Of a DNA stretch of 62,158 bases, positions 1 to 62,158 are shown piece after piece. Positions within the stretch are counted from its first letter, which is position 1, and every line of letters starts with the position of its first letter. The notes under the pieces were generated by a model. The model had not been told where the DNA came from and made no database searches. It saw only the letters and a program-made list of their open reading frames with translations. Source of the stretch: Streptomonospora mangrovi (GTDB lineage Bacteria; Actinomycetota; Actinomycetes; Streptosporangiales; Streptosporangiaceae); NCBI RefSeq assembly GCF_027604915.1, contig NZ_JAJAQC010000021.1, positions 1-62,158 on the forward strand. Reading direction: 5' to 3'. The position numbers were made by a program, and so were the translations under genes.

Positions 1-581
1 CGCCTCGCGGCGCCCCCGCCGGCTCCACGAGCCGCGCGGCCGGCCCGGGGGCGGCCCGGGCGCGGCCGCGCCCCGCCCGGCACGCGGGCGGGCGCGGAGC
101 AGGGGGCTCGGACTCGGTGCCGCCGGGACCGGCGGCGCCCCCTCAGCGGCTCGGCGACCAGCGTGCCGTGCTCCGCTGTGACGCGGCAGTGCGCGCGCTG
201 GGAAATCGCTGAGGATGGGGCGCGGGGGCGGCGGGCGGGGCCGGTGGTGCGGGATGGGCGGAGGGGAAGGGGCGGTGCGGGGGATGGGCGGGACGGATCC
301 GGCCGCGCGGGCTCGGCGGCGGGGGACCGGACGCGTGGAATCGGCCGCGCGCGGGTTGAACCGTTCGGGCGTCCCCTGCGTCACATTTGGCAGAGCGGCG
401 ATGACGGCGCTTCACCCCCACAGGGATTCACCCCACAGGGAGACGGGAGGCCCCGGAGCGGAGGACGGCCGCGCCGGGGCCTCGCCCGTGCCCGCGTCCC
501 TGTCCCGCCCGCGCCCCGAGCCGCACGCGCCGCGTGCCCGATCGTGCGGCGCGTGTCGTAGCCGGGCGCTAGCCTGACTGC
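1..581. other. GC-rich stretch without a convincing gene
   Basis: I see no supported gene here. The short open frames overlap each other on both strands and are Arg/Pro/Gly-rich, as expected by chance at this GC content. The only structure I can point to is an imperfect tandem repeat of 16 and 15 bases at 411-441 (TTCACCCCCACAGGGA, then the same with one C fewer). The first bases are the window edge, so a gene cut off upstream cannot be excluded. Confidence 0.5.
570..581 (+). promoter_or_regulatory. putative -10 element and leaderless start of the exonuclease III gene
   Basis: TAGCCT at 570-575 lies six bases before the GTG start codon at 582, and no Shine-Dalgarno sequence is visible. A TANNNT hexamer 6-8 bases before the start codon is the usual signature of a leaderless actinobacterial transcript. 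No clear -35 box is seen. Confidence 0.4.
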
Positions 582-1433
582 GTGCGTATCGCCACGTGGA
601 ACGTCAACAGTGTCCGGGCCAGGGCCGAGCGGATCGCCGCCTGGCTGGAGCGGAGCGACATCGACGTCGCCGCCGTGCAGGAGACCAAGTGCCGCGACGA
701 CCAGTTCCCCACGGAGCTGTTCACCGAACTCGGCTACGAGGTCGCCCACCACGGGCTCTCCCAGTGGAACGGCGTGGCCGTCCTGTCGCGTGTGGGGATC
801 ACCGACGTCCAGATCGGGTTCCCCGGCCAGCCCGGCTGGGGCGACCCCGCCGCGCCCGAGGCGCGGGCGCTGGGCGCCACCTGCGGCGGGGTGCGGGTGT
901 GGAGCCTCTACATCCCCAACGGCCGCGAGATCGACGACCCCCACTACGCCTACAAGCTGCGCTGGCTGGAGGCGCTGCGCGACTACGCGGCGGGCTGCCT
1001 GGCCACCGACCCCGCCGCGCAGATGGCGCTGTGCGGCGACTTCAACATCGCCCCGCAGGACGACGACGTCTGGGACATGGCCGAGTTCGAGGGCAGGACG
1101 CACGTCACCAAGCCCGAGCGCGACGCGTTCCGCGCCGTGGTCGACGCCGGGTTCGCCGAGGTCGTGCGGCCCTTCGCGCCGGGTCCCGGCGTCTACACCT
1201 ACTGGGACTACAAGCAGTTGTCCTTCCCCAAGCGCAAGGGCATGCGCATCGACTTCGTGCTGGCCTCCCCGGCGCTGGCCGCGCGGGTCAGCGGGGCGCT
1301 CATCGACCGCGAGGAGCGCAAGGGCAAGGGCGCGTCCGACCACGCGCCGGTGATCGTGGAGCTGGACCGCACCGCCCAGGAGACCTCCGACGCCGCCGAC
1401 GCCGCAGGGGCCACCGCGCCGCCCCAGGTCTGA
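582..1433 (+). CDS. xth: exodeoxyribonuclease III (AP endonuclease)
   Basis: A 283-residue Mg-dependent DNA repair nuclease of the endonuclease/exonuclease/phosphatase fold. It should cut 5' of abasic sites and remove 3'-blocking groups in base excision repair in the cytoplasm. Seen: the N-terminal WNVNS motif (Asn7), the metal-binding Glu34 in QETK, GDFNIAP near residue 150, the DFVLASP segment and the C-terminal SDHAPV with the catalytic His. The length is normal for the ExoIII family. The GTG start is fixed by the family N-terminus (MRIATWNVNS) and a -10-like hexamer just upstream. The last ~20 residues are an Ala-rich tail typical of high-GC homologues. Ribokinase follows after 69 bases with its own promoter signal. 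Confidence 0.95.
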   Translation: MRIATWNVNSVRARAERIAAWLERSDIDVAAVQETKCRDDQFPTELFTELGYEVAHHGLSQWNGVAVLSRVGITDVQIGFPGQPGWGDPAAPEARALGATCGGVRVWSLYIPNGREIDDPHYAYKLRWLEALRDYAAGCLATDPAAQMALCGDFNIAPQDDDVWDMAEFEGRTHVTKPERDAFRAVVDAGFAEVVRPFAPGPGVYTYWDYKQLSFPKRKGMRIDFVLASPALAARVSGALIDREERKGKGASDHAPVIVELDRTAQETSDAADAAGATAPPQV

Positions 1434-1490
1434 CCCGCGGCGGGGGCTGACACGTCCGCGCCGGGGGTGGGCGCCCACCGGGCCGCCCGA

Positions 1491-1502
1491 TAGGCTCGGC
1501 GC
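1491..1502 (+). promoter_or_regulatory. putative -10 element and leaderless start of rbsK
   Basis: TAGGCT at 1491-1496 is followed by six bases and the GTG start at 1503, with no ribosome binding site between. It has the same geometry as the element upstream of the exonuclease III gene. Confidence 0.4.
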
Positions 1503-2429
1503 GTGAGTTCGCCCAGCACCTCCCCGGCGCGGCCGCCGCGCATCGTGGTCTTCGGCAGCGTCAACATGGACCTCGTCGCCTACGTCGACACCGCGCCCGC
1601 CAGCGGCGAGACCGTCACCGGCACCCGGTTCGCCCAGGTGCCCGGCGGCAAGGGCGCCAACCAGGCGGTCGCGGCGGCCCGCGCGGGCGCCGACGTCGCG
1701 TTCATCGGCGCCGTCGGCGACGACTCCTTCGGCACCCAGTTGCGCGGCAACCTGGTCGAGTGCGGCATCGAGGTGTCGGCCCTGCGCACGGTGGGCGGCG
1801 CCTCGGGCGTGGCGCACATCGTGGTCGACGGGCGCGGCGCGAACTCCATCATCGTCATCCCCGGCGCCAACGGCGAGGTCACCGGGCTGGCCGCCGAGGA
1901 CTCCCGGCTGCTGGCGGGCAGCGCGGCGCTGCTGCTGCAACTGGAGCTGCCGATGGAGGGGGTTGTGGCCGCCGCGCGCGCCGGGCGCGCCGCCGGGGTG
2001 CCCACGGTGCTCACCCCCGCCCCGGCGCGCGAGCTGCCGCCGGAGCTGCTGGAGAACGTGGACCTGCTGGTGCCCAACCAGCACGAGGCCGCCGCCATCA
2101 CCGGCCAGACCGACCCGCGCGCCGCGCTGGCGGCGCTGCTGCGGGCGGTGCCCGAGGCGATCGTCACCCTGGGCGAGGAGGGCTCGCTCCACGGCACCCG
2201 GGGTGCCGAGCCGGTGCACGTGCCCGCGTTCCGGGTCTCCCCGGTCGACACCACCGCCGCCGGAGACACCTTCTGCGGCGCGTTCGCGGTGGCCCGCGCC
2301 GAGGGCCGCGCGCCGCAGGAGGCGCTGCGCTTCGCGTCGGCCGCCTCGGCCCTGTCGGTGCAGCGCCACGGCGCCGCACCGTCGATGCCTGGGCGCGCGG
2401 AGATCGAGGACCTGCTGCGGCAGGGATAG
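1503..2429 (+). CDS. rbsK: ribokinase (PfkB family)
   Basis: A 308-residue PfkB-family carbohydrate kinase, most like ribokinase, which phosphorylates D-ribose to ribose-5-phosphate with ATP. Seen: the N-terminal FGSVNMDLVAYVD strand, the first PfkB signature GGKGANQA near residue 40, and the second signature DTTAAGDTFCGAF near residue 250 with the catalytic Asp in AAGDT forming the anion hole. The length matches RbsK. No ribose transporter or RbsR lies next to it, so the exact sugar is inferred from sequence alone and another pentose or nucleoside is possible. The GTG start follows a leaderless-type promoter element. Confidence 0.88.
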   Translation: MSSPSTSPARPPRIVVFGSVNMDLVAYVDTAPASGETVTGTRFAQVPGGKGANQAVAAARAGADVAFIGAVGDDSFGTQLRGNLVECGIEVSALRTVGGASGVAHIVVDGRGANSIIVIPGANGEVTGLAAEDSRLLAGSAALLLQLELPMEGVVAAARAGRAAGVPTVLTPAPARELPPELLENVDLLVPNQHEAAAITGQTDPRAALAALLRAVPEAIVTLGEEGSLHGTRGAEPVHVPAFRVSPVDTTAAGDTFCGAFAVARAEGRAPQEALRFASAASALSVQRHGAAPSMPGRAEIEDLLRQG

Positions 2430-2433
2430 CCGG

Positions 2434-2454
2434 CCGCACCGAGGTGAGGTGCGG
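2434..2454 (+). terminator. weak hairpin after rbsK
   Basis: A 7-bp perfect stem (CCGCACC / GGTGCGG) with a 7-base loop starts five bases after the rbsK stop, in the gap between the convergent rbsK and yceI-like genes. No U-tract follows, as is usual in actinomycetes. Confidence 0.35.
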
Positions 2455-2545
2455 CAGAGCGGAGGCCCCTTGCCCGAGCCGTCCGCCGCCGTCGCCGCCC
2501 CGCCGCCCACGTCTCCCGGGGGCCGCCGGCGGCTCGTCCCGAGGG

Positions 2546-3163
2546 CTAGGCCACGTGGCCGATGTGGCGCAGGAAGTGGATCGGGTCGCGGTCCTGGAGA
2601 CGGACCTCCAGCACGATGTCGAGGGCGTCGCCGACCAGCCGGCCGCCCCACGGGACCGGGCCGCCGTCGCCGACGCCGAAGTCGCTGAGGCGGATCTGGC
2701 CGTTGCCCGCGAAGAAGTGGCCGTAGGTGTGGTCCGGGTCGGCGTAGTCGGGCGCCTCTCCGGCCCACTGGCAGTCCAGCGAGACCGGGCGCGTGGTGCC
2801 GTGGACGGTGAGGTCGCCGTCCAGGTGGAAGGTGCCCTTGGCGCGGGAGCGCTCCTCGACGCGGGTGCTGGTGAAGCGGATCTCGGGGAACCGCTCGACG
2901 TCGAGGAAGTCGGGGGAGCGCAGGTGGTCGTCGCGCGCCTGGACGCCGGTGTTGAGCGACGCGGCGCGGATGGACACGTCCACCGTTGAGTCGACGGGGT
3001 CCTGGGCCACCGCCACCGTGCCCCGGGCGTCGCTGATGGTGCCCTGCACGCGGCCGAAGCGCAGGTAGCGCGCCACGAAGACGATGCAGGAGTGGACCGG
3101 GTCAAGGTGCCAGGTGCCGGGTTCCGGGCCGAGGCCGTCGTCGGGTTGCGGACCAGAAGTCAT
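2546..3163 (-). CDS. YceI family protein
   Basis: A 205-residue YceI-like protein. This family has a lipocalin-like barrel that binds isoprenoid or other lipophilic ligands. Seen: the opening GTWHLDPVHSCIVFVARYL (the typical xWxxDxxHSxxxFxxxH/Y pattern), VSIRAASLNTGVQARDDHLRSPDFLD, and FTVHGTTRPV-like LTVHGTTRPVSLDC. No signal peptide is apparent, so a cytoplasmic form is likely. The ATG start is preceded by GAGGAG nine bases upstream. It is convergent with rbsK and divergent from the Gly-rich membrane protein. The physiological ligand is unknown. Confidence 0.9.
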   Translation of the reverse strand: MTSGPQPDDGLGPEPGTWHLDPVHSCIVFVARYLRFGRVQGTISDARGTVAVAQDPVDSTVDVSIRAASLNTGVQARDDHLRSPDFLDVERFPEIRFTSTRVEERSRAKGTFHLDGDLTVHGTTRPVSLDCQWAGEAPDYADPDHTYGHFFAGNGQIRLSDFGVGDGGPVPWGGRLVGDALDIVLEVRLQDRDPIHFLRHIGHVA

Positions 3164-3544
3164 GACTGCTTTCTCCTCGATTGGATGGATAACAGGCTAA
3201 TAGTCGGTTTCCTCCTGTTTGCCCGTGGTTCCGGCGGTCGGGCGGCAGCGGCGCGGGCGCCTGGGCAGGCGGGGGCCGTGCGCCGCCCGGCGCGCGGGCT
3301 CGGCGGGTGCGGCGCGACCGGGCGGGATGTCGGATGCGTCACACCCGGCCCGAGTCGGCCGCCGTATCCACTGCTGCGTCCGTCCCGGAGAAGTCGAGTT
3401 GGTGAGTGCGCCGGATTGGCCGTAACGCGCAGATAGTGGTGAACCGACCGCGTTGTACCCTTGGGGAATCCGTGCGCCGGGACTCCGTGCACCGCACGAC
3501 GGCCCAGGCCGACACCCCCTTTCAGCGAGAAGCCAGCCACCCCC
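3164..3544. promoter_or_regulatory. divergent intergenic region, yceI-like gene and Gly-rich protein
   Basis: This 381-base gap separates two divergent genes. Next to the yceI-like start there is an AT-richer patch at about 3181-3215 (read on the minus strand: GACTATTAGCCTGTTATCC, then GAGGAG and the ATG), which is the likely promoter and ribosome binding site of that gene. Nothing in the rest looks coding. Confidence 0.4.
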
Positions 3545-4168
3545 ATGAGCAGCGCACCCGAAGGTCCCGAGGTAGTACCTGGCCGCCACGACGACCGCCG
3601 CCGGCAGGAGCGGCTGCGCAGGCGCGGCCAGTGGATGATCGCCGCCGGTGTCCTCACCGCGGGCCTGACCATCACCGTCGCCGTCCTGGCACTCTTCAGC
3701 CTGCCCAGCAGCGGCGCCGAGGTGGGTGTCGACAACCCGCCGGCCGTTCACGGCCAGGTCGGCGACGGCCACGGAGACGCCCCCCGAACTCCCTCAGAGG
3801 AGCCCGCGCCCAGCCCCACGGCCTCGCGCGACGCAGAGGCGACCCCGGCTCCGGCCGCGCCGAGCGGATCCTCCGCCCCCGCGACCGCCCCCGCTCCCGG
3901 GACCGGGGCCACCTCCACCGAGCCCCCCGGCGCCACCGCCACCCCCGGCGGCGGAGGGGGTGGCGGTGGCGGCGGCGGTGGTGGCGGCGGCGGAGGGGGC
4001 GGCGGGCGGCCCGCCAACCCGCCTTCCCCGCCCACGCCCGACCCCTCGCCCAGCACGCCCGACTGGGACGACGACGATGACGACGACGGCCACCCCGGGC
4101 GGGGCGGCCCCCATGACCACTCCGTCATACCGCCCGCGCTCTCGCTCTGGCTGGTCCTCTCGCTCTGA
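3545..4168 (+). CDS. membrane-anchored Gly/Pro/Asp-rich protein of unknown function
   Basis: Not recognised. From the ATG at 3545 the product is 207 residues. It has a charged, Arg-rich cytoplasmic N-terminus (residues 10-28), one membrane segment (about 30-53), then a low-complexity extracellular tail with Pro/Ala/Thr-rich spacer, a run of about 20 glycines, a Pro/Ser spacer, a run of seven aspartates (interrupted only after WDDD-type start) and a short hydrophobic end (IPPALSLWLVLSL). The frame is open upstream to 3461, but MSSAPEGPE gives a more natural start. Codon third positions are strongly GC, as in neighbours. The short hydrophobic C-terminus may be a wall- or membrane-retention signal; that is inference. 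It may be a surface protein or a translated low-complexity frame. Confidence 0.55.
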   Translation: MSSAPEGPEVVPGRHDDRRRQERLRRRGQWMIAAGVLTAGLTITVAVLALFSLPSSGAEVGVDNPPAVHGQVGDGHGDAPRTPSEEPAPSPTASRDAEATPAPAAPSGSSAPATAPAPGTGATSTEPPGATATPGGGGGGGGGGGGGGGGGGGGRPANPPSPPTPDPSPSTPDWDDDDDDDGHPGRGGPHDHSVIPPALSLWLVLSL

Positions 4169-4201
4169 ACGGCGCGCCCCACGCACCCGCTACGGAACGC
4201 G

Positions 4202-4236
4202 CGCAGGGCCGCCCCGCTGTGCGGGGCGGCCCTGCG
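4202..4236. terminator. bidirectional terminator hairpin
   Basis: A perfect 16-bp stem (4202-4217 and 4221-4236) with a 3-base TGT loop lies in the 88-base gap between the convergent Gly-rich protein gene and argS. It suits termination from both sides. Confidence 0.75.
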
Positions 4237-4256
4237 GCGCGATGCGGGACCGGCGG

Positions 4257-5993
4257 CTACATCTGCTCGGGCGTGCGCACGCCCAGCAGGCCCAGGCCGG
4301 TGACCAGGGTGCGCAGCGTGGCCGCGATGAGCGCCAGCCGGGAGTCGCGCACCGCCGGGTCCTCGGCCTGGAGCACCGGGCAGTGCTCGAAGAACGCGGT
4401 GAACGCCTGCGCGAGGTCGAACAGGTAGCCGCACAGCCGGTGCGGCTCCAGGGTGTCGCCGACCGCCGCCACGACCGGGCCGAAGCCCAGCAGCGCCAGC
4501 GCGAGGTCGCGTTCGGCGGGCTCGGTCAGCGTGATGGGGCCGGTGGCGGAGTCGGGGTCGACGCCGCCCTTGCGGAAGATGGACCGGATCCGCGCCGCCG
4601 CGTACTGGAGGTAGGGGCCGGTGTTGCCGTTGAGGGCCAGCATCCGGTCGTAGTCGAACACGTACTCGGTGTCGTGGGAGACCGACAGGTCGGCGTACTT
4701 CACCGCGCCGATGCCGACCTCGCGGGCGATGGCGGCCCGGGTGGTGTCGTCGAGGTCGGGCCGGTTCTCGGCGACGACCTTGGCGGCGCGGTCGACCGCC
4801 TCCTCCAGCAGCGCCATGAGCCGGATCGGCTGCCCGCTGCGGGTGCGCAGGATCTTGCCGTCCTCGCCCAGCACGTTGCCGATCTGCACGTGGACGGGGG
4901 TGACGCGGTCGGGCAGCCACCCGGCCTTGCGCGCGGCCGACCACACCATGCGGAAGTGCAGGGCCTGCGGCGCGCCCACCACGTAGATGACGCGGGAGGT
5001 GGCGCCCAACTCCTCGACCCGGTAGCGGATGGTGGCGAGGTCGGTGGTGCCGTAGCCGTAGCCGCCGTCGCTCTTGCGCACGATCAGCGGCACCGGCTTG
5101 CCCTCGCGGCCGGTGAACTCGGGCTGGAACACGCACAGCGCGCCCTCGCTGACCTCGGCGATGCCCTTGCCCTCCAACTCGTCGCAGATGCCGGGCAGCA
5201 TGTCGTTGTACATGCTCTCGCCGGCGAGGTCGGAGTCGGTGAGGGTGACGTCGAGGGTGGCGTAGACCCGGTTGAAGTAGACCTTGGAGAGGTCGACCAG
5301 TTCACGCCACAGCCGCAGGGTCTCGGGGTCGCCGGCCTGGAGCGCCACCACCCGCTTGCGCGCCCGCTCTGCGAACTCCGGCGAGCCGTCGAACTTGGTG
5401 CGCGCCGCCTGGTAGAAGGCGTTGGGGTCGGTCTTGACGAGTTCGGCCTCGGGGGAGTGCTCGCCGGAGTCCAGCAGGTGCTCGATGAGCATGCCGAAGG
5501 GGGTGCCCCAGTCGCCGATGTGGTTCTGGCGGACCACGGCGTGGCCCAGCGCCTCCAGGACGCGGGCGAGGGCGTCGCCCACCACGGTGGTGCGCAGGTG
5601 GCCGACGTGCATCTCCTTGGCCACGTTGGGCGCGGAGTAGTCGATGGGGATGGTCTGGGGCTGCTGCCGGGGGATGCCCGCCCGGGGGTCGGCCAGCAGG
5701 TCCTGGGCCCGCGCGGCGATCCAGTCGTCGCGCAGGGTGAGGTTGATGAAGCCGGGCCCGCTGATCTCGGCGTCGCGGCACATGTCGGCGATGTCCAGGC
5801 GCGCGACGATGTCGGCGGCGACGTCGCGCGGCGCGCGGCCCAGGCGCTTGGCCAGGGGCAGGGCGGCGTTGGCCTGGAAGTCGGCGAACTGCGACGGACG
5901 GATGACGGGGTCGGTGTCGGCGAAGTCGGGGCCGAAGGCGGCACCGAGCGCGGACTGGACCCGTTGCGCGAGGATCTCCTGCGGGTCGGCCAT
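4257..5993 (-). CDS. argS: arginyl-tRNA synthetase
   Basis: A 578-residue class I aminoacyl-tRNA synthetase that charges tRNA-Arg. Seen: the N-terminal Add-1 domain for tRNA D-loop contact (residues 1-110), the HIGH-type motif HVGH at residues 129-132 within APNVAKEMHVGH, and the C-terminal DALR anticodon-binding domain with YLQYAAARIRSI, ending in the family-typical TGLGLLGVRTPEQM. The KMSKS motif is degenerate, as is usual for ArgRS. Full length. The ATG start is preceded by TAGGCT (minus strand) at a 7-base distance, pointing to a leaderless transcript. The gene stands alone between convergent and divergent neighbours. Confidence 0.97.
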   Translation of the reverse strand: MADPQEILAQRVQSALGAAFGPDFADTDPVIRPSQFADFQANAALPLAKRLGRAPRDVAADIVARLDIADMCRDAEISGPGFINLTLRDDWIAARAQDLLADPRAGIPRQQPQTIPIDYSAPNVAKEMHVGHLRTTVVGDALARVLEALGHAVVRQNHIGDWGTPFGMLIEHLLDSGEHSPEAELVKTDPNAFYQAARTKFDGSPEFAERARKRVVALQAGDPETLRLWRELVDLSKVYFNRVYATLDVTLTDSDLAGESMYNDMLPGICDELEGKGIAEVSEGALCVFQPEFTGREGKPVPLIVRKSDGGYGYGTTDLATIRYRVEELGATSRVIYVVGAPQALHFRMVWSAARKAGWLPDRVTPVHVQIGNVLGEDGKILRTRSGQPIRLMALLEEAVDRAAKVVAENRPDLDDTTRAAIAREVGIGAVKYADLSVSHDTEYVFDYDRMLALNGNTGPYLQYAAARIRSIFRKGGVDPDSATGPITLTEPAERDLALALLGFGPVVAAVGDTLEPHRLCGYLFDLAQAFTAFFEHCPVLQAEDPAVRDSRLALIAATLRTLVTGLGLLGVRTPEQM

Positions 5994-6006
5994 GCCCTAA
6001 AGCCTA
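5994..6006 (-). promoter_or_regulatory. putative -10 element and leaderless start of argS
   Basis: On the minus strand TAGGCT (6006-6001) is followed by seven bases and the argS ATG, leaving no room for a ribosome binding site. Confidence 0.4.
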
Positions 6007-6175
6007 CCGATCCGGGCGGTGTGGCCGTGCGCGGTTTTCCCACGTCCCGCGCCGGTGGCGCACAGGGAGCGCGGGGCCGGGCACCCGCCCGGAGGCGTGC
6101 CGGTTCCGGCCGCGCGCACCCCTCGCGGCGGGGGCGCCGGGCTCGCTAGATTGCCGGGGAGGAGAGGGGTGGAGA

Positions 6176-6670
6176 ATGGCTGAAAACAGCGGAAACCCAC
6201 CGGTTCCCGGCGATGCGGCGGGCACCCACCGGCCTGACGGGGGCCGCGCGGTGCCCGCCGACCCCGACGCGAGGACCCTGCCCGGGATGCCCCAGGTGTT
6301 CTCGGGGATTCCGGAGGGCCGGCAGCGGCCGGAGACACTCGCCGCGTTCCCCGACGGACTGACGCTCAAGCCCACGGAGAAGTACCCCTACGGTGTGGTC
6401 GTGGAACCGGGAGCGCACCTTCCCAAGGCGCTGGGCGCCGAGCTGTCCGCTCTCAAGTCCGCGGAGCGGGCGCGCGAGGGGGCGGCGGCGGACCCGGGGG
6501 CCGTCGTGGGCAGCGGATCCGGCATGGGTCCCGACGCGCTCGCCAAGGCCCGCAAGGCGCGGAAGGGGCAACCGAAGCAGGGCAGCCCTCCCGACCCCCG
6601 GCTCGGCTGGCGGGCGGGCCGGGACCCCCGGCACCCCGAGGGTCCGCCCAAGGGGCGCGGGATGGGCTGA
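6176..6670 (+). CDS. hypothetical protein, basic and Pro/Gly-rich
   Basis: Not recognised. 164 residues without a signal peptide or membrane segment. The middle (about residues 40-110) looks ordered: MPQVFSGIPEGRQRPETLAAFPDG, then LTLKPTEKYPYGVVVEPG and an Ala-rich helix. The C-terminal third is basic and disordered (KARKARKGQPKQ). A good purine-rich ribosome binding site (GGAGAGGGG) precedes the ATG, and TAGATT at 6146-6151 is a candidate -10. It is divergent from argS and convergent with plsX. I infer a real gene from the start signals and codon use; no function is suggested by context. Confidence 0.6.
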   Translation: MAENSGNPPVPGDAAGTHRPDGGRAVPADPDARTLPGMPQVFSGIPEGRQRPETLAAFPDGLTLKPTEKYPYGVVVEPGAHLPKALGAELSALKSAERAREGAAADPGAVVGSGSGMGPDALAKARKARKGQPKQGSPPDPRLGWRAGRDPRHPEGPPKGRGMG

Positions 6671-6736
6671 TCCCCCGATGCCCTGATCCCCGGCCCGCAC
6701 CGGCGGACCCGGCGGCACGGCCCGCGCGGACCCTCC

Positions 6737-7834
6737 TCAGGCGCGGCCCGCCTGCTCCTCCGCCTGGCCGCGCCGGTGCAGCCAGGTGGTGCGGGCGGTC
6801 GCCTGCACCCGGGTGCGCACCTGGTCGGCGATCCCGCCGGTGGTCAGGTCGTGCGCCAGTTGGCAGGCCCGCTCCACCGCCGGCGCGTGGCTGGCGCCGT
6901 GGGCGATCACCACGGTGCCGTTGAGGCCCAGCAGCACGCCGCCGCCGTAGGTCTCGGAGTCGAAGCGGCCGCGCAGCGAGCGCAGCGCGCCCCGCTGGAG
7001 CAGCGCGCCCGCCTTGGCCATGGTGCTGGAGCTCAGCGCCTCGGTGACCGACGACAGGGTGAACCGCACCGCGCCCTCCACCGACTTCAGCGCCACGTTG
7101 CCGGTGAACCCGTCGGTGACCACCACGTCCACCTCGCCCGCCAGCAGGTCGTGGCCCTCCACGTTGCCCCGGAAGTCCAGCCGCGGCGCCTGCGCCGATG
7201 TGGCGGCGAGCAGTTCGGCCGTCTTGCGGGCCAGCCGGTTGCCCTTGCCCGGCTCCGAGCCGATGGTGAGCATGCCCACCCGGGGGTGGGCCACGCCGAA
7301 CGCGCTGTTGGCGTAGGCGGCGCCCAGGTGCGCGAACTGCACCAGCATCTCGGGCTTGGCGTCGGCGTTGGCGCCGGCGTCGAGCAGGACGGTGGGCGTG
7401 GGCCGGGTGGGCAGCGCCACCGCCAGCGCCGGGCGCAGCACGCCGGGCTGGGTGCGCAGCCGCACGGTGGAGGTGGCCACCACGCCGCCGGTGGACCCGG
7501 CCGAGACGAGGGCGGCGGCCTCGCCCTGGCGGATGAGCTTGCAGGCCACGGCCACGCTGGAGCGCGGGCGGCGCCAACTGGCGAGCGCGCCCTCGTGCAT
7601 GGCCAGCGCGTCCTCGGCGTGGGCGATGGGGATCGCGCCGGCCGCGCCCTCCTGGGCCAGCAGGCGGGCGATCTCGGGGCGCCGGCCCACCAGGACCACC
7701 CGCAGGCCGCGCTCCCGCACGGCCAGGACCGCGCCCTTGACGATCTCGTCGGGCGCGTGGTCGCCGCCCATGGCGTCGAGGGCGATCACCGGTTCGGGTC
7801 TCCCGGCGGGCGCGGCCGCCTGGGGTGTGCTCAC
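6737..7834 (-). CDS. plsX: phosphate acyltransferase PlsX
   Basis: 365 residues. PlsX converts acyl-ACP and phosphate to acyl-phosphate, the acyl donor for PlsY in phosphatidic acid synthesis at the membrane surface. Seen: the N-terminal IALDAMGGDHAPDEIVKGA signature, SAGSTGG, DAGANADAKPEML and the NVEGHDLLAGEVDVVVTDGF block followed by TGNVALK. I place the start at the GTG at 7834 because GAGGGG lies five bases upstream of it; the frame stays open seven codons further. In many actinobacteria plsX sits with rpmF or rnc, but here no such neighbour is present, so its linkage is unusual. Confidence 0.95.
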   Translation of the reverse strand: MSTPQAAAPAGRPEPVIALDAMGGDHAPDEIVKGAVLAVRERGLRVVLVGRRPEIARLLAQEGAAGAIPIAHAEDALAMHEGALASWRRPRSSVAVACKLIRQGEAAALVSAGSTGGVVATSTVRLRTQPGVLRPALAVALPTRPTPTVLLDAGANADAKPEMLVQFAHLGAAYANSAFGVAHPRVGMLTIGSEPGKGNRLARKTAELLAATSAQAPRLDFRGNVEGHDLLAGEVDVVVTDGFTGNVALKSVEGAVRFTLSSVTEALSSSTMAKAGALLQRGALRSLRGRFDSETYGGGVLLGLNGTVVIAHGASHAPAVERACQLAHDLTTGGIADQVRTRVQATARTTWLHRRGQAEEQAGRA

Positions 7835-8275
7835 GAGAACCCCCTCACTTCCCACCGCCGGCCGCGGGCGGCGCCGGGTGCGGCGGCCGCCCGGCGCACG
7901 GAGCGCGGGCGACCCGCGTCGCGACCGTACCGGCTCAAGGCTATGCCGCCGCGCGCCCGGCCCGGACGAGGGGACGCGGGCTCGGGTCCCCGGCCGGTCG
8001 CGGGTCCGGTGTCCGCCGCGAAGGTCACGGCCCGGCCACCACCCGCCATCAACTGGAGGCGGGCCCTTTCAGCAAACCCCTTTCTGGCGGATGATTGGGT
8101 ACAAACCACCCAAGGTCGGGTGGGTCGACTCATCGGCCGGTCCGGTGCCCCCGCTCGCGACCGGCGCGATCAGTGCTGATGTGTTTCGCGGAGTGTCCCG
8201 CCACACGCGGGGCCCTCCCGCCTTCGCCTGCCCTGACACACGCCGGGGCGGGGCAACCCCCAGGAAAGGAGACGC
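7835..8275. other. divergent intergenic region, plsX and KamA-like gene
   Basis: The region spans 441 bases. It contains an AT-richer patch at about 8065-8108 (TTTCAGCAAACCCCTTTC and following), a likely promoter area, and a 6-bp hairpin CCACCC-N6-GGGTGG at 8106-8123. No coding frame is convincing. Confidence 0.35.
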
Positions 8276-9637
8276 GTGAGCTTGACGCACGACGCGACGC
8301 CGTCGCCGTCCGCCGGCCGCCGGTTCCGGGCCTACACGGCCAAACACCTCGACGAGCTGACGGCGCGCGCCGGGCTCGGTGAGGCGGACCGCCTTGCGGT
8401 GCGGGCCGTCGCCGCGGTTCTGCCGTTCCGGGTGAACAGCTACGTCATCGAGGAACTGATCGACTGGGACGCCGCGCCGGACGATCCGATCTACCGGCTG
8501 GTGTTCCCCCAGGCGGACATGCTGCCGCAGACCGACGTGGCCCGTATCGCCGACCTGCTGCGCTCCGGCGCGCCCGCCGGCGAGGTCAACCGGGCGGCCA
8601 ACGAGATCCGCGCCCGGCTCAACCCGCACCCCGCGGGTCAGATGGATCTGAACGTGCCCACCACCGGCGGGCGCGACCCGCTGGAGGGCATGCAGCACAA
8701 GTACCCCGAGACAGTGCTGTTCTTCCCCAAGCAGGGGCAGACCTGCCACGCCTACTGCACCTACTGCTTCCGGTGGGCGCAGTTCGTCGGCGACGCCGAC
8801 CTGAAGTTCGCCTCCAGCGAGATCGACCACCTGGTGGCCTACCTCAAGGAGCACCCCGAGGTCACCAGCGTGCTGCTGACCGGCGGCGACCCCATGATCA
8901 TGGGCGAGGCCGTGCTCCGCCGCTACGTCGAGCCGCTGCTGGACGTGGCCTCGCTGGAGTCCATCCGGATCGGCACCAAGTCGCTGGCCTACTGGCCGCA
9001 GCGGTTCACCACCGACCCCGACGCCGACGACACGCTGCGGCTGTTCGAGCGCGTGGTGGACTCCGGCAAGAACCTCGCCTTCATGGCGCACTTCTCCCAC
9101 CCCCGGGAGATGGCGCCCGAACTGGTGCAGCGGGCGGTGCGGCGCATCCGGGCCACCGGCGCCGTCATCCGCACCCAGGCACCGCTGATCCGCACCATCA
9201 ACGACGACTCGGCCACGTGGGAGACCATGTGGCGCACCCACGTGCGCCACGGCATGGTGCCCTACTACATGTTCGTGGAGCGCGACACCGGCCCGCAGGA
9301 CTACTTCGCGGTGCCGCTCGCCCGCGCCTACGAGATCTACCGCGGCGCCTACAACCGCGTCTCCGGGCTGGCGCGCACCGTGCGCGGCCCGTCGATGTCG
9401 GCCACACCCGGCAAGGTGTGCATCGACGGCGTCGCCGAGATCGCGGGCGAGAAGGTCTTCGTCTGCCACTTCATCCAGGCGCGCGACCCCGAGCTGGTCG
9501 GGCGGCCCTTCTTCGCCCGCTACGACGAGAAGGCCGTCTGGCTGTTCGACCTGGAGCCGGCCCTGGGCGCCGAGCGGTTCCCGTGGGACCAGGCGCCGCC
9601 CGCCGACGCGGCCCTGCTGGACGCCGCCCACCCCTAG
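8276..9637 (+). CDS. KamA-family radical SAM protein (lysine 2,3-aminomutase-like)
   Basis: 453 residues of the lysine 2,3-aminomutase/EpmB group. These enzymes use a 4Fe-4S cluster, S-adenosylmethionine and PLP to move an amino group between adjacent carbons. Seen: the radical SAM CxxxCxxC motif at Cys157, Cys161, Cys164 (TCHAYCTYCF), LLTGGDPM (SAM-binding GGE/GGD type) near residue 205, and PGKVCIDGV near the C-terminus. The GTG start has AAGGAG six bases upstream. It is longer than EpmB and has no lysine fermentation or EF-P genes beside it, so the substrate is open. It may be a beta-amino-acid-forming mutase or a related amino acid mutase. Confidence 0.85.
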   Translation: MSLTHDATPSPSAGRRFRAYTAKHLDELTARAGLGEADRLAVRAVAAVLPFRVNSYVIEELIDWDAAPDDPIYRLVFPQADMLPQTDVARIADLLRSGAPAGEVNRAANEIRARLNPHPAGQMDLNVPTTGGRDPLEGMQHKYPETVLFFPKQGQTCHAYCTYCFRWAQFVGDADLKFASSEIDHLVAYLKEHPEVTSVLLTGGDPMIMGEAVLRRYVEPLLDVASLESIRIGTKSLAYWPQRFTTDPDADDTLRLFERVVDSGKNLAFMAHFSHPREMAPELVQRAVRRIRATGAVIRTQAPLIRTINDDSATWETMWRTHVRHGMVPYYMFVERDTGPQDYFAVPLARAYEIYRGAYNRVSGLARTVRGPSMSATPGKVCIDGVAEIAGEKVFVCHFIQARDPELVGRPFFARYDEKAVWLFDLEPALGAERFPWDQAPPADAALLDAAHP

Positions 9638-9671
9638 CCGGCCGGGGTTCCGGCCCGCGGGCCGGGGCGGT

Positions 9672-11345
9672 TCACTCCGCCGCGCGGGCACCCGCCCGCG
9701 CGGCGGCACCGCCGCCGGAGGCGCGGCCGCCGGCGGTACGGCCGGCGCCGCGTGCGGCACCGCGCCGGCGGGTGTTGCGCACCGCCAGCGCGCTCAGCGC
9801 CGTCACGGCCATGGCCGCGACCGGCACCAGGCCCACCACGTGCGCGGTCTCGGTGAAGGCGTCGGCGAACACCGAGCGCGCCAGGTGCGCCATCTGGTCG
9901 GCGGTCGCGGCGGACACCCCCTCCGGCGGCGCCGGCGCGGCGGCGCCCGCTCCGCCGACCTCCACCCCCTGGTCGGCGGAGCGGGCCAGGCCCCGCACGA
10001 ACGGCTCGCGCGCCGGTTCGGGCAGCCCGGCCGCCGCCTCGCGGGCGCGCGCGGCGATCCGGTCGGCCAGCACCGACTGGAGCAGCGCGCCGGCGACCAC
10101 GCCGCCCACCACCGAGCCGAGTTGGCGCGCGGTGTTGAGCACGCCCGACCCCGCGCCCGCCATGTCGGGGCGCACCCGGTCCATGGCCAGCGTGTTCATG
10201 GGGCCGAACACCGCGCCCACGCCCAGGCCCATCAGCAGCAGCGGCGCCAGGAAGGTGCGCCAGTCGCCCTCGGTGCCCAGGAGGGCCACCACCCAGGCGG
10301 CGGAGACGGCGAAGAGCGCGCACCCGCCGACCAGCAGGTACTTGCCGCCCACCCGGTCCACCAGGCGGCCCACCACCGGGGCGGTCACCATGGACACCGC
10401 CGCCTGCGGCACCAGGGTCAGCCCGGCCTCCAGCGCGCTCATGCCCAGCACCGACTGCAAGTGGATGGACACCAGCAGGAAGAACGAGAGCATGGCCACC
10501 GACACCAGCGCGGCGGCCAGCGACATCAGCCCGAAGTTGCGGTCGGCGAACAGCGCGAAGGGCACGAGGGGGTCGCGGCCCTGGCGGCGGACCTGCTGCA
10601 CGGCCAGCAGGGCGAGCAGCGCGGCGCCCGTGCCCAGCAGGAACGGGATGGTGACCGGGCCGTAGACCCGGCCCCAGTCGAAGCGCTCGCCCTCGATGAG
10701 CGCGAAGGAGACGAGGGTGAGGGCGGCCGTGGCCAGCAGCACCCCGGGGACGTCCAGGACCGGGCGGCGGGCCGAGGGCGGGTCGACGGGGATGAGCCGC
10801 CAGCCCAGCAGGAGCGCCATCGCGCCCACGGGCAGGTTGATGAGGAAGATGAACCGCCAGTCCAGCGCGGTCACCAGCAGCCCGCCCAGGGAGGGGCCGG
10901 TGATGGTGGCCAGGCCCGCCACCGCGCCCCAGGCGCCCATGGCGGCGCCGCGCCGCTCGGGCGGGAAGACGCGCACGATCAGCGCCATGGTCTGGGGCAT
11001 CAGCACCGCCGCGCCCACGCCCTGGACCACGCGCGCCGCGATGAGCGTGTAGACGTCGGGGGACAGCCCGCACAGCGCGGAGGCCACCGTGAACAGCGCG
11101 ACGCCGACGAGGAACAGCCGCCGCTGGCCGAACAGGTCGCCCAGGCGGCCGGCCGTGATGATCAGCACCGCCAGGACCAGGGTGTAGCCGTTGATCACCC
11201 ACATGATGTGGTCGAGCGCGGCGCCGAGCCGGTCGGTCATGTCGGGGATGGCGATGTTGACGATCGTCAGGTCCAGCAGGGTCATGAAGAACCCCAGGCA
11301 CAGCGCGACGAGGATCGCCCAGGGGTTTCCGCTCGGTGTGTTCAC
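9672..11345 (-). CDS. DHA2-family MFS multidrug exporter
   Basis: A 557-residue major facilitator of the 14-helix DHA2 (EmrB/QacA) type, a proton-driven exporter of hydrophobic drugs in the cytoplasmic membrane. Seen: the first helix with DLTIVNIAIPDM (motif D1 type), GRLGDLFGQRR in the 2-3 loop (motif A), AARVVQGVGAA, and ITGPSLGG in helix 5 (antiporter motif C type). There is an extracellular loop and an Ala/Gly/Arg-rich C-terminal tail. The GTG start has AAGGAGG eight bases upstream. A long, repeat-rich leader lies upstream with palindromes that could bind a regulator; no regulator gene is adjacent. Confidence 0.92.
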   Translation of the reverse strand: MNTPSGNPWAILVALCLGFFMTLLDLTIVNIAIPDMTDRLGAALDHIMWVINGYTLVLAVLIITAGRLGDLFGQRRLFLVGVALFTVASALCGLSPDVYTLIAARVVQGVGAAVLMPQTMALIVRVFPPERRGAAMGAWGAVAGLATITGPSLGGLLVTALDWRFIFLINLPVGAMALLLGWRLIPVDPPSARRPVLDVPGVLLATAALTLVSFALIEGERFDWGRVYGPVTIPFLLGTGAALLALLAVQQVRRQGRDPLVPFALFADRNFGLMSLAAALVSVAMLSFFLLVSIHLQSVLGMSALEAGLTLVPQAAVSMVTAPVVGRLVDRVGGKYLLVGGCALFAVSAAWVVALLGTEGDWRTFLAPLLLMGLGVGAVFGPMNTLAMDRVRPDMAGAGSGVLNTARQLGSVVGGVVAGALLQSVLADRIAARAREAAAGLPEPAREPFVRGLARSADQGVEVGGAGAAAPAPPEGVSAATADQMAHLARSVFADAFTETAHVVGLVPVAAMAVTALSALAVRNTRRRGAARGAGRTAGGRASGGGAAARAGARAAE

Positions 11346-11362
11346 GGACGCCTCCTTGTCGG

Positions 11363-11445
11363 CGGTGGGGCGGTGGGGCGGTGGGGCGGTGGCGGGTTGC
11401 GGTGGATCAGTGGCGGGTGGCGGGTGGCGGGTGGCGGGTGGCGGG
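11363..11445. repeat. tandem microsatellites, CGGTGGGG x3 and TGGCGGG x5
   Basis: Two adjacent short tandem repeats can be read directly: an 8-bp unit at 11363-11386 and a 7-bp unit at 11411-11445. Both are G-rich on the plus strand and lie in the leader of the exporter gene, so copy-number change could alter its expression. Confidence 0.8.
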
Positions 11446-11836
11446 TGTCGGTGGGTGCCGGTGTCGGGCGCCGGACTGAGGACGGCAGGTCGGGATGGCC
11501 GGGTCGGGACGGCCGGGTCAGCACGGCAGGGCGCGGGGCGGCGGACCTCGGGACGGCAGGGAACGTGACGGTTGAGACGTCCGCGAGCCCGGGGGCGCGG
11601 TGAGCGCGGTCCACCCTAGTCCGCGCGGACGGGACGAGCAGGGCGTCTCGGGCGCGCGAGTCATAAAGGAACAAGTACTGCGGGTCGGGCAGGTCGTGCT
11701 GGAGTGCCGGTGCGGCGACGCCGGAGGGGACGACCGGGACGGGTGGGGCGGATAGCCCGGGGCGGGCGGTCGGTACGGGAAGGAGGGCCAACCCGGGCGG
11801 GACGGTCGGTGGGGATTGGTGGTCGCGGCCCGCCGT

Positions 11837-11874
11837 ACCCGGCAGGTCATGCGCTGGGGCATGACCTGCCGGGT
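11837..11874. promoter_or_regulatory. 38-bp palindrome (16-bp perfect arms, 6-base centre)
   Basis: ACCCGGCAGGTCATGC (11837-11852) and its exact reverse complement (11859-11874) flank GCTGGG. It ends 68 bases before the start codon of the small membrane protein at 11943. There is no U-tract and no gene ends nearby, so an operator or RNA structure is more likely than a terminator. Confidence 0.7.
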
Positions 11875-11942
11875 AATCGCGCGCGGACGCCGCCGCTGGA
11901 AGGCTGCAAGCACGCACCCGCCGCTACCCGCAGGAGACGGAC

Positions 11943-12398
11943 ATGACGCACTCCATCCACCCCACCCGGTCTTCCGACCTCGCCCCGGCCCGCGCCGGCG
12001 GCGCCGCGCGGCTGCTCGGCTCGCTGCCCCTGGCGCTGGGCGCCGACGCCGCCGTGACCGGCGCCAACGCCCTCCTCTACCTCGCGCTCGCCGCACCGCT
12101 GTCCGGGCTGCTGGGGGTGCCCGCGCCGTGGCTGCTGGGCGTGGGAGCCTTCCTGGCCTGCTACGCCGCCGCCGTGGCCCTGGTCGCCCGCCGCGCGGCG
12201 GGGCCGCGCCCCGTGCGCGCCGCCGTGTGGCCCGTGGTCGGCCTGAACCTGGCGTGGACGGCCGCGAGCCTGGCGGCGGCCGCCGGCACGTTCTTCCCCC
12301 TGACCGGAATCGGCCGCACCTGGACGGTGTTGCAGGCGGTAGCGGTCCTCGGGTTCGCCCTGTGGCAGGTCAGCGCCCTGCGCGGGCGCCGCGCCTGA
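11943..12398 (+). CDS. small integral membrane protein
   Basis: 151 residues with four predicted membrane helices (about 22-62 as two, 70-88, 95-120 and 125-145 by eye) and an Arg-rich C-terminal end. The pattern resembles small actinobacterial hypothetical membrane proteins; I do not recognise a named family. The ATG has AGGAGA six bases upstream. A 38-bp palindrome sits in its upstream region. The next gene, another membrane protein, follows after about 140 bases in the same direction and has its own ribosome binding site, so co-transcription is possible but not shown. Confidence 0.75.
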   Translation: MTHSIHPTRSSDLAPARAGGAARLLGSLPLALGADAAVTGANALLYLALAAPLSGLLGVPAPWLLGVGAFLACYAAAVALVARRAAGPRPVRAAVWPVVGLNLAWTAASLAAAAGTFFPLTGIGRTWTVLQAVAVLGFALWQVSALRGRRA

Positions 12399-12541
12399 GC
12401 GGCCCGGCCACGCCGCCGCGCCGGGCCGAAACACCGCGCGCGGCGGCGAACCGCCGCTCGGCCGACCGCGAGAACGTACTGTTGGGGGAGTCACCCCCTG
12501 CGTGCCCCCGGGTGGCGGCTTTTCCCCACTCAAGGAGTCCG

Positions 12542-13360
12542 ATGGTCGAGTGGTTCGGCAGCAGCGTCGTGGCGACCGGCCGGCTGCCGTTGTTCAGCTT
12601 CTTCGTCGCCTTTGTCGCCGGTTTCCTGCTCATCCGCATGAGCGTGCGCATGATCCGCGCGCGGGTGCGCTGGTGGCCGGGCAACGTGCGGCCCGGCGGG
12701 CTGCACATCCACCACGTCGTGTTCGGCGTGGGTTTCATGATGCTCGGCGGCGTGGCCGCCCTGCTCATCACCGACCGCACCGGCGTGCCGATCGCGGTCG
12801 CCGCCGCGCTGTTCGGGTTCGGCTCCGCGCTGGTGCTGGACGAGTTCGCGCTCATTCTGCACCTGCGGGACGTCTACTGGACCGAGCAGGGGCGCGCCTC
12901 GGTCGACGCCGTGTTCGTCGCCATCGCGCTGACCGGCCTGCTGCTCACGGGGGTCCGCCCGTTCGGCTGGGAGCAGTTCCACCCGGCGGCCGGCCAGGCC
13001 GGCGGGGGTCAGGGGGTGCAGGCGGCGCTGATGGTGCTCAGCCTGGTCAATCTGGCCGGATCGGTGGTGAGCCTGCTGAAGGGCAAGATCTGGACCGGGC
13101 TGATCGGGGTGTTCCTGCCTGCCGTGTCCATCGTGGCCGCCGTGCGGCTGGCCGTGCCCGGCTCCCCGTGGGCGCGCTGGCGTTACCCGGCCGGTTCGGA
13201 GAAGTGGCACCAGGCCGTGCGCCGCGACCGCCGCATCCGCCGCCCGCTGATCCGCGCCAAAATCCGCGTCCAGGAGTTGATCGCCGGCCGCCACGACCTC
13301 GAACCCACGGTCGACCCCACTCCCACCCCCGACCCCCGCGCACTTACCCGGGCGGGTTAG
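12542..13360 (+). CDS. conserved integral membrane protein
   Basis: 272 residues from the ATG at 12542, chosen because AAGGAG lies five bases upstream; the frame is open much further upstream but without start signals. Several hydrophobic segments: FSFFVAFVAGFLLIRM (about 20-35), a segment after the His-rich motif GGLHIHHVVFGVGFMMLGG (about 55-75), then about 80-105, 120-140, 160-175 and 185-200. The paired His residues and the conserved LDEFALILHL-type acidic motif near residue 105 look functional. The C-terminus is a basic cytoplasmic helix followed by a Pro/Thr tail. I know this only as a conserved actinobacterial family without assigned function. Confidence 0.8.
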   Translation: MVEWFGSSVVATGRLPLFSFFVAFVAGFLLIRMSVRMIRARVRWWPGNVRPGGLHIHHVVFGVGFMMLGGVAALLITDRTGVPIAVAAALFGFGSALVLDEFALILHLRDVYWTEQGRASVDAVFVAIALTGLLLTGVRPFGWEQFHPAAGQAGGGQGVQAALMVLSLVNLAGSVVSLLKGKIWTGLIGVFLPAVSIVAAVRLAVPGSPWARWRYPAGSEKWHQAVRRDRRIRRPLIRAKIRVQELIAGRHDLEPTVDPTPTPDPRALTRAG

Positions 13361-13437
13361 CCGTTCGCTGAGGAGGCCGAGGACGGCGAGTCCTCGGGGC
13401 GACGGTCAACGGTCCGCACGCCAGTGGTGCCGCACCC

Positions 13438-13995
13438 GACGCGGGCGGCGACGGCGGTGGATGGTTCGGGCGCGCGGTGATCGGACCGCGCACCAGCGGT
13501 TGAGGTAGGTGACGGGGCGGCGAGGCGGCGGGGGCTGGGGGCTCGCGGGCGCCGAATCCGTCGTTCGCCCGCGGTTGGCGACTCCCGGCTCGTTCGCGAA
13601 CCGGGCAAGTCGGTCACCGCCCCCCGGGAATCTCACATGGTGAGACGAAAACAGCCTCTTTCACCACGAGGTGCGGCTTTCCATCGCCCTTCTGAACGGT
13701 AGAGCACTTTCGTCAGCCCCAGAATCAGGCATAGCGAACATAAGGGCGTCCATTCTGCCCCGAGCATCTCACCATGTGGACGCTCAGGCCCTCCACAAGC
13801 CCTTCCGGGGCCGCCGGGGCCGACTTTGTCAGCGACAAAACGGGCAAACGATGAGGAATCGCGGCGCCGAGCGCAGACGAGATGCGAGTTCTGTTCACCC
13901 GCCCCCTCCACCGGCCACCCGGAGCGGAGACCGAGCCATGGACCCCCGCCGCGCCCGTCGCCCACCCCGGCCACCCGCCCCGCGACCCGATGACC
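13438..13995 (-). repeat. dispersed repeat, copy 1 (inverted relative to copy 2)
   Basis: The reverse complement of this 558-bp block aligns with 46531-47079 at about 95 % identity by hand, with one 1-base and one 8-base length difference. It contains the AT-richer core at 13634-13778 and a small hairpin TTTGTC-AGC-GACAAA at about 13825-13839. No transposase is present. Function unknown. Confidence 0.9.
13634..13778. repeat. 145-bp core with 12-bp inverted ends (copy 1)
   Basis: CACATGGTGAGA at 13634-13645 is repeated as its exact reverse complement at 13767-13778. The 121 bases between are markedly less GC-rich than the surroundings. The core has the same length and ends in copy 2 (46748-46892). 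It resembles a MITE or a structured RNA unit, but no target-site duplication is evident. Confidence 0.75.
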
Positions 13996-14170
13996 GCGCG
14001 CCCGAGGCATCCGCTGCCCTCGCCGCCCCGTCGCCCGCCCCGGCCGTCCGCCCCGCTGGCCGATGAACGCCTGTCCGGACCCGCGCCGCCCTCGCCGCCT
14101 CGTCGCGGCCCCGGCCGTCCGCCCTGCTGACCGGTGGCCGCGCGCCCGAGCCCTCGGCCGCGCTCACCAC
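13996..14170 (+). repeat. degenerate ~71-bp tandem repeats beside copy 1
   Basis: About two and a half units, each beginning like CTGACCGATGACCGC and ending in CCGTCCGCCCTG, run in tandem; the clearest 71-base unit is about 14056-14126. The same unit family flanks copy 2 on both sides. Confidence 0.6.
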
Positions 14171-14244
14171 CACCCATCACCCGCGCGCTCGCCGGGCGCT
14201 TCGTGTCGGCCCATGCGCTTCCCGCCCGCTGCGGGGTGGTCGCT

Positions 14245-14260
14245 TAGAGTTGGCGGGGTC
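14245..14260 (+). promoter_or_regulatory. putative -10 element of the ROK kinase gene
   Basis: TAGAGT at 14245-14250 lies ten bases before the ATG at 14261. This implies a leader of only a few bases. Confidence 0.35.
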
Positions 14261-15331
14261 ATGGTTATCTCCTGGGGCGGCGACCGCCCGTACCGGCGTG
14301 GGCTTGCCATCGGTGTCGACATCGGCGGGAGCAAGGTGGCCGCAGGGGTGGTCAACGCGGCCGGGCGGGTGCTGGAGCGGGTGCGCACCGAGACCCCCGA
14401 CCGCAGCAAGAGCCCCAAGGTGGTCGAGGACACCATCGTGGGCGTTGTGGAGGAACTGCGCCGCCGTCATCCGGTGCGCGCGGTGGGGATCGGCGCCGCC
14501 GGGTTCGTCGACGAGCAGCGCGCCACCGTACTGTTCGCGCCGCACCTGTCCTGGCGCGAGGAGCCGCTGCGCGACGCCCTGCGCGACCGCCTGGAACTGC
14601 CGGTGGTGGTCGAGAACGACGCCAACGCGGCGGCCTGGGCCGAGGCGCGGGTGGGTGCCGGGCGCGGGGCCTCCGACGTGGTCGTGGTCAACCTCGGCAC
14701 CGGGATCGGCGGCGCGGTCGTCATCGACGGCGAGCTGTACCGGGGCCGCCACGGGATCGCCGGGGAGTTCGGGCACATGACCGTGGTGCCCGGCGGGCAC
14801 CGCTGCGAGTGCGGCAACCGGGGCTGCTGGGAGCAGTACGCCAGCGGCAACGCGGTCACCCGCGAGGCACGCGAGCTGGCCGCTGCCGACTCCCCGGTGG
14901 CGCGGGCGCTGCTGAACGCCGTGGCCGGTGACCCCCGGCTGATCACCGGGCCGCTGGTCAGCGAGCTGGCCGCCGAGGGCGACCGCGCGTGCGTGGAGCT
15001 GATGGAGGAGGCCGGAACCTGGCTGGGCGTGGGCCTGGCCAACCTCGCCGCCGCCTTCGACCCCGAGCTGTTCGTGATCGGCGGCGGGGTGTCGGAGAGC
15101 GGGGAACTGCTGCTCGCCCCCGCGCGGCGCGCGTTCCGCCGCTCGCTGACCGGGCGCGGCTACCGCCCCGAGGCGCGCATCGAGGCGGCCGAGCTGGGCA
15201 ACGAGGCCGGACTGATCGGTGCCGCCGACCTGGCCCGCGACGCGCTGCCGCGCTGGCGGCAGGGCCGCCGCCAGGGCCGGATCGGCAGCCGACCCGTGCA
15301 CCGCCGGGGCCGCCCGGGCGCGCCCGAGTAG
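14261..15331 (+). CDS. ROK family sugar kinase (glucokinase-like)
   Basis: 356 residues. ROK kinases phosphorylate glucose or related sugars with ATP; without a DNA-binding N-terminus this one is an enzyme, not a repressor. Seen: the phosphate-binding GVDIGGSKVAAGVV at residues 18-31, the catalytic Asp120 in VVENDANAAAWAEA, LGTGIGGAVVIDG (145-157), and the zinc-binding ROK signature CECGNRGCWE at residues 182-191 with three cysteines and the upstream His180. The ATG at 14261 is chosen because the family N-terminus follows directly and a -10-like hexamer precedes it; the open frame before it is repeat sequence. Substrate is inferred as glucose. Confidence 0.88.
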   Translation: MVISWGGDRPYRRGLAIGVDIGGSKVAAGVVNAAGRVLERVRTETPDRSKSPKVVEDTIVGVVEELRRRHPVRAVGIGAAGFVDEQRATVLFAPHLSWREEPLRDALRDRLELPVVVENDANAAAWAEARVGAGRGASDVVVVNLGTGIGGAVVIDGELYRGRHGIAGEFGHMTVVPGGHRCECGNRGCWEQYASGNAVTREARELAAADSPVARALLNAVAGDPRLITGPLVSELAAEGDRACVELMEEAGTWLGVGLANLAAAFDPELFVIGGGVSESGELLLAPARRAFRRSLTGRGYRPEARIEAAELGNEAGLIGAADLARDALPRWRQGRRQGRIGSRPVHRRGRPGAPE

Positions 15332-15555
15332 AACCCGTTCCGCACCCGGCCTCCACCTGGATCCCATCTGGCCCCACCCGGCCGTCATCCGGCCAGTGCC
15401 TGGGCCGGACCCAACCCGCGCCTGCCCTCACTCGGCCCGCCCCCGCACCCGTCGCCGCGCCGGGGCGCCGCGCCTCCTCCGGCGCGTTTTGCGTGATGGG
15501 CAAGGGACTCCGCGATTAACCGAACCTCGTTCTAGTCTGCGGGCCCCCGCATCTG

Positions 15556-15568
15556 TAGAGTGCGGCCC
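15556..15568 (+). promoter_or_regulatory. putative -10 element and leaderless start of the SDR gene
   Basis: TAGAGT at 15556-15561 is followed by seven bases and the ATG at 15569, without a Shine-Dalgarno sequence. Confidence 0.4.
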
Positions 15569-16342
15569 ATGGAGCTGAATGGAGTTGCCGCCCTCGTCTC
15601 CGGCGGCGCAAGCGGGCTGGGTGAAGCCACCGTCAAGGAACTCGCCTCCGCGGGGGCGACCGTCGTCATCGCCGACCTCAACGCCGAGCGCGGCGAGGCC
15701 CTGGCCAAGGAGGTCGGCGGGGTCTTCGCGGCCACCGACGTCTCCGACGAGGACCAGGTCGCCGCCGCCGTGCAGAAGGCCGTGGACACCGGCCGCCCGC
15801 TGCGCGCCGCCGTGTCGTGCGCCGGGATCGGCTGGGCCACCCGCACGGTCAACAAGGAGGGCCAGCCGCACGACCTCGCCAGCTACAAGAAGGTCATCGA
15901 CGTCAACCTGATCGGCACGTTCAACGTGCTGCGGCTGGCCGCCGCCGCCATGAACGCCACCGAGCCGATCAACGCCGACGGCGAGCGCGGCGCGATCGTC
16001 AACACCGCGTCCCTGGCCGGCATCGAGGGGCAGATCGGCCAGATCGCCTACTCCTCCTCCAAGGGCGGCATCATCGGCATGACCGTGCCGGCCGCCCGCG
16101 ACCTGGCCGCGGCGGGCATCCGCGTCAACACCGTCGCGCCGGGCATCCTGGACACCCCCATCTACGGGCAGGGCCCCCAGGCCGAGGAGTTCAAGCAGCG
16201 CCTGGCCGCGCCGATCCCGTTCCCCAAGCGCCTGGGCACCCCCGCCGAGTTCGCCAGGCTGGTGCGCGCGCTGCTGGAGATCAGCTACATCAACGCCGAG
16301 GTCGTCCGGCTCGACGGCGGCCTGCGGATGCCGCCCAAGTAA
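15569..16342 (+). CDS. SDR family oxidoreductase (3-hydroxyacyl-CoA dehydrogenase type 2-like)
   Basis: 257 residues, a classical short-chain dehydrogenase with NAD(H) use suggested by the acidic residue after the second strand (IADLN). Seen: the cofactor motif GGASGLGE (12-19), NAG-type SCAGIG (83-88), and the catalytic triad Ser148, Tyr161, Lys165 (YSSSK). The overall pattern, with [14 protein letters not shown] and the [15 protein letters not shown] end, matches the HSD10/FadB-type group acting on 3-hydroxyacyl-CoAs. The neighbouring crotonase starts ten bases downstream, so the two probably form an operon for hydration and oxidation of an acyl-CoA. Which acyl-CoA is unknown. Confidence 0.9.
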
Positions 16343-16352
16343 GGAGAGCGCG

Positions 16353-17117
16353 ATGAGCGACGAGGTCGACTACACCGCCGAGGACGGCGTAGCGGTCATC
16401 ACCATCAACCGCCCCAAGGCCAAGAACGCGGTCAACGCCGCCGTGGCGCGCGGGATCGCCGAGGCGCTGGACGACCTGGACTCCCGCTCCGACCTGGTCG
16501 TGGGCATCCTGACCGGCGCCGGGCAGACCTTCTGCGCCGGGATGGACCTCAAGGCGTTCATGCAGGGCGAGGTGCCCACGGTCGAGGGGCGCGGGTTCGC
16601 CGGGTTCGCCCAGCGCCCGCCGCGCAAGCCGCTGATCGCCGCCGTGGAGGGCTACGCGCTGGCCGGCGGGTTCGAGGCGGTGCTGGCCTGCGACCTGGTG
16701 GTGGCGGCCGAGGACGCGAAGTTCGGGATCCCCGAGGTCAAGCGCGGCCTGGTGGCGGCCGGCGGCGGGCTGCTGCGGCTGCACCGGCGCATCCCCCGCA
16801 ACATCGCCATGGAGTTCGCCCTGACCGGTGACTTCGTGGCCGCACCGCGCATGGCCGAGCTGGGCCTGGTCAACGCCGTCACCCCGCCCGGCGGCGCGCT
16901 GGAGGGCGCCCGCGCGCTGGCGGCGCGGGTGGCGGCCAACGCGCCGATGTCGATCGCGGTGTCCAAGCGGGTGATCACCGAGTCCGACGACTGGCCGGCC
17001 GAGGAGATGTGGGAGCGCCAGGACGCCATCACCGGTCCGGTGTTCCTCAGCCACGACGCCATGGAGGGCGCCGCCGCCTTCGCGGAGAAGCGCGCCCCCC
17101 AGTGGAAGGGCGAGTAG
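16353..17117 (+). CDS. crotonase/enoyl-CoA hydratase family protein
   Basis: 254 residues of the crotonase fold, normally hydrating or isomerising an enoyl-CoA. Seen: ITINRPKAKNAVNAA near residue 18, the first oxyanion-hole segment AGMDLKAF near residue 63, and the second, EGYALAGGFE, near residue 100 with the GIPEVKRGL helix after it. The catalytic Glu pair of true hydratases is not fully obvious, so isomerase or hydrolase activity is possible. The ribosome binding site AAGGAG overlaps the SDR stop codon, indicating translational coupling and a shared transcript. Confidence 0.9.
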   Translation: MSDEVDYTAEDGVAVITINRPKAKNAVNAAVARGIAEALDDLDSRSDLVVGILTGAGQTFCAGMDLKAFMQGEVPTVEGRGFAGFAQRPPRKPLIAAVEGYALAGGFEAVLACDLVVAAEDAKFGIPEVKRGLVAAGGGLLRLHRRIPRNIAMEFALTGDFVAAPRMAELGLVNAVTPPGGALEGARALAARVAANAPMSIAVSKRVITESDDWPAEEMWERQDAITGPVFLSHDAMEGAAAFAEKRAPQWKGE

Positions 17118-17213
17118 CAACCGACCCCGACAGGACTCCGCGCCCGCCTCACGCCCCGCCCCCGCTCGCGCGCCCGGCGGGGGCGGGCGGCGGGGGCGGG
17201 GCGGCCGGCGGCC

Positions 17214-18596
17214 TCACACGCGCCGGGCGGCCTCGATCAGCACGGTGCGCAGGATCGCCTCCATCTCCTCGAAGTGCTCCGGGCCGCAGATCAGCGGCGG
17301 CGAGAGCTGCACGACGGGGTCGCCGCGGTCGTCGGCGCGGCAGATGAGCCCGGCGTCGTAGAGGGCCGGCGAGACGAACCCGCGCAGCAGCCGCGCGGCC
17401 TCCTCGTCGGTGAAGGTCTCGCGGGTGTCGCGGTCCTTGACCAGTTCGATCCCGTAGAAGTAGCCGTCGCCGCGCACGTCGCCGACGATGGGCAGGTCGT
17501 AGAGCTTCTCCAGGGTGGCGCGGAAGACCGGCGCGTTGCGCCGGACGTTCTCCAGCAGCCCCTCGGACTCGATGACGTCGAGGTTGGCCAGCGCCGCCGC
17601 CGCGGCCACGGGGTGGCCGCCGAACGTGATGCCGTGGGAGAACATGCTGCCGGGCTCGCGGAAGGGCGCCATCAGGTGCTCGCGCGCGATCACCCCGCCC
17701 ATCGGCACGTACCCCGAGGTGACGCCCTTGGCGAAGGTGATCATGTCGGGCAGGTAGTCGTAGCGCTCGGCGCCGAAGTACTCGCCGAGGCGGCCGAAGG
17801 CGCAGATGACCTCGTCGGAGACCATCAGCACGCCGTGGCGGTCGCAGATCTCGCGCACCCGCCGCAGGTAGCCGGGCGGCGGCGGGAAGCAGCCGCCGGA
17901 GTTCTGCACCGGTTCGACGTAGACGGCGGCCACGGTCTCGGGCCCGTTCTGCACGATGGCCTGCTCGATCTGGTCGGCCGCCCACGCGCCGAACGCCTCG
18001 GGGTCGTCGCGGTGCACCGGCGCCCGGTACAGGTTGGTGTTGGGCACCTGGATCGTGCTGGGCACCAGCGGCTCGAACGCCGACTTCAGCGCCTGCACGC
18101 CGGTGATCGACAGCGCGCCCATGGTGGTGCCGTGGTAGGCGATCGCGCGGCTGATCACCTTGTGCCGGGTGGGCTCGCCCACGGCCTTGAAGTACTGGCG
18201 GGCCAGCTTCCAGGCGGTCTCCACGGCCTCGGAGCCGCCGGTGGTGAAGAAGACGCGGTCGAGGTCCCCGGGGGCCAGGGCGGCGAGGCGGTCGGCCAGG
18301 CGCACCGCCGCCGGGTGGGCGTAGGTCCAGATGGGGAAGTAGGCGAGGGTGCGGGCCTGCTCGGCGATGGCCTCGGCGATCTCGGCGCGGCCGTGGCCCA
18401 CCTGCGAGACGAACAGCCCGGCCAGGCCGTCGAGCCGGCGCCGCCCGGCGGTGTCGTAGACGTAGGGGCCCTCGCCCCGGGTGATGACCGGGATCTCGGC
18501 GTCGGCGTAGGCCGACATGTCGGTGAAGTGCATCCACAGGTGGTCGCGCGCGGCCTGCTGGAGGTCGGTGTCGGGGTCGTACTGCCGGGCTGTCAC
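17214..18596 (-). CDS. class III aminotransferase (omega-amino acid / putrescine type)
   Basis: 460 residues, PLP fold type I. Such enzymes move the terminal amino group of putrescine, GABA or beta-alanine-like substrates to pyruvate or 2-oxoglutarate. Seen: the PLP phosphate-binding TTGGSEAVETAWKLAR (118-133), the AYHGTT block (153-158), the Asp that contacts the pyridine N in LMVSDEVICAFGR (257-269), and the Schiff-base Lys290 in TFAKGVTSGY. The GTG start has an AGGGGGA ribosome binding site. It is divergent from the PatD-like dehydrogenase and polyamine transporter, so putrescine or a downstream aminated product is the likely substrate. Confidence 0.9.
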   Translation of the reverse strand: MTARQYDPDTDLQQAARDHLWMHFTDMSAYADAEIPVITRGEGPYVYDTAGRRRLDGLAGLFVSQVGHGRAEIAEAIAEQARTLAYFPIWTYAHPAAVRLADRLAALAPGDLDRVFFTTGGSEAVETAWKLARQYFKAVGEPTRHKVISRAIAYHGTTMGALSITGVQALKSAFEPLVPSTIQVPNTNLYRAPVHRDDPEAFGAWAADQIEQAIVQNGPETVAAVYVEPVQNSGGCFPPPPGYLRRVREICDRHGVLMVSDEVICAFGRLGEYFGAERYDYLPDMITFAKGVTSGYVPMGGVIAREHLMAPFREPGSMFSHGITFGGHPVAAAAALANLDVIESEGLLENVRRNAPVFRATLEKLYDLPIVGDVRGDGYFYGIELVKDRDTRETFTDEEAARLLRGFVSPALYDAGLICRADDRGDPVVQLSPPLICGPEHFEEMEAILRTVLIEAARRV

Positions 18597-18974
18597 GTGG
18601 TTCCCCCTGCACGGGTGGTGGATCGCGGGGACCGCACGGTCGACCCGCCATGATCAGGGATTTCGTCGTTCTCTCCGATGGTACCCACTGGTTTCGATGT
18701 GGCAAGCGGCGAATGCAACCGTTTCCGTTGTATTGCGCGGCGGTGGTGCGGGGTTCGCGCGCGGGGGGCCGGACCAGCGGCGACGGCGCTGACCAGCGCG
18801 GAGAAGGTCCCCGTGTGCCAGGGAAACAGTCGCTATAGCCCGAAGATGATCACGTATCAACGGGGAAATGGGATCTTTACAACGGAATCCCTTGTACGGC
18901 CCTGGAAGGGTCTGCCATGGTACGTAGGAGCACCAGGACCGGGTCCCCATTACCCCTCCGGGAGGTAGCCCCCC
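18597..18974. promoter_or_regulatory. divergent promoter region of the polyamine cluster
   Basis: 378 bases with several AT-richer patches (18650-18740 and 18830-18900), which is where the two opposed promoters should lie. Visible symmetric elements are GCTATAGC at 18832-18839 and GGGAT-N12-ATCCC at about 18869-18890. I cannot assign a regulator; none is encoded in the cluster. Confidence 0.4.
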
Positions 18975-20429
18975 GTGCACGAGCAGCCCACCCCGCCCCG
19001 GCGGTTGCGCAACTTCGTCAACGGCGACTACACCGACACCGCCGAGGGTGCGGTCAGCGACGTCGTCAACCCCGCCACCGGCCGCGTCTACGCCCAGGCC
19101 CCCGTCTCCGGCCCCGCCGACGTCGACGCCGCGTTCAGGGCCGCCGCCGACGCCTTCGAGGGCGGCTGGCGCGACACCCCGCCCGCCGAGCGCCAGATCG
19201 CCATGAACCGGCTCGCCGACGCGGTCGAGGCCCGCGCCGACGAACTCGTGGCCGCCGAGGTCGAGAACTGCGGCAAACCCGTCCAGCTCACCCGCGACGA
19301 GGAGATCTGGCAGGTCACCGACGCGCTGCGGTTCTTCGCCGGCGCCTGCCGGGTGCTGGAGGGCAAGGCCGCCGGCGAGTACATGGCCGACCACACCTCC
19401 TGGATCCGCCGCGAGCCGATCGGCCCGGTCGCCCAGATCACCCCGTGGAACTACCCGCTGGCCATGGCCGCCTGGAAGATCGGCCCCGCCCTGGCCGCCG
19501 GCAACACCATCGTGCTCAAGCCCTCCGACACCACCCCGGTCTCCACCCTGCTGCTCGCCGAGATCGCCGCGGAGTTCCTGCCGCCCGGCGTGCTCAACGT
19601 CGTCTGCGGCGACCGCGACACCGGCCGCGCCCTGGTCGACCACCCCGTGCCCCGGCTCGTCTCGCTCACCGGGTCCACCCGCGCCGGGTTCGAGGTCGCC
19701 CAGCACGGCTCCGCCGACCTCAAGCGCCTCCACCTGGAGCTGGGCGGCAAGGCGCCGGTCATCGTCTTCGACGACGCCGACCTGGAGAAGACCGCCGCCG
19801 GGATCGCCGAGGCCGGGTACTTCAACGCCGGGCAGGACTGCACCGCCGCCACCCGGGTGCTGGCCGCCCCCGGCGTCCACGACGACCTCGCCGCGGCGCT
19901 CGCCGAACACGCCCGCGCCACCAAGACCGCCGGACCCGAGGTCACCGACGCCGCGTTCGGGCCGCTCAACAACACCGTCCAACTCGACCGCGTCACCGGG
20001 TTCCTCGACCGCGCCCCCGACCACGCCGAGGTGCTCACCGGCGGCTCCCGGGTCGGCGACACCGGCTACTTCTACGCCCCCACCGTGGTCTCCGGCCTGC
20101 GCCAGGGCGACGAACTGGTCACCGACGAGGTGTTCGGCCCGGTCATCACCGTGCAGCGCTTCGACGACGAGGACACCGCCGTGGCCTGGGCCAACTCCGT
20201 GCGCTACGGGCTGGCCTCCAGCGTGTGGACCCGCGACCACGCGCGGGCGCTGCGGGTGTCGCGCCGCCTGGACTTCGGCTGCGTGTGGATCAACACCCAC
20301 ATCCCGATGGTCGCCGAGATGCCCCACGGCGGGTTCAAGCACTCCGGCTACGGCAAGGACCTCTCGCTCTACAGCATGGAGGAGTACACCCGGGTCAAGC
20401 ACGTCATGAGCTACATCGGGCGCGACTGA
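18975..20429 (+). CDS. patD: gamma-aminobutyraldehyde dehydrogenase (PatD-like)
   Basis: 484 residues, an NAD-dependent aldehyde dehydrogenase closest in pattern to E. coli PatD (YdcW), which oxidises 4-aminobutanal to GABA in putrescine breakdown. Seen: the oxyanion Asn159 in TPWNYP, the cofactor loop KPSDTTP, the general base Glu255 in LELGGK and the nucleophile Cys289 in NAGQDCTAA. The C-terminal GCVWINTHIPMVAEMPHGG-type segment is characteristic of this subgroup. The GTG start has GGGAGG upstream. It is followed by a four-gene ABC importer, the same association as ydcSTUV-patD in E. coli. Confidence 0.92.
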   Translation: MHEQPTPPRRLRNFVNGDYTDTAEGAVSDVVNPATGRVYAQAPVSGPADVDAAFRAAADAFEGGWRDTPPAERQIAMNRLADAVEARADELVAAEVENCGKPVQLTRDEEIWQVTDALRFFAGACRVLEGKAAGEYMADHTSWIRREPIGPVAQITPWNYPLAMAAWKIGPALAAGNTIVLKPSDTTPVSTLLLAEIAAEFLPPGVLNVVCGDRDTGRALVDHPVPRLVSLTGSTRAGFEVAQHGSADLKRLHLELGGKAPVIVFDDADLEKTAAGIAEAGYFNAGQDCTAATRVLAAPGVHDDLAAALAEHARATKTAGPEVTDAAFGPLNNTVQLDRVTGFLDRAPDHAEVLTGGSRVGDTGYFYAPTVVSGLRQGDELVTDEVFGPVITVQRFDDEDTAVAWANSVRYGLASSVWTRDHARALRVSRRLDFGCVWINTHIPMVAEMPHGGFKHSGYGKDLSLYSMEEYTRVKHVMSYIGRD

Positions 20430-20619
20430 GCCCGGCCGGACGCGGGGCTCCGGAGTCGCGGGGCGCGCGGTCGCGCGGCACGGCCGGTGCCGCCCGGCGC
20501 GCCCGCGGCGCCCCCGCGTCCCAGCGTCCCCGGGACCTCCGCGTCCCCGGCCCCCGCGCCTCCTGAGGAGCCCCGAGCCTCCGACCCCCCGCACCGCCCG
20601 AGCCACCCGAGGACACCGA

Positions 20620-21780
20620 ATGGCGACCGCCACCCACCCCGAACGCGCCGGCCCCGGTGAAGGCCCCGGCGCCACCGCCCTGCCCGCCATCAGCCTGGAG
20701 CGGATCTCCAAGACCTACCGCTCCGGCGGCGAGGCGGTCGCGGCAGTGCGCGAACTGGACCTGCGCGTCGAGAAGGGCGAGTTCTTCTCCCTGTTGGGAC
20801 CCTCGGGCTGCGGCAAGACCACCACCATGCGGGTGATCGCCGGGTTCGAGGACCCCACGACCGGCACGGTGCGCCTGCACGGCGACGACGTCACCCAGGT
20901 GCCCCCGCACCGGCGCGACGTCAACATGGTCTTCCAGAGCTACGCGCTGTTCCCGCACATGACGGTGTTCGACAACGTCGCCTTCGGCCTGCGCCGCAAG
21001 GGCGTGGCGCGCGAGGAGCTGAACCGGCGCGTGGGCGAGGCGCTGGAGCTGGTGGAGCTGGCCGGGCGCGGGCGCACCCGGCCGGGCCGGCTCTCCGGCG
21101 GCCAGCAGCAGCGGGTGGCCCTGGCCCGCGCCCTGGTCAACCGGCCCAGCGCGCTGCTGCTGGACGAGCCGCTGGGCGCGCTGGACCTCAAGCTGCGCCA
21201 GGCCATGCAGATCGAGCTGAAGCGCATCCAGCGCGACGTCGGCATCACCTTCGTCTACGTCACCCACGACCAGGGCGAGGCGCTGACCATGTCCGACCGC
21301 ATCGCCGTGATGAACGAGGGCCGCGTCGAGCAACTGGGCACGCCCGCCGAGGTCTACGAGCACCCCGCCACCCGGTTCACGGCCGGGTTCATCGGGACCT
21401 CCAACCTCCTCAGCGGCGAGGTGGCCGACACGGGCGGCGGCGTCACCGCGATCGAGGTGGCCGGGGCCGGGCGGGTCCTGGCGGCCGGCGGCGCGCAGGC
21501 GGGCGGGTTCCCGGCGGGCGTGCGGGTCGACGTCACGGTGCGGCCCGAGAAGGTCGCCATCGCCCGCGCCGAGCCCCGGGGCGACCTGGTCCGGCTGCGC
21601 GGCACGGTCACCGAGGTGGTCTACCTCGGCTCGGCCACCCACTACACGGTCAAGCTCGGCAACGGCGCCGAGATCGTGGTGTTCCAGCAGAACTCCTCCG
21701 ACGCCGTCGGCGCGGCCGAGCGCGGCGACACCGTGTGGGTGTCCTGGCGCCCGGAGCACTCCTCGGTCCTGACCAACTGA
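20620..21780 (+). CDS. polyamine-type ABC importer, ATPase (PotA-like)
   Basis: 386 residues. The ATPase that powers uptake of putrescine/spermidine-type substrates from the cytoplasmic face of the membrane. Seen: Walker A GPSGCGKT at 60-67, Q-loop FQSYALFPHMTV, signature LSGGQQQR, Walker B ALLLDEPLGALD, and the switch His in YVTHDQ; the last ~110 residues form a TOBE domain (VRPEKVAIARAE). It is the first gene of an A-D-B-C set, 190 bases after patD, so it probably shares that transcript or has a promoter in the GC-rich gap. Substrate is inferred from the neighbouring catabolic genes. Confidence 0.92.
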   Translation: MATATHPERAGPGEGPGATALPAISLERISKTYRSGGEAVAAVRELDLRVEKGEFFSLLGPSGCGKTTTMRVIAGFEDPTTGTVRLHGDDVTQVPPHRRDVNMVFQSYALFPHMTVFDNVAFGLRRKGVAREELNRRVGEALELVELAGRGRTRPGRLSGGQQQRVALARALVNRPSALLLDEPLGALDLKLRQAMQIELKRIQRDVGITFVYVTHDQGEALTMSDRIAVMNEGRVEQLGTPAEVYEHPATRFTAGFIGTSNLLSGEVADTGGGVTAIEVAGAGRVLAAGGAQAGGFPAGVRVDVTVRPEKVAIARAEPRGDLVRLRGTVTEVVYLGSATHYTVKLGNGAEIVVFQQNSSDAVGAAERGDTVWVSWRPEHSSVLTN

Positions 21781-21913
21781 CCTGGCCGGCCGTCCGGCCG
21801 GCCCCCGGCCCCTACCGTTCCCTCTCCTCCCCCCTATCTCCGCCTTCCGTCTCCTCTCTCCCTCGCCGCCTCCCCCGTCGTCCACAGCCACCAGCAGGAA
21901 AGAGCGGACCGCC

Positions 21914-23149
21914 GTGACCCCACGACCCCACCCCGCCCGCGCGGCCCTGGCGCGCGGACTCACCCGCCGCCGCGTCAGCCGCCGCACCGCGCTCGGCCTC
22001 ACCGGGCTGTCGGCCGCCGGGCTCGCCCTGTCGGCCTGCGGCGTCCAGGGCCAGGGCGGCAACCAGCCCGCCGCCGAGGACTTCTGGGCGGGCAAGGAGA
22101 GCAACGGCCGCCTGGACTTCGCCAACTGGCCGCTGTACATGGACCCCGGCAAGCCGGAGCTGGCGGCGTTCACCGAGGAGACCGGGATCCGGGTCGACTA
22201 CGACGAGGCGATCCAGGACAACCCCACGTTCTTCGGCAAGATCCAGCCGATGCTGGCCCAGGGCGAGCCGATCGGCTACGACCTCATCGTGCTGACCAAC
22301 GGCATCGAACTGACCAAGCTCATCGAACTGGGCTACCTGGCGCCGCTGGACCACGACCGGCTGCCCAACTTCGCCGAGAACGCCGGCCGGATCTACAAGC
22401 ACACCGCCTACGACAGCGGCAACCGCCACACCGTCCCCTACGCCTCCGGCATCACCGGGATCGCCTACAACCCCGACTACGTGGACCGCGAGATCACCGC
22501 CATCGCCGACCTGTGGGACCCCGCCTTCGAGGGCAAGGTCGGGATGATGGCCGACCCCCAGGAACTCGCCAACTTCGGGCTGCTGCGGATCGGGGTGGCC
22601 CCGGCCGACTCCACCGAGGAGGACTGGGCCGCCGCGGCCGACGCCCTGGAGGAGCAGCGCGACCTGGGCCTGGTGCGGCGCTACTACTCCCAGGACTACA
22701 TCCAGCCGCTGAGCAGCGGCGACATCTGGATGTCCATGGCCTGGTCGGGCGACATCTTCCAGCAGAACGCCGAGCAGGGCACCAACCTCAGGTTCGTGGT
22801 GCCCGAGGAGGGCGGGACGCTGTGGTCGGACAACATGATGATCCCCTACACCGCGCCCAACCCCGTGGACGCCATCATGCTGATGGACTTCCTCTACGAC
22901 GCGGAGGTCGCCGCCGACCTCACCGAGTACATCACCTACATCCCGCCCGTGCCGCGCGCCCGCGACATCCTCGCCCGGCGCGCCGAGGAGGCCGAGGGCG
23001 AGGAGCGGGAGCTGTTGGAGCAGGTGGTGGGCAGCCCGCTGGTGTTCCCCAGCGAGGCCGACTACGACAAGCTGCACAACTACGTGTCGGTGACCACGGA
23101 GAACGAGGAGTCGTTCTCGCCCCTGTTCCTCGCCGTCTCGCAGTCGTGA
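21914..23149 (+). CDS. polyamine-type ABC importer, substrate-binding lipoprotein (PotD-like)
   Basis: 411 residues. An extracytoplasmic binding protein for polyamines, tethered as a lipoprotein. Seen: a twin-arginine-type N-terminus (RRRVSRRTALGL) followed by a hydrophobic stretch and the lipobox LSAC at about residues 39-42. The mature part has the PotD/PotF layout: LDFANWPLYMDPG, TGIRVDYDEAIQDN, GYDLIVLTNG, YASGITGIAYNP and WSGDIFQQNAE. The GTG start is preceded at some distance by AGGAAAGAG. Its stop is two bases before the permease start, so it is co-translated with the following genes. Confidence 0.92.
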   Translation: MTPRPHPARAALARGLTRRRVSRRTALGLTGLSAAGLALSACGVQGQGGNQPAAEDFWAGKESNGRLDFANWPLYMDPGKPELAAFTEETGIRVDYDEAIQDNPTFFGKIQPMLAQGEPIGYDLIVLTNGIELTKLIELGYLAPLDHDRLPNFAENAGRIYKHTAYDSGNRHTVPYASGITGIAYNPDYVDREITAIADLWDPAFEGKVGMMADPQELANFGLLRIGVAPADSTEEDWAAAADALEEQRDLGLVRRYYSQDYIQPLSSGDIWMSMAWSGDIFQQNAEQGTNLRFVVPEEGGTLWSDNMMIPYTAPNPVDAIMLMDFLYDAEVAADLTEYITYIPPVPRARDILARRAEEAEGEERELLEQVVGSPLVFPSEADYDKLHNYVSVTTENEESFSPLFLAVSQS

Positions 23150-23151
23150 CC

Positions 23152-24057
23152 ATGGCGGCGACGACAGCGGCGGAGGCCGCACCGGGGCGGCGCCCGGCCG
23201 GGCGCCGGGGGCGCCTGGCGCCCTACCTGCTGGTCCTGCCCGGCTGGCTGTGGCTGGCCGTGTTCTTCGTGGCACCCATCGCCAGCGTGGTCTCGATGTC
23301 GCTGATGACCGGCAGCCTCACCGCCGGCTTCACCTTCACCTTCGAGACCGCCAACTACACCCGCGCGCTGGGGCTGTACTGGGAGCAGATCCTGCGGTCC
23401 CTGGCCTACGGCGGCCTGGCCACGCTGCTGTGCATCGCGCTGGGCTACCCCGTGGCCTACTGGATCGCGTTCCACGGCGGCGCCTACAAGTCCACCTACC
23501 TGCTGCTGGTGCTGCTGCCGTTCTTCGTGTCGTTCGTGCTGCGGACGGTGTCGTGGGGGTTCATCCTCGCCGACAACGGGATCGTGCTGGGCACGCTCAA
23601 GGACCTCGGGGTGCTGCCGGGCGACGCCGGGGTGCTCAACTCCGCGCCGGCGGTGGTGTTCGGGCTGGCCTACAACTTCCTGCCGTTCATGGTGCTGCCG
23701 ATCTACGCGGTGCTGGAGCGCATGGACCACCGCGTGGTGGAGGCCGCCCACGACCTGTACGCCGGGCGGCTCCAGGCGTTCGCGCGGGTGGTGCTGCCGA
23801 TGTCGCTGCCGGGCGTGTTCGCCGGGGTGATCATGACGTTCATCCCCACCAGCGCCGACTACGTCAACGCCACCATCCTCGGCGGCACGCACAACACCAT
23901 GGTCGGCAAGGTCATCGAGACCCAGTACCTGGTGAACAACGCCTACCCGCTGGCGGCGGCGATCACGGTCGTGCTGATGGCGGTGCTGCTGGCGGGGATC
24001 TTCGCCTACGCCCGCGCGCTGGGCACCGAGCAGGTCATGGAGGTGCAGGCCGGATGA
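23152..24057 (+). CDS. polyamine-type ABC importer, permease (PotB-like)
   Basis: 301 residues from the ATG at 23152, two bases after the binding-protein stop. Six membrane helices by eye: YLLVLPGWLWLAVFFVAPI near residue 25 first, the last near 280. The coupling EAA loop reads EAAHDLYAGRLQAFARVVLP at about residues 197-216. The frame is open far upstream through the previous gene, but only this start gives a normal permease N-terminus. The last codons overlap the start of the next permease (ATGA), typical of translational coupling. Confidence 0.9.
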   Translation: MAATTAAEAAPGRRPAGRRGRLAPYLLVLPGWLWLAVFFVAPIASVVSMSLMTGSLTAGFTFTFETANYTRALGLYWEQILRSLAYGGLATLLCIALGYPVAYWIAFHGGAYKSTYLLLVLLPFFVSFVLRTVSWGFILADNGIVLGTLKDLGVLPGDAGVLNSAPAVVFGLAYNFLPFMVLPIYAVLERMDHRVVEAAHDLYAGRLQAFARVVLPMSLPGVFAGVIMTFIPTSADYVNATILGGTHNTMVGKVIETQYLVNNAYPLAAAITVVLMAVLLAGIFAYARALGTEQVMEVQAG

Positions 24058-24932
24058 CCGCGACGGAGGGGACGAGGGGCGGCGCGGGCGCGGAGGCCGA
24101 GAGGGGCGCCGGGCCGGGTGCCGAGGCGGTGGCCGGGGCCGCGCCGCGCCGGGTCCGCCGCCGGCCCGACTGGGGCAAGTACCTCACCTGGGCCGTCCTG
24201 GCCTGGCTGTTCGCACCGATCCTGTTCATGGTCGCGTTCAGCTTCAACGACGCCCAGGGCCGCCACAACGTCACCTGGCAGGGGTTCACGCTGCGCTGGT
24301 ACGGCGACGCGTTCGCCTACCCCGACCTCAACGCCGCGCTGGCCAACACCCTGAGCATCGCGGTGCTGACCATGGTCGTCTCCGGGGTGCTGGGCACCCT
24401 GCTGGGGGTGGCGCTGGGCCGCTACCGGTTCCGCGGGCGCGCGGCCACCGACCTGGTGATGTTCTCGGCGATCTCGGCGCCCGAGGTGGTGCTGGGGGCG
24501 GCGCTGCTGTCGATGTTCCTGACGATGAACGTCGCGACCGGCTACCTCACGGTCCTGCTGGCGCACGTGATGTTCTCGGTGTCGTTCGTGGCCATCACCG
24601 TGCGGGCGCGGGTGCTGACCATGGACGCGAGCATCGAGGAGGCCGCGCGCGACCTGGGCGCGGGCCCGGTGACCACGTTCCGGCTGGTGACGCTGCCGCT
24701 GCTGCTGCCCGCCGTCACCGCCGGAGGGCTGATCGCGTTCGCGCTGTCGGTGGACGACTTCATCATCACCTCGTTCGTCAGCGGCAGCACCCAGACGTTC
24801 CCGCTGTGGATCTGGGGCGCCACGCGTGTCGGTATCCCGCCGCAGGTCAACGTGATGGGCACGCTGATCTTCGCGGTGGGGGTGCTGCTGGCGGCGGGCA
24901 ACGTGCTGCTGGCCCGGCGCCGCGCCCGCTGA
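24054..24932 (+). CDS. polyamine-type ABC importer, permease (PotC-like)
   Basis: 292 residues from the ATG at 24054, which overlaps the previous stop by four bases (ATGA). An Ala/Gly/Glu-rich cytoplasmic N-terminus of about 40 residues precedes the first helix (YLTWAVLAWLFAPILFMVAF). Six helices are expected. The EAA coupling motif is EEAARDLGAGPVTTFRLVTLP near residue 200. It completes the importer with the PotB-like partner. Confidence 0.9.
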   Translation: MTATEGTRGGAGAEAERGAGPGAEAVAGAAPRRVRRRPDWGKYLTWAVLAWLFAPILFMVAFSFNDAQGRHNVTWQGFTLRWYGDAFAYPDLNAALANTLSIAVLTMVVSGVLGTLLGVALGRYRFRGRAATDLVMFSAISAPEVVLGAALLSMFLTMNVATGYLTVLLAHVMFSVSFVAITVRARVLTMDASIEEAARDLGAGPVTTFRLVTLPLLLPAVTAGGLIAFALSVDDFIITSFVSGSTQTFPLWIWGATRVGIPPQVNVMGTLIFAVGVLLAAGNVLLARRRAR

Positions 24933-25050
24933 GAGCGGTGCCGCCGGGCCGACCGAGCGGCCGGGGCCTCCCGCCGACCCGGTACCGGTGAGCCCGCCGG
25001 CCCGATCGCCCGCGAACCCGCGCAACCTCGACGAACGGAGCCGATCCGCC

Positions 25051-26502
25051 ATGTCCGCCGACCCGTCCCGCCGGAACCCGTCAGCGACGGCCGACCGCGC
25101 CGCCGCCGCCCTGGCCTCGGCCCGCCCCGCCGTGTTCTGGCTGGACCCCGAGGTGCCCGGCCACCGCCCGCCGCCGCCCGCGCCCGCCCTCACCGGCCCG
25201 GTGCGCGCCGACCTCGCGGTGGTCGGCGGCGGCTACAGCGGCCTGTGGACCGCGCTGACCGCCAAGGAGCGCGACCCCGACCGCGACGTCGTGCTGGTGG
25301 AGGCCCGCACCGTCGGCTGGGCGGCCTCCGGCCGCAACGGCGGGTTCTGCGCCGCCAGCCTCACCCACGGGCACGCCAACGGGGCGGAGCGCTGGCCCGA
25401 GGAGATCGCCGAGCTGGAGCGGCTGGGCCACGCCAACCTCGCCGGTATCGCCGAGGCGGTGCGCCGCCACGGCATCGACTGCGAGTTCGAGCGCACCGGC
25501 GAACTGGTGGTCGCCACCGAGCCCTGGCAGCTCGACGGCCTCGCCGAGGAGGCCGCCGCCCTGCGCGCGCTGGGCCGGCCGGTGCGCACGCTGACCGCCG
25601 AGCAGGCGCGCGCCGAGGTCGACTCGCCCACCTACCTCGGCGGCCTGCTGGACCCCGACGGCACGGCCCTGCTGCACCCCGCCAAGCTCGCGTGGGGGCT
25701 GCGCGCCGCCTGCGAGCGGCTGGGGGTGCGGTTCTTCGAGCACAGCCCCGTGCGCGCCATCAGCGCGGAGGCGGGCGGGCTGCGCCTGGAGACGACGCGG
25801 GGCGGATCGGTGACCGCGCGCCGCACGGCCTGGTGCGGCGGCGCGTTCCCCGGCCCGCTGCGCCGGCTGCGGCACTTCGTGGCGCCCGTCTACGACTACG
25901 CCCTGACCACCGAGCCGCTGACGGCTGAGCAGGCGGCCGCGATCGGGTGGCGCGGGCGCCAGGGGCTCAGCGACGCGGGCAACCAGTTCCACTACTACCG
26001 GCTCACCGCCGACAACCGGATCCTGTGGGGCGGCTACGACGCGGTGTACCACTACGGCGGGCGGGTGCGGCCGGAGTACGAGCGGCGGCCCGCCACGTTC
26101 CGGCTGCTGGCCGAGCACTTCCTGGCCACGTTCCCGCAGTTGGAGGGGATCTCCTTCAGCCACGCGTGGGGCGGGGTGATCGACACGTGCAGCCGGTTCT
26201 GCGCGTTCTTCGGCACCGCCTACGGCGGCCGGCTGGCCTACGCCGCCGGGTACACCGGCCTGGGCGTGGGCGCCACCCGGTTCGGCGCGCAGGTGCTGCT
26301 GGACCGGCTGGCCGGCGCCGACACCGAGCGCACCCGCCTGGCGATGGCGCGGAGCAAGCCGGTGCCGTTCCCGCCCGAGCCGCTGCGCTACGCCGGGATC
26401 GAGCTGACCCGGCGGGCCATGGCGGCGGCCGACCGCGACGGCGGGCGGCGCAACCTGTGGCTGCGGGCGCTGGACGCGGCGGGGATGGGGTTCGACAGTT
26501 GA
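25051..26502 (+). CDS. FAD-dependent oxidoreductase (DAO family, PuuB-like)
   Basis: 483 residues. An amine-oxidising flavoprotein of the D-amino acid oxidase fold, closest in layout to gamma-glutamylputrescine oxidase. Seen: the FAD Rossmann motif VVGGGYSGLWTA near residue 60, VLVEARTVGWAASGRNGGFC after it, SHAWGGVIDTCSRFCAFFG and the final FAD contact YAAGYTGLGVGATRFGAQ. I chose the ATG at 25051 (ACGGAG ten bases upstream) over a GTG 21 codons earlier. It follows the importer genes and is likely in the same unit. No gamma-glutamylputrescine synthetase is present, so the substrate may be a free amine. Confidence 0.88.
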   Translation: MSADPSRRNPSATADRAAAALASARPAVFWLDPEVPGHRPPPPAPALTGPVRADLAVVGGGYSGLWTALTAKERDPDRDVVLVEARTVGWAASGRNGGFCAASLTHGHANGAERWPEEIAELERLGHANLAGIAEAVRRHGIDCEFERTGELVVATEPWQLDGLAEEAAALRALGRPVRTLTAEQARAEVDSPTYLGGLLDPDGTALLHPAKLAWGLRAACERLGVRFFEHSPVRAISAEAGGLRLETTRGGSVTARRTAWCGGAFPGPLRRLRHFVAPVYDYALTTEPLTAEQAAAIGWRGRQGLSDAGNQFHYYRLTADNRILWGGYDAVYHYGGRVRPEYERRPATFRLLAEHFLATFPQLEGISFSHAWGGVIDTCSRFCAFFGTAYGGRLAYAAGYTGLGVGATRFGAQVLLDRLAGADTERTRLAMARSKPVPFPPEPLRYAGIELTRRAMAAADRDGGRRNLWLRALDAAGMGFDS

Positions 26503-26619
26503 CCGCCGCGCCGGGGTGGCAGAGGGGGGACCGAGGAGGCGCTGAGGGGGCGCGCGCGGTGACCGGCCGGGCGCGCCGGCGGGCCGGGCCGGGCGCGGGC
26601 CGGCGTCGGCGCGGCCGGT

Positions 26620-26633
26620 ATGACAGGTGTCAT
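26620..26633. promoter_or_regulatory. operator-like palindrome ATGACA-GG-TGTCAT
   Basis: A perfect 6-bp inverted repeat with a 2-base centre lies 83 bases upstream of the ABC exporter ATPase start. The size and position fit a dimeric NarL-type response regulator such as the one encoded 3.7 kb downstream; this is inference. Confidence 0.45.
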
Positions 26634-26716
26634 GCCCGCGACGGGGTGATCCGCACCGCGCGCCGGTGACATCGGGATCTGCCGCCCACCCGCGTCCCTC
26701 GGCCAGGATCGTTGGC

Positions 26717-27715
26717 ATGAGCACAGGGCAACGGCCGACCGCCGGACCGGACGGCGGCGAGAACGCGATCACCGTCCGCGACCTGCGGCAGAGCTACGGC
26801 GACTTCGAAGCCGTCAAGGGAATCTCCTTCGAGGTCGCCCGAGGCGAGCTGTTCGCGCTGCTCGGCACCAACGGCGCGGGCAAGACCACCACCATCGAGA
26901 CGGTCGAGGGCTTCCGCCGCCCCAGCGGGGGCAGCGTCCGGGTCTTCGGCCTCGACCCCTACGGCCAGCCGGCGGCGCTGCGGGAACGCGTCGACGCCGT
27001 GCTCCAGCACAGCGGGTCGTTCCCCGAGCTGACCGTCGCCGAGACCGTCGACCTCTCCCGCGACCTGGCCGCCGACCCCATGGACCGCGACGAGGTCCTG
27101 GCCCTCACCAACCTCACCGACAAGGCGGGCGTGCAGGTCCGCCAGCTCTCCGGCGGCCAGCGGCGCCGGCTCGACCTCGGCCTGGCCGTGCTGTCGCGGC
27201 CCGAGGCGCTGTTCCTCGACGAGCCCACCACCGGCATGGACCCCGAGGCGCGCCGCGCCACCTGGGCCACCATCGGCGACCTGGTCCGGCAGGGCATGGC
27301 GATCGTGCTGACCACCCACTACCTGGAGGAGGCCGAGCGCCTGGCCGACCGGCTCGCCATCATGCACCGGGGCGAGATCAAGGTCGAGGGCACGCCGCGC
27401 GACGTGGTCGTGCGGTGGGGCGACCGGATCGGGTTCCTGCTGCCGCCCGACGTGCGCTCCGAGGACCTGCCCGCGCTGCCCGGCGCCACGGGGGCCGTCG
27501 AGATGCGCGGGGGGCAGGCGTGGGCGGCCTACACCGTGCGCGGCGACGACGCCGACGGCCGGGCCCACCGCGCGATGGCCGAACTCATGGACTGGGCGCG
27601 GGCGCGCGGCACCACGCTGCGGCGGCTGGAGCTGCGCGGCGCCTCGCTGGAGGACGTGTTCCTCAGCGTGGCGGAGGGCGCGACCGAGGCCCTGGCGGGC
27701 GGCCCGCGCACCTGA
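26717..27715 (+). CDS. ABC exporter ATPase (DrrA/CcmA type)
   Basis: 332 residues. ATPase of an ABC-2 type exporter; works with the membrane protein encoded next. Seen: Walker A LLGTNGAGKTTT (about 49-59), Q-loop VLQHSGSFPELTV, signature LSGGQRRRLDLGLA, Walker B EALFLDEPTTGMD, switch His TTHYLEE, and a C-terminal domain typical of drug-exporter ATPases. The ATG at 26717 is preceded by CAGGAT seven bases upstream, a leaderless-type -10. The order ATPase, permease, histidine kinase, response regulator is a common layout for antibiotic- or membrane-stress-responsive exporters. The cargo is unknown. Confidence 0.9.
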   Translation: MSTGQRPTAGPDGGENAITVRDLRQSYGDFEAVKGISFEVARGELFALLGTNGAGKTTTIETVEGFRRPSGGSVRVFGLDPYGQPAALRERVDAVLQHSGSFPELTVAETVDLSRDLAADPMDRDEVLALTNLTDKAGVQVRQLSGGQRRRLDLGLAVLSRPEALFLDEPTTGMDPEARRATWATIGDLVRQGMAIVLTTHYLEEAERLADRLAIMHRGEIKVEGTPRDVVVRWGDRIGFLLPPDVRSEDLPALPGATGAVEMRGGQAWAAYTVRGDDADGRAHRAMAELMDWARARGTTLRRLELRGASLEDVFLSVAEGATEALAGGPRT

Positions 27716-27875
27716 CCGGGCCGGGCGGCGTGCGCCGACGGGGGCGCGGGCGGCGGCGAGGACGGCGCCCAGACCCGCGCCCGCCGCTCCCGGACCCGGC
27801 TCCCGGTCCCGCACCCCCTGCCCCCGCAGCCGCATCCCCTTTCCCACCCCACCGACCTCAGCGGAGGAACCTGCC

Positions 27876-28730
27876 ATGACCGCCACCGAAACCGCAGCGG
27901 CGGGCGCCACCCGCCCGGCGGCGCGCCGCCCCGTCGGGGTGGTGCGGCAGACGCTGCGCCTGGCCCGCACCGAGTTCACGCTCATCTACCGGTACCGCAC
28001 GGCGCTGTTCTTCGTGCTGTTCCCCCTGATCTTCGTCGCGCTGGCGACCATGGGGGAGGGGCCGTCGCTGCTGGAGGGGATCTCGGCCGCCGAGTTCTCC
28101 GTCGCGGGGACCCCCTCCACCATCGCGATGATGATCGGGATCATGCACGTGTCCAACGCCTACGCGGCACGGCGCGAGCAGTTGATCCTCAAGCGCTACC
28201 GCGCCAGCGGGGTCTCGCCCTACGCCATGTTCGGCGCCACCACGGTGTCGGTCGTCGCGGTCACCGCCGTGCTGACCCTGATTGTCGGCGCGGTGATGGC
28301 CGGTCTCTACGGCACCCTGCCCGCCGACCCCGTGATGGTGGTCGCGGGCGTGCTGCTGACGGCGGTGACCATGTCGCTGCTGGGCGCGGCGATGACGCGG
28401 CTGGTCGCCAGCGCCGAGGGCGCGCAGATGCTCAGCATGGTGCCGTTCCTGGTGCTCTACGCCTCCGCCGGGCTGATGATCCCGCTGGACGTCTTCCCCG
28501 ACGGGGTGGCCGCCGCCGCGCGGCTGCTGCCGATGGCCCCGGCCGTCGACCTCGTGCGGGCCGGGTACTTCGGCCGCGACCTCTTCGGCGGCGTCTCCGG
28601 CGCCGAGGCCGCCACCGGCCTTGAGCTGTGGGCGGCGGCGCTGCCCGCGCTCGGCGTGTGCGCGGTGTGGGCGGGGATCGCGGTCTTTTTGCTCCGCTAC
28701 TTCCGCTGGGACCCCCGCCAGCCGAAGTAA
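27876..28730 (+). CDS. ABC-2 type exporter permease
   Basis: 284 residues with six membrane segments by eye: about 40-60 (FFVLFPLIFVALATM), 80-95, 125-150, 155-180, 190-210 and 255-275. It carries the ABC2 membrane pattern with MIMHVSNAYAARREQLILKRYRASG between the second and third segments, which is the usual coupling region. GGAGGAAC precedes the ATG. It pairs with the ATPase 160 bases upstream. Confidence 0.9.
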   Translation: MTATETAAAGATRPAARRPVGVVRQTLRLARTEFTLIYRYRTALFFVLFPLIFVALATMGEGPSLLEGISAAEFSVAGTPSTIAMMIGIMHVSNAYAARREQLILKRYRASGVSPYAMFGATTVSVVAVTAVLTLIVGAVMAGLYGTLPADPVMVVAGVLLTAVTMSLLGAAMTRLVASAEGAQMLSMVPFLVLYASAGLMIPLDVFPDGVAAAARLLPMAPAVDLVRAGYFGRDLFGGVSGAEAATGLELWAAALPALGVCAVWAGIAVFLLRYFRWDPRQPK

Positions 28731-29012
28731 GCGGCGAGAACCCGCCGGAGGAGCAGGGCGCGCTTCCTCCGGCGGCGCGGGCGCGGCGGCCGTCTCGACC
28801 GCCGCGCCCGCTCACCTTGTTGGGAGGGCCGCCCGGCCGTCCGGCAAGGGCTGTGGACAACAAGATCGCGGGCGGGCGCGCCGCATTAGGCTTGGCGGCA
28901 GGCCGGAGCGGGTCTGGAGCGGGTGGTGGGTTTCCGTGCGCTCGCGCGGGCGAAGCAGCGGCGGAGCAGGGACCAGCGGCGGAGCGGCAGCGGAGGAACG
29001 GAGGGCGGGCGC

Positions 29013-30380
29013 ATGGCCGGTACGGGCACGGACACGGTCCCGGGCGGGCAGCGGCGGGGCGCCTCGCGCGGCGGCATCCAGCGCAGGCTGAACACGGCGC
29101 GCCGCGCCGTGCTCGCGATGTCGATGACCACCCCCCTGTTCTCCGTGCTGACTCCGATCGTGGCGGTGCCCAACCTGGGCTTCGAGGTCGACGCGGTGAA
29201 CACCTTCGCCAGCCGCGCGCCCGGCGCGCTCGCCCCGGTGCTCGCGGGCGTGGGCGTGCTGTTCGCCGTGGTCCAGGGCTACTTCTCGATGAGGGTCGTC
29301 CGCACCCGCATCGACCGGCCCGACACCACGCTCGACCGCGACGTCGCCCTGTCCTACCTCGCGCTGGCGGGCTGCATGGCGCTCCTCGGCCCCAACCCCT
29401 ACGCCCTGTGCGGCTCCCAGTTCTGGGGCGCCAGCGTGTGCGTCACCGGCACCCGACGGCGCAAGGCGCTGTACGCCGTGCTGATGCTGCTGGCGTCGAC
29501 CGTTCCGCTGGTGATCGCGCTGCGCGGCGAACCGCTCATCGTGCCGGTCGTCGTCGCCCTGTACTCGATCGTCGTCTACCTGATCGTGTGGGGCGTGATG
29601 CTCGGCAGCAACGCCGCGATCATCGTGCTGTGGGACGTGGTCACCGAGGCCCACGCCGCCCGCGACGCCCAGGCCCGGCTGGCGGTCTCCGAGGAGCGGC
29701 TGCGGTTCTCCCGCGACATGCACGACCTGCTGGGGCACAGCCTGTCGGCGCTCGCGGTCAAGAGCGAACTCGCGGCTCGGCTGGCCGAACGCGACCCCCA
29801 GCGCGCCGCGAGCGAGATGACCGCCGTCCAGCACCTGGCGCGCGACGCCCTGCGCGAGGTCCGGGCCGCCGTGAGCGGCTACCGCGAGGTGGACCTGGCG
29901 GCCGAGGCCGCCAGCGTGCAGGCGGTGCTGACCGCCGCCGGGGTCCGCTGCACGGTGGCGGGCGCCGATCTGGACCTCCCTTCGGCCCAGCGCGCCGTCG
30001 CCTCGTGGGTCGTGCGCGAGGGCACCACCAACGTGCTGCGGCACAGCGCCGCCCGCACCTGCGCGGTCGAGTTGCGCCGCAGCGCCGACACCCTGGTGGT
30101 CGAGATCCACAACGACGGCACACCGGGCGGTGGGCACGGCGAGCGCGGCAGCGCGCCGGAGTACGGCAACGGCCTGTCCGGGCTGACCGAGCGCGTCGCC
30201 GCCGTCGGCGGCGCGCTCACCGCCACCTACACCGGCGGCGGGTTCCTGCTGCGCGCGGTGCTGCCGCTGCCCGCCGCCGACCCGCCGGGCGCGGGCGCGG
30301 CAAAGGACGGCGTCGGCCTTCACGGCGGGCACGACCGTGACGGACTGGACAGAGAGGACAGAGAGGGCGTGACCGCGTGA
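29013..30380 (+). CDS. sensor histidine kinase (DesK/NarX-type, HisKA_3)
   Basis: 455 residues from the ATG at 29013 (GGAACGGAG upstream). The N-terminal half has about five or six membrane helices and no large extracellular domain, so it likely senses the membrane itself or the exporter. Seen: the dimerisation/phosphoacceptor segment SRDMHDLLGHSLSALAVK with His237, and an HATPase_c domain with the N-box VVREGTTNVLRHS and the G-box NGLSGLTERV. The stop overlaps the response regulator start (GTGA), so the pair is translationally coupled. It probably controls the ABC exporter upstream. Confidence 0.92.
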   Translation: MAGTGTDTVPGGQRRGASRGGIQRRLNTARRAVLAMSMTTPLFSVLTPIVAVPNLGFEVDAVNTFASRAPGALAPVLAGVGVLFAVVQGYFSMRVVRTRIDRPDTTLDRDVALSYLALAGCMALLGPNPYALCGSQFWGASVCVTGTRRRKALYAVLMLLASTVPLVIALRGEPLIVPVVVALYSIVVYLIVWGVMLGSNAAIIVLWDVVTEAHAARDAQARLAVSEERLRFSRDMHDLLGHSLSALAVKSELAARLAERDPQRAASEMTAVQHLARDALREVRAAVSGYREVDLAAEAASVQAVLTAAGVRCTVAGADLDLPSAQRAVASWVVREGTTNVLRHSAARTCAVELRRSADTLVVEIHNDGTPGGGHGERGSAPEYGNGLSGLTERVAAVGGALTATYTGGGFLLRAVLPLPAADPPGAGAAKDGVGLHGGHDRDGLDREDREGVTA

Positions 30381-30982
30381 TCCGCATCGTGCTCGCCGAC
30401 GACGAGCACCTGGTGCGCGGGGCCATCGCCGCGCTGCTGGGACTGGAGGAGGACCTGGAGGTCGTCGCCGAGGTCGGCCGGGGCGACGCGGTGGTCGACG
30501 CGGTCGTGGGCAAGGAGGCCGACATCGCCGTGCTCGACATCGAGATGCCGGGCGGCAGCGGCCTGGAGGTGGCGGGCGACCTGCGCAAGGCCGCCCCCGG
30601 GTGCGGGGTGCTGATCCTCACCAGCTTCGGCCGCCCCGGCTACCTGCGCCGCGCCCTGGCGGCGGGCGCGCGCGGCTTCCTCGCCAAGGACGCCCCCGTG
30701 GACCAGTTGGCCGGAGCCATCCGCAAGGTCCACGCGGGCGGCCGCTACATCGACACCGAACTCGCGGCCACCGCGATGGCGGCGGGCGAGAACCCCCTGA
30801 CGGCGCGGGAGGTCGAGGTCCTGCGCGCGGCGTCGGAGGGGAAGGCGGTCGGCGCCATCGCGCGCGGCCTGCACCTCACCGAGGGGACCGTGCGCAACTA
30901 CCTGTCCAGCGCCATCACCAAGACCGGCGCCGACAACCGGATGTCCGCCATCCGCACCGCCCAGGAGATGGGCTGGCTGTAG
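30377..30982 (+). CDS. response regulator, NarL/LuxR type (DesR-like)
   Basis: 201 residues. A receiver domain (1-120) with the acidic pair Asp8-Asp9, phosphoacceptor Asp54 in AVLDIEMPG, Thr/Ser in LTSFGRPGYL and Lys in FLAKDAPV. A LuxR-type helix-turn-helix follows (about 135-195: NPLTAREVEVLRAASEGKAV and EGTVRNYLSSAITK). The GTG start overlaps the kinase stop by four bases. It is the partner of the kinase and the most likely user of the palindrome upstream of the exporter genes. Confidence 0.93.
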   Translation: MIRIVLADDEHLVRGAIAALLGLEEDLEVVAEVGRGDAVVDAVVGKEADIAVLDIEMPGGSGLEVAGDLRKAAPGCGVLILTSFGRPGYLRRALAAGARGFLAKDAPVDQLAGAIRKVHAGGRYIDTELAATAMAAGENPLTAREVEVLRAASEGKAVGAIARGLHLTEGTVRNYLSSAITKTGADNRMSAIRTAQEMGWL

Positions 30983-31023
30983 CCCGAGCGGGGGCGGAGA
31001 AACGCCGGCCGGGCGGTCTCCGC

Positions 31024-33213
31024 CTACAGGAACCGCAGCACCAGCATCGCCGTGTCGTCCGTGTGGCCGCCCGGGGCGAACTCCTCCAGGTCGCGGTCGA
31101 TGCGGACGATGACCGCCTGGGCCGTCAGGCCCGAGCAGTTGGCGAAGATGCGGGTCAGGCCCTCGTCGCCGAGCATGTCGGTGCCGCTGCGGCGCTCGGT
31201 GACGCCGTCGGTGACGGCCAGGAGGACGTCGCCGGAGTGGACCTCGATGGTCTCGGTGAAGAAGTCGACGTCCTCGAAGGCGCCCAGCAGCGGCTGCGAG
31301 GTGCCCAGGGAGTCCACCTCGCCCTTCTGGTTCAGGCGGAGGGGCAGCGGGTGGCCCGCCGACACCATGCGGATGCGCATGCCGCCCTCGTCGCCGCCCA
31401 GCGGCGTCATCTCGCCGTAGAGCATGGTCAGGAACCGGGTGCTGGTGTTCTCGTCCAGGATGGCCTTGTTCAACCGGTCCATGATGTGCGCGGGCGAGAA
31501 CCCCTCGCGCGCCAGCGCGCGCAGGGTGTGGCGGGCCAGGCCGGTGACGGCGGCGGCCGCCGGGCCGGTGCCGCAGACGTCGCCGATGGCGAAGCACCAG
31601 CGGCCGTCCGTGGCGAACACGTCGTAGAAGTCGCCGCCGACCACCGTGCGCTCGTCGGCCGGGCGGTAGAACACCGCGTGGTCGACGCCGGGGATGTCGG
31701 GCTCCTTCTCCTTGGCGGGCAGCAGGCTGCGCTGCAACGCCTCGCTCATGGAGGTCTGACCCGCGTACAGCCGCGCGTTCTCCATGGCCGAGGACACCCG
31801 CTGGGCGAGGTCGTCCACCACGTCCACGTCGTCGCGGGTGAAGTCGGCCCCGGCGTCCCTGCCCAGGGTCATCCGGCCCAGGGTCTGCCCGTGTGCCACC
31901 AGCGGCACGCTGATCCCCGGCCCCTCGGCCAGCTCCAGCAGCAGCTCGTCGTCCATCCCGGCCAGCGCCAGCATGTCGCGGTTCCACAGCGGCCGGGGCT
32001 CGCGCTGCTCGGGCGGCGGCAGCTCCGTCAGCAGGGTCCGCAGCACGTCGTTGTAGTTCTCGTTGCGGTGCATCACGTGCATCAGCCGCGCCGTGCCGAG
32101 ATCGTTGATGGAGTGCACCGCGCACCAACTGCCCAGCCGCGACGCCACGAGCTGCGCGGCCAGCGCGGCGGTCATCTGCTCGTTGAGCGTGCCGGTGAGC
32201 AGGTCGCTGGCCTCGGCCAAAAAGCTCAGGCTCGCCCGCCGCGCCAGCTCGACCTCGGCCAGGCGGGCCCGCTCGATGGGCAGCGCGATCCGGTCGGCGC
32301 CGTCCTGGAGCCGCTGGGCGGCGGTGTCGCCGAAGTGGCGGATGCGCCGCGAGGCCACCCCGATCAGCCCGGTGATGCGGCCGTCCACGATGAGCGGCGC
32401 GGTCACCAGCGAGCGCATGCCCGCCCGCGCCAGCTTGCCCCGGTGCGCGCGGGCGATCATCAGGTCGTCGTTGATGACGGCGCCCGGCGCCGGCGCCACT
32501 GAGGGAAACGTCTCCTCGGTGCGGCTGCGGAACGGCCGCCAGTGCCCCGACGACAGCCCGGTGGCCGCGCGCATGTCCCACTGGGTCTCGTCGGTGGTGG
32601 CCAGCGCGATGTAGGCGGCGTCGCCGCCCAGCGCCGTGCGGGCGTACTCCACCGTGCGGTCCAGCAGGTCGGGCAGGGCCAGCCGCGCCGCCAGCGCGGC
32701 GTCCAGCGCCGCCCACGGGCTGGGCTTGGGCGGGCGGCGGCGCTGCGGGCGCACCGGCAGCGGCGGCGCCAGGGCCGGGCCGTCCTCCTCGGCGGGCGCG
32801 TCCTCCTGCATGCGGAACCAGACGGCCTTGTCGTCCTTGCTGTAGCTCACACCCCAACTGGTGGCCAGCGCCGCCGCCAGCGCCAGGCCCAGGCCGCCGC
32901 TGCGGCCGGGGTCGGCGGAGGGGGAGGTGTCCACGGCCAGCGGCCCGGCCTGGGGCACGGCGCGCTCGGGCACGCGATCGGCCACCACCACCTCGACGGC
33001 CGAGGGCAGGCGCCGCACCACCAGTTCCAGCACGCTCTCGGCGTGCACCACCGCGTTGGTCACCAGTTCGCTGACCAGCAGGACGATGTCGTCGGCCGAG
33101 CGCTCGGCACCCCAGGACGCCAGGGTCTCGCGGACGAAGTCGCGGGCCTCACCCGCGGTCTCGGGGGCGGGGGAGAACTCGCGGCGGGCGGTTTTCAGCG
33201 TTTCAGATGGCAT
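31024..33213 (-). CDS. RsbW-like kinase / GAF / PP2C (SpoIIE-type) regulator, OsaC-like
   Basis: 729 residues with three parts. An RsbW-type ATPase domain occupies residues about 10-145, with N-box SELVTNAVVH (Glu49, Asn53) and SGGLGLALAAALATSW. Two GAF-like regions follow (about 190-330 and 345-490). A PP2C/SpoIIE phosphatase forms the C-terminus from about residue 515 (VVGGDFYDVF, AIGDVCGTGPAAA, LLAVTDGVTERR, TDDTAMLVLRF). Such proteins set the phosphorylation state of anti-sigma factor antagonists and may bind sigma factors. Its position, divergent from an OsaAB-like pair, matches what I recall of Streptomyces coelicolor osaC, which modulates SigB after osmotic stress. The strict orthology is inference. 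Confidence 0.88.
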   Translation of the reverse strand: MPSETLKTARREFSPAPETAGEARDFVRETLASWGAERSADDIVLLVSELVTNAVVHAESVLELVVRRLPSAVEVVVADRVPERAVPQAGPLAVDTSPSADPGRSGGLGLALAAALATSWGVSYSKDDKAVWFRMQEDAPAEEDGPALAPPLPVRPQRRRPPKPSPWAALDAALAARLALPDLLDRTVEYARTALGGDAAYIALATTDETQWDMRAATGLSSGHWRPFRSRTEETFPSVAPAPGAVINDDLMIARAHRGKLARAGMRSLVTAPLIVDGRITGLIGVASRRIRHFGDTAAQRLQDGADRIALPIERARLAEVELARRASLSFLAEASDLLTGTLNEQMTAALAAQLVASRLGSWCAVHSINDLGTARLMHVMHRNENYNDVLRTLLTELPPPEQREPRPLWNRDMLALAGMDDELLLELAEGPGISVPLVAHGQTLGRMTLGRDAGADFTRDDVDVVDDLAQRVSSAMENARLYAGQTSMSEALQRSLLPAKEKEPDIPGVDHAVFYRPADERTVVGGDFYDVFATDGRWCFAIGDVCGTGPAAAAVTGLARHTLRALAREGFSPAHIMDRLNKAILDENTSTRFLTMLYGEMTPLGGDEGGMRIRMVSAGHPLPLRLNQKGEVDSLGTSQPLLGAFEDVDFFTETIEVHSGDVLLAVTDGVTERRSGTDMLGDEGLTRIFANCSGLTAQAVIVRIDRDLEEFAPGGHTDDTAMLVLRFL

Positions 33214-33557
33214 CGTGCGGCCGTAGCGTTTCCTCGGCGTAGTCCCCCGCGTTCCCCCCGGTGCCGACGGCGGCGAGGCCCGAGCGGCGCGCCTCGGGTG
33301 GGGTGGTGACGGGAAAGGGTGACGAAGTCATGATGTCAGAACGTTCATCCATAGCGTGGGCAGGCCGCATAACCTGAAGCATCGCGGTCTGTCTCGGCCG
33401 ATGTCTGGTGAGGCCCTCACGCATCACGGTACGGTGCGTCGACGGCAGCCCCGCCACGACGATACTGCCAGGCGGGAACCACCGCCCGTGGGTGCGGCAC
33501 CCGGCAGCCCCCGCCCGAGACGCCGCGCTGAGCCGTAGAGGCCAAGAGGAGGGGACG
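33214..33557. promoter_or_regulatory. divergent promoter region of the osmotic signalling locus
   Basis: 344 bases between the OsaC-like and OsaA-like genes. An AT-richer patch at 33329-33385 contains GAACGTTC (33338-33345, a perfect 8-bp palindrome) and CATAACCT, so one or both promoters are likely here. No gene is seen. Confidence 0.4.
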
Positions 33558-37844
<4,287 letters not shown>

Positions 37845-37846
37845 AC

Positions 37847-38485
37847 GTGCCGCAGAAGGCCAACATCCTCCTCGTGGACGACCGCGACGAGAACCTCACG
37901 GCCCTGGAGGCGATCCTGACCTCCCTGGACCAGAACCTGGTGCGCGCGAACTCGGGAGAGGCGGCACTGAAGGCGCTGCTGGAGGACGAGTTCGCCGTCA
38001 TCCTGCTCGACGTCGTGATGCCGGGGATGGACGGGTTCGAGACCGCCTCCCACATCAAGCAGCGCGAGAAGACCAAGGACGTGCCGATCATCTTCCTCAC
38101 CGGTGTGGGGATCGACCGGCACCGGGTCTTCCGCGGCTACGCCGCGCGGGCCATCGACTACCTCACCAAGCCGTTCGACCCGTGGGTGCTGCGCTCCAAG
38201 GTCGAGGTGTTCGTGGAGCTGCACCAGGTCAAGCAGCGGCTGCGCACGCAGTCGCTGATGCTCCAGCGCGACCTGGCCGCCGAGACCGGGGAGTCCGCCG
38301 CACCGGTGGCGGCGCAGCTGTCCCGGCGGGTGGCCGACCTCAACTCCAGCCTGGAGAAGCTGCGGGAGCGGATCGTCGCCGACGAACTGGACTCCGACCC
38401 GCGGACGGTGGAGGCGGTGCGCGACCTGGACCGCTCGCTGGCCCAGCTCACCACGCTGGTGGACGCCCTGCGCGGACCGGAGTAG
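37847..38485 (+). CDS. osaB: response regulator with C-terminal coiled coil, OsaB-like
   Basis: 212 residues from the GTG at 37847, two bases after the osaA stop and with AAGGAGCAGGAG upstream. A receiver domain (1-125) carries Asp11-Asp12, phosphoacceptor Asp55 (VILLDVVMPG) and Lys108 (YLTKPF). The rest is a helical, coiled-coil region (about 125-210: HQVKQRLRTQSLMLQRDL, then VADLNSSLEKLRERIV) with no DNA-binding domain. This layout is that of Streptomyces OsaB, needed for osmoadaptation. The output is probably by protein contact. The two-base spacing indicates one operon with osaA. Confidence 0.92.
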   Translation: MPQKANILLVDDRDENLTALEAILTSLDQNLVRANSGEAALKALLEDEFAVILLDVVMPGMDGFETASHIKQREKTKDVPIIFLTGVGIDRHRVFRGYAARAIDYLTKPFDPWVLRSKVEVFVELHQVKQRLRTQSLMLQRDLAAETGESAAPVAAQLSRRVADLNSSLEKLRERIVADELDSDPRTVEAVRDLDRSLAQLTTLVDALRGPE

Positions 38486-38936
38486 CGGCGCCGCCGGTTC
38501 GGCCTGGTCTGGCCCGGCCCGGTCCCGTCCGCGGGACCGGGCCGGTCGTGTGTGGCGCGGTTCCCCGCGGGGCGGGTGCGGCGGCCGCCGTGCGAATCCC
38601 TGGGAACCGGACCGCGCGGGGCGGCGTCCTATCTGCCATAGAGGGGCACAAAGGGGCGCTACTCAGCGGCGATGCTGTACCCAGGCGGTCTCGTGTCTGT
38701 AACAAAGGGTGAAACGCCCCAGTTGAGGGCAATCCGTTCATCTAGCATGTTGCTGCACATCGATGAGCCGCATGGCCCGCTGCGACGCGCGCGGTAGCCT
38801 CCCGGACGCCCTCGCATCGATAAACCCCTACCCGCGACAGCGGCCCCGAGACTCCGGCCCCCCGACACCGGATCCCGCCGCGGTCCCGCGCAAACCGCAC
38901 ATGCCCTCATCCATCGGACTCCTTGGAGCGACAACC
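38486..38936. other. intergenic region after osaB
   Basis: 451 bases. It starts with the osaB terminator. An AT-richer patch at about 38630-38770 (with CATCTAGCATGTTGC at 38736-38750) is a probable promoter area for the secreted protein downstream. Open frames extending through it lack start signals. Confidence 0.4.
38516..38543 (+). terminator. terminator hairpin after osaB
   Basis: A perfect 12-bp stem GGCCCGGTCCCG / CGGGACCGGGCC with a TCCG loop begins 30 bases after the osaB stop codon. No U-tract follows. Confidence 0.75.
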
Positions 38937-39692
38937 GTGTCCCGTACGATGTCCCGCACGGCCTTCGGCCTCGCCGCGATCAGCTTGGGCCTGGGATACT
39001 CCCTCAGCACTACGGCCGTGTGGGCGGACACGGTCGACGGCACCTCGGCGACCTACAGCTACACCTGCACCGACCAGGACGACTCCACGCTCACCGAGAC
39101 CATGGACATCAACGTCTGGGTCGGCGCGCAGCCCGAGGCCGAGGTCGGCCAGGAGGTCCAGTTCCAGGTCGAGCCGGACGACTACAACTACTACATGTAC
39201 ACCTCCGGCGGCGAGATCACCGAGGGCACGCTGACCGCCGAGGTCCAGCTCGGCGGCGAGGCCGCGCCGTCCGCCACCGCCAGCGCCGAGATCGACGCGT
39301 CCGGTCCCTTCGGTGAGAACAACGAGGAGACCTTCGACGAGACCGCGCTCACCGGCACGTTCACGCCGACCGCCCCCGGCGAGATCACCGTCGCCCCGGG
39401 CAACATCACGATCTACGTGAACCAGAGCATGGGCCCGTCCACCACCGTGTGCGTGCCCGACGTCACCACCGACGCCCTGGCCACCGTGACCGTGACCGGC
39501 GAGGCCGTCCCCACCGAGGCGCCGACCGACACCGCCACCGAGGACTCCGGCGCGGAGGCCCCGCCCTCCACCGGCGCCGCCGAGGAGGGCGGCCAGACCA
39601 TGATCGTGATCGCCGCCGTGGTCGTCGGTGTGATCCTCATCGGCGCCATCGCCATGATCGGTCTGCTCGTCTACTTCATGCGCCGCTCCTAG
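38937..39692 (+). CDS. secreted, C-terminally membrane-anchored protein of unknown function
   Basis: 251 residues from the GTG at 38937 (TTGGAG nine bases upstream). Signal peptide at residues 1-30 (RTAFGLAAISLGLGYSLSTTAVWA, cleavage near AVWA-DT). A mature domain of about 150 residues is rich in Thr, Glu and Asp with two cysteines far apart (YSYTCTDQDD and TTVCVPDV), which could form a disulfide closing an immunoglobulin-like beta domain. An acidic Thr/Pro/Glu spacer, then one membrane helix (about 222-247) and a short basic tail MRRS follow. No LPXTG motif. Not recognised as a named family. Expression with the osmotic locus is possible but the terminator argues for a separate unit. Confidence 0.75.
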   Translation: MSRTMSRTAFGLAAISLGLGYSLSTTAVWADTVDGTSATYSYTCTDQDDSTLTETMDINVWVGAQPEAEVGQEVQFQVEPDDYNYYMYTSGGEITEGTLTAEVQLGGEAAPSATASAEIDASGPFGENNEETFDETALTGTFTPTAPGEITVAPGNITIYVNQSMGPSTTVCVPDVTTDALATVTVTGEAVPTEAPTDTATEDSGAEAPPSTGAAEEGGQTMIVIAAVVVGVILIGAIAMIGLLVYFMRRS

Positions 39693-39864
39693 CGGCCGCT
39701 TGGGCACAGCCGGGCGCGGCGCCCCCGCCGCCGCCCGGGGCCGGACGAACGCGGGGCGGGGGCGCCGGTGCGGCCGGCGCCCCCGCCCCTTTTCCGCGTG
39801 TGCGGAGTGGTCGTGCGGGCGGACGGTGGGGGTGCGCGGGTGTGCGGAAGGCCGCGCGCGCCGC

Positions 39865-41481
39865 TCAGGCGGTGGGCACCACCAGCGTCGCGGGGTCGTC
39901 CTCGGGCGAGCCGAACACCACCTGGTCGCCCGCTTCGGTCTCGTTGACGTAGCGCGCGTCCTTGGTGTCGACCACCAGGGCCAGCCGGTGCCCGGCGGGG
40001 ACGTCCCACACCACCGGCTCCAGCTCCACGTCCACGGCCACCGGCTCACCGGGCCGCGCCTCGCGCAGCGTGTAGGGCTCGTGGGTGATCAGCGCCCCGG
40101 TGCCCCGGGAGTTCACCGCGTAGAGGTAGACGTAGAGCGACTGCTCCTCGGCGGTGGGCGTGACGGTGAGGTGCGCCCGGGGCGCGCCGCTGACCCGCAC
40201 GCCCTCGGCGTAGGGGGCGCCCGTCCACACCCCGGCGTTCCTGCGGTTGACCAGCGGCAGCGACACCCCGGTGGGGATGTCGGCGAACTGCTGGAGGGCG
40301 CCGGAGAGGAACAGCGTGCCGCTCTCGGCGGTGGTGCCGGCGCCGGCGTTGACCGTGTACTCCCACCCGTTCTCCGGCGCGGTCTCCAGCCCGCCGGTGG
40401 ACTGCCAGTTGGTCCAGGTGCGCTCGGGCCGGCCCAGGTGCAGGGTGGTCTCCTGGGCCGTCACCGACTCCCAGTCGGGGTAGGCCGCCCAGTCGCCGCG
40501 CCCGTTGTTGGGCTTGACGCGGACGGGCGCCTCGGCGTCCACGCCGTTGTCGACGCCGCGCAGGTGGTGGTCGAACCAGCGGGTCAGCGACGCCCAGGTC
40601 TCGTTGGGCAGGCCGAACGCGCCGAACGCCTCGGGGGTGGCGTGGTCGCCGGGGGAGAGCATGAGGCGCTTGGGGCCGGTCAGGTCGGTGTAGAAGTCGG
40701 TGAGCTGGCCGGGCGGGAAGATGCCGTCGTTCCAGGCGTGGCCGATCATGACGGCGGTGCCGTTGGCGTTGATGGCGTCGATCTTGGTGGCGGCCGACCG
40801 CTCGGGGGCCAGTTCCAGGGCCGGCTGCACGTTGCCGCGCCGGTACTCCTCCTCCATCTCGCGCAGCGCCGCGCCGGGGCGCCCGGTGAGGTTGGCCGAG
40901 CCCAGCAGCAGCTCCACGGCCTGGTAGCTGATGGTCTCGTTGGAGTAGATCGACTCGGCGAGGTCGGACCAGCCGCTCATGGCGCCGACGGCGCGCACGC
41001 GGTCGTCGGCGGCGGCGGTGAGCAGGCTGATCCCGGCGCCGTAGGAGATCCCGGCCATGCCGATCCGCTCGGGGTCGGCGTCGGTGTTGGCCAGCGCCCA
41101 GTCGATCACCGCGCTGGCGTCGGCGACGTCTGCGGGGCCGGCGACCTCGACCTCGCCGCCGGAGTCCCAGAACCCGCGCGAGGTGTAGCTGATCACCTGG
41201 TAGCCGGACTCGTAGGCCAGGCGGTGGGCGGCGCCCACGTAGAGGAGGTTGTTGGTGGACCAGGCGGCGGGCATGACCAGCAGCGGGTGCGGGCCGTCGC
41301 CGGGCGGGGTGATGACCATGGCGGCCAGGTTGACGCCGCCGGAGCCGGGGATGGCCCGGTAGTCGACGTCGACCCCGGCGGGGACGGCCTGGGTGGTGTC
41401 GGCGTGTGCGGGCAGTGCTGGTGCGGACACGAGGAGTAGTGCGGCGAGCGCGCTCGCCGCGAGGGCGCGGACAGGGGGCAT
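39865..41481 (-). CDS. secreted CocE/NonD family hydrolase (S15 X-Pro dipeptidyl-peptidase type)
   Basis: 538 residues. An exported alpha/beta hydrolase with a signal peptide (RALAASALAALLLVSAPALP). Seen: the nucleophile elbow GMAGISYGAGISLL (GxSxGG-like with Ser near residue 150), the catalytic Asp region VMIGHAWNDGIFPP, GDHATPEAF with the probable catalytic His, and a C-terminal jelly-roll domain (PRAHLTVTPT, LALVVDTKDARYVN) typical of X-Pro dipeptidyl-peptidases and CocE esterases. I place the start at the ATG at 41481 because GAGG lies five bases upstream; a GTG two codons earlier is possible. Likely a wall-associated peptidase or esterase; substrate unknown. Confidence 0.88.
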   Translation of the reverse strand: MPPVRALAASALAALLLVSAPALPAHADTTQAVPAGVDVDYRAIPGSGGVNLAAMVITPPGDGPHPLLVMPAAWSTNNLLYVGAAHRLAYESGYQVISYTSRGFWDSGGEVEVAGPADVADASAVIDWALANTDADPERIGMAGISYGAGISLLTAAADDRVRAVGAMSGWSDLAESIYSNETISYQAVELLLGSANLTGRPGAALREMEEEYRRGNVQPALELAPERSAATKIDAINANGTAVMIGHAWNDGIFPPGQLTDFYTDLTGPKRLMLSPGDHATPEAFGAFGLPNETWASLTRWFDHHLRGVDNGVDAEAPVRVKPNNGRGDWAAYPDWESVTAQETTLHLGRPERTWTNWQSTGGLETAPENGWEYTVNAGAGTTAESGTLFLSGALQQFADIPTGVSLPLVNRRNAGVWTGAPYAEGVRVSGAPRAHLTVTPTAEEQSLYVYLYAVNSRGTGALITHEPYTLREARPGEPVAVDVELEPVVWDVPAGHRLALVVDTKDARYVNETEAGDQVVFGSPEDDPATLVVPTA

Positions 41482-41811
41482 GGGCACCTCGGACGCGACG
41501 TCCGGCCCCGAGGGCGGGCCGGAGGGGGGGCGGGGGATCGGGGGCGGGGGGAGAGGGGGAGAGAAGGGGGTCGTGGCAGGCGGGCGGGGGCGGTCGCGCC
41601 TCCGCCGGAATCCGCGCGCCTACCGGACGGTAAGTTACTGCGACGTTAAGTTAGTCCGCGCGCCGCGCCGTGTAAAGGGGGCCAAGGGCGCCCGTCCGCG
41701 CCGGGGTGGCCGGGCGCGCCCGGTCGCCGGCGGCGCGGCCGCCTCCGGCACCGGCGGACCCGTGCCGCCGCCCGGTCCGGCGCCGCCCGGTCCGGCGCCG
41801 GCCGGCCGGGG
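41482..41811. promoter_or_regulatory. intergenic region upstream of the secreted hydrolase
   Basis: 330 bases without a gene. At 41621-41632 TACCGGACGGTA is a perfect inverted repeat (TACCG / CGGTA with GA centre), directly followed by two TAAGTTA direct repeats (41631-41637 and 41646-41652). This AT-rich cluster is the probable promoter/operator of the hydrolase gene, about 140 bases from its start. Confidence 0.45.
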
Positions 41812-42435
41812 TCAGTCGCCGCCGGGCGGCAGGCCCAGTGCGGGCAGGATCGCCTGGTCCACGACGGCGTCGATGTAGGCGTCGTCGGGCGGCACGGAGT
41901 GGTCGTGGTCGAGGCCGTACTTGATGATCAGCGCCTCCCCGATGTCGAGGACGACCGGGGTGAGCCGCGCGGGGTCGACCACGCCGTGCTCGGCGTAGTG
42001 GAGCAGGACGGTCTGTGTGAAACGGCCGCCGCGCTCGCCGAAGACGCGGGCGTAGACCGCCTCGACCAGTTCGGGGTGGCGGTCGCGCGCGGTCACGACC
42101 TCGGCGACCGCGCGCGCCCCCAGGGAGGACATCCAGTCGCGCATCATCCGCAGTGCCCGCACCAGGTCGCCGCGCAGGTCGTCGGTCGACGGCGAGGGCT
42201 CCTCCTGGGGGAAGACGCGGAGGAAGGCGTCGACGAGGACTTCGTGCGGCGACGGCCAGCGCCGGTAGAGCGAGGTCTTGGCCGTGGCCGCCCGCCGGGC
42301 GATGCCCTCCATCGTCATCCGGTCGACGCCGACCGCGAGCAGCTCCTCGATCGCCGCGTCGTGGATGGCGTGCACCAGTTCCTCGCCGCGCCGCCGGGTC
42401 GCACCGGGGCGCCGTACCGCGCCGTCGTCACTCAC
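41812..42435 (-). CDS. TetR family transcriptional regulator
   Basis: 207 residues. N-terminal TetR helix-turn-helix (about 18-65: HAIHDAAIEELLAVGVDRMT, then IARRAATAKTSLYRRW), followed by a helical ligand-binding domain without further recognised motif. The GTG start has no strong ribosome binding site. It is divergent from a DUF418 membrane protein, and the 145 bases between hold three copies of a 19-bp symmetric sequence, so it most likely represses itself and that gene. The ligand is unknown. Confidence 0.92.
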   Translation of the reverse strand: MSDDGAVRRPGATRRRGEELVHAIHDAAIEELLAVGVDRMTMEGIARRAATAKTSLYRRWPSPHEVLVDAFLRVFPQEEPSPSTDDLRGDLVRALRMMRDWMSSLGARAVAEVVTARDRHPELVEAVYARVFGERGGRFTQTVLLHYAEHGVVDPARLTPVVLDIGEALIIKYGLDHDHSVPPDDAYIDAVVDQAILPALGLPPGGD

Positions 42436-42452
42436 CTGTCCGCCACTCTTCT

Positions 42453-42536
42453 AGATACGCCAACGTATTCTATGATGCACCTTTGAGATACGCCAGCGTT
42501 TCTTATTGTGCTAGATTAGATACGTCAGTGTTTCTT
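42453..42536. promoter_or_regulatory. three operator-like repeats between the TetR and DUF418 genes
   Basis: A 19-bp imperfect palindrome of type AGATACGCCAGCGTTTCTT occurs at 42453-42471, 42486-42504 and 42518-42536, with 33- and 32-base spacing, about three helical turns. TATGAT (42471-42476) and TAGATT (42512-42517) lie between them as candidate -10 boxes. The arrangement fits binding of three regulator dimers on one face of the DNA. Confidence 0.75.
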
Positions 42537-42580
42537 ATCCGGTCCGCCGTCCCGCGGACTCCCCGGAAAGGTACCCCCGC

Positions 42581-43777
42581 ATGCCTCCCACCTCCGTCGC
42601 GGCCCCACGCGGAGCCGTGACCGCCGCCGAGAGGTCCCTCGCCCCCGACCTGGCCCGCGGCGTCATGCTGCTGGTCATCGCCGTCGTCCACGCCCACATC
42701 CTGCACGGCCTCGCCCACGGCGGCGCCGCCCCGTCGAGCGCGGTCGACACGGTCACCTCGGTGGTGGTCCTCGCCTTCGGCGAGGGCCGCGGCTACCCGA
42801 TGTTCGCGGCCCTCTTCGGCTACGGACTGGCCAGCATTTACGCGCGCCGGACCGCCCAGGGCGACTCGTGGCCGACCGTCCGCTCGCTGATCCGCCGCCG
42901 GGGGCGCTGGCTGTTCGTGTTCGGCATCCTGCACACCCTCCTGCTGTTCTTCGGCGACATCCTCGCCGTCTACGGCCTCATCGCGCTGATGTTCGCCGGG
43001 ATGCTGGTCCGCAGCGACCGCCGCCTCCTCGCCTGGGGCGCCGTGTGGGCCGTCGGCGGAACGGGCCTTTACACACTGGTCAACAACCTGCTGGTGGCCG
43101 ACGTCGAGGGCGACACCCAGGTCCTGGCGCACCCCCTGACCGACATCGTCACCCGCGCGATGACCTGGCCGGCCATGGCCCCGCTGCTGCTCGTCACGTC
43201 GGTGTTCCCCTTCCTCGTCGGCGTCTGGGCGGCCCGCCGCAACCTGATGACCGCGTCGGAGCGCAACCGCGCGCTGCTGGTGCGCACGGCCGCCATCGGC
43301 ATCCCGGTCGGCGTCATCGGCGGCCTGCCCTACGCGCTCATCTCGGCCGGCGTGTGGGACGGCGGCCCCGCTGCGGCGGCGGTCACCGGGTGGGCGTTCA
43401 TGCTCACCGGCTACGCGGGCGGGTTCGGCTACGCCGCCCTCATCGCCCTGATAGCGGCCCGGATGGGCGCACGGCGCGGGCCGGTGGCCACGGCGCTGGC
43501 CGCGTGCGGGGAGCGGTCGTTGACCTCCTACCTGCTCCAGTCCGTCGCCTGGATCGTGCTCTTCGCCCCCTACATGCTCGACCTCGCGGTGCGCGTCAAC
43601 GGGACGGCGGCGGTCGCGATGGGCGTCGGTGTCTGGGTGGCGACGGTCGTCCTCGCCGACGTGCTGCGCCGGGCCGGGATCCGCGGCCCCGCGGAGTGGG
43701 TGCTGCGCCGACTCTCCTACGGCCCGCGGCACACCGCCCGCGGCGTGGCGGCCGGTCAGTCGGCGGCGCACCGGTAG
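42581..43777 (+). CDS. DUF418 domain membrane protein (YeiB-like)
   Basis: 398 residues with about ten membrane helices. Starts with the family-typical VTAAERSLAPDLARGVMLLVIAVVH segment (an acyltransferase-3-like first helix), contains FALFGYGLASIYARR-type AALFGYGLASIYARR near residue 80, RRRGRWLFVFGILHTLLLFFGDILA near 110, and the C-terminal DUF418 block (LAACGERSLTSYLLQS, then GPAEWVLRRLSYG). Proposed transport or envelope roles for this family are unproven. The ATG has GGAAAGG eight bases upstream. Probably controlled by the adjacent TetR protein. Confidence 0.9.
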   Translation: MPPTSVAAPRGAVTAAERSLAPDLARGVMLLVIAVVHAHILHGLAHGGAAPSSAVDTVTSVVVLAFGEGRGYPMFAALFGYGLASIYARRTAQGDSWPTVRSLIRRRGRWLFVFGILHTLLLFFGDILAVYGLIALMFAGMLVRSDRRLLAWGAVWAVGGTGLYTLVNNLLVADVEGDTQVLAHPLTDIVTRAMTWPAMAPLLLVTSVFPFLVGVWAARRNLMTASERNRALLVRTAAIGIPVGVIGGLPYALISAGVWDGGPAAAAVTGWAFMLTGYAGGFGYAALIALIAARMGARRGPVATALAACGERSLTSYLLQSVAWIVLFAPYMLDLAVRVNGTAAVAMGVGVWVATVVLADVLRRAGIRGPAEWVLRRLSYGPRHTARGVAAGQSAAHR

Positions 43778-44134
43778 GCCGGGTACACCGCACCGAACGA
43801 CACACCCGGTTCCCCCCGCTGGAGGCCGCATCCGCCCTCCAGCGGGGGAACCGGCAGGCCGCCGCCCAGCACCACGGGGCGGAGGAGCACACGGGTGGAC
43901 GAGCACACGGGTGGACGAGCAACCGGAACCCGTCGACCAGGCCGAGCCGGAGGAACGGCGTCGCCGGCCTCGGCCCGCCGAGGTCCATGTCGCCGCCCGG
44001 CTCGGCCGAGAGCCGGGCGGCCTCGCCCAGGCGGTCGCCCGGACAGCCGCGAGCGCCCCCGACCTCGGTGGGGGGTTGAGACCGACGACGCTCCCGACCG
44101 GAAGGACGCGGCCGCGCGTTCCCCGACGCGCGCC
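43778..44134. other. intergenic region after the DUF418 gene
   Basis: 357 bases. It holds the terminator at 43808-43852 and a 16-bp tandem duplication GAGCACACGGGTGGAC (43885-43900 and 43901-43916). A Glu/Arg/Pro-rich open frame continues to about 44080, but nothing in it resembles a known protein. Confidence 0.4.
43808..43852 (+). terminator. terminator hairpin after the DUF418 gene
   Basis: GGTTCCCCCCGCTGGAGG pairs with CCTCCAGCGGGGGAACC across a ten-base loop, with a single one-base bulge. It starts 30 bases after the stop codon. Confidence 0.75.
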
Positions 44135-45301
44135 CTACTCGGCGACGCGCGGCGGCAGCGCCAGCCCGATGTGCTCGCCGATCTCCTCGATGAGCCCCAG
44201 GTCGGCGAGCCGGAACGAGCCCCGGTTGCTCCGCCGGATCAGCGTCACCGCGCCCCGCACCCCCCGGCTGCCGCGCAGCGGCACGCACATCAGCGACCCC
44301 GCACCCAGCGCGCTGAGCACCGGCGCGCCGGTGCGCGCCCGGCCCAGCACGGTCTCGTCCTCGATGAGCTGGTTGAGCACCGACTTGCCGCTGGCCAGCA
44401 CCGTGCCCGGGATCTCGGAGTCGCTGGGGTCCAGGGCCGCGAGCAGGTCGTGCTGGGCGTCCTCCCCGGGCGGACCCGACACCACGGCCCGGCGCGGCCG
44501 GTCGGCGCTGTCGGGCATGTCGCAGACGTCCACCACCACCCAGTCGGCGTAGGAGTCGGCCAGCAGCGCGGCGGCCTCCTCCAGCGCCAGCGGCCCCTTG
44601 CCGCCGCCCGGCCCGGCGCTGGCCAGCAGCAGCCGGGTCATCCGCGTCAGCACGTCCAGCCGGCGCGCCGCCAGCACGACCACCTGGTCCTCGACCTCGG
44701 CCTCAAGGGGTGCGGGGCCGTCGTCCTCGGCGGCGTTCAGCGGCGGCGACATGACCACCAGCACCATCGGCGCGGCCTCGGTGGAGACCTCCAGGCGGGT
44801 CAGCGTCACGTGCACGTCCTCGGCCCACCCGCGCTGGGCCAGCCGGGAGTCGAACGACGCCGACTCCCCGTTGCGCAGCACGGCCGCCAGCCAGGAGCGC
44901 ATGGCCGCGCGGCGGCGCAGGTCCACGAAGTTGGAGAACGGCTTGCCCGACAGGTAGCCCGGCGTGCTGCCGAGCCGCTCGGCGCCGATCGTGTTGATGC
45001 GCCGGATGTAGCCCTCGTGGTCCAGCAGCACCACCGGCACGGTCAGCTCGGCGAAGACCGCCCGCAGCAGGGCGCGCTCGTCGTCGCCGTTGCCCCGGCG
45101 CGGCGCGGCGGTCTCGGCGGCCTCGGCCAGCCGGCGGCCGCAGTCCTTCAGCAGCTCCTCGGCGAACCCGAGTTCGGCCAGCGCGGCCTCGGCGGTGCCG
45201 GCGGCGTCGCCCGGGTACATGGCCTGCGTGCTGCGCAGCGCGGCGACGCGGTCGCTCAACTCGGTGATCTCACGCTGCAACTCGGCGAGGTTCTCCGGCA
45301 C
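44135..45301 (-). CDS. PAS-GAF signalling protein
   Basis: 388 residues. A short coiled coil (LAELQREITELSDRVAALRS, residues 4-23) is followed by a PAS-like domain (about 80-200, with VPVVLLDHEGYIRRINTIGAE) and a GAF domain (about 230-385, with SLMCVPLRGSRGVRGAVTLI). No kinase, phosphatase or DNA-binding domain is seen, so it is likely a sensor that works through a partner. I prefer the GTG at 45301, which has GGGAG five bases upstream, over the GTG at 45307. It is divergent from the GAF-ANTAR gene, and the two share a 193-base promoter region. Confidence 0.85.
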   Translation of the reverse strand: MPENLAELQREITELSDRVAALRSTQAMYPGDAAGTAEAALAELGFAEELLKDCGRRLAEAAETAAPRRGNGDDERALLRAVFAELTVPVVLLDHEGYIRRINTIGAERLGSTPGYLSGKPFSNFVDLRRRAAMRSWLAAVLRNGESASFDSRLAQRGWAEDVHVTLTRLEVSTEAAPMVLVVMSPPLNAAEDDGPAPLEAEVEDQVVVLAARRLDVLTRMTRLLLASAGPGGGKGPLALEEAAALLADSYADWVVVDVCDMPDSADRPRRAVVSGPPGEDAQHDLLAALDPSDSEIPGTVLASGKSVLNQLIEDETVLGRARTGAPVLSALGAGSLMCVPLRGSRGVRGAVTLIRRSNRGSFRLADLGLIEEIGEHIGLALPPRVAE

Positions 45302-45494
45302 GCTCACTCCCGACTGACGATGGCCGGGGCCGGCCCTCGGGCGGCGGCCCCCGGACGACGCTAACGCATGGACCGCCCCATCGAGATCAGGGCTACCGTG
45401 GAGACGTGCGGACGGCCGCGCGAGGTTCCGCCGCCGGAAGCCGACGACCGGAAACCGACCACCGGAAGCCGACAGCCGAAAGGGGACTCCGCTC

Positions 45495-46241
45495 ATGTGG
45501 GTCGACCGCCTCGCGCGCGAGATCGGCGCCTTGGGGCAGGCCGAGAACGCCACCCCGGAACGGGCGCTGGACCAGATGAGCGCTGCGGCGGCCCGCGCCG
45601 TGCCCGGCTGCTCGGCGGCGCTGGTGGTGATCTGGCGCGACGTCGGCGCCGACTCCGCGCCCGCGGCCGGGCGGCACGTGGTGGTCGACTACGGCGCCTC
45701 CCACCCCGATCTGGCCACCGCCTTCGAGCACCAGTACACGACCGACGAGGGACCCACCGTCGAGGCCGTGCGCGACATGCGGCCGGTGGCCGTGGGCGAC
45801 GTCCTGCGCGAAAACCGCTGGCCCAACTACACCAGCATGGCCGTGCAGTGCGGCGACCGCTCCTCGGTGACCTTCCCCTCCGAGTTGGAGGGCGAGGTCG
45901 TGACCTTCGGGGTGCACGCCGTGCGCCCCGACTCGTTCGACGAGGCGGTCGTCACCCCGGTGGTGGCGCTGCTGGCCGAGCACGCGGCGTCGGCCCTGCA
46001 CAGCGCCGACCGCTACACCGACGTCGCCCGCGAGGCCGCCCACATGCGCCGCGCCATCACCGTGCGCGCGGTGATCGACCAGGCCAAGGGCATCATCATG
46101 CACGCCCGGGGATGCGACGCCGCCGAGGCGTTCGAGGAGCTGCGCCGGGTCGCCCAACGCAACCGCCTCAAGGTCGCCGACGTCGCCCGCAGCCTGGTGG
46201 CCGAACACGCCCAGCACGCCGACACGGGCGGCAGCCGCTAG
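45495..46241 (+). CDS. GAF-ANTAR transcription antitermination regulator
   Basis: 248 residues. A GAF domain (about 10-175) with YTTDEGPTVEAVRDMRPVAV is followed by an ANTAR domain (about 180-240: MRRAITVRAVIDQAKGIIMH, then the conserved Ala and aromatic-hydrophobic positions in DAAEAFEELRRVAQRNRLKV). ANTAR proteins bind paired RNA hairpins and prevent termination. The ATG has AAGGGGA eight bases upstream. It is divergent from a PAS-GAF protein, suggesting a sensor-effector pair; the RNA targets are unknown. Confidence 0.92.
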   Translation: MWVDRLAREIGALGQAENATPERALDQMSAAAARAVPGCSAALVVIWRDVGADSAPAAGRHVVVDYGASHPDLATAFEHQYTTDEGPTVEAVRDMRPVAVGDVLRENRWPNYTSMAVQCGDRSSVTFPSELEGEVVTFGVHAVRPDSFDEAVVTPVVALLAEHAASALHSADRYTDVAREAAHMRRAITVRAVIDQAKGIIMHARGCDAAEAFEELRRVAQRNRLKVADVARSLVAEHAQHADTGGSR

Positions 46242-46317
46242 AGCGCCGGCAGACGTGTACCTGGGTTTGGCCCTGGTCCTGGTCCTGGTGCTGGTCCTGT
46301 CCTGGGTCTCGGCTCAG

Positions 46318-46530
46318 GCAGGCGGTCACCGGCCAGCGGGGTGGGTGGTCGGGGTGGGCGGCGAGGGCGGCGGAGGGCTCGGGCGCGCGGTCATCGGTCA
46401 GCAGGGCGGATGGTTGAGGTAGCGGCGGGGCGGCGACGGCGGCGCGGGTCCGGACGGGCGGTCATCGGTCAGCAGGGCGGATGGTTGAGGTAGCGGCGGG
46501 GCGGCGACGGCGGCGCGGGTCCGGACGGGC
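46318..46530 (-). repeat. 71-bp tandem repeat array, left of copy 2
   Basis: GGTCATCGGTCAGCAGGGCG recurs at 46389, 46460 and 46531, exactly 71 bases apart; the units at 46389-46459 and 46460-46530 are practically identical, and a diverged unit precedes them from about 46318. Read on the minus strand, each unit begins CTGACCGATGACCGC, like the units on the other side of the core. Confidence 0.85.
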
Positions 46531-47079
46531 GGTCATCGGTCAGCAGGGCGGGTGGCCGGGGTGGGCGACGGGCGCGGCGGGGGTCCATGGCCTGGTCTCC
46601 GCTCCGGGTGGCCGGTGGAGGGGGCGGGTGAACAGAACTCGCATCTCGTCTGCGCTCGGCGCCGCGATTCCTCATGGTTTGCCCGGTTTGTCGCTGACAA
46701 AGTCGGTCCCGACGGCCCCGGAAGGGCTTGTGGAGGACCTGAGCGTCCACATGGTGAGATGCTCGGGGCAGGATGGGCGCCCTTATGTCTGCTATGCCTG
46801 ATTCTGGGGCCAATGAAAGTGCTCTACCGTTCAGAAGGGCAATGGAAAGCCGCACCTCGTGGTGAAAGAGGCTGTTTTCGTCTCACCATGTGAGATTTTC
46901 GGGGGGCGGTGACCGACTTGCCCGGTTTGCGAACGAGCCGGGAGTCGCCAACCGGGGCGAACGACGGATCCGGCGCCCGCGAGCCCCCAGCCCCCGCCGC
47001 CTCGTCACCTACCTCAACCGCTGGTGCGCGGTCCGATCACCGCGCGCCCGAACCCTCCGCCGCCGTCGCCGCCCACGTC
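46531..47079 (+). repeat. dispersed repeat, copy 2
   Basis: This 549-bp block is about 95 % identical (hand alignment) to the reverse complement of 13438-13995. Roughly 27 substitutions and two length differences separate the copies. The substitutions change residues in each of the three short open frames I compared, arguing against a protein product. Confidence 0.9.
46748..46892. repeat. 145-bp core with 12-bp inverted ends (copy 2)
   Basis: CACATGGTGAGA at 46748-46759 and its exact reverse complement at 46881-46892 bound 121 bases that are AT-richer than the surroundings. The length and ends are the same as in copy 1. Confidence 0.75.
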
Positions 47080-47330
47080 ACCACCCCGGCCGTCCGCCCC
47101 GCTGACCGGTGACCGCCTGCCGGGCCACCCGCTGCCGTTGGTGCCCCGTCGTCACCTTGGCACCCGCCCCGCTGTCCGGTGACCGCCCGCCCTGGCCGCC
47201 CGCTGCCGTCGCCGCCCCCGTCGCCCCCTCCGCCATCCGTCCCGCGACTCGATCGCCGCCTGCCCGGACCATCCGCCGCCGTCGGCGCCCCGTCGCCACC
47301 CTCACCATCCACCCCACCGATCGGAAAACG
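47018..47330 (+). repeat. degenerate 70-81-bp repeats, right of copy 2
   Basis: About four units can be aligned by eye, starting near 47018, 47099, 47169 and 47242, each opening with a CTGACCGGTGACCGC-like stretch and containing CCGCTGCCGTCG. They belong to the same family as the 71-bp units left of the core but run in the opposite direction. Confidence 0.6.
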
Positions 47331-47657
47331 CTTACCTCGCCTCGCACTCAGGACCTTGGTCACGTGTTGGCGGGCAGGTGTGTGACGCGTACCGCATCGC
47401 CCGCGCGCGCGGCGTATCAGTGTGGTCAAGGCAAAGACCGAATCCTGTATCGCCTACTGTTGTGCCGCTAGTGTTGACCGCAGCGGATTACCCCCGTGCG
47501 ACGCACCGGCGCGTGCGGCGGGGGCGAACCCGGCCCCGGCCCGCCGAGCGGGCGCGGTCGGCGATCCGGCGCGCAGCGCTTCCGAACCAGGGAGCTGGGC
47601 GGCGAGTGAGCGGATTTTCTGCGGCGCGCAGCGCCCCCCCGGCGAGTATCGAGGAGC

Positions 47658-48014
47658 ATGACTGTGGCATCGGATATCCCGGTGCGGGCCGAGGGCGACG
47701 TGGTCGTCGTCTCGCCCGCGGGCGAACTGGACGCCGTGACGTCCCCGGGGCTGGCCGACGTGCTGAACGACATTCTCGGCGACCCCGACTCCTACCGGGG
47801 CGTCGTAATCGACCTCTCCCAGGTGACCTTCTGCGACTCCCGCTGCATCGGCGTGCTGGTGTCGTCCTTCCGGCAGGCCCGCGACAAGGGCATCGGGCTG
47901 GCCCTGTCGGCGCCCCAGCGCACGGTGCTGCGGCTGTTCATGATCGCCGGGATCGACCAGGTCATCCCTATCGAGGAGGACACCGGCCACGCGGTGGAGT
48001 CGGTCCTGGCGTGA
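47658..48014 (+). CDS. STAS domain anti-sigma factor antagonist
   Basis: 118 residues, a single STAS domain of the SpoIIAA/RsbV type. It binds an anti-sigma factor when unphosphorylated and so frees a sigma factor. Seen: EGDVVVVSPAGELDAVTSPGL (12-32) and the loop around the regulatory serine, FCDSRCIGVLVSS, with Ser61. The ATG at 47658 has GAGGAG only one base upstream, while an in-frame GTG at 47664 is seven bases away, so translation may begin there. It is convergent with an RsbA-like protein that has the matching kinase fold. Confidence 0.92.
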   Translation: MTVASDIPVRAEGDVVVVSPAGELDAVTSPGLADVLNDILGDPDSYRGVVIDLSQVTFCDSRCIGVLVSSFRQARDKGIGLALSAPQRTVLRLFMIAGIDQVIPIEEDTGHAVESVLA

Positions 48015-48048
48015 GGTGACCCGCGCGCGGAGCCGCCGGTTCCGGCGC

Positions 48049-48112
48049 GCCCGAGCACCCAAGAGCCCGAGCACCCAAGCGCCCGCGCACCCAAACACCC
48101 GAGCACGTCCCG
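48049..48112. repeat. 16-bp degenerate tandem repeat
   Basis: Units of the type GCCCGAGCACCCAAGA occur about three and a half times at 48049, 48065, 48081 and 48097, in the gap between the convergent STAS and RsbA-like genes. Confidence 0.75.
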
Positions 48113-48164
48113 CCCCGGCTCCGCCCCTCTCGGCTCGCCCCCTCGGGGCTCAGCCGCCCCCGGC

Positions 48165-49127
48165 TCAGCCGCGCAGGTGCAGCCGGATCAGCGTCCCCCC
48201 CGCGGCCGCGCTGATCTCCATGAAGTCGCAGAGCTGGCGGGTGATCCACAGGCCGTAGCCGCGCGGGCTGTAGGGGTCGGCGGGGTGGTAGCCGCTGAGC
48301 GGGTCGCGCAGCTCGCCGCCGTGGTCCAGGACGTCGCACACCACCCACCCCGGTCTGCGCCACAGCGCCACGGTGCCCGACCCGCCGCCGTGCTCGACCA
48401 CGTTGGCGGCCAGCTCGTTCACGGCCAGGACCAGGTCGTCGCGCCGCTCGCGGGGTACCGCGGCATCGGCGGCGAGTTCGGCGAAGCGGCCGCGCAGGGC
48501 GCCCAGGTCGGCGGTGATGGCCATGCGCAGCGCCGCGCCGCTGGGCGCGGGCAGCGGGCGGCGGACGTCGGCGGCGTTGAAGACGGCGGGGTCGGTGTAG
48601 TCGGGGCTGGCCACCTCCCGCTCGGGGGTGAGCAGCACCGGGTGGGTGCGGCGCACGGTGCGCAGCACCACCTCGGGCAGGCCCCGGGTATCGTGCAGGC
48701 ACAGCATGCCCAGCCGGGTCTCGGCCAGGGCGGCCCCCAGCGCGGAGTCCAGCCGGTGCCACTCGCGCAGCGGCATGGGCTCGCTCACCGGCAGCGGGGG
48801 CTCGCCCACCACCAACACCCGGCGGGGGTGCTCGGCGCGCGCCCGCCGGTGCAGCACGGCCAAGGTGCGGCCGGGGGCGTCGTAGAACCCGGCGTGCCCG
48901 GCCACGTGCACGCGGGCCGCGTCGGCGGCGCCCAGCTCGGCCAGCAGGACGTCGCGCGTGGAGTCCGAAGCGGCCAGCACCGTGTGCTCGCCCCGCTCCA
49001 GCGCGGAGCGCAGGCGGGGCACCACGGTGCGGCGCAGGTGCTCGGCGGAGTCGAACAGCACGGCGTGGTGCTCGAACCCCCTGAGATCGTCGCGGTCCAG
49101 CCGCGCGGACTCCACGTGCGACGTCAT
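48165..49127 (-). CDS. RsbA-like anti-sigma regulator (MEDS + ATPase domains)
   Basis: 320 residues from the ATG at 49127. An N-terminal MEDS sensor-type domain (about 10-165: GFEHHAVLFDSAEHLRRTVV, then MLCLHDTRGLPE) is joined to an RsbW-like serine kinase/ATPase domain (about 195-315: VNELAANVVEHGGG as N-box and YGLWITRQLCD as G-box). Such proteins bind sigma factors or phosphorylate STAS antagonists. The STAS protein encoded 150 bases away in convergent orientation is the obvious candidate partner. No sigma factor gene lies in the window. Confidence 0.88.
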   Translation of the reverse strand: MTSHVESARLDRDDLRGFEHHAVLFDSAEHLRRTVVPRLRSALERGEHTVLAASDSTRDVLLAELGAADAARVHVAGHAGFYDAPGRTLAVLHRRARAEHPRRVLVVGEPPLPVSEPMPLREWHRLDSALGAALAETRLGMLCLHDTRGLPEVVLRTVRRTHPVLLTPEREVASPDYTDPAVFNAADVRRPLPAPSGAALRMAITADLGALRGRFAELAADAAVPRERRDDLVLAVNELAANVVEHGGGSGTVALWRRPGWVVCDVLDHGGELRDPLSGYHPADPYSPRGYGLWITRQLCDFMEISAAAGGTLIRLHLRG

Positions 49128-49262
49128 AACCTCACCCCGGGCCACCCTCCCAGCCGGGACGCGCGGTGGCGCCGCCGGCTGCTGCGTCTGGTCGGACTGC
49201 TTCGGCCCCAGCGGTGGACCGGGGCGCCCGCCCTGGCCCGGCGCCGTCCGCCGGAACGGACT

Positions 49263-50507
49263 CTAGTCGGCATCGGCGCCGGCCGCGCGGGGCAGTTCGG
49301 CCTCGCGCTCGGGGCACACGCGCCGGTACACCTGCTCGGTCTCGCCGGCCACGCGCTCCCAGGCGTAGCGGGAGGCCGCGCGGTCCACGCCGGCGATCCC
49401 GTAGGCCGTGGACATCGTGGGCTCGCCCAGCATCGTCCGCACGGCGCGGGCGATGGCGTCGGGCCGCGAGGCACGCAGCAGGGTGCCGGTGGTGCCGTGC
49501 ACCACGGCGTGGGCCGCGCTGCCGGTGCCGCGGGCGATCACCGGCAGGCCGCAGGCCATGGCCTCGACCACCGCACCGCCGTAGGGCTCGTAGGCGGCCC
49601 CGGAGACGAAGACGTCGGCCGAGCGCAGCAGGCGCGGCAGCTCCTTGCGGGACAGCGGGCCGGTCAGGGCGACGCGGTCCTCGACCCCGGCCTCCTTGGC
49701 GTGCAGCTCCAGGCGGCGGGCGTCTTCGTTGAGGGGGACCTCGACCTGCGCCGGGCCTGCGACGACGGTCAGTTCGGCCTCGGGCAGCCGGCGCAGCGCG
49801 TCGATCAGCACCTCGGCGCCGCCGTGGGAGAGGTCGGCGACGGTGACGACGCGGGTCCGCCCCTTCTTGCGCGGGCTCCAGGTCTCGGCCGTGGTGGCGC
49901 CCTCGGGGCTGAACTGGTCGGCGTCGACGCCGAAGGGCACCACGCTCACGCGGTTGCGCGGCACGCCCATGCGGGCGAGCTCGAAGCGCTGGTCGTCGGA
50001 GTTGACCACCACCGCGTCGGCGCGGCCGGCGACGGCGGCCTCGATGCGGGCGCGGTCGGGGCGGGCGGCCAGCCCCGCGCGGCGCTCGGCGACGTTGAGG
50101 GAGTGGAAGGTCTGCACGACCGGCAGCGGCTCGGGGGTGTCGACCCCGCTGGCGGCGGTGATCGCCGCCAGGCCGCTGGTCCAGCCGACGGCGTGGAGGA
50201 CGTCGGGGGTGTCCTCGGCGATCCGCTCGGACAGCAACGCCGCGAAGGCGCCGGTGTGCTCGGCGGCGTTGTCCTCCGACAGGGGCCGGGCGGGGCCGGC
50301 GGCCAGGTGCTCGACGTTCACGCCGCGCCCCATGCGGGCGCGCTCGGGCTGCTCGGGGTCCTGGCGGCGGACGTAGACGGTGACGCGGTGGCCGAGCTTG
50401 GCCAGGTGGCGGGACAGCGCGGCGATGTGGACGCTGTCGGCGCCGGAGGGCTCGCCCTTGTGGGCGGGGAGCGGGTTGGCGTGCTCTACGACCATGGCGA
50501 TCTTCAC
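49263..50507 (-). CDS. glycosyltransferase family 4-type protein
   Basis: 414 residues from the GTG at 50507, chosen because TGAGGAG lies six bases upstream. GT-B fold: N-terminal acceptor domain starting VKIAMVVEHANPL with GADSVHIAALSRHLAKLGH, and a C-terminal nucleotide-sugar domain with VADLSHGGAEVLIDALRRL, ALTGPLSRKELPRLLRSADVF and the EPYGGAVVEAMACGLPVIA motif whose Glu residues bind the donor sugar. It resembles actinobacterial trehalose-, MshA- or glycolipid-type transferases, but the acceptor cannot be told. It stands alone. Confidence 0.88.
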   Translation of the reverse strand: MKIAMVVEHANPLPAHKGEPSGADSVHIAALSRHLAKLGHRVTVYVRRQDPEQPERARMGRGVNVEHLAAGPARPLSEDNAAEHTGAFAALLSERIAEDTPDVLHAVGWTSGLAAITAASGVDTPEPLPVVQTFHSLNVAERRAGLAARPDRARIEAAVAGRADAVVVNSDDQRFELARMGVPRNRVSVVPFGVDADQFSPEGATTAETWSPRKKGRTRVVTVADLSHGGAEVLIDALRRLPEAELTVVAGPAQVEVPLNEDARRLELHAKEAGVEDRVALTGPLSRKELPRLLRSADVFVSGAAYEPYGGAVVEAMACGLPVIARGTGSAAHAVVHGTTGTLLRASRPDAIARAVRTMLGEPTMSTAYGIAGVDRAASRYAWERVAGETEQVYRRVCPEREAELPRAAGADAD

Positions 50508-51095
50508 GTGTGGCTCCTCATGGCGAGACGACGACCCGGAACGAAGGCGGGTGCTGGGCCGATGGCGTGCGGTGCCGCGCCGGGCGCGGCGGAGCCGGCA
50601 TGCGCGGCGCGGGGGAGCGGCGCCGTCCGCCGCGGGGCGCGGCGGAGCGAGCGGCACCGGACACCGGGCACGCGGCGGGAGGGGGTGGAAGAGGGGAGTC
50701 GGTACTCCGCGGGGAGTGGCTGCTCCGGATAAGAAAAAAGCTGGGCCAGACGCATGTGAATCACACCTTGAGCGTTCGCGGGAGGAAACGAAAAAGCGCT
50801 CGCAAGTCCGCGGACACCAAAGGGTGGCCCGGCGCGAGCGCGCGAACGTCGGTGTGTCTGCGTCTTAGACACCCAACGCGACTGATTGTGCCAGACACCG
50901 GGCGGCGGCACAACCCCCGGTCCACGTGCGCCGACGCCGCCGCCCGCCGCCGCGCGGAGTTTGGCCCCCATCGGCAGGGGCAGGGTGGGCGCAAGGCGAA
51001 CGGCGGATGAACGGCGAACACGGGCGCTCAACCGCCGTGTCGCGACACCGCACAGGTCCGCGGCCGTGCGGCCCGGACCGGAGACGGAGGCCCAC
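50508..51095. promoter_or_regulatory. divergent intergenic region, glycosyltransferase and SDR-like gene
   Basis: 588 bases. AT-rich patches at 50728-50770 and 50865-50890 contain TGTGAATCACA (50755-50765, inverted repeat TGTGA/TCACA) and GTGTCTGCGTCTTAGACAC (50851-50869, a 6-bp hairpin with 7-base loop). Both are operator- or RNA-like. No gene is convincing. Confidence 0.45.
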
Positions 51096-51935
51096 ATGAC
51101 CGCGCGGCCACCCCGGCAACGAGCCCCGGCACCCCACGCGCGGGCCGGCCCCCGCGAGCCCGGCGACCCCCTGCCCGGCTACACCGGCACCGGGCGGCTG
51201 GCCGGGCGCCGCGCCCTGGTGGTGGGCGGCGTCTGGGGCGGCGGACCGGGGCGGGCCGTGGCCACGGCCCTGGCCAAGGAGGGCTGCGCGGCGGTGGCCG
51301 TGGCCGACCGCGCGCCCGGCGGGCGCGGACCGGGCGCGGGCGCCGTGCCCGCGGAGGGGCCGGGCGACGACCCCCTCCGCGCGCTGGCCCGCCAGTTGTC
51401 GTCCCTGGGGGCGTGGGCGCTGCCGATCCACTGCGACCCCGGCACCGAGCGCGACGTGCGCGCCGCCGCCGCCCACACCCTGCTGGAGTTCGGCTCGGTG
51501 GACGTGGTGGTGGTGTGCGAGGGCGCCCCCGAGCCCTCCGGCCCCGCCGGCGCCGTGCCCTCCGCGCGCGCGGCGGCGCGCGAGAGCCTGCTGGCGCGCG
51601 GCCTGCGGCTGGTGCGCGGCGTGCGGTCGCTGCTGGGCGAGGGCGCGGCGGCGGTGGTGCTGGCCGAACCGGTCCTGGCCGAGCCGGGGCGCTCCCGGCC
51701 GGCCGGCGCCGAGGCGGGCGCCGGCACCGCGATCACGGTGAACGGGGGCGCCCGCGCGGCGCGCCGCGCCGCCGCCGAGGACGCCCGGCGCGGCGGCGTG
51801 CGGCTCAGCGGGCTGCTGGCCGGGCGCCGCGACACCGACGCGGAGGTGGCGGCGGCGGTGGTGCGGCTGGCCGCCGGCGCGGTCCGCAGCGGCGACGTGG
51901 TGGAAGTGGCGCAGGTGCTCCGCGCCTCCGTCTGA
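51096..51935 (+). CDS. SDR-like protein lacking the catalytic motif
   Basis: 279 residues from the ATG at 51096 (GGAGG six bases upstream). The first part follows the short-chain dehydrogenase pattern: RRALVVGGVWGGGPGRAVAT near residue 40 (a TGxxxGxG-like loop), a second strand VAVADRAPGG, and VDVVVVCEGAPEP in place of the NAG motif. The later catalytic Ser and the YxxxK pair are not found; the corresponding region reads TAITVNGGARAARRAAAEDA. It may be a pseudoenzyme that binds a nucleotide or a partner, or a strongly diverged SDR. Ala/Arg/Gly content is extreme. Real gene status rests on the ribosome binding site and the SDR-like layout. Confidence 0.65.
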   Translation: MTARPPRQRAPAPHARAGPREPGDPLPGYTGTGRLAGRRALVVGGVWGGGPGRAVATALAKEGCAAVAVADRAPGGRGPGAGAVPAEGPGDDPLRALARQLSSLGAWALPIHCDPGTERDVRAAAAHTLLEFGSVDVVVVCEGAPEPSGPAGAVPSARAAARESLLARGLRLVRGVRSLLGEGAAAVVLAEPVLAEPGRSRPAGAEAGAGTAITVNGGARAARRAAAEDARRGGVRLSGLLAGRRDTDAEVAAAVVRLAAGAVRSGDVVEVAQVLRASV

Positions 51936-52199
51936 CCGAAAACAACGGAAACGGCGGTGGGGAGTGGCCGGAGCGGGCGGATACTCGCCTCCGGAGCCGA
52001 GGAAACCGTACTTTGGAGGCGGGAACCGGAACAGGAACTGCGTATGGGGGCGATTTCCGCCATGATGTACGCGGATTTTGACCACGATCAGCGGTCCCCC
52101 GATACGGTTGCTTGATCAACGCGCCTTGGCCGCGGTCCGGCTTGGCGCCGCTTGGGACTGTTCGGCAGGTACTGCCGTTGAAACAGGAGGTTAGGGCGC

Positions 52200-52961
52200 A
52201 TGGGTGTCGCCGGCGGGGAAGTCACTGTCACAGCCCTCACGCACCGGGGCGCTGTTCGCTCGGCCAACGAGGACGCCGTGGTCATGGGTGCGCTCACCAT
52301 CGCCAGCGCCAACATGACGATGCCGGTGCGCTGCGTCCTGCCGCTCACCGAACCGGTGGTGATCGCCGTCGCCGACGGCCTGGGCGGCCACGCTGCGGGT
52401 GAGATCGCCTCCGAGCACGCCGTGCACCGCATGGCCGAGATGAGCCCGCGCCTGCTCAGCCCCGACGACGTCGACGTGCTGCTGAAGAACATCGACGAGG
52501 AGATCAAGGACCACGCCAACCAGCACACCGAGTTCTCCGGCATGGGCACCACGGTCGCCGGGCTGCTGCTCAACGGCGACGGCAACTTCTGGTTCAACGT
52601 GGGCGACTCCCGCACCTACCGGCTGGAGGGCACCCGGCTGCGCCAGCTCTCCCAGGACGACTCCCCGCCGCTGCCGCCCTCCGACGACGGCAAGCCGGTG
52701 ACCACCAACTTCATCACTCAGTCGCTGGGCGGCAGCGGCAGCACCGCGATGGTGCCCCACGTCGGCCGCGACCACGAGCCCGACCCCGGCACGTGGCTGA
52801 TGTGCAGCGACGGCCTGAGCGACCTGGTGGCGCTGGAGGACATGGAGCGCATCATCGCCGAGGCCGGCAGCGACGAGGCCGCCGTGCACGCCCTGTGGCA
52901 GGCGGCCATGGACGCCTCGGGCCGCGACAACATCAGCATCCTGCTGGCCCGCCGCATGTAG
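52200..52961 (+). CDS. PP2C family serine/threonine phosphatase
   Basis: 253 residues, a metal-dependent protein phosphatase (PPM). Seen, in order: VRSANEDAV near residue 20, IAVADGLGGHAAGEIAS near 60 with the metal-binding Asp-Gly, GMGTTVAGLLL near 115, VGDSRTYRLEG near 138, SDGLSDLV near 203, and the last metal-binding Asp in GRDNISILLA. All expected acidic residues are present. No membrane or sensor domain is attached. The ATG has AGGAGG eight bases upstream. It probably reverses Hanks-type kinase phosphorylation, but no such kinase is in the window. A strong terminator follows. Confidence 0.93.
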   Translation: MGVAGGEVTVTALTHRGAVRSANEDAVVMGALTIASANMTMPVRCVLPLTEPVVIAVADGLGGHAAGEIASEHAVHRMAEMSPRLLSPDDVDVLLKNIDEEIKDHANQHTEFSGMGTTVAGLLLNGDGNFWFNVGDSRTYRLEGTRLRQLSQDDSPPLPPSDDGKPVTTNFITQSLGGSGSTAMVPHVGRDHEPDPGTWLMCSDGLSDLVALEDMERIIAEAGSDEAAVHALWQAAMDASGRDNISILLARRM

Positions 52962-52969
52962 CCGGCCCC

Positions 52970-53028
52970 CGCGCATACGAACGGCGGCCCTCGGAGCAGC
53001 GCTCCGGGGGCCGCCGTTCGTATGCGCG
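52970..53028. terminator. bidirectional terminator hairpin
   Basis: A stem of about 26 bp (CGCGCATACGAACGGCGGCC ... and its complement, one mismatch/bulge) with an AGC loop fills the gap between the convergent PP2C and CopC-like genes. Confidence 0.85.
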
Positions 53029-53051
53029 TCTGTGTGGGCCGTGTGCGCGGG

Positions 53052-53714
53052 TCAGCCCTGGGCCGGGGGGCCGGGGCGGCGGCGCATGCGCACGAGCAGG
53101 ATGACGATCAGCGCCACGATCGCGATGCCGCCGACCACGGCGCCCACCGGCCCGAAGGTCGACAGGGGGTCGGCGGACTCCGTCGCGGCCGGGGACTCCT
53201 CGGCGGGTGCGGAGGAGCCGGTGGAGTCGTCCTCCGGCGCGGCCGCCGTGTCCTCCGCCGAGGGGCTGGGCTCGGGCACGGCCTCCTCGGAGAGGGTGAA
53301 GGTGAGGTCGTCCTCCAGGATGTGGCCGTCGGCGGAGACGATCCGGTAGGCCACGGTGTACTCGCCGGCGGTGTCGAGTTCGCCCAGCGGCACCGACGCC
53401 TCGGCGCCGTCGACGGTGACCTCGCCGTCCTGGTAGGTCCGGCCGTCCTGCGGGCCGGTCACCACGATCGCGTTGGCGCCCTCGCCGACGTCGGCGTTGA
53501 AGGTGAGCACCACCTCCTCTGGGGCGGTGTCCAGCTCGGCCTCGTCCTTGGGAGAGGAGTCGATGAGCGTGTTGTGCGCCAGGGCGGCGGGCGCGGCGCC
53601 GACACCGAGTACGGCGGCGGCGCCCAGGGCCGAGGCGAGCACGGCCAGGCGGCGCGCGGCGCGGCGCCGGGGCGCGGACGCGAGGGCGGGGGCGGGCGGG
53701 ACGGCGGGGTTCAT
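53052..53714 (-). CDS. CopC domain protein with C-terminal membrane anchor
   Basis: 220 residues from the ATG at 53714. Signal peptide (about 15-47, ending PAALA) followed at once by a His (HNTLIDSSPKDEAELDTAPE), the N-terminal copper ligand of CopC-type beta sandwiches. The second conserved copper-site region, YRIVSADGHILEDDLTFTL, is near residue 125. An acidic Ser/Pro/Glu spacer leads to one membrane helix (about 190-212) and a basic tail. It binds copper outside the membrane or delivers it; no YcnJ/CopD partner is adjacent. The frame extends upstream, but AGGTGA precedes this start. Confidence 0.88.
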   Translation of the reverse strand: MNPAVPPAPALASAPRRRAARRLAVLASALGAAAVLGVGAAPAALAHNTLIDSSPKDEAELDTAPEEVVLTFNADVGEGANAIVVTGPQDGRTYQDGEVTVDGAEASVPLGELDTAGEYTVAYRIVSADGHILEDDLTFTLSEEAVPEPSPSAEDTAAAPEDDSTGSSAPAEESPAATESADPLSTFGPVGAVVGGIAIVALIVILLVRMRRRPGPPAQG

Positions 53715-53962
53715 CGGGTCGGTCACCTTCCGGGCGGGGGTGTGCGGCCCGTCCGGCGCGGGCGGGCGCACACCGGTGGCTCCCCGTGCGGCGCGCGGCC
53801 GTGGGCGGGGCGGTGTTCGGATGCGGCGCGGGGGCGCTCAGAGCGGGCGGAGCACGGTCGGGACGGCGGCGCGCCGCCGCTCCGGCGCGCGCGGCGCCGC
53901 ACCAGTCCGAACCTAACCGAGCCGTGCGCCCCGGTGCACGCCGCACCCCGGGCGGGCGGCGG

Positions 53963-54229
53963 TCAGGATGCGGCGGGCAGCAGGTCGCGGCGCAGGTAGC
54001 GGCGGTCCTCGGGCGTGGTGCCGCCCCAGACGCCGTGGGGTTCGCCCGCGCGCAGCGCCCAGTCCAGGCACTCCTGGCGCACCCGGCACGTGCGGCACAC
54101 GGCCTTGGCCAGTTCGGCGTCGGCGCGCCCGGGCCCGGTGGTGCTGACGGGGAAGAAAAGCTCGGGGTCGTACTGGCGGCACGCGCCCTGCTCGACCCAG
54201 TCCTCGCTCTCGTGGTAAAGGCGGTTCAC
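53963..54229 (-). CDS. WhiB family iron-sulfur transcriptional regulator
   Basis: 88 residues. Cysteines at 17, 45, 48 and 54 (ACRQYDPELFFPV, then VCRTCRVRQECLDWAL) form the 4Fe-4S site, and GVWGG at 66-70 is the turn that contacts the sigma factor and DNA. A short basic C-terminus follows. The size matches small Wbl proteins such as WhiB1/WblE. The GTG start has GGAGG six bases upstream. The likely promoter, 110 bases upstream, carries a 14-bp palindrome. It is divergent from the ectoine genes, with which it shares the intergenic region. Confidence 0.95.
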   Translation of the reverse strand: MNRLYHESEDWVEQGACRQYDPELFFPVSTTGPGRADAELAKAVCRTCRVRQECLDWALRAGEPHGVWGGTTPEDRRYLRRDLLPAAS

Positions 54230-54349
54230 CAGGAGCCTCCGTTCCCTGGCCGGTCCGCTCGGCGCGGGGCGGAGGCCGCGGCCGCGCGAGGGACGAGATG
54301 TGGTCGCGGCTCGGCCGGGGTCCGGCTCCTTCGCCGCTGATGCGACCTA

Positions 54350-54363
54350 TCGTAGTACTACGA
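54350..54363. promoter_or_regulatory. palindrome TCGTAGTACTACGA upstream of whiB
   Basis: A perfect 14-bp palindrome is followed four bases later by a related half, TCGTACTAC (54368-54376). On the minus strand the left edge reads TACGAT, a possible whiB -10 box, so the palindrome would overlap the promoter. Confidence 0.55.
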
Positions 54364-54893
54364 GCGGTCGTACTACAGGGAGTCTGCCAAAATTCGGAGC
54401 ACCGGATCAACCCGGCGGTCCTGGTGAGGGGCCGCGCCCGGGGCGGGTGCGGGGCGGGGCGGATGTGCCGCGTTCGCCATGGTCGCGGCGCCGCTACCCC
54501 GAAACCGCCGGAACTCCCGCCCGTGCGGGCGCGGGTTTCGGGCCTGCGTCACCCAGGGTTTATGTCGCCTGGTGGGAATGTCGCGAGGATTCACCCGAAT
54601 TGGTGTGATGTAAGACACCCTTAAGATTCCCTGGGCCTACCCCTATGTTTGGCTGTTGCCACGCAGGTCGCCCGTGTGAGACGCTCCGCCCACGGCCGCG
54701 CCGCGCCCCCGCCGCGAGGGGGCGGAACCCCCTGGTGGCACCCGCGTGTCGCGCACCCCCGCCGCGCCGCCCCCGGCCCCCGCGCCGACCACCCAAGGTG
54801 ACGGCCCCCGGCCAAATCCACGGACCTACCCGGCGCAACATGGCTGAAACATTTGCGGCGAATCTGCGGAAATCGCTGCTCAGGAACGTTCGC

Positions 54894-54907
54894 TATGTTC
54901 CGACAAC
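54894..54907 (+). promoter_or_regulatory. putative -10 element and leaderless start of ectA
   Basis: TATGTT at 54894-54899 lies eight bases before the GTG at 54908, with no ribosome binding site. It sits between inverted arms GGAAC (54883-54887) and GTTCC (54897-54901). Confidence 0.4.
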
Positions 54908-55513
54908 GTGCCTCACCAACAGAGCCATGTGCCCCACGGAACACGTGACGACCAGACGAGCGCGCCCTCGCCGGCCGCGCCGGAACCCGCTGTAGCCGGC
55001 GGCGCCGACGACGGCGTCCGCCTGGCCGCGCCGGTCCTGGGCGACGGACCCGACCTGTGGCGCCTGGCCCGGCTCGCCGGCCTGGCCCTGAACTCGCCCT
55101 ACTGCTACACGCTGTGGACGCGGGACTTCTCGGCCACCAGCGTGATCGCGCGCGACGCCGACGGGCAGGCCCGCGGCTACATCATCGGCTACGTCCGCCC
55201 CGACGCGCCCGACACCTACTTCCTGTGGCAGGTCGGGGTGGACCCGGCGTTCCGCGGGCGGCGGCTGGCGCGCCGGATGATCGACCACGTCGGCGACCGC
55301 ATCACCGAGCGCGGACTGACCCACCTGGAGGCGACGGTCACGCCGGACAACGCCGCGTCGCGCGCGCTGTTCGCCTCCTTCGCCCGCGCCCGCGGCTGCG
55401 AGGCCGCCTGGTCGCCGCTGTTTCGCCCCGAGCACTTCCCGGCCGAAGCCGCCGAGGACGACGAGTACGAGGACCTGGTCCGCATCGGCCCGCTGGGACG
55501 GGCGGGCTCCTGA
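54908..55513 (+). CDS. ectA: L-2,4-diaminobutyrate acetyltransferase
   Basis: 201 residues, GNAT fold. Transfers acetyl from acetyl-CoA to L-2,4-diaminobutyrate, the second step of ectoine synthesis. Seen: LAGLALNSPYCYTLW and FSATSVIARDADGQARGYIIGYVRPD in the first half, the acetyl-CoA loop QVGVDPAFRGRRLARRMI near residue 115, and LEATVTPDNAASRALFASFA. The N-terminus is about 40 residues longer than the conserved domain and low in complexity. The GTG start at 54908 gives a probable leaderless message; no better start lies closer to the domain. First gene of ectABCD. Confidence 0.93.
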   Translation: MPHQQSHVPHGTRDDQTSAPSPAAPEPAVAGGADDGVRLAAPVLGDGPDLWRLARLAGLALNSPYCYTLWTRDFSATSVIARDADGQARGYIIGYVRPDAPDTYFLWQVGVDPAFRGRRLARRMIDHVGDRITERGLTHLEATVTPDNAASRALFASFARARGCEAAWSPLFRPEHFPAEAAEDDEYEDLVRIGPLGRAGS

Positions 55514-55620
55514 CCACCGCGGACCCACTCCGGCAACGACCCACGATCCCGACAACCCCGTGCGTCATTCGCCCGGCAACCCGCGACCCGGGTCCGGGGG
55601 AGAGGAATGAAGGAAGCACC

Positions 55621-56886
55621 ATGGAGATCTTCGACCGCCTCGAATCCGAAGTCCGCAGCTACTGCCGCAGTTGGCCGGTCGTCTTCAACGAGGCGCGGGG
55701 CAGCCACATCTTCGACGAATCGGGGCGCCCCTACCTCGACTTCTTCGCCGGCGCCGGCTCGCTGAACTACGGGCACAACAACCCGGTGCTCAAAACCAAA
55801 CTCATCGAGTACCTGATGGCCGACTCGGTCGTGCACAGCCTCGACGCCTACTCCGTGGCCAAGCGCGACTTCCTGACCGCCTTCGGCGACATCGTGCTGG
55901 CCCCGCGCGGCCTCGACTACAAGGTGCAGTTCCCCGGCCCGGCCGGCAACAACGCGGTCGAGGCGGCCCTCAAACTCGCCCGCAAGTACACCGGCCGCGA
56001 GACCGTCATCAGCTTCACCAACGGCTTCCACGGCATGACCCTGGGCGCCCTCGCCGTCACCGGCAACTCCATGAAGCGCGGCGGGGCGGGCGTGCCGCTC
56101 AGCCACGCCGCCACGATGCCCTTCGACGGCTACATGGACGGCCAGACGCCCGACTTCCTGTGGCTGCGCAGCCTGCTGGAGGACAGCGGCAGCGGCCTGG
56201 ACGCCCCCGCCGCCGTGATCGTGGAGACCGTCCAGGGCGAGGGCGGCATCAACGTCGCCGGCGCCGAGTGGCTGCGCGGTCTGGAGGCGCTCTGCCGCGA
56301 GTACGACATGCTGCTCATCGTCGACGACATCCAGATGGGCTGCGGGCGCACCGGCCCGTTCTTCAGCTTCGAGCACGCCGGGATCACCCCTGACATCGTC
56401 ACGGTGTCCAAGTCCATCAGCGGCTACGGCCTGCCGCTGGCCCTCACCCTGTTCAAGCGCGAGCTGGACGTGTGGGAGCCCGGCGAGCACAACGGCACCT
56501 TCCGCGGCCCCAACCCGGCGTTCGTCACCGGCACCGCCGCGCTGGAGACCTTCTGGCGCGACGACGCGCTGGCCCGCGCCACCGCCGCCAAGGGCGCGCT
56601 GATCGAGCGCCGGCTGGGCGAGGTCGCCGACGAGCTGGGTCCCGAGGAGGCGCACGTGCGCGGCCGGGGCATGGCCTGGGGCCTGGTCCTGCACCGCGAG
56701 GGCGCCGCCAAGGCGCTCAGCCGCGAGGCGTTCGAGCGCGGCCTGCTGCTGGAGACCTCGGGTCCCGAGGACGAGGTCGCCAAGCTGCTGCCGCCGCTCA
56801 CCACCACCGAGGAGGAGCTGGAGCAGGGCCTGGCGATCATGGCCGAGTCGGCGCGCGCCGTGATGAAGGAGCCGCTTCCGGCGTGA
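55621..56886 (+). CDS. ectB: L-2,4-diaminobutyrate 2-oxoglutarate transaminase
   Basis: 421 residues, PLP class III aminotransferase. Makes L-2,4-diaminobutyrate from aspartate semialdehyde and glutamate, the first committed ectoine step. Seen: FFAGAGSLNYGHNNPVLK (41-58), the PLP phosphate-binding PGPAGNNAVEAALKLAR (105-121), ISFTNGFHGMTLGA (130-143), the pyridine-contact Asp in LIVDDIQMGCGRTG (232-245) and Lys264 in VSKSISGYG. The ATG at 55621 has GAAGGA seven bases upstream and yields the family N-terminus MEIFDRLESEVRSY. Normal length. Confidence 0.96.
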   Translation: MEIFDRLESEVRSYCRSWPVVFNEARGSHIFDESGRPYLDFFAGAGSLNYGHNNPVLKTKLIEYLMADSVVHSLDAYSVAKRDFLTAFGDIVLAPRGLDYKVQFPGPAGNNAVEAALKLARKYTGRETVISFTNGFHGMTLGALAVTGNSMKRGGAGVPLSHAATMPFDGYMDGQTPDFLWLRSLLEDSGSGLDAPAAVIVETVQGEGGINVAGAEWLRGLEALCREYDMLLIVDDIQMGCGRTGPFFSFEHAGITPDIVTVSKSISGYGLPLALTLFKRELDVWEPGEHNGTFRGPNPAFVTGTAALETFWRDDALARATAAKGALIERRLGEVADELGPEEAHVRGRGMAWGLVLHREGAAKALSREAFERGLLLETSGPEDEVAKLLPPLTTTEEELEQGLAIMAESARAVMKEPLPA

Positions 56887-57010
56887 TCATGCCCGCTCCT
56901 GAGCGGGTAGTCCACCATCGCAATGGCCTGTGCGGAGGCCGGGGCCCGGCGGGTGCCGGGCGCCGCCTCCGGGCCGGCCCACCATGAAGCAACCAGGAGG
57001 AGTAAGCACC

Positions 57011-57418
57011 TTGATCGTGCGCAGCCTTCAGGACGTCGACGGAACCGACGCCGATGTCAGGACCGAGACCTGGCGCAGCCGCCGCGTCGTCCTCGCCAAG
57101 GACGGCGTCGGGTTCTCGTTCCACGAGACCGTCCTCTACGCGGGCACCGAGACCAGCATGTGGTACGCCAACCACATCGAGCTGGTGCACTGCATCGAGG
57201 GCGAGGCCGAGGTCACCAACGACGACACCGGCGAGACCTTCCTCATCACGCCGGGCACCCTGTACCTCCTCAACGGCCACGAGCACCACACGGTGCGGCC
57301 CAAGACCGACTTCCGGGTGCTGTGCGTGTTCAACCCGCCGGTCACCGGCCGCGAGGTGCACGACGAGAACGGGGTCTACCCGCTGCTGACCGAGGACGGC
57401 GAGGAGGCGAAGGGCTAG
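57011..57418 (+). CDS. ectC: L-ectoine synthase
   Basis: 135 residues, a cupin that closes N-acetyl-diaminobutyrate to ectoine. I place the start at the TTG at 57011: AGGAGGAG lies eight bases upstream and the product then begins with the family-typical [12 protein letters not shown]. An ATG at 56984 would add nine residues that no EctC carries and has no ribosome binding site. Seen: [23 protein letters not shown], with the metal-binding region, and HCIEGEAEV and [12 protein letters not shown] in the cupin barrel. Normal length from this start. Confidence 0.95.
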
Positions 57419-57660
57419 CGGACGCGCGGCGGGGGCGGCCAGGGCGCCCCGCCCGCCGCCCGGCCGGCCCCCCCGCGCGGGGGCGACGGGCGGCGGCCGG
57501 CGGCACACCGGCCCGGGGGCGCGAGCCCCCGGCGGGACGGGGGACACGGGGGCGAGGAGAAACCGGCGGAACACCCAGCGACCAGAGGACCAATGGCCCG
57601 CCGCGACGGCGGGCCGCACTCCGCAGCAACCGAAGGAGCGAATCCCTCAGGGGTAAGGCC

Positions 57661-58569
57661 ATGAGTGTGTTGACCACCGAATTCGAGCAGCCGACCATGG
57701 ACGACTACCCGTCCCGCAAGCACCACACGCCCGCGCTGATCTACCGCCGCGACCGCGCCGTGTGGGGCGACGCCGACTCCGGCCCGCTGGACGACGCCGC
57801 GCTGCGCGGCTACGACGAGCGCGGCTACCTCCAGATCGAGGAGCTGATCACGCCGGCGGAGGTGGCGGACTACACCGCCGAGCTGCACCGCCTCAGCGCC
57901 GACCCCCGGCTCCGGTCGGACGAGCGCGTGGTGGTGGAGCGCGGATCGCAGGAGGTCCGCTCCATCTTCGAGGTGCACCGCATCAGCGAGGTGTTCGCCG
58001 AACTGGTGCGCGACCCGCGGATCGTGGAGCGCGCCCGCCAGATCCTGGGCTCCGACGTCTACATCCACCAGAGCCGGGTCAACAACAAGCCGGGGTTCTC
58101 GGGCACCGACTTCTTCTGGCACTCCGACTTCGAGACCTGGCACGCCGAGGACGGCATGCCGCGGATGCGCGCGGTCAGCATCTCCATCGCGCTCACCGAC
58201 AACCACGTGCACAACGGCTCGCTGATGATCATGCCGGGCTCGCACCGGACCTTCGTGTCCTGCGTGGGCGAGACCCCGCCAGACCACTACCGCGAGTCGC
58301 TCACCCGCCAGGAGGTCGGCACGCCCGACGAGGGCAGCCTGTCCATCCTGGCCGAGCAGCACGGGATCGACGTGCTGACCGGCCCGGCCGGCGGCGCGAT
58401 CATGTTCGACTCCAACTGCATGCACGGTTCCAACGGCAACATCACGCCCTACCCGCGCGCCAACGTGTTCGTCGTCTACAACAGCGTCGAGAACACGTGC
58501 GTGGCGCCGTTCGCCGCGGCCAAGCCGCGTCCGGCGTTCCTGGGCGCGCGCGATTTCACCGCGGTGTGA
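57661..58569 (+). CDS. ectD: ectoine 5-hydroxylase
   Basis: 302 residues, a non-heme Fe(II)/2-oxoglutarate dioxygenase that converts ectoine to 5-hydroxyectoine. Seen: the iron ligands His154 and Asp156 in FFWHSDFETWH and His255 in SNCMHGSNGN, the EctD signature HQSRVNNKPGFSGTDF just before the first ligand, and PYPRANVFVVYNSVEN after the last. All three metal ligands and the 2-oxoglutarate region are intact. The ATG is preceded by GGGGTAAGG. It lies 242 bases after ectC, a longer gap than elsewhere in the operon, so it could have an extra promoter. Confidence 0.96.
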   Translation: MSVLTTEFEQPTMDDYPSRKHHTPALIYRRDRAVWGDADSGPLDDAALRGYDERGYLQIEELITPAEVADYTAELHRLSADPRLRSDERVVVERGSQEVRSIFEVHRISEVFAELVRDPRIVERARQILGSDVYIHQSRVNNKPGFSGTDFFWHSDFETWHAEDGMPRMRAVSISIALTDNHVHNGSLMIMPGSHRTFVSCVGETPPDHYRESLTRQEVGTPDEGSLSILAEQHGIDVLTGPAGGAIMFDSNCMHGSNGNITPYPRANVFVVYNSVENTCVAPFAAAKPRPAFLGARDFTAV

Positions 58570-58932
58570 TCCCGGCGCAACCGCCGGTCAATGAAGACCA
58601 CGACAGTGGAACCAGGACAAATCGGGCCACTCCGTGGCGCGATCGTTACGGGGCCGGTCTCGGCCAGGCGGCGGGGTAACCAGTGCATAACGTGCTATTC
58701 CACCGCAGTTAGTCCGAAGCGATCATGGGCACGGAGTTCGCAGCAACTGTCCTTGCAACGCGACCCGCGTGACCGGGGGTACTGAGACGCCCTGCTCCAC
58801 GCCCCGACCGGGGCCGTCTCTGGGCCACGCACGGCGTGTACGACGCACCGACGGAAGCGGCGCTTCCTCCCCGCCGGGAGGGAGCGCCGCGCCGTCCGCC
58901 AACCCTGGTTTCACGATGAGGAGACGAAGACG
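58570..58932. other. intergenic region between ectD and ehuB
   Basis: 363 bases without a gene. It has an AT-richer patch at 58672-58725 (GGTAACCAGTGCATAACG), a probable promoter area for the transporter, a small hairpin GCCCC-GACC-GGGGC at 58801-58813, and the strong hairpin at 58857-58890. Confidence 0.45.
58857..58890 (+). terminator. strong hairpin just upstream of ehuB
   Basis: GCGGCGCTTCCTCCC (58857-58871) pairs with GGGAGGGAGCGCCGC (58876-58890), one G-U pair, loop CGCC. It ends 42 bases before the ehuB start and could reduce read-through from ectABCD or act as a leader attenuator. Confidence 0.55.
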
Positions 58933-59847
58933 ATGAGGAACACCAATCCCCTTGGCCGCCTGGGCCGCCGCGACGCGCTGCGCGTCGGCGGCGTCACCGC
59001 CGCCGCCCTCGTGGCGGTGCCCGGCCTGGCCGCGTGTTCGCGGACCGAGCCCCGCGAGGGCCAGTCCACGCTGGACGCGCTGCGCGAGCAGGGCTTCATC
59101 CGCGCCGCCATCAACAACGAGCCCCCCTTCGGCTTCATCGACGAGGAGGGCAACGTCACCGGCGAGGCGCCCGAGCTGCTGCGCGCCATCGCCAAGGAGA
59201 TGGGCATCGAGGAGGTCCAGGCCGAGACGGTGGCCTGGGACGGCCTGATCCCGGGGCTGAAGGCCAACCGGTTCGACGTCGTGGCGGCCGGCATGTACAT
59301 CACCCCCGAGCGCTGCGCGGAGGTCGCCTTCGCCGAGCCCGACTACAAGGTGCTCCAGGCGTTCATGGTGCCCAAGGGCAATCCCGACAACATCGAGACC
59401 TTCGAGACCTTCGCCGAGAACCCCGACCTGAAGGTGGCGGTGCTCAACGCCTCGGTCGAGCAGGAGTACGCCGAGGGCGCGGGCGTGCCCGCCGAGCAGA
59501 TGGAGTTGGGCGACAACGCCGTCGGCATGATCGAGCTGCTGGAGAAGGGCCGCGTCAACGCGGTGGGGCTGAGCACCTTCTCGCTGAACTACCAGCTCAA
59601 GCAGCGCAACATGGGCGACGAGTACGAGGTCACCGAGGGCTTCACCCCGGTGGTCGACGGCGAGGAGGTCAAGCCGGCCGGCGCGTTCGCGTTCCGCAAG
59701 GGCGACACCGAGCTGCGGGACCGCTTCAACGAGGTCCTGGCCGACTTCAAGCAGAACGGCCGGCTCACCGAGATCGGCGAGCCGTTCGGGTTCGACGAGA
59801 CCGCCCACCCCGGGGACCTCACCACCGAAGAGCTGTGCTCGGAGTAA
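58933..59847 (+). CDS. ehuB: ectoine/hydroxyectoine ABC importer, substrate-binding lipoprotein
   Basis: 304 residues. Periplasmic-type solute-binding protein family 3, attached as a lipoprotein. N-terminus with twin Arg (GRRDALRVGG) and lipobox LAAC at about residues 32-35. Mature part: FIRAAINNEPPFGFIDEEGNVTGEAPELLRAI, RFDVVAAGMYITPERC, and the C-terminal TPVVDGEEVKPAGAFAFRKGD segment, as in EhuB. The Ala/Asn/Pro/Pro motif NNEPPFGF and the aromatic residues for ectoine binding are consistent. GAGGAGAC precedes the ATG. First of ehuBCDA; placement directly after ectABCD allows scavenging of leaked or external ectoines. Confidence 0.93.
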   Translation: MRNTNPLGRLGRRDALRVGGVTAAALVAVPGLAACSRTEPREGQSTLDALREQGFIRAAINNEPPFGFIDEEGNVTGEAPELLRAIAKEMGIEEVQAETVAWDGLIPGLKANRFDVVAAGMYITPERCAEVAFAEPDYKVLQAFMVPKGNPDNIETFETFAENPDLKVAVLNASVEQEYAEGAGVPAEQMELGDNAVGMIELLEKGRVNAVGLSTFSLNYQLKQRNMGDEYEVTEGFTPVVDGEEVKPAGAFAFRKGDTELRDRFNEVLADFKQNGRLTEIGEPFGFDETAHPGDLTTEELCSE

Positions 59848-59869
59848 CAGGTAAGGCAGAGGTTTCCTC

Positions 59870-60598
59870 GTGGATTTCTTCGTCTCGACATTCCCGATGT
59901 ACCTGGCCGGGGCCGGTATCACGCTCCTGCTCACGGTCGCCGGCTCCGCGCTCGCCTTCGTGCTGGCGATGGCGGTCGGCATCCTGGGCACGCTGCGCAA
60001 CCCCGTGGCCCGGGGCATCGCGACCTTCTACACCGAGGTCTTCCGGGGCGTGGCCGCGCTGGTCGTGATGTTCTGGCTGGCGTTCGCGATCCCGCAGATC
60101 ACGCCCTACCAGCTCGACATCAACTTCGCCGCCATCCTGGCGCTGGGCCTGAACGTCGGCGCCTACGGCGCCGAGGTCGTGCGCGCCTCGATCAACGCCG
60201 TCCCCCGGGCCCAGACCGAGGCCACCGTCGCGCTCAACATGTCGTGGGCGCGGCGCACCTGGCGGGTGATCCTGCCGCAGGCGTGGGCGCAGATGCTGCC
60301 GACCTTCGGCAACCTGGTGATCGAGCTGATGAAGGCGTCGGCGATCGTGTCGCTGGTCGGCGTGGCCGACCTGACCCAGATCGCCAACCAGCAGCGGGCC
60401 GCCACCGGTGACACGGTGCTGGCCTTCACCAGCGCGCTGGTCATGTACTTCGTCATCGCCCAGGTGCTGGTGCTGGGCGTGCGGCTGCTGGAGCGGCGGG
60501 CCAACCGCCGCCTGGGCCGGACCCCGGCCGGCGGCGGGCTGCTGGCGCTGCTGCGCCCGCCCGCGGCCACGACCCGAGCGAAGGTGACGGCCCTGTGA
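59870..60598 (+). CDS. ehuC: ectoine/hydroxyectoine ABC importer, permease
   Basis: 242 residues, polar amino acid-type permease with about five membrane helices. Starts at a GTG 22 bases after ehuB, with AGAGG eight bases upstream. Seen: EVFRGVAALVVMFWLAFAIP, NVGAYGAEVVRASINAVPRAQTEAT (the coupling EAA-like region) and MKASAIVSLVGVADL, characteristic of the HisM/GlnP subfamily. The stop overlaps the start of ehuD. Confidence 0.92.
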   Translation: MDFFVSTFPMYLAGAGITLLLTVAGSALAFVLAMAVGILGTLRNPVARGIATFYTEVFRGVAALVVMFWLAFAIPQITPYQLDINFAAILALGLNVGAYGAEVVRASINAVPRAQTEATVALNMSWARRTWRVILPQAWAQMLPTFGNLVIELMKASAIVSLVGVADLTQIANQQRAATGDTVLAFTSALVMYFVIAQVLVLGVRLLERRANRRLGRTPAGGGLLALLRPPAATTRAKVTAL

Positions 60599-61219
60599 TG
60601 TGGGACACCGAGTTCGCCATCGGGATCATCCCCCAGTTGCTGGAGGGCCTGGTCGTCACCGTCCAGGCGACCGTGCTGGGGTACGCGGTCGCGCTGGTGC
60701 TGGGCCTGGCCGTGGCGCTCATCCGCCGCGTGCGGGTGGTGGGGCCGCTGGTCTTCGCGGTCTTCGAGTTCATCCGCTCCACGCCGCTGCTGGTCCAGTT
60801 GTTCTTCGTCTTCTACCTGGCGCCGGCCAACCTCACGCCGCTGACCATCGGCGTGGCGGTGCTGGGCGTGCACTACGCCGCCTACACCGCCGAGGTCTAC
60901 CGCTCGGGCATCGAGGGTGTGGCCAAGGGGCAGTGGGAGGCGTGCCGCGCGCTGAGCCTTCCGCCGCTGCGGGTGTGGGGCGCGGTGGTGCTGCCGCAGG
61001 CCATCCGCAAGGTCATCCCGGCGCTGGGCAACTACCTCATCGCCATGTTCAAGGACACGCCGCTCCTGTTCGCCATCACCGTCCACGAGATGATGTTCGT
61101 CGCCGACACCATCGGCAGTGAGACGTTCCGCAGCATGGAGGCCTACACCCTGGTGGGCCTGCTGTTCCTCCTCGTGAGCGTGCCGTCCGCCATCGTGATC
61201 CGACGTCTGGAGCGCCGAT

Positions 61220-61233
<14 letters not shown>
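60598..61233 (+). CDS. ehuD: ectoine/hydroxyectoine ABC importer, permease
   Basis: 211 residues from the ATG at 60598, which overlaps the ehuC stop by one base; a GTG at 60595 is equally possible. About five helices. Seen: EFIRSTPLLVQLFFVFYLAP, HYAAYTAEVYRSGIEGVAKGQWEA (coupling loop) and MFKDTPLLFAITVHEMMF, the usual HisQ/GlnP-type pattern. Forms the second permease subunit. Its end overlaps ehuA by 14 bases. Confidence 0.92.
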
Positions 61234-62044
<811 letters not shown>

Positions 62045-62158
62045 GGCGTCCCCTCGGGCTGCGGGGCGGGGGGGGGGGGGGCGCCCGGGGGGCCCCCCCC
62101 CCCCCCCCGCGCCCCCGGGGTGGGTAAAAAAAAGACGGGAAACACAAAAACGGTGCAA
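62045..62158. other. low-quality window end
   Basis: A run of G, then C, then A-rich sequence (AAAAAAAAGACGGGAAACAC) unlike anything else in the window. The G and C runs face each other, as in reads through a hairpin or adapter. I treat it as an assembly or sequencing artefact at a contig end. Confidence 0.6.

Follow-up and report, generated by a model that had tools for sequence, protein, structure and literature searches.

The window analysed here, a stretch of 62,158 nucleotides from the 6.36-Mb genome of the soil bacterium Streptomonospora mangrovi (G000), contains two copies of a composite repeat element in which arrays of ~71-bp units point away from a central core. Copy 2 spans positions 46311-47330; copy 1, whose core lies on the minus strand, spans 13378-14195. 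Their parts are arranged as follows:

Copy 2, 46311..46591, minus strand: left arm, about four ~71-bp units, outward (leftward)
Copy 2, 46636..46941, plus strand: conserved core (lower in G+C; aligned family length ~307 bp)
Copy 2, 46967..47330, plus strand: right arm, units of the left arm's family, outward (rightward)
Copy 1, 13378..13554, minus strand: arm left of the core in the window, corresponding to the right arm relative to the core
Copy 1, 13585..13890, minus strand: conserved core, ~95% identical to the core of copy 2
Copy 1, 13931..14195, plus strand: arm right of the core in the window, corresponding to the left arm relative to the core

The original prediction described copy 2 as a symmetric composite with outward-facing arms around an AT-richer core. 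This description is borne out by the coordinates of arms and core, by the inverted relationship of the two arms (stretches of 77 and 49 nt, for example, are 78% and 90% identical, respectively) and by the G+C content, which is 0.80 in the left arm, 0.60 in the core and 0.79 in the right arm, against 0.735 for the whole window. The GC skew changes from +0.39 to -0.35 across the core, and the 71-bp units of the left arm follow each other at start-to-start spacings of 65, 71 and 71 bp, with 94% identity between the best pair. Copy 1 has the same plan, as proposed, with its core on the opposite strand. The suggested core length of 145 bp, however, needs correction, because conservation extends over about double that length; the figure corresponds approximately to the stretch between two inverted boxes at 46747-46760 and 46880-46896.

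Copy 2 lies 33 kb from copy 1 in inverted orientation. The two copies are ~95% identical in the core and 90% identical over 762 bp, with outer arrays that are less alike, which makes copy 2 either a recent relative of copy 1 or a sequence converted by it. A nearby inverted pair of related elements is also found in the sister species (G003), where L156 and L157 (1.345 and 1.369 Mb) lie ~23 kb apart and share 88% identity over 1257 bp.

Spread and inheritance of the element family

Both copies reported initially are real, and the genome-wide search proposed at the time extends them to a family. The window core had 24 matches in G000, including the window's own two (weakest E = 9e-7), and a consensus of the family core had 25, some of these core matches being halves or fragments. 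The array query produced 87 matches at E <= 10 and 67 at E <= 1e-3, whereas a single array unit used as an nhmmer query gave no match. Given the 24 core and 87 array matches, the repetition is not a product of chance.

We compared the window genome with five congeners (G001-G005), among them G003 and Streptomonospora sp. PA3 (G004). The family core consensus had 17 matches in G003 and none in G001, G002, G004 and G005, and the window core alone matched two of the 31 genomes searched, G000 itself and G003. The array query found matches in all six genomes (81 in G000, 67 in G003, 84 in G004, 42 in G001, 12 in G002 and 5 in G005), those of G002 and G005 being weak. Among 120 genomes of the family, array matches at E <= 1e-10 occurred in at least G000, G003 and G004 and, as a single weak match, in G012 from another genus, a genome count that is a lower bound because seven candidates were scored per genome. 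In a collection of 84,980 species (one genome each), from which near relatives of the window genome may be missing, a 33-base pattern from the G000 core had no match, and a 26-base pattern from the G004 core matched 49 stretches, all of them in strain PA3.

Elements in G000 measure 510-1350 bp by their detected arms. Those in G004 have ~72-bp units around an ~830-bp core and extend over ~1.6-2.5 kb by their alignment ends; eleven G004 copies are 82-87% identical to L113. In G001, a second array query had 82 matches, and a ~1-kb core is common to 18 of the 20 loci fetched. Cross-species profile scores lack a composition correction, and we therefore used only their contrast with shuffled sequences. 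The G001 core profile reached up to 183 bits on G004 loci (best shuffle, 93 bits), the G004 profile 79 bits on G001 (shuffle, 60 bits), and the profile of the G000/G003 core E = 2e-6 on G001 (shuffle, 0.04) and 8e-5 on G004 (shuffle, 0.014). The long G004 and G001 core profiles did not single out the G000 loci, with 54 and 94 bits, respectively, against 77 and 88 bits for shuffles. Elements in G004 and G001 follow the plan of the window copies, with cores that are longer and have diverged. As judged from sequence, the elements constitute a family of non-coding composite DNA elements that differs in presence between species and, a single weak array match aside, is confined to one genus.

Among the 24 core loci of G000, 21 possess both arms, two are interrupted by a foreign sequence close to the end of the contig, and one has no detected arms. 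At every one of the 21 two-armed loci, the left arm is of the minus type and the right arm of the plus type, so that both face outward regardless of core orientation. Twenty further array loci comprise 16 with one arm and four with both (again outward), and three of them (L081, L083 and L097) hold core fragments. Each arm is a tandem satellite array whose 70-73-bp units vary in number, and G004 also has dimers of ~144 bp. For 36 of 40 G000 arms (35 in a first run), the nearest neighbour at another locus lies on the same side of the core (permutation p, 0 of 5000), and this preference persists after trimming of the core-proximal 80 bp (33/37; 0 of 5000) or 120 bp (28/32; p = 0.0004). Because arms are side-specific across G000 loci, arm, core and arm travel as one unit, and this assembly behaves as a heritable unit in G000. 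In G004, side-specificity did not reach significance (10/16 and 11/16; p = 0.18 and 0.08). An element's own opposite arm is no closer than the arms of other elements (mean rank, 12.7 of 20), and homogenisation of the two arms was not found.

The foreign sequence mentioned above is the same in both interrupted core copies (the ends of L016 and L023, aligned as L049 and L054). Its frame ends in ...LLNTRPRKTLGYRTPAEKLDELLVATTH, which is reminiscent of the C-terminus of an IS30-type transposase, and 39 of its residues had no Pfam or NCBIfam match. Candidates for the other halves of the interrupted elements are L083 and L081, which lie at contig ends (C30 and C89).

Occupancy of individual sites differs between species. 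At the site of copy 2, G003 has 48 bp between the flanking blocks, compared with 1100 bp in G000, and the site is 1.05-1.22 kb shorter in all five congeners, which lack the element. The site of copy 1 is 0.66-0.85 kb shorter in four of the five, which lack this copy, and G003 has a partial element. In a paired-flank test of 16 further loci, nine were collinear in G003, one (L010) was rearranged and six had one flank or none that could be found. Six of the nine collinear sites are 683-1246 bp shorter in G003 (L011, L020, L022, L024, L025 and L029); as for the others, L015 is shorter by 365 bp and L026 by 117 bp, and L014 is longer by 121 bp. Part of the shorter sites could reflect deletions. 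Matching of flanks between 44 G000 and 20 G003 repeat loci yielded nine pairs, four of them matched on both sides.

The elements occupy many intergenic sites, with neighbouring genes oriented much as in the background (8 convergent, 8 tandem and 5 divergent pairs versus 11, 20 and 11). A bias towards convergent genes (8/21 elements versus 11/42 window pairs, based on rough gene calls) was not supported. An even chromosomal spacing was not supported either: the spacing, examined at 16 core positions in G003 and 34 array loci in G001 (both collapsed from longer lists), was not distinguishable from random, that of G003 being more even than 93% of random draws. Neither spacing nor gene orientation thus indicates a specific chromosomal role.

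Boxes and conservation of the core

The core contains repeated boxes in both orientations and at fixed spacing, with an inverted pair, P and P', and M-type and N-type boxes at several places. In copy 2, they include:

46640..46650, plus strand: box M1 (CGCATCTCGTC; in a variant left-end subfamily, CATGTCGACGGTATACAAG)
46747..46760, minus strand: box P' (CCACATGGTGAGAT), inverted partner of box P
46782..46808, plus strand: box NA2 (family consensus CCCTTTTGTCCGCAATGCCCGTTTC), whose matrix also scores in G001 and G004 loci
46846..46874, plus strand: box M3 (family consensus CGCATCTCGTGGTGAAAGAGGC)
46880..46896, plus strand: box P (GTCTCACCATGTGAGAT)

At the left end of the core, for example in L051, L053, L055, L035, L045, L057 and L059, the alignment shows two subfamilies: one reads CATCTCGTCGGCGCG and the other, which has a GTATAC centre, CATGTCGACGGTATACAAG. 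L047, L049, L052 and L054, in which the left half is missing or replaced, were left out of the column alignment.

The aligned cores are nearly gap-free, with a ratio of substitutions to indel events of 78:1. In a rate test conducted without the near-duplicate L046, 21 of 307 columns were invariant, compared with 0.06 expected under a null model that assumes equal, independent rates and ignores relatedness, and conserved columns clustered along the core (lag-1 autocorrelation, 0.32; shuffle maximum, 0.15). At sites shared by G000 and G003, three core pairs differed in 30 of 231 conserved columns (13%) as opposed to 104 of 270 variable ones (39%; p = 6e-11), with conservation estimated after exclusion of the tested copies and, for copy 1, of its twin copy 2. 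The contrast holds for columns with an A/T consensus (9/95 versus 32/86) as well as for those with a G/C consensus (21/136 versus 72/184). An earlier, less strict test of all five shared-site pairs gave 44/382 and 210/471 for conserved and variable columns, respectively. The strict test omitted L028/L153, whose G003 core is partial (149 columns; conserved 4/37, variable 26/70), and L030/L157, whose members are at least as close to other copies as to one another (conserved 15/101, variable 68/110). For the pair L009/L147, orthology is based on one flank.

The threefold lower change of conserved columns at shared sites argues that the core is constrained in place, and constraint at individual sites is the simplest reading of these data. 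The main alternative is recurrent gene conversion among copies, which could mimic constraint, although four of the five shared-site pairs are mutually closest in a 5-by-5 comparison.

Eight box matrices were applied to the more distant relatives. Somewhere in the locus, the NA2 matrix scored above every shuffle in 17 of 20 G001 and 8 of 12 G004 loci. The N1 and N3 matrices did so in 14 and 13 of the 20 G001 loci and in none of the 12 G004 loci, and M2 in 5 and 0, respectively; M1, M3, P1 and P2 exceeded the shuffles in at most one locus each of G001 (20) and G004 (12). The plan and some of the boxes thus persist while the cores diverge.

The elements of G001 and G004 have further features of their own. 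In G001, cores (that of L260, for example) have a hairpin-like inverted repeat whose loop carries GGAATACGCTTACC or a variant of it; this motif is close to GGAAAACGCTTACC, which lies at 47323-47336, the right end of window copy 2. Some G004 elements (L117, L122, L123 and L124) have an extra stretch with a near-perfect 62-bp palindrome, whose centre, TTGTGAGCGCTCACAA, presumably resembles a symmetric lac-type operator.

Possible nature of the element and known systems

The element is an intergenic unit that occupies multiple sites and differs in presence between species, and its core is under strong box-wise and spacing constraint, also at sites that two species share. The explanation we favour, and to which we give somewhat better than even chances, is a family of non-coding composite elements that are rarely copied as a unit and whose core works as DNA, as a putative protein-binding platform. 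The lack of double changes in the P/P' helix and the negligible covariation term (see below) point to a function as DNA rather than RNA, and the repetition of boxes in both orientations and at fixed spacing is what a multi-site DNA-protein complex would require, from which we infer that the core is probably a platform for protein binding. The boxes P, M and N would then be predicted to serve as multiple sites for one or more sequence-specific proteins, and the strand-asymmetric arms may represent amplified ~72-bp satellites that came to flank the core. Unit copying would be rare and could proceed via a recombinase or transposase acting in trans or via repair-linked template switching, after which selection would retain the copies. 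A bolder version of this proposal, speculative and rather unlikely in our estimation, would make the element a bacterial analogue of satellite-flanked chromosomal sites, that is, a fast-evolving platform used by the host to bind a chromosome-organising or transcription-insulating protein, which has outward, strand-asymmetric arms of 72-bp satellite units, spreads as a unit and diverges into species versions across Streptomonospora.

A real possibility, albeit one that we consider rather improbable, is that the element is purely selfish, a non-autonomous foldback-type transposon with repeat-built inverted arms around a loop that is moved in trans and has no use for the host. Such an origin would agree with the outward inverted arms at 21 of 21 two-armed G000 loci, with the differences in presence and absence between species and with copy 2, which resembles a young inverted relative of copy 1 at a site that is empty in five of five congeners. 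It would also agree with the situation at L010, which exactly fills one breakpoint of a 7-kb inversion in G000 relative to G003 and G001, with nothing recognisable at the other breakpoint (L285, 4646-5680 and 12625-12873 on contig C21 of G000, compared with L286 and L287). A parallel exists in Drosophila, where copies of the foldback element Galileo are said to have caused inversions (PMC3573991, PMC4168063). However, the two arms of an element are unlike each other, as reflected in the mean rank of its own right arm, and side-specific, rather than near-identical as in foldback elements. Inspection by eye of 40 outer ends from 20 elements revealed no common end motif, and two candidate terminal motifs, GGAAAACGCTTACC, with which copy 2 ends on its right side, and CTAGATCTTCGAGG, which lies next to two further elements, proved not to be general ends. 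The junctions compared, whose flanking intergenic DNA has diverged, show no clear target duplication. Moreover, a transposase search by PF01797 (Y1_Tnp) alone identified no Y1 transposase in G000, G003 and G004 and had no match in G002, with matches above the cut-off in G001 (one) and G005. Finally, constraint in place is not expected of dead copies.

No transposase or integrase had been recognised in the element, and closer analysis agrees: the nine open reading frames of copy 2 have no Pfam match, and no core frame is open in all 28 aligned rows, each frame having stops in most of them, which excludes a coding relic. A phage or plasmid origin can likewise be discarded, given that a search of 50,697 phage and 72,556 plasmid records with positions 46600-47000 yielded no match.

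A non-coding or regulatory RNA gene in the core, with the arms as mere surroundings, is very unlikely. Patchy conservation at fixed spacing is also typical of structured RNA, and the P/P' helix can pair in 88% of cells; shuffled sequences, however, reach 89%, and none of the 168 cells contains a double change. The covariance analysis suggested in the original prediction did not detect covariation: for 24 core copies, RNAalifold gave -7.3 kcal/mol with a covariation term of +0.04, and any double change was seen in only 2 of 15 predicted pairs. Rfam matches in the region 45800-47800 around copy 2 lay far below the thresholds, in line with the earlier statement that no RNA is recognisable, and a structured RNA was rejected on these two grounds. 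The neighbouring genes, in addition, have no shared orientation.

Ordinary local expansion of MIRU/VNTR-like tandem repeats in intergenic space, with the core as a chance conserved island, would account for tandem 70-73-bp arms of varying unit number and for the one-armed state of 16 of the 20 array loci beyond the first 24, but is hardly credible, being contradicted by the outward plan, which is fixed around a homologous core at 21 of the 24 loci, and by arms that are side-specific across unrelated sites. Scarcely more can be said for membership in a known kind of REPIN/BIME or MITE family: the elements are dispersed, intergenic and inverted in organisation, yet no defined terminal inverted repeats were seen, REP doublets as described in PMC3116915 do not match the elements in size, core or tandem arms, and three of the four element-rich genomes (G000, G003 and G004; G001 has one) are devoid of a Y1 (RAYT-type) transposase by the PF01797 search, which rules out a RAYT-driven REPIN there. 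The block did not turn out to be a known REP or MITE, a group II intron remnant or an Rfam RNA, any of which would have refuted the original prediction.

A search of the open-licence literature for a bacterial element with outward satellite arms around a core found none, in agreement with the initial impression that no named element has this plan, and in the portion of the Streptomonospora litoralis paper at hand (PMC8448680), both mentions of 'repeat' are unrelated to such elements. The favoured reading, a rarely copied composite element with a putative protein-binding core, can nevertheless be placed among known systems with which it shares individual traits.

MIRU/VNTR-type repeats are tandem GC-rich units between genes that vary in copy number. 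The arms of the Streptomonospora element are likewise tandem GC-rich intergenic units of variable number, but they form two outward arrays around a conserved core and are inherited with it. MITEs are non-coding, multi-copy sequences that are present or absent between relatives, and the same holds for our element, in which, by contrast, no end-defined terminal inverted repeat and no clear target-site duplication were detected. In REPINs, short REP sequences form doublets whose movement is attributed to RAYTs (PMC3116915). The Streptomonospora elements resemble them in being non-coding, intergenic, dispersed and inverted and in forming populations within one genome, but differ from that description in their size of ~1 kb, their tandem 71-bp arms, their core of ~300 bp or more and the lack of a Y1 transposase in G000, G003 and G004. 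The element also resembles eukaryotic foldback transposons such as Galileo and Tetris (PMC4079207), which share with it the long repeat-built inverted arms around a central segment, the occurrence at an inversion breakpoint and the link between satellites and transposons. Long inverted arms of tandem subrepeats were found at 21 of the 24 core loci. Unlike foldback transposons, however, the Streptomonospora element is bacterial, its arms are not homogenised, its core boxes are constrained in place, and no defined ends, clear target duplication or transposase (Pfam for copy 2; PF01797) were found.

The element thus resembles eukaryotic foldback elements but lacks features by which foldback transposons, REPINs and MIRUs are recognised. 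Intergenic DNA in bacteria is usually short, and the repeat families from bacteria compared here are, to our knowledge, small or reliant on a known enzyme. A satellite-armed, non-coding element of ~1 kb that is rarely copied yet constrained at its sites would stand between a selfish repeat and a chromosomal organ, and it may provide a tractable bacterial system for studying how satellite arrays form, travel and become useful.
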